Source: Patescibacteria group bacterium (GTDB taxonomy: Bacteria > Patescibacteriota > Patescibacteriia > Patescibacteriales > JAHJJO01). Taken from it: a stretch of DNA of 13,262 nt. Positions 1 through 13,262 of the stretch are shown piece after piece. A program made the position numbers and the translations under genes. Under the pieces are notes generated by a model. It was not told where the DNA came from. It searched no databases and was given only the letters and a program-made list of their open reading frames with translations. Position 1 is the stretch's first letter; every line of letters begins with the position of its first letter. Location: positions 1 to 13,262 of the forward strand of contig JAHJJO010000102.1 in NCBI GenBank assembly GCA_018822835.1, written 5' to 3'.

Positions 1-169
1 AATATTTCATAGCCATCTCTATGTCTTTAAATTCTGCTATTTTATCTGAATATTCACCTTCATTGCCTGTTACCCCACTATATTGGTAAATTAAATATTT
101 ATTATTAACAATCTCCAAGAGATAATGTTTTCCATTTTGTGCTATCTTTTTTAAATATTTTATAGACAT
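1..169 (-). CDS. Unidentified protein, N-terminal 56 residues (runs off left edge)
   Basis: An open frame starts at the ATG at 169-167 and stays open to the window edge, giving the first 56 residues of a protein that begins MSIKYLKKIAQNGKHY. The part seen is soluble-looking and short-segmented, with IAQNGKHYLLEI and YLIYQYSGVTGNEGEYSD. I see no signal peptide, no membrane segment and no family motif I can name. No Shine-Dalgarno site is evident upstream. It is separated from the next gene by about 140 bases containing short inverted repeats. It is probably a real gene because codon use and residue make-up match the neighbours, but no function can be given. Confidence 0.5.
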   Translation of the reverse strand, partial: MSIKYLKKIAQNGKHYLLEIVNNKYLIYQYSGVTGNEGEYSDKIAEFKDIEMAMKY

Positions 170-269
170 ATTTTATTTTAACCTCGTCACAGTCTCTTTA
201 CTGCCTTTGGTTGGGTAGGACTTGTGACGCAATAACGCATTGTCTCGTGAAATGCATTAAATTTTTATG

Positions 270-296
270 GCGGAATCCTCTGTAAAGAGGTTCCGC
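270..296. repeat. Imperfect palindromic repeat in the intergenic gap 170-309
   Basis: The arms GCGGAATCCTCT and AGAGGTTCCGC pair with a single bulged T around a GTAA loop. It is much richer in GC than its surroundings and resembles the dispersed palindromic elements elsewhere in this window. The rest of the gap holds a spaced 7-bp inverted pair (CGTCACA ... TGTGACG, near 185-230) and no gene. A role as a transcript-end hairpin is possible, but no T-run follows it directly. Confidence 0.5.
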
Positions 297-325
297 TACA
301 ACGGAATAATTATTTACCCAACCTA

Positions 326-396
326 TCCCTATCAATATTTTTTAAACCCTTCTTTTTTTCAGATTTTAATTTTCTCTCAACTTTTTTAATATTTTC
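326..396. repeat. Copy 1 of a 71-bp DinD-type gene tail (copy 2 at 1362-1432)
   Basis: These 71 bases match 1362-1432 with about eight mismatches. On the minus strand both encode a lysine-rich DinD C-terminal tail containing KLKSEKKKGLKNIDR. In copy 2 the tail is in frame with the dinD pseudogene. In copy 1 it lies out of frame with, and partly beyond the stop of, the upstream Bro-N gene. Confidence 0.75.
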
Positions 397-1220
397 ATCC
401 TTCTTACTTTTGGTAAATAATTTTTGCTTGTTACAACTTTTTTATTGCTTTTTTTTTCTAAGTCTTGACGCGCTTTGCCAGCCACGCTTCCACCTTTTTG
501 AGCGGCAAATTTATTTTCACCAAAACCTTGAGCATTTTTATTTTTCGCAATTTCCGTTGTTGACGCTTCGCCAAGCATTGTAAAAATCAATTCCAAATCA
601 TTCATATGATCTCGCAAGTTTTCTCTTTTTAATCCTTTAAATTTTTGATATTCACTCGGTGTCATTCCAAAAGTGGCTTTAGAAATTTCCGCTGTTAAAA
701 TAGCATATTCTTGATTTTCTTTTACACCTCGCGCTTGCCATTCATTTGTTAGAGTTTCACGAACTTCAATTCCACGCATTCGTTTTTCAATCCATGCATT
801 AGAATAGCCCTTTGCTTTATAAATTGATCGTGTTCTTTTTGTTGCTAGTTCAGGATCTTCTATTTCTTTTATTCTTTCGTAACCAACTCGCGCTAACCAT
901 CGCTTAAATGGTTCAGCTTTTGGTGATGGAATAGTTTGAATAATACGAAAAATTGTTTCAGTATTAGCGCAATCAGTTAAATATTGTTTACCATCATTGG
1001 CTAATAATTTCAGTTGTCCGATTTTTTCGGACACCTCAGAGTACCCTTCATTTATAAGTTTTTTCTTTAAATCATTCCAATATTTTCTAGACCTTGCCGT
1101 TCCAGTTAAAACTTCTATAATGTCAATAATTGAAAACCACCATTCATTGTTATAAATAGTTTTTCTAATTTCTTTTTTTTGAAAAATAGCGATTTTTGTT
1201 GCAGGATTTTTTATAGGCAT
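366..1220 (-). CDS. Bro-N / DinD-like antirepressor-type protein, tail probably frameshifted
   Basis: The 284-residue protein starts at the ATG at 1220-1218 (MPIKNPATKIAIFQKK). An upstream in-frame start at 1307 is rejected because it would translate a palindromic repeat. The N-terminal ~100 residues look like the Bro-N fold of phage and baculovirus antirepressors (NNEWWFSIIDIIEVLTG, YLTDCANTETIFRIIQ). The C-terminal half (LELIFTMLGEASTTEIAK, then GGSVAGKARQDLEKKS) resembles the tail of DNA-damage-inducible protein D. It ends at the TAA at 366-368. A shift of frame near 405-420 would instead continue as SKKDENIKKVERKLKSEKK and stop at 310-312, which matches the tail of the neighbouring dinD copy; the written end is therefore probably a frameshift product. 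It likely binds DNA; the target is unknown. Domain assignment is from motif recognition only. Confidence 0.75.
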   Translation of the reverse strand: MPIKNPATKIAIFQKKEIRKTIYNNEWWFSIIDIIEVLTGTARSRKYWNDLKKKLINEGYSEVSEKIGQLKLLANDGKQYLTDCANTETIFRIIQTIPSPKAEPFKRWLARVGYERIKEIEDPELATKRTRSIYKAKGYSNAWIEKRMRGIEVRETLTNEWQARGVKENQEYAILTAEISKATFGMTPSEYQKFKGLKRENLRDHMNDLELIFTMLGEASTTEIAKNKNAQGFGENKFAAQKGGSVAGKARQDLEKKSNKKVVTSKNYLPKVRRMKILKKLREN

Positions 1221-1274
1221 AAAAACGTTATAGTAAAATAAAAATTTTTTTATAGTCCATCGTGGACCCACGCA

Positions 1275-1297
1275 GAGACGAGGCAGTGCCTCGTCTC
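1275..1297. repeat. Perfect 11-bp-arm palindromic element
   Basis: GAGACGAGGCA and TGCCTCGTCTC flank a single G, next to a second small inverted pair (CGTGG/CCACG) at 1261-1272. It is GC-rich in an AT-rich gap. It lies 55-77 bases upstream of the Bro-N gene start, within the 137-base gap to the dinD pseudogene. It looks like a dispersed palindromic element or MITE remnant; a role as operator or hairpin is possible but unsupported. Confidence 0.7.
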
Positions 1298-1357
1298 TAC
1301 AAACCATTGGCTCGTCAAAAAAATATTTATATGCTTATATGTTTAAAGGTTAAAATG

Positions 1358-2194
1358 CTATTCCCTGTCAATATTTTTTAAACCCTTCTTTTTTTCAGAC
1401 TTTAATTTCCTTGCCACTTTTTTAATATCCTCCTCTGCCGGTAATTTTTCAGGGTATATTCCACGGGATATTAAAGTTTTTCTGACTGATTTGTTATTTG
1501 TAATATGCTCTTCGGAAATTTGTTTTTTTATGTTTAATGCTTTTTCTTTACTATTAAAAATAGTAATTTCAGTAGCAAAATCTCTGGCTTTTAAAATAAT
1601 AGTTGGCTAAAAATCAGCTAAAGCCCTTTTAGCAGGGACGTTAAGCCTGGTTTTCATTTCCTGTGTTGTATATCCAAATAATGCTTTATCGCCCTTACTT
1701 CTGATTAAACCAAAATTTTTGTCGCTTCCTGTTTGTTGAAAAATAACACTAGACAACTCTTTTTCCGTTTCAGTTAATTTTTGTCTGGCTTGCAATCGTT
1801 CAAACTTTTGAAGTTTTTTTTCTATTATTTCAAACTTTCTTGTTTGAACGGCAAAATATGTTTGCGCAAACGCTATTTCTTCTTTGTTAGGATCGCCGTT
1901 TTAAGCTATTAAATAACAGGCATATCTAGTCAGCATTATGTCCTCTACTTCTCTTTCACTTCCAGAACCCAATTTGACCATTTTGTTGACATCAACAAAA
2001 TGGTCAGAAACATTACTGCCTGAAATTTCACACGCAGTTTTTGCCTTAGAAATAGAATTTAAAAAATTTCTCCACTCCGCATAACCCAATAAATTCTGCA
2101 GATCCCTTGCAAACCAAAATTCTATACCATTTTTCGTTTTATTAGCGCAAGATTCGAAATTATCTGTTAATGATTTTATTATTTGTTTTTCCAT
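1358..2194 (-). pseudogene. dinD: dinD-type gene with two in-frame stop codons
   Basis: One uninterrupted frame of 279 codons, from the ATG at 2194-2192 (MEKQIIKSL) to the TAG at 1360-1358, gives a full-length DNA-damage-inducible protein D family sequence. Two nonsense codons break it. A TAA at 1903-1901 sits where the family has Gln in YACYLIAQNGDP, so CAA to TAA is likely. A TAG at 1609-1607 sits where the family usually has Leu in LADFLPT. There are no frameshifts and the tail (EEDIKKVARKLKSEKK) is intact, so inactivation is recent, or the stops are sequencing errors or are read through. A shorter N-terminal product of 97 residues could still be made. DinD is LexA-regulated in E. coli; no SOS box was recognised here. 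It sits 10 bases downstream of the Mur ligase stop. Confidence 0.8.
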
Positions 2195-2204
2195 ATTTTT
2201 TAAT

Positions 2205-3836
2205 TTAAAATCTAAAATCATAAATTTTTTTAAACATCCTATTCTCTAACAATACCACGCATTTTTTATTTTTCAATGTTTTTATATATTTTAATAATTT
2301 TTGCTGATTATATTGCAATGTAATTTTAAGATTATATTTACCTTTTGCTCCGTGGCTTAAATAGCTTGCAAAATCTGGCTTTATAATTATTAATTCATTT
2401 GCAATTTCTGCAATTTTTGCTCCAATTTTTTCATGAATTTTTTGACTTTTTTTACCTAATTCCAACATTCCGCGCGTGATTACAATTTTTTTATATTCTG
2501 AAGAATAATTTTTTAATACATTAAGCGCTGCTCTAAATCCCTCTGGATTGGAATTATGACTGTCGTCCAAGATTATGCTTTTACCATAATTATGAATTTG
2601 CAAAGTATTGTCCGGCAATTTTAATGTTTTGCATTGCTCTAAAATTTGATTATATTCTATGCCCAAATAATTAGCAATTAATATGCACGGCGCTATATTT
2701 ATTGCATTATGTTTTCCAATAATTGGAGCGCTAATTTCATCTTGATTATTATCTTTTGTCAAACCTGAAAAAGCAATTTTATTATCTTGAGCTGTTCTAA
2801 TATTGTGTACAAGATAATCTGGCTTGTATTTTTGTTGCGTTCCAAAAGTTTGCGCAGCGCAATCAAGTTGTTTCACATATTCTCTACAATAAAAATTGTC
2901 AGAATTAATTATTGCTAAACCGGTTTTAGGTAGTGAGCGCAGTAATTCATATTTTGCTTTTTGCGTATTTTTTAAATTTCCAAATAAAGACAAGTGCTGT
3001 TCATTAATTGCTGTTAAAATTCCTATTTTCGGCTGGACCATATTACAAATTATTTTAATTTCACCTATTTTGTAAGCACCCATTTCTACTATAAATATGT
3101 CTGTGTCAGAAAAATCAGTTTTTAAAATAAATTTTGCTATTCCAATGTCTGTATTAATATTTTTAGGCGTTTTAATGACATTATATTTCGCGCTTAAAAT
3201 ATGCATTAAAAAATTTTTAACAGTTGTTTTACCATAACTTCCTGTGACGCCAATTACTGTTAAATTAACAGAAGTCGGACTTCGGGGAGCTCCCCGAAGT
3301 CCGACTTCTGTCTCTATTAGATAGGCAAGTTTTTGTTTGGCTTTGTTAATATAATTTTTTTTAATCCATTTTGTTGGCAAAATAAATACGCTAATTATTA
3401 AATAAATAATATCAAGACGAACGGCTAATAAAAATAATATTATAAACCATTGCATTGTTAAAAGTATTATGCTGCCTTCTATTATTATTGCTAAAAAAAT
3501 AATCAAACCTGATTTTACTGTTAATTTAGGGCGTTGTAAATTATGTTTAAAAAATTTGTATAAGTTTAATATTAATTCACATGTTAATACTAAAACAACA
3601 ATATATTTTAATATTATTGCTTTAGTAATCAGCCAAAATATTAAAATCAACGTTATAAGCAAAAATCGCCATAGCGTTTTATAACTTTTAATAATAAAAT
3701 TTTTGCCCTGCTGTGTGGATAAAAAATCAATAAATCTGTCCCAACGATACTCTTTTAACTGCCAAACATAACAAAACTCGCTGTAATCTGCGATAGCGCT
3801 TGCGAGCCATAAGAAAACATATAAACATTTAAACAT
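2205..3836 (-). CDS. murF: Membrane-attached Mur ligase (MurF-like)
   Basis: A 543-residue Mur ligase, which would add D-Ala-D-Ala to UDP-MurNAc-tripeptide using ATP in peptidoglycan synthesis. The ATP-binding loop is at 196-205 (GVTGSYGKTT), TPKNINTDIG at 223-232, EMGAYKIGEI at 251-260, the inter-domain HN at 376-377, the C-domain DDSHNSNPEG at 424-433, and RGMLELG at 455-461. The first ~155 residues are four or five hydrophobic segments (about 55-75, 76-92, 109-127, 128-140, 143-155). These replace the usual soluble substrate-binding domain, an arrangement I associate with Patescibacteria. Residues 176-190 are encoded by a 44-bp perfect palindrome just before the ATP loop and look inserted. 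The start lies within a 16-bp tandem repeat. Calling it MurF rather than another Mur ligase rests on motif resemblance. Confidence 0.8.
   Translation of the reverse strand: MFKCLYVFLWLASAIADYSEFCYVWQLKEYRWDRFIDFLSTQQGKNFIIKSYKTLWRFLLITLILIFWLITKAIILKYIVVLVLTCELILNLYKFFKHNLQRPKLTVKSGLIIFLAIIIEGSIILLTMQWFIILFLLAVRLDIIYLIISVFILPTKWIKKNYINKAKQKLAYLIETEVGLRGAPRSPTSVNLTVIGVTGSYGKTTVKNFLMHILSAKYNVIKTPKNINTDIGIAKFILKTDFSDTDIFIVEMGAYKIGEIKIICNMVQPKIGILTAINEQHLSLFGNLKNTQKAKYELLRSLPKTGLAIINSDNFYCREYVKQLDCAAQTFGTQQKYKPDYLVHNIRTAQDNKIAFSGLTKDNNQDEISAPIIGKHNAINIAPCILIANYLGIEYNQILEQCKTLKLPDNTLQIHNYGKSIILDDSHNSNPEGFRAALNVLKNYSSEYKKIVITRGMLELGKKSQKIHEKIGAKIAEIANELIIIKPDFASYLSHGAKGKYNLKITLQYNQQKLLKYIKTLKNKKCVVLLENRMFKKIYDFRF
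3268..3311. repeat. 44-bp perfect palindrome inside the Mur ligase gene, in frame
   Basis: Every base of 3268-3289 pairs with 3290-3311. The centre is GGGGAGCTCCCC and the arms contain AAGTCGGACTTC. It is strikingly GC-rich against the host gene. On the minus strand it is read as TEVGLRGAPRSPTSV, a Pro/Gly/Arg stretch unlike the rest of the protein. It sits between the membrane region and the ATP loop, where extra residues should be tolerated. Confidence 0.9.
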
Positions 3837-3848
3837 ATAAACATTTAA
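3817..3848. repeat. 16-bp tandem repeat, two perfect copies, at the Mur ligase start
   Basis: The unit ACATATAAACATTTAA occurs at 3817-3832 and 3833-3848. The Mur ligase ATG (3836-3834) falls in the second copy, so the repeat covers both the first codons and the would-be ribosome-binding region. Confidence 0.85.
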
Positions 3849-3858
3849 ACAAAATTTG

Positions 3859-4803
3859 TCACAGTTTTAAAATTTTTTGTTTGTTGTATTTTTCTAATTG
3901 TTCTCTGACTTTCTTTTCCATTTTTAGATGCGAAACATTACCAGCATTTTGCAAAATTTCTTTATCATTTAAAATTAAAAATTCATCCAACTTTTGAATC
4001 CAGTTTTTCATATACATTACTCTTTGTTCTACGCTTTGCAATTCCGCGAAAGACAAAAACTGCTCAACTAATAAATTTAATCTTTTTAATTCTAATTTTT
4101 GCAAATAATTTTTAGCAATTTGCGCTTGCTCTCGAGTAATAATTTCGCCTTTCCAATTTGTAAGCCCTAAATTTTCTTTTTTACTATCAACTCGGCTAGA
4201 GACAATTTCAGCCACGGTTAAACCTGTAATAGCAAAATGAAATTTGTTTTGCACAGTGGCATAAAATAATTTAGCATAATCTGCTTTAGGATTATAGTCA
4301 GCGCTGGTGGCAAAAACATCCCTAACTTTTTGGTAAAAATTAGCTTCTGATGTTCTAATCCTCCTGATTCTGTCTTCCCATTCTTCAAAATAAGTTTTTG
4401 CCACCCTACCTTCTGCCAATCGTTCATCATCCATAGCAAAGCTTTTAATAATATAATCTCGTAATTTTTGCGTAGCCCATATTCTAAATTGCGTACCATG
4501 TAAAGATTTTACGCGATAACCAACAGAAATAATTATATCAAGATTATAAAAATTAGTAGTGTACATTTTACCATCAGAAGCAGTTATCCGGAATTTCCGG
4601 ATAACTGAATTTTCCGCTAATTCTCCCTCAAAAAACACATTTTTTATATGTTCGTTGATAGTTCTAACATCTTTATCAAAAAGCTCAGCCATCTGTTTTT
4701 GCGAAAGCCAAACAGTGTCATCTTTTATCCGCACTTCAATTTTTGTCTGCCCATCCACAGTGTTGTAAATAATAAGTTGGTTGTTTCTTTGATTGTCATT
4801 CAT
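3859..4803 (-). CDS. rhuM: RhuM family protein
   Basis: The 314-residue protein matches the RhuM ('virulence protein RhuM') family along its whole length. A helix-turn-helix-like N-terminus spans about 28-56 (DTVWLSQKQMAELFDKDVRT). The family core follows at 66-107 (SVIRKFRITASDGK, then FYNLDIIISVGYRV and GTQFRIWATQKLRDY). A C-terminal half at about 146-285 has FYQKVRDVFATSADY, LTVAEIVSSRVDS and MYMKNWIQKLDEFL. The family was named from a Salmonella pathogenicity island gene, is common on mobile DNA and in Patescibacteria, and its molecular function is not established. It ends with TGA, showing that TGA is a stop here. It lies 22 bases upstream of the Mur ligase start. Its key motif VIRKFRIT is encoded by a 27-bp palindrome. 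Confidence 0.88.
   Translation of the reverse strand: MNDNQRNNQLIIYNTVDGQTKIEVRIKDDTVWLSQKQMAELFDKDVRTINEHIKNVFFEGELAENSVIRKFRITASDGKMYTTNFYNLDIIISVGYRVKSLHGTQFRIWATQKLRDYIIKSFAMDDERLAEGRVAKTYFEEWEDRIRRIRTSEANFYQKVRDVFATSADYNPKADYAKLFYATVQNKFHFAITGLTVAEIVSSRVDSKKENLGLTNWKGEIITREQAQIAKNYLQKLELKRLNLLVEQFLSFAELQSVEQRVMYMKNWIQKLDEFLILNDKEILQNAGNVSHLKMEKKVREQLEKYNKQKILKL
4581..4607. repeat. 27-bp palindrome coding the conserved RhuM motif
   Basis: Thirteen-base arms (CAGTTATCCGGAA / TTCCGGATAACTG) around a central T are a perfect inverted repeat. It encodes the family-typical SVIRKFRITA, so unlike the other palindromes here it is not an insertion. It uses CGG for arginine, a rare codon in this AT-rich window. 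Confidence 0.8.
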
Positions 4804-4843
4804 TGTTGTAACTAAATTTTTAGCAAATATTACTCCAGCGCTT

Positions 4844-5542
4844 TTATGCGCAATGTTTATCTTGCAATTTTAATTCACTAAGTTTTTGATCCCACCAGTT
4901 TTTCACTGCCTCAACATGCGCCTTCGGCCCTGCTTTTCGTAAATAATCTATTTTTTCTTCAAAAATTTTATGATGTTTTTTTAGATTTTCGGAATTCTGC
5001 AACGCCCACAAAGAATGTTCAAGCTCAACTTTTTCTTTTTTTGCTAAATAATTAATTGGCAAATATCTATTTTTTGAAACATCAAAATCAATAGGAATGA
5101 CTTGAAAGTTATAATTTTTATCAAGCATTTTTTTAGCCAAAATTTTGATGCGATTCTTACGTGTTTGTTCGCAAAAAATAAAAAAATTGGCTTTTTTAAT
5201 ATTTCGCTTTTTAATTATCTTTCGGCAATTTAAAAAATTTTCCAAAGTAGATAGAGATTTTTTTTCAACAATAAAAAGCCAATTTTTAGTTAATAATTTT
5301 AAAAATGGTTTGTTGCGCAATTTTTTTAAAAATTTAATAATTTCTTCTGCTTCGGTTCTATTGTATGGCTTAAATATGTCAGTTTTTCCACCACTACAAA
5401 TAACTAATGGTTTTCTAACTTTTGTTTTTACAATAATATCGTAAATACGATTAAAAACCATTTTTAAATAAAAATTATAATTTTCGTCTTTAAGAATGTT
5501 TTTTGGTATTCCATATCCAAAAATTAAAAAAATATTATTCAT
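4844..5542 (-). CDS. YdcF/SanA/ElyC-type (DUF218) protein
   Basis: The 232-residue protein opens with a beta-strand MNNIFLIFGYGI and carries the DUF218 signature pieces: SGG at 50-52, NRTEAEEI at 61-68 and SLSTLENFLNC at 96-106. Members of this family are small Rossmann-like proteins, some linked to envelope integrity (SanA, ElyC). The substrate is unknown for most of them. There is no clear signal peptide or membrane anchor, so a cytoplasmic location is likely. The C-terminal third (about 160-232) is lysine- and tryptophan-rich and not part of the recognised core. The start ATG overlaps the TGA of the 30-codon AbrB-type ORF as ATGA, suggesting translational coupling to it. Confidence 0.7.
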   Translation of the reverse strand: MNNIFLIFGYGIPKNILKDENYNFYLKMVFNRIYDIIVKTKVRKPLVICSGGKTDIFKPYNRTEAEEIIKFLKKLRNKPFLKLLTKNWLFIVEKKSLSTLENFLNCRKIIKKRNIKKANFFIFCEQTRKNRIKILAKKMLDKNYNFQVIPIDFDVSKNRYLPINYLAKKEKVELEHSLWALQNSENLKKHHKIFEEKIDYLRKAGPKAHVEAVKNWWDQKLSELKLQDKHCA

Positions 5543-5631
5543 ATATTTAATTCATCAACAATTTCAGCTGGAATTAGAATATACAGACTCCTTTTTCCAA
5601 CTTGTGTAACTTTTCTAATATATTTTTTCAT
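5539..5631 (-). CDS. Very short AbrB/MazE-type N-terminal fragment (30 aa)
   Basis: ATG at 5631-5629 to TGA at 5541-5539 gives 30 residues: MKKYIRKVTQVGKR, then SLYILIPAEIVDELNI. This is the first half of a SpoVT-AbrB swapped-hairpin DNA-binding domain (pattern Kv.qvGkrSl.I.IPaeivdeL.I), which normally runs about 45 residues. The second half is missing because the frame ends in an ATGA overlap with the YdcF-type gene. It is either a truncated antitoxin or regulator gene, or a short leader peptide that couples translation to the next gene. An operator-like palindrome lies 10 bases upstream of its start, which fits an autoregulated AbrB/MazE-type gene. Confidence 0.6.
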   Translation of the reverse strand: MKKYIRKVTQVGKRSLYILIPAEIVDELNI

Positions 5632-5641
5632 AATAAGCTGT

Positions 5642-5663
5642 GTTACGTAACATGCTACGTAAC
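5642..5663. promoter_or_regulatory. Operator-like inverted repeat before the AbrB-type fragment
   Basis: GTTACGTA (5642-5649) and TACGTAAC (5656-5663) form a perfect 8-bp inverted repeat with a 6-base spacer. The outer GTTACGTAAC (5642-5651) is itself a palindrome. It lies just upstream of the AbrB-type start at 5631 and directly after the stop of the 50-residue ORF. This is the usual place for an autoregulatory site. Binding is inferred, not shown. Confidence 0.55.
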
Positions 5664-5667
5664 AAAA

Positions 5668-5820
5668 TTATTTTTTAAAATACTTTTTAACCTTGCGATC
5701 AAAATCAGATTCATATAATTGATCTTGCGTTGGTTTGTATTTTTCAAACTCGCTTTCAGCAAATACTTTGGCAATCTCTGTTGTTATTTTTCCTTGTGGG
5801 AGTTTATAAATTTCAGTCAT
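5668..5820 (-). CDS. 50-residue unidentified protein after the KilA-N gene
   Basis: ATG at 5820-5818 to TAA at 5670-5668 encodes MTEIYKLPQGKITTEIAK, then an acidic/basic tail ending ESDFDRKVKKYFKK. It starts 12 bases after the KilA-N stop and ends just before the operator-like repeat, so it is probably cotranscribed with the KilA-N gene. It is charged, with no membrane segment. Its size and position would suit an antitoxin-like or accessory partner, but I do not recognise the family. No strong ribosome-binding site is visible. Confidence 0.55.
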   Translation of the reverse strand: MTEIYKLPQGKITTEIAKVFAESEFEKYKPTQDQLYESDFDRKVKKYFKK

Positions 5821-5832
5821 AATTTTAAATAT

Positions 5833-6648
5833 TTATTTCAATTTTTTTATCTCTTTATTGCCTAAAAGCGATTTCATTTGAGCTATGGCAATATTATTAA
5901 GTTTTTGAATTCGTTTTTCTTGAGTTAATCCCTCGTTAATTAATATTGCGTTTATACTTTCAAGATTTGACAAAACAACTAACTGTTCAATTTCAGCATA
6001 ATCGCGAATATTACCATCTAATTTTGGATTTTTATCTCGCCATGTTTTTGCGGTAATACCAAATAAAGCCATATTTAAAAGATCTGCTTCATTTGCATAT
6101 TTTGAATTAATTTGATATTTGGTTAATTCTGGCGGAATTAGATTTTCTTTTATTGCGTCAGTATGAATTTTATAATTAATTTTTGCTAATGTTCTTTGAA
6201 GATTCCATTCAAGTTTAAGATTGTTTGTCTCATTTGCTTTAAGACGTTGAAATTCTTTAATAAGGTAGATTTTAAATTCAGCGCTAATCCACATTCCAAA
6301 TTCAAAAGCAATGTCTTTGTGGGCGTAAGTACCGCCATATCTTCCTGTTGTGGCCTTTAATCCTATTGCATTAGTTTTTTTAACCCATTCTTTTGCGCTT
6401 ATCTTATAATTATTTAATCCTGCTTTACTTTTAATTATGGCAAATTCGCCACAATTAAAAGTTGGATTATAGATACTTTCCCAAATACCCAAAAATTCAA
6501 CCGTATTTCTGTTCCTGAGCCAGTCAGAAATAAAAAAATCACCATCTTTTGCTTTAAGCATGTCAGTCAATGAAATATAATCATTATTACGATATTTAAT
6601 GATTGTAATTTTGTTTCCCTTCACTGTTATAATTTTATTTTTTGTCAT
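5833..6648 (-). CDS. KilA-N domain protein
   Basis: The 271-residue protein carries a KilA-N DNA-binding domain over residues ~14-137. The landmarks are YISLTDML (24-31), SDWLRNRNTVEFLGIWE (41-57), TGRYGGTYAHKDIAFEFG (101-118) and SAEFKIYLIKEFQRLK (122-137). The C-terminal half (138-271) is helical and includes EADLLNMALFGITAKTWR, a segment seen in many bacterial KilA-N proteins. KilA-N proteins are phage- or virus-type DNA-binding proteins related to antirepressors; a host target here is unknown. It is intact, with a normal start (MTKNKIITVKGN) and TAA stop. It sits in a run of similar mobile DNA-binding proteins (RhuM, DinD, Bro-N). Confidence 0.85.
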   Translation of the reverse strand: MTKNKIITVKGNKITIIKYRNNDYISLTDMLKAKDGDFFISDWLRNRNTVEFLGIWESIYNPTFNCGEFAIIKSKAGLNNYKISAKEWVKKTNAIGLKATTGRYGGTYAHKDIAFEFGMWISAEFKIYLIKEFQRLKANETNNLKLEWNLQRTLAKINYKIHTDAIKENLIPPELTKYQINSKYANEADLLNMALFGITAKTWRDKNPKLDGNIRDYAEIEQLVVLSNLESINAILINEGLTQEKRIQKLNNIAIAQMKSLLGNKEIKKLK

Positions 6649-6687
6649 AATTAAAAGTTGGGTATTTTTTAACCAATCAGAAGTAAA

Positions 6688-7533
6688 TTAATAATTTGTG
6701 AACCTTAAAATCACTTCTAATAATTTTTCCGGGCATTGTAGGTGCAATCCGTGTTTGCCATTTTTGATAATTTCTAATTTTGCATTTGGAATTAGCCGCG
6801 CTATTTTCTTGCCATCGCTAAGTGGTACATACCCATCACGAGTTCCCCAAATAATTAATGTTGGGATATTAATCTTATGGAGTAAATAAATTAAATCTTG
6901 GCGTATAATTTTTTTAAAAATATCACGCTTAATGCCTGATGTTTTAGCGTAGTCTGGCGACTTAATAAAATAATATAAAAATTTTTTTATTAAAACATCA
7001 AATTTTTCAATAACCGGGAGCTTGAAAATAATTTTTCCACATTTTGCAATAAGACCTAAAATTATTCTTTTTAAAATATTTTTTGGTCTAATCACGGCAG
7101 GTCCGCTTAGTACTAGTTTAGAAATTAATTTAGGATAATGAACAGCTAAATACACTGCTATTTGACCGCCAAATGAATGTCCAAGCACAATTGGTTTTTG
7201 TAAAATAGGCCTTCGGCATTTTTTTCTGTGTAGATCTGCGTTGTTATCCGCGTTTATCCGCTTTCCACCATGCTTATAAGCAGATAAACGCGGATATTTA
7301 CGCTGATAGACGCTAGAATCCAAATTCCGATATAATAAATTTAGTTCTTGAATTTTATTTTTAACAAATTTTGCGTATTCTTCAACTCCCCAAACTTCAT
7401 TCGGGCATGGCGCATCTCCAAAACAAGGTAAATTTAAACAAATTACTTCGTACTTTTGCGAAGCAATTTTAATAAAATTATTCCATGTTTCTTTTGTCCC
7501 CCCCCAGCCAGGGAGTATAATTAATTGTTTCAT
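6688..7533 (-). CDS. Alpha/beta hydrolase with an in-frame repeat insertion
   Basis: A 281-residue alpha/beta hydrolase fold enzyme. The oxyanion-region motif LPGWGG is at 7-12 and the nucleophile elbow GHSFGG puts the serine at 120. The acid is Asp233 (WGTRDGYVP) and the histidine is His261 (NGKHGLHLQCPE). A helical cap region lies around 150-220. The closest general type is small ester or C-C bond hydrolases; the substrate cannot be told. About 45 residues (67-112), between ELNL and KPIVLGHS, are encoded by a palindromic repeat and are absent from the normal fold. Its first 56 bases overlap the end of the DUF5652-like gene in another frame, and a run of eight G (minus strand) lies in that overlap. 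The start is fixed because the motif begins at residue 7. Confidence 0.8.
   Translation of the reverse strand: MKQLIILPGWGGTKETWNNFIKIASQKYEVICLNLPCFGDAPCPNEVWGVEEYAKFVKNKIQELNLLYRNLDSSVYQRKYPRLSAYKHGGKRINADNNADLHRKKCRRPILQKPIVLGHSFGGQIAVYLAVHYPKLISKLVLSGPAVIRPKNILKRIILGLIAKCGKIIFKLPVIEKFDVLIKKFLYYFIKSPDYAKTSGIKRDIFKKIIRQDLIYLLHKINIPTLIIWGTRDGYVPLSDGKKIARLIPNAKLEIIKNGKHGLHLQCPEKLLEVILRFTNY
7246..7295. repeat. Palindromic repeat inserted in frame in the hydrolase gene
   Basis: Left arm 7246-7263 (ATCCGCGTTTATCCGCTT) and right arm 7278-7295 pair at 17 of 18 positions around a 14-base loop. Weaker complementarity extends outward to about 7233 and 7308. The sequence resembles the widespread dispersed repeats of the type ATCTGCGTTTATCTGCG. 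The wider inserted block covers about 7198-7335 and is translated as a basic, Tyr/Asn-rich stretch that breaks the hydrolase fold before the nucleophile strand. Confidence 0.8.
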
Positions 7534-7738
7534 TGATTTTTTTTCGCTTGCTAAAAATAAAAATATATAAAATTTCTAAAATAGCAAATGTGTTTAATAA
7601 AAACAAAACAATGAACCAATATTTTTGATTTAGTTTAGCCGCGCGCCAAAGCGCGTAAGCTTTCCATGGCAAAACCCACAGTATGGATAAAATTAACACC
7701 CAAATTATGAATGAATTTTGAATTAATATTTTTTCCAT
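7478..7738 (-). CDS. DUF5652-like two-helix membrane protein
   Basis: The 86-residue protein has two hydrophobic helices (about 10-28 and 41-60) with the typical LPWKAYALWRAAK loop between them and NTFAILEILYIF in the second helix. This is the pattern of DUF5652, small inner-membrane proteins frequent in Patescibacteria and of unknown function. A basic tail (SKRKK) places the C-terminus in the cytoplasm. The last ~18 codons overlap the start of the hydrolase gene by 56 bases in a different frame, so the two are likely translationally linked. Confidence 0.7.
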   Translation of the reverse strand: MEKILIQNSFIIWVLILSILWVLPWKAYALWRAAKLNQKYWFIVLFLLNTFAILEILYIFIFSKRKKINETINYTPWLGGDKRNME

Positions 7739-7777
7739 AATTCAACTGCCCTATATTATGAAGGCGTCACTAGCGTT

Positions 7778-7801
7778 GTCATTGCGAGGAGTCGTGCTGT
7801 C
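7778..7801. repeat. Fragment of a dispersed GTCATTGCGAGGAG-type repeat
   Basis: The stretch starts GTCATTGCGAGGAGTCGTG and is GC-rich in an otherwise AT-rich gap (7739-7850). I recognise the core as a repeat found scattered in many bacterial genomes, including Rickettsiales and candidate phyla. It is only a partial copy here, and nothing else is visible in the gap. Confidence 0.45.
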
Positions 7802-7850
7802 TAAAAACTCTTTAACAATTTAATAAAGAAACTAAAAAATATTGCCTAAT

Positions 7851-8792
7851 TTATGTTTTTGCTTTTCTTTTAAACCCCGCCTTCCCGCCAATCCACGCCA
7901 AAAATATTCCAATCGGCCATGCTAATCGTAAAATACAATATTGCCATATTGAATGCCATTTTTTAAAATATTTTAACATTGAATCGCGAAAATATTTTTG
8001 TGTTTTAATTGATGCGACTTGTTTAAAGCTTTGTCCAACATAATCAACGCATTTAGCAACAGGAGTGTACCATACTTCGCCTTTATTTTGATAAACTTGT
8101 TTGCAAAAATCAACCTCTTCAAACCAAAGAAAATATTGCTCATCCAAACGAAACATAGCTTTTGAAGCAGACATCCAATGTCTGTCTGTTCCACACCAAT
8201 GGACGACAGGCCGAGTATTTCTAACCATAAAAAATCCTCCTCGTATAGAATCTACTTTTGACGGCTTGCTGTAATCAAAATTTTCGCGTAAATATTTTCT
8301 TAAAATTTTTGGAAATACATGAGGAAGTTTTAATACAATTGCAAGTTGATCCCAAATTGTTGGAAATCTACGAATGCTTTGTATTGTTTTGTCTTGCTGG
8401 TCAATTAAATTACACCCTGCAATGCTGGCTTGTTTATTTTCTTTCATCCAATTTACCATATTAATTAAAGTATCAGGCATGACTTCCATATCAGGGTTTA
8501 AAAGCAAAATAAAATCGCCCTTTGCCTTACAAAGGGCTTGATTATTCGCTGCGGCAAATCCTAAATTTTTTTGATTGGCGATCAGCTTTAATTGTCCAGT
8601 TAAATAATTCGATTCATCTAATAGCGCTTGCGGAAATTTTTTTTTGATCATCTCAACAGAATTGTCAGATGAATTATTGTCAACTATAAAAATTTCAAAT
8701 TTTAAATTGCCTTTGCTTTGCAAGAGTTTTTCTAAATTTTTTTTTAGTTTTTCTTTAACGTTCCAAGAAACAATAATTATTGATAAATCCAT
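7851..8792 (-). CDS. Family 2 glycosyltransferase (rhamnosyltransferase-like)
   Basis: A 313-residue GT-A enzyme. The nucleotide-sugar N-terminus SIIIVSWN (4-11) is followed by VDNNSSDNS (37-45), the metal-binding NPDM in place of DXD (99-102), the acceptor-side GGFFMV (185-190) and EEVDFC (225-230). A hydrophobic amphipathic C-terminus (about 284-303) is likely membrane-associated. This matches the WbbL/rhamnosyltransferase branch that adds a sugar to surface polysaccharide or lipid carriers. The donor and acceptor are not determined by the sequence. Residues 192-210, between FMVR and KAMFRLDEQYF, appear to be an in-frame repeat insertion. The gene lies alone, with its start 80 bases from the plus-strand promoter of the RNA locus. 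Confidence 0.85.
   Translation of the reverse strand: MDLSIIIVSWNVKEKLKKNLEKLLQSKGNLKFEIFIVDNNSSDNSVEMIKKKFPQALLDESNYLTGQLKLIANQKNLGFAAANNQALCKAKGDFILLLNPDMEVMPDTLINMVNWMKENKQASIAGCNLIDQQDKTIQSIRRFPTIWDQLAIVLKLPHVFPKILRKYLRENFDYSKPSKVDSIRGGFFMVRNTRPVVHWCGTDRHWMSASKAMFRLDEQYFLWFEEVDFCKQVYQNKGEVWYTPVAKCVDYVGQSFKQVASIKTQKYFRDSMLKYFKKWHSIWQYCILRLAWPIGIFLAWIGGKAGFKRKAKT
8163..8219. repeat. Palindrome-containing in-frame insertion in the glycosyltransferase gene
   Basis: The core CAGACATCCAATGTCTG (8168-8184) has 7-bp perfect arms, and related pieces (ACCAATGGACGACAGG) follow. It is read as about 19 residues rich in Trp, His, Arg and Cys, placed exactly where the family runs directly from FMVR to the next helix. 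That position and composition are the evidence for insertion. The borders are approximate. Confidence 0.6.
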
Positions 8793-8873
8793 ATATCTCT
8801 GATGATATGTAATTTGTTAACCAATTATTTTATTAATTTTATCGGACATATTTTGCTTGTGGATAATTTTTTC

Positions 8874-8901
8874 TTGACATTAATATATGGTGTGTTATAT
8901 T
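8874..8901 (+). promoter_or_regulatory. Sigma70-like promoter of the RNA locus
   Basis: TTGACA (8874-8879) is a perfect -35 and TATATT (8896-8901) a one-mismatch -10, 16 bases apart. The start point would be about 8907-8909. This is the clearest promoter in the window and it points away from all protein genes. A perfect DnaA-box-type 9-mer (TGTGGATAA, 8858-8866) lies just upstream of the -35. Confidence 0.7.
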
Positions 8902-8906
8902 AATAA

Positions 8907-8988
8907 TAAGTTCGCAGTCTATGTGATCCCATACTATTGGGCCAATAGAATAAAAACATCCTTATATTCATGAGGGTGTTTTTGTTTT
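8907..8988 (+). ncRNA. Leader RNA complementary to the downstream tRNA anticodon arm
   Basis: The RNA from the promoter to the first terminator would be about 80 nt. Its 5' end (8904-8923) is complementary to 9044-9063, the whole anticodon arm of the tRNA. Seventeen of 20 positions are perfect and two more can pair as G-U, with an exact 8-mer GTTCGCAG facing the anticodon loop CTGCGAAC. It then forms a small hairpin (CCCA/TGGG, 8928-8941) and contains the 15-bp interrupted palindrome CTATTGG-G-CCAATAG (8934-8948), whose second half again complements tRNA bases 9058-9064. No protein is encoded. Read on the minus strand, 8904-8948 looks like a decayed D-arm plus anticodon arm with the same GCG loop, so an inverted tRNA duplication is the alternative origin. 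Confidence 0.5.
8952..8988 (+). terminator. Hairpin terminator between the leader and the tRNA
   Basis: AAAAACATCCT (8952-8962) pairs with AGGGTGTTTTT (8973-8983) as 11 bp with one G-U and a 10-base loop, followed by GTTTT. The A-run on the other side makes it usable from the minus strand too. In the plus direction it would stop most transcripts before the tRNA, so tRNA synthesis may depend on read-through or antitermination. Confidence 0.75.
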
Positions 8989-9017
8989 GAATATGCTACG
9001 ATATTAATGCGGTGGTA

Positions 9018-9102
9018 GGGGAACGATATGCCAAGGTTGGCATCATAGGCTGCGAACCTATTGGCACTTTTATAGTGTGGGGTTCAATTCCCCCGTTCTC
9101 CA
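9018..9102 (+). tRNA. Unusual class II tRNA, anticodon GCG, 8+4 bp acceptor/T arrangement
   Basis: An 85-nt cloverleaf. The acceptor stem is GGGGAACG (9018-9025) with CGTTCTCC (9094-9101), 8 bp with one G-U. The D-arm is ATGCC/GGCAT with loop AAGGTT, and the anticodon arm is ATAGG/CCTAT (9045-9061) with loop CTGCGAA, giving anticodon GCG at 9052-9054. The variable arm has a 5-bp stem (9064-9078), and the T-arm is GGGG/CCCC with loop TTCAATT. The discriminator is A, followed by CC but not CCA. A 7+5 reading would need a T-C mismatch and lose U8, so 8+4 fits better. GCG would read Arg CGC/CGU, yet long variable arms belong to Leu, Ser, Tyr and Sec tRNAs. 8+4 class II tRNAs with odd anticodons are known as allo-tRNAs. 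Amino acid identity is not settled. Confidence 0.75.
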
Positions 9103-9109
9103 CCGCGCT

Positions 9110-9147
9110 AAAAATCATCTCAATTGCGAGGTGGTTTTTTAGTTTTT
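9110..9147. terminator. Bidirectional terminator after the tRNA and after rplA
   Basis: AAAAATCATCTC (9110-9121) pairs with GAGGTGGTTTTT (9128-9139) over 12 bp with two G-U pairs and a 6-base loop. T-runs follow on both strands. It ends the plus-strand tRNA transcript 8 bases after the tRNA and would also stop the minus-strand rplA transcript before it runs antisense through the tRNA. Confidence 0.85.
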
Positions 9148-9206
9148 AATTGGTCAGATTACGAATTTAAAATATGTTATGAGTTGTTCCAAAATTTCGG
9201 GATGCG

Positions 9207-9848
9207 TTACGCGTTAACCCGCACTCCCGACCCCATTGACGAACTGATACTTATGTTTTTAATATAAACACCTTTTGAACTCGATGGCTTGGCTTTTTTA
9301 ATTGCAGTTAATAAAACATTAAAATTTTCAAGCAATTGTTCTTTGCTAAAACTTACTTTGCCGATTACTGTATGAACATTTCCAGTGTCGTCGTTTTTAA
9401 AACTAATTTTTCCTTTTTTTAATTCAGCTACTGTTTTAGCTGGATTAAGAGTGACTGTTTCATTTTTAGGAGAAGGCATCAAGCCACGTGTGCCTAAAAT
9501 TTTTGCGATTTTTGCTAAATTTTTCATCATAGCTGGTTCAGCCACTGCGATTTGAAAATCAGTTTTTTCTGTTTTTTTAATTTCTTCAACTAATTCTTCG
9601 CCACCAACATAGTCAGCCCCAGCTTTTTTAGCTTCTTTTTCATTTTCAGGAGTTACAAAAGCTGCCACTTTAATTGTTTTGCCTGTTCCATGAGGCAGGC
9701 TCACAGCTCCTCTAACTTGCTGATCTCCCTTTTTAGGATCAATTCCAAGCCGAAAATGCATTTCAACCGAAGCGTCAAATTTTGTTTTAGATGTTTTTTT
9801 AGTTAATTCAATAGCCTCCTCTATTGAATAAGTTTTTGTTTTATCCAT
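9207..9848 (-). CDS. rplA: 50S ribosomal protein L1
   Basis: The 213-residue protein is L1, which binds 23S rRNA in the L1 stalk and helps release E-site tRNA. Typical sequences are FDASVEMHFRLGIDPKKGDQQVRGAVSLPHGTGK (given here only as landmarks: HFRLGIDPKK, LPHGTGK), AGADYVGGEEL, GTRGLMPSPKN, GTV-type TVIGKVSF and the ending SSSMGSGVRVNA. The ATG at 9848-9846 (MDKTKTYSIEEA) is preferred. The longer frame to 9905 would translate a dispersed repeat (NYNYFEY). With this start, L1 lacks the ~15-residue N-terminal helix found in most bacteria. It is normally directly downstream of rplK but is separated from it here by about 2.4 kb of accessory genes. No separate promoter is obvious. Confidence 0.93.
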   Translation of the reverse strand: MDKTKTYSIEEAIELTKKTSKTKFDASVEMHFRLGIDPKKGDQQVRGAVSLPHGTGKTIKVAAFVTPENEKEAKKAGADYVGGEELVEEIKKTEKTDFQIAVAEPAMMKNLAKIAKILGTRGLMPSPKNETVTLNPAKTVAELKKGKISFKNDDTGNVHTVIGKVSFSKEQLLENFNVLLTAIKKAKPSSSKGVYIKNISISSSMGSGVRVNA

Positions 9849-9880
9849 AATATTATAATGCAAATATTCAAAATAATTAT

Positions 9881-9919
9881 AATTCAAATCCTCAAATTTA
9901 TTCAAATACTACAAAATTA
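9881..9919 (-). repeat. 39-bp repeat, copy A (inverted)
   Basis: This is the reverse complement of copy D (10427-10465) with 38 of 39 bases identical. Together they bracket the GxxExxY gene like terminal inverted repeats. The surrounding 9861-9935 holds further partial pieces (CAAATATTCAAA, AAATATTCAAAT). Confidence 0.85.
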
Positions 9920-9958
9920 AATATTCAAATAATGGTATTGTATTTATAAATTTTAATA

Positions 9959-10387
9959 TTATTCATTTGTAATATTTGAATACATTTGAAGATTCGAATT
10001 ATGTTCATAAAATTGACTATTTAATATTCTTTTTGGCACTATTCTATTTTGCCTAAAGTTAACTAATATTCCTAATTGTAAATTCAATGTTGTTAAATAC
10101 CGTTTTACTTGATAATAATCTTCAGTAGTAATAAAATTTTTAGCTTTAAATTCTAAAATTATTTTATCATCAATAATAAAATCACAGATACATCTTATTT
10201 TATTTTGACCATATTGACTATCTTCAAATCTATATTCTCTAACATATTTTATGTTTTCTCTATTTAATAATTGCTCAAAATGATCTGCGTATTGTTTTTC
10301 ATTTTTATAGCGTCCTAATGTTTTATGATTTTCAAATAATAAACCAACAATTTTGTAAGATAATTTTTTATGAACAACCTTATCCAT
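9959..10387 (-). CDS. GxxExxY family protein (PD-(D/E)XK nuclease-like)
   Basis: The 142-residue protein resembles the GxxExxY family. Its helix 11-41 (YKIVGLLFENHKTLGRYKNE, then KQYADHFEQLL) is followed by a core with Asp69 and the pair Glu79-x-Lys81 in CDFIIDDKIILEFKA, the layout of a PD-(D/E)XK nuclease site. YYQVKRYLTTLNLQLGILVNF completes the fold. The family's function is unproven; nuclease activity is an inference from the motif. The last 13 residues are encoded by repeat copy B and look like an acquired extension. The gene is flanked by inverted 39-bp repeats, so it reads as a mobile or once-mobile cassette inserted upstream of rplA. Confidence 0.78.
   Translation of the reverse strand: MDKVVHKKLSYKIVGLLFENHKTLGRYKNEKQYADHFEQLLNRENIKYVREYRFEDSQYGQNKIRCICDFIIDDKIILEFKAKNFITTEDYYQVKRYLTTLNLQLGILVNFRQNRIVPKRILNSQFYEHNSNLQMYSNITNE
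9965..10002 (+). repeat. 39-bp repeat, copy B (within the GxxExxY gene end)
   Basis: ATTTGTAATATTTGAATACA, then TTTGAAGATTCGAATTAT, is a diverged copy of the same repeat in the same orientation as copies C and D. It supplies the C-terminal codons and lies next to the stop of the GxxExxY gene. Confidence 0.8.
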
Positions 10388-10389
10388 AT

Positions 10390-10465
10390 ATTTGTAGTAT
10401 TTGAATACATTTGAGGATTCGAATCATAATTTTGTAGTATTTGAATAAATTTGAGGATTCGAATT
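10390..10465 (+). repeat. 39-bp repeat, tandem copies C and D (period 40)
   Basis: Copy C (10390-10426) and copy D (10427-10465) share TTTGTAGTATTTGAATA and TTTGAGGATTCGAAT at a 40-base spacing. They fill the gap between the AlbA_2 gene stop and the GxxExxY start, so they also contain that gene's upstream region. Confidence 0.85.
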
Positions 10466-10469
10466 ATAT

Positions 10470-11624
10470 TTATATTTTAAATAAACTGACTTTAAACTCC
10501 TCATCAAGCACTTCAAACTTCGGTTCTGTGTTGTTATTTTCTTTCATTAAGCGGATAATTTTTTGAATTCCAGTTCCTAAACTTTCTATGTAATTCAGAT
10601 TATCTAAAATGCGAACAATAAAATGATTTCTTGTCTGTTGCGCGTATAAAATGTTACTTAATGTAATCGTATTTGGCAATCGTCCCGGGCTATAAATTTC
10701 CATTCTATCTTTGAATATAAAAATCCTAATACTGGAGCCAGCAATGCTATAATTTCTATGCGCTACTGCATTCACCACAACTTCTCTAATAGCCTCTATT
10801 GGATATTCTGTTTTATATATTCGCTTAAACCCTTCTATTTCAGACGGGCTTTTCATATAAAATTTAATTAATTTTTCCGTTTCATCTATTTGCAGTGGCA
10901 AAGTTCCTGTTATTTCTTTTTTGTCAATCATTTTACTTGTAACGTCATTGCCATCAAATACGGCCAATTTAATTACTGCTTGCGGTAAAAATTTTTGCGT
11001 ATTTTTGCCAAACAATAAAAGTCCGCCCACTGTGGCTGTTAAATTATTACTTTCTTGTTTTAAAATTTTTAAATTACAAAATAATTGTTCTAAATCAATT
11101 TGTTCATTGTAAATATCTTTATTGTAAACTTGGTGAAAATATTGATTAACTTTATCTTTGTCTATGTCAGCAAGCGAACTTTTTTTAACAGAATTTTGAT
11201 CGTAATCAATAACTCCGGCATCTTGATAAATTCTTCCAAGTTCTTCTTTGGACGCTTTTCTTTTAGTAGTCCCAACTCTAATATAAAATACTCCTTTATT
11301 AGTTTGATGAGGTCTAAAAGCGTTTTTAGAAATTTCAATCGCGGCTACTTTTTTATTTTGGATTTCAGAAACAAAAAAATTAACAGAAATTTCTGGTAAA
11401 ATATTTTGTCGAGAAATATTCATTATTTTTTCTTCCAATTGTTTTGTTTCTTCTAATCCTTTTATTTCTCCATTATCTTTCACTCCCAAAACAATCATCC
11501 CGCCCTCAGTATTCGCGAACGCGCAAATTTCAGCAGTTAAATCATCAACATTCGGCAATTTCTCTTTAAATTCCACAAACAAACTTTCCCCGTCAATTAT
11601 AGCTTTTTTAATTTTTTCTTGCAT
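10470..11624 (-). CDS. AlbA_2 (Schlafen-type) domain protein with GHKL-like ATP-binding region
   Basis: The 384-residue protein starts at MQEKIKKAI (ATG 11624-11622); a GTG five codons upstream is an alternative. Residues ~14-125 form the AlbA_2/Schlafen-type nucleic-acid-binding domain (SLFVEFKEKLP, FANTEGGMIVLGV, IRVGTTKRKAS). Residues ~245-355 form the HATPase_c_4 region, with the N-box EVVVNAVAHRNY (281-292), SPGRLP (312-317) and ESLGTGIQKI (347-356). This is the COG2865 type, usually annotated as a transcriptional regulator or ATP-binding protein. Members are common near defence and mobile genes, but a role here is not shown. A helix-turn-helix C-terminus often found in the family is absent or short. 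It sits in the block that splits rplK from rplA. Confidence 0.82.
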   Translation of the reverse strand: MQEKIKKAIIDGESLFVEFKEKLPNVDDLTAEICAFANTEGGMIVLGVKDNGEIKGLEETKQLEEKIMNISRQNILPEISVNFFVSEIQNKKVAAIEISKNAFRPHQTNKGVFYIRVGTTKRKASKEELGRIYQDAGVIDYDQNSVKKSSLADIDKDKVNQYFHQVYNKDIYNEQIDLEQLFCNLKILKQESNNLTATVGGLLLFGKNTQKFLPQAVIKLAVFDGNDVTSKMIDKKEITGTLPLQIDETEKLIKFYMKSPSEIEGFKRIYKTEYPIEAIREVVVNAVAHRNYSIAGSSIRIFIFKDRMEIYSPGRLPNTITLSNILYAQQTRNHFIVRILDNLNYIESLGTGIQKIIRLMKENNNTEPKFEVLDEEFKVSLFKI

Positions 11625-11658
11625 AAAACAAACAGCCACAAATTATATAGCTCTTAAA

Positions 11659-12177
11659 TTATTTTGGCTCTAACACAAGCATATACGCGCTTGAATCTAA
11701 AATATTATTATACCAAGCAAATATTAAATCATTTTCTTTTATTGTAAATTCCTTTTTAAGTACTGGGTCAGTGTACCAAAACATATCTTTTTGATATTTT
11801 GTAATAACAATATAATGACCTGGTTTATCAAATTTTGTATTTCTTAAAAGGCAAGTGCGGACAGCAATTATCACGGGGAGACCTTTTTTAAGAAATTTAA
11901 TAATAAGATTTTTGTTTGGTTTTTTTATTTCGGCTTTACCCTAACTAAGTTTCTCATTATATGAATAGCAATGAACTTTAAATCCAAATTTTTTAGCATA
12001 TTCTGCTAAATGTATAGCTCGTACCCCAGAATTTTTTTTCATCCCACCTAAATTTTGAATAATTTTATTCAAAGGAATTGGATGTTTAAAATATTTTAAA
12101 ACCACTGCTAATGCCTTTGGTCCACAAGCTTTTTTGGTTCGTTTGAATTTCAATAATGGGATAGCTATTTTTTTCAT
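11659..12177 (-). pseudogene. C39-type peptidase-like gene interrupted by an in-frame TAG
   Basis: One frame of 173 codons runs from the ATG at 12177-12175 to the TAA at 11661-11659, broken only by TAG at 11943-11941 (codon 79). The parts on both sides make a complete C39/papain-like domain. Cys18 is in KACGPKALAVVLKYF, His121 in KPGHYIVITKY and Asp137 in FWYTDP. C39 peptidases cut double-glycine leader peptides or serve as stand-alone cysteine peptidases. With no transporter next door, the stand-alone type fits. As sequenced, the first 78 residues keep only the cysteine. It is a recent nonsense mutation, a sequencing error or a read-through gene. It is the first gene of the insertion after rplK. 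Confidence 0.72.
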
Positions 12178-12185
12178 GACAGTTA

Positions 12186-12242
12186 ATTGAAAATTAAATC
12201 ATTGAAAATTGTTTGATAATTGAAAATTGATAATTGAAAATT
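12186..12242. repeat. Four copies of ATTGAAAATT at the rplK-insertion junction
   Basis: The decamer occurs at 12186, 12201, 12219 and 12233, spaced 15, 18 and 14 bases apart, and the last copy overlaps the rplK stop codon. This AT-rich cluster marks the upstream border of the accessory block inside the ribosomal operon. Confidence 0.75.
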
Positions 12243-12660
12243 ATTTCACTTCTACCCCCATCTGCTTTGCCGTGCCTTCAACTATCCGCATAGCCATTTC
12301 AACATCATCAGTGTTTAAGTCAGGCAATTTAATTTCAGCGATTTCTTTTAATTGATCTTTAGTAAGCGAACCAACTTTATCTGTCAAAGGATTGCCTGCT
12401 CCTTTTTTTATTTTAGCATATTTTTTAATCAGTTCTGCGGCTGGCGATGTTTTCATTACAAAATCATAAGTTCTGTCTTCATAAACCGTAATTTCCACAG
12501 GAATAATATCTCCCATTTTATTTTTGGAAGCATCATTGAATTTGGTGCAAAATTCTTGAATATTAAGCCCATGCTGTCCTAATGCAGGACCAACAGGTGG
12601 GGCAGGATTTGCTTGACCTGCGGGAATTTGTAACTTAATGTTTGTTAGTATTTTTTTCAT
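12241..12660 (-). CDS. rplK: 50S ribosomal protein L11
   Basis: The 139-residue protein is L11, which binds the GTPase-centre region of 23S rRNA and contacts elongation factors. The N-terminal proline-rich hinge is intact ([20 protein letters not shown], 13-32). The C-terminal rRNA-binding domain ([18 protein letters not shown], then [20 protein letters not shown]) is also intact. The length is normal. It begins 10 bases after the nusG stop, so the two are one transcript. No strong Shine-Dalgarno site precedes it. The usual partner rplA does not follow directly. Confidence 0.97.
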
Positions 12661-12670
12661 AAATTATAAT

Positions 12671-13216
12671 TTATATCTTCTTAATTTGTAAAAAGTCAAG
12701 TTCAACCGGCGTTTCTCGTCCAAACATAGAAACCAAAACTTTAATTCTTCCTTTAGCTTCGTCAATATTATCAACTTTTCCGTCCATATTTTTAAACGGA
12801 CCATCTATTATTTTAACTTGCGCGCCAACCGCAACATCAATTTTATATTTTGGTTCTTCAACGCCCATTCTTTTTTGCAACACTTCAATTTCTGCTTGGC
12901 TTATTGGTGTTGGAGTAATGCCAGCGCCAATAAATCCGGTAACATTTGGAGTGTTTCGAACAACATACCATGAATAATCCGTTACAATCATTTCAATTAA
13001 AACATACCCTGGAAATATTTTTTCTTCAACAGTTTTACGTTTTCCATTTTTGATTTTAACTTTTCTTTCAGTCGGAACTAAAATATTAAAAATTTTATCT
13101 TCTACATCCATTGAATCTACTCTTTGTTTTAAATTTTGGACAACATTTTCTTCATATCCAGAATATGTATGAAGGACATACCATTGCCTGCCCAAATCTA
13201 AATTTTGTTTAGCCAT
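12671..13216 (-). CDS. nusG: Transcription elongation/antitermination factor NusG
   Basis: The 181-residue NusG binds RNA polymerase to raise processivity and couples it with the ribosome or Rho. The NGN domain covers about 10-105 (RQWYVLHTYSGYEENV, FPGYVLIEM, VVRNTPNVTGFIG). A linker then leads to the KOW domain at about 125-181 (GAQVKIIDGPFKNMDGKV, MFGRETPVELDF). The length is typical and there is no inserted domain. It is the first gene of the nusG-rplK unit seen here. The usual secE would lie beyond the right edge, separated by the hairpin at 13230-13253. Confidence 0.97.
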   Translation of the reverse strand: MAKQNLDLGRQWYVLHTYSGYEENVVQNLKQRVDSMDVEDKIFNILVPTERKVKIKNGKRKTVEEKIFPGYVLIEMIVTDYSWYVVRNTPNVTGFIGAGITPTPISQAEIEVLQKRMGVEEPKYKIDVAVGAQVKIIDGPFKNMDGKVDNIDEAKGRIKVLVSMFGRETPVELDFLQIKKI

Positions 13217-13229
13217 AAATAGTTAATTA

Positions 13230-13253
13230 AAAACCGCCCTCTCGGACAGTTTT
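13230..13253 (-). terminator. Hairpin terminator or attenuator upstream of nusG
   Basis: On the minus strand AAAACTGTCC pairs with GGGCGGTTTT (10 bp, two G-U) around a GAGA tetraloop, followed by TTTTTAATT, only 14 bases before the nusG ATG. It either ends the preceding gene's transcript or attenuates entry into nusG-rplK. No promoter is visible between it and nusG, which favours partial read-through. Confidence 0.65.
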
Positions 13254-13262
13254 ATATTATTA

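Follow-up and report, generated by a model that had tools for sequence, protein, structure and literature searches.

Positions 8858-9140 of the analyzed DNA (hereafter the window: 13,262 nt, contig JAHJJO010000102.1 of assembly GCA_018822835.1, Patescibacteria group bacterium, forward strand) read as two RNA genes, in which a predicted small RNA of about 80 nt is antisense to the anticodon arm of the tRNA encoded next to it. Judged from sequence, this complementarity is real and maintained by selection across the phylum. Across the units compared, the tRNA combines features of serine or alanine identity with an isoleucine, valine or arginine anticodon, and we consider it likely that such a tRNA is held inactive by its dedicated antisense RNA, which would make the small RNA the silencer of a miscoding tRNA.

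Organization of the two RNA genes

The predicted gene order on the plus strand is a promoter, the small RNA and a terminator, and after these a tRNA gene that is preceded by a weak -10 and closed by a second terminator. The small-RNA promoter (8874-8901) was recognized by motif match as TTGACA at 8874-8879 and a TG-extended -10, TATATT, at 8896-8901. Directly upstream at 8858-8866 is the 9-mer TGTGGATAA (complement TTATCCACA), which we take to be DnaA-box-like and which was compared across units as an exact string. With the start inferred from the -10 and the end from a T-run, the predicted small RNA spans 8908-8990; it comprises the anti-anticodon element GTTCGCAGTCTATG (8910-8923), a second complementary stretch GATCCCATACTAT (8925-8937) and possibly a third, GCCAATAG (8941-8948), read from the sequence as the complement of CTATTGGC at 9058-9065 and also able to pair inside the small RNA. 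The original prediction had placed a terminator hairpin between the two complementary halves, and a terminator-like hairpin followed by a T-run is indeed present at 8949-8986, found from inverted-repeat and script evidence and absent from the output of a generic terminator scan of the window.

Upstream of the tRNA, a candidate weak TG-extended -10 (TGCTACGAT, 8994-9002; TG at 8994-8995 and TACGAT at 8997-9002) was picked by eye with two mismatches, six bases before 9009; the script picked a different site, also with two mismatches. The tRNA unit (9009-9106), delimited by inverted repeat and alignment, is closed by a flanking helix of GCGGT (9009-9013) and ACCGC (9102-9106). The tRNA itself (9018-9102), supported by Rfam, ARAGORN and the alignment, has an 8-bp acceptor (9018-9025/9094-9101) with G3:U70 and discriminator A9102, and the alignment gives a 4-bp T stem (9079-9082/9090-9093) and a V stem (9064-9068/9074-9078). 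The anticodon arm targeted by the element lies at 9045-9061, with the loop CTGCGAA at 9050-9056 and the anticodon GCG at 9052-9054. A second terminator-like hairpin was found by script at 9110-9139. The flanking helix includes the discriminator base, in a C:G pair in about half of the aligned units and in a U:A pair in the window and in locus L061.

Complementarity within the window

The inverted repeat 8905-8923/9044-9062 is 89% complementary over 19 nt, and extending it to 21 columns (8904-8924 with 9043-9063) gives 17 Watson-Crick (WC) pairs, two G-U pairs and two non-pairs, so that the 19 of 20 pairable positions originally counted between 8904-8923 and 9044-9063 hold. None of 60 dinucleotide shuffles reached the window's run of 13 WC pairs, the shuffle maximum being 8. 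The match had also been described as beginning essentially at the predicted transcription start, and here the extent needs correction while the complementarity itself stands: the conserved core duplex comprises 14 bp, 8910-8923 with 9044-9057, covering the 5' strand of the anticodon stem, the whole loop and one extra base, whereas the outer part (8904-8909 with 9058-9063) pairs across the family at or slightly above the non-cognate level and lies partly upstream of the likely start at about 8908, as inferred from the -10.

The complementary stretch had been viewed as a leader of the tRNA transcript. It is probably not, because a terminator lies between the two and a TG-extended -10-like site precedes the tRNA; two related units in which the element is downstream of the tRNA point the same way. 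Some read-through from the small RNA into the tRNA may nevertheless occur.

Distribution of related units

A blastn search of 8904-9106 against 60 genomes, including the genome of origin, gave matches in four. Only G012 among the other genomes matched over the whole unit, at 71% identity and with different neighbor genes; in G049 and G018 the match was confined to 34-40 bases around the terminator of the small RNA, and these two were left out of the counts. Searched with a covariance model built from two tRNA units, the 111 genomes of the order gave 12 matches (E up to 1e-8), which fell in 10 of them, and a 12-sequence model gave at least 15 matches in at least 13 of 380 genomes of the class (E up to 1e-9). 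In a phylum sample, at least 2 of 379 genomes, including the genome of origin, were matched at E up to 1e-8. The class and phylum-sample tallies are lower bounds, with 10 candidates scored per genome and at most two in the search for the second family described below. A pattern scan of genome contigs gave 13 loci, of which 10 repeat known units and three are new (L083, L091, L093); 10 of the 13 are titled Patescibacteria group, Parcubacteria, Uhrbacteria or Magasanikbacteria, and the remaining three are titled 'bacterium' only, namely two from one isolate that repeat units of the window's order, and L093.

Removal of repeats left 24 distinct units in the phylum of the window; the sequences left out were the 10 genome-contig loci with a tRNA unit identical to a known one, L078 (as L077), L060 (identical to the window) and L057 (identical to L061). 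Read from the loop, the anticodon is GAU in 21 units, GAC in one (L073) and GCG in two (the window and L061). Several genomes carry more than one module, with at least three in G012 (L061, L080, L126) and at least two each in G032, G078, G298 and G430. The element is upstream of the tRNA in 22 units and downstream in L069 and L075, and L083 has about 110 extra bases between the small-RNA gene and the tRNA gene. Two exact patterns each gave no match in viral contigs, and window positions 8870-9150 gave no blastn match in plasmids and phages; therefore, no mobile carrier was found at that sensitivity.

Covariation between the element and the anticodon arm

The original prediction called for a search of relatives for covariation between leader and anticodon arm, and in this comparison complementarity was kept in all 24 units, with compensatory changes. 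The best contiguous pairing of the flank with its own anticodon arm ranged from 11 to 17 WC pairs, and among 1440 shuffles only one, for L068, reached the observed pairing. In the 14-column core, 329 of 336 positions pair (311 of them WC), compared with 100-130 when the element is slid by 1-3 columns; since each element was put in register by its best run, the slid control leans toward shift 0, a bias that the shuffle test does not have. Across 11 disjoint closest pairs of units there were 57 anticodon-arm changes, of which 43 were double-compensated, 10 were kept by G-U pairing or a one-sided change and four were broken. Up to four WC pair types occurred per stem column, and stem-column WC pairs numbered 203 of 336 versus a permutation mean of 123 and a maximum of 153 in 5000 permutations.

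As a control, 144 other tRNAs from the same loci were examined; none had 11 pairs and the maximum was 10. This set left out tRNAs with fewer than 150 bases upstream or 60 downstream. An initial control of 76 other tRNAs had contained one 13-pair run, at a Val(gac) tRNA in L077 that is a member of the second family and was removed, together with all tRNAs beginning GGGCC[C/T]GT, before the count of 144. Of the 13 tRNAs in the removed class, 12 had runs of 11-15; the other, an ordinary tRNA-Ala in L112, had a run of 5.

Discrimination among module tRNAs was less sharp. The own tRNA was the strict best partner for only 14 of the 24 elements over 21 columns, and it ranked first in 11 of 24 when whole RNAs were cofolded (mean -8.6 vs -2.7 kcal/mol). 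Cofolding gave 0.0 kcal/mol for L075, and in G032 the small RNA of L064 bound the tRNA of L070 as well as its own (-7.4 vs -7.2). Whole-RNA cofolding separated partners poorly and is not used as main evidence.

Combined, the presence of the element in every unit and the compensatory changes strongly support the earlier suggestion of an antisense RNA masking the anticodon. Action in trans had also been suggested, and the two units with the element downstream of the tRNA (L069, L075) agree with it, since an RNA encoded there should act in trans. The opposite possibility, that the stretch is a decayed, functionless inverted duplication of the tRNA, has nothing in its favor beyond the similarity itself and is almost certainly wrong, given that 43 of the 57 changes are double-compensated and that the segments of the small RNA are permuted relative to an inverted copy.

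A second duplex and the signals of the small-RNA gene

The segment order is seen from a second stretch that follows the anti-anticodon element in 22 of the 24 units and is complementary to the V and T arms, whereas a linear antisense of the tRNA would carry the two segments in the opposite order. The usual target runs from the 3' strand of the V arm to the 5' strand of the T stem; in the window, 8925-8937 faces 9072-9084 (V-arm 3' strand, T-stem 5' strand and the start of the T loop) with 10 WC pairs in 13 positions, a value reached by none of 100 mononucleotide shuffles. In L062-L064, L066, L068 and L093 the best second run faces the 5' strand of the V arm instead. Cognate combinations averaged 9.6 WC pairs versus 5.7 for non-cognate ones, and in 22 of 24 units at most two of 100 mononucleotide shuffles reached the observed value; L069 and L075 showed no second duplex above shuffles (7 and 22 of 100 reached it, respectively). 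The V arm forms a hairpin of its own, so that complementarity to it and resemblance to it are not fully separable in this second duplex.

Signals expected of an independent small-RNA gene were common among the units. Promoters were taken as the best match in a fixed stretch, with shuffle nulls run afterwards. Of the 24 units, 20 have an exact TTGACA in the promoter of the small RNA, versus 0.8% of shuffles; the script detected the small-RNA terminator in 23 units versus 1.7% of shuffles, and a tRNA terminator was found in 17 units versus 2.7%. A -10 with at most one mismatch preceded the tRNA in 21 units but also appeared in 49% of shuffles, so the tRNA-promoter point alone is modest; the window is one of the three units with a poor tRNA -10. 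A TG at the extended position before the tRNA was counted, without a null, in 16 units.

These signals bear on a cis role of the element, either as leader of the tRNA gene or as an attenuator resembling a T-box. The intervening terminator and the weak tRNA promoter of the window would speak for such a role. The downstream position of the element in L069 and L075 argues against it, as do the Rfam searches, in which no T-box covariance-model match appeared up to E 5 in the window unit or L057, nor at the gathering threshold in the window; we regard cis action as most improbable. The related suggestion that tRNA level is coupled to termination found no support, since the terminator separates the two genes in nearly every unit.

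Eight of the 24 units have an exact copy of the DnaA-box-like 9-mer, on either strand, no more than 100 bases ahead of the element. Over 443 kb of loci the 9-mer occurred 32 times versus 3.4 expected, in loci that were chosen for tRNAs or modules and with repeats kept, and all nine distinct TGTGGATAA-N3..22-TTGACA strings in these 443 kb are module small-RNA promoters. A link of the module to replication is a guess.

Identity of the tRNA and its normal counterparts

The window tRNA is predicted by ARAGORN as tRNA-Arg(gcg) and belongs to class II. Its acceptor of 8 bp and T stem of 4 bp, together with a long V arm, make it an 8/4 allo-tRNA, and its anticodon is GCG. The Rfam tRNA-Sec model scores 54 bits at 9017-9102; a selenocysteine tRNA was considered on that basis and rejected, as the anticodon is GCG and not UCA. 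The 8/4 fold can be drawn in 23 aligned units (34 rows, 23 distinct) with an odd mismatch, for example in L067; L094 was folded by eye only. G73 is present in 21 of 23 tabulated units, and 14 of these 21 have GGAGAG with CTCTCC, like several normal tRNA-Ser of related genomes. In the other two, the window and L061, the acceptor instead carries the combination of G3:U70 with A73 that is seen in normal tRNA-Ala.

According to the available part of an allo-tRNA review (PMC7609411), SerRS recognizes the long V arm and G73, the allo-tRNAs tested inserted serine or alanine whatever their anticodon, and among irregular allo-tRNAs found in soil metatranscriptomes there were some that E. coli synthetases did not charge. 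An identity that is read without the anticodon, combined with an Ile, Val or Arg anticodon, leads to the prediction that the free tRNA would miscode, inserting serine or alanine at Ile, Val or Arg codons. In 11 open reading frames of the window, the codons concerned are Ile AUY (235), Val GUY (107) and Arg CGY (31) of 3208; the small number of CGY codons, those matching the window tRNA, counts against the miscoding reading.

The element prefers its own tRNA over the normal isoacceptor. In nine units whose genome has a normal tRNA with the same anticodon, elements paired with their own tRNA at 13.7 of 14 columns (mean -25 kcal/mol) and with the normal one at 8.2 of 14 (-10); the closest fit to a normal isoacceptor was that of the L061 element to normal tRNA-Arg(GCG), at 11 of 14. 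The fit of the loop complement to normal isoacceptors could suggest that the tRNA is a decoy, or sponge, for a small RNA whose real targets lie elsewhere, such as the normal tRNAs. The element nonetheless tracks the stem of its own tRNA, and a sponge would have no need for Ser/Ala acceptor identity, so that this explanation is very improbable. Only marginally better placed, and still quite unlikely, is a role of the small RNA as a chaperone or processing guide, the duplex directing RNase III or other maturation of an unusual pre-tRNA. The flanking helix that closes the tRNA unit in most aligned units (by eye) may indeed call for special processing, but the duplex covers the anticodon and V/T arms, at a distance from the termini where processing would take place.

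Of the 19 module genomes, 13 contain a pattern resembling normal tRNA-Ile(GAU); ARAGORN confirmed Ile(GAU) in ten (G000, G012, G019, G032, G050, G063, G078, G090, G324, G380), with G430 as an eleventh. The pattern was not found in the other six (G052, G061, G077, G158, G228, G298). Normal tRNA-Arg(GCG) is present in G012 and was not found in the genome of the window, which is fragmentary and 88% complete. Where the normal isoacceptor was not found, a housekeeping decoding role is possible, for AUY in the six genomes.

This observation also favors a different use of the same physical mechanism, namely regulated adaptive mistranslation or alternative decoding, in which the tRNA would be useful in some condition and the antisense RNA would be its off-switch rather than an antitoxin of the addiction kind. 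The DnaA-box-like string at the small-RNA promoter in eight units suggests a controlled input, and the retention of a drawable 8/4 fold in the 23 aligned units is likewise consistent with a useful tRNA. However, normal Ile(GAU) is present in most module genomes, and the patchy spread (10 of 111 genomes of the order and at least 2 of 379 in the phylum sample) and the presence of several unlike copies in one genome are more reminiscent of addiction or defense modules. We therefore consider adaptive mistranslation possible but unlikely.

Proposed mechanism

In the silencer reading, a strong promoter would drive a small RNA whose 5' end is complementary, over 14 nt, to the loop and the 5' strand of the anticodon stem in the adjacent tRNA; the anti-V/T stretch comes next. 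Binding the tRNA in trans, the small RNA would mask the anticodon and open the arms read by the synthetase, and the bound tRNA would be neither charged nor read. The identity elements of the tRNA would suit synthetases that ignore the anticodon, through the long V arm and G73 in the serine type and G3:U70 and A73 in the alanine type. If small-RNA synthesis failed, the tRNA would escape and miscode, and the small RNA would thus be, in effect, an antitoxin. The sequences show the complementarity, its covariation, the preference for the own tRNA over the normal isoacceptor, and the promoter and terminator motifs; we infer that the genes are transcribed, that the duplex forms in the cell, that the tRNA is charged with serine or alanine and is toxic, and that a trigger exists. 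Our view of this reading as likely is unchanged because the support from the tRNA promoter weakened while that from the normal Ile tRNA strengthened.

A second family on a class I backbone

Relatives of the Val(gac) module of L077 (for example L077:1077-1280, minus strand) were found in at least 12 of 380 genomes of the class (loci L124-L135). This second family of 13 units has a class I, alanine-type tRNA with upstream stretches that form 10 to 17 WC pairs with the tRNA. Because membership required a tRNA with 5' GGGCC and 3' GTCCA, G3:U70 and A73 are present by construction. With 40 mononucleotide shuffles per unit, four of the 13 (L129, L130 and both units of L132) had a best shuffle no more than one pair short of the observed value, and in L129 the two were equal. 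Six units (L124, L125, L128, L133, L134, L135) have three segments in the order anti-23..35, anti-3..17 and anti-32..47, and four further units have the first and last of these.

ARAGORN called these tRNAs Val(gac), Ile(gat), Ile(tat) and, in six cases, Ser(tga), leaving L133 uncalled; we read the six Ser(tga) calls as GAC in 7- or 9-base loops. The anticodons of the family are thus read as GAC, GAU or UAU, and several anticodon loops are enlarged. In L132, two tandem modules have nearly identical promoters, and their elements and anticodon arms have diverged together. A different tRNA backbone, with an identity also read without the anticodon, thus has the same antisense arrangement.

Comparison with known systems

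The T-box riboswitch is an RNA that pairs with an anticodon and has a terminator nearby. The module resembles it in both respects and differs in its 14-bp duplex over stem and loop, in the occasional downstream position of the element and in giving no Rfam T-box match in the window unit or L057. To our knowledge, no known kind fits the anatomy of the module. The original paper on allo-tRNAs of the 8/4 and 9/3 forms is reportedly that of Mukai et al. in 2017. The available text of the review places these forms in Clostridia, Proteobacteria and Acidobacteria (PMC7609411). Module tRNAs share with known allo-tRNAs the 12-bp acceptor domain in the 8/4 form, the long V arm, non-Ser anticodons including GCG, and Ser identity or G3:U70 (PMC7609411, available text); unlike these, they occur in Patescibacteria, have GAU in 21 of 24 units and are each accompanied by a covarying antisense element. 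The word 'antisense' does not occur in the available text of that review.

The nearest functional kind is the type VIII toxin-antitoxin system, of which CreTA and SdsR-RyeA likewise place an RNA effector and an RNA antagonist side by side (PMC10767807, PMC12737573, available parts). By its sequence, the module has adjacent RNA genes and a covarying antisense, which would be the antagonist. In the available parts of the same sources, tRNA-UCU is depleted by the mRNA-like CreT RNA, and the creT promoter is the site at which CreA acts with Cascade (PMC10767807, PMC12737573). In the module, a tRNA would instead serve as effector, with an RNA antisense to its anticodon and V/T arms as antagonist. 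As far as the available text describes them, type I systems also use a small antisense RNA as antitoxin, but their toxin is a protein from the paired mRNA, and the partner in the module is a tRNA. Among the matches listed in a search of titles and abstract beginnings of open-access literature, a scope that takes in few subscription papers, there was no natural antisense RNA to a tRNA, and a term search of the available part of PMC8629427 gave nothing relevant.

On the broader proposal, that the modules form an RNA-only toxin-antitoxin (or abortive-infection) class, we are evenly divided. The toxin would be a miscoding tRNA charged by an anticodon-ignoring synthetase and the antitoxin an antisense RNA over the anticodon and V/T arms; the class would have arisen on two backbones (Ser-type class II and Ala-type class I), and an antitoxin promoter often placed beside a DnaA box would link release to replication state. 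If the silencer reading is right, some cells keep tRNAs that would break the code, each held down by a matched RNA; orphan allo-tRNAs would gain a role, and conditional miscoding would become testable in a small, protein-free cassette.

Genomic neighborhoods

Comparison of the open frames of 35 loci gave 22 pairwise matches and no family common to more than a few loci. A glycosyltransferase is common to the window and L064, and the neighborhoods of L066 and L091 and of L094 and L126 are partly syntenic. The glycosyltransferase beside the window module (7851-8792) is 55% identical to the one that adjoins the L064 module, where the gene lies on the opposite strand relative to the tRNA. Elsewhere in the window, Pfam matches to Bro-N, RhuM, KilA-N, PDDEXK_3 and SLFN_AlbA_2 domains were found in genes at 366-1307, 3859-4803, 5833-6648, 9959-10387 and 10470-11639; judging by eye from the open reading frames, genes that we take to resemble rplA, rplK and nusG stand among them. 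In the region 11659-12177, a C39 peptidase match (Pfam) at 11941-12177 and a short open reading frame just beyond it (11659-11874) are possibly pieces of one split gene.
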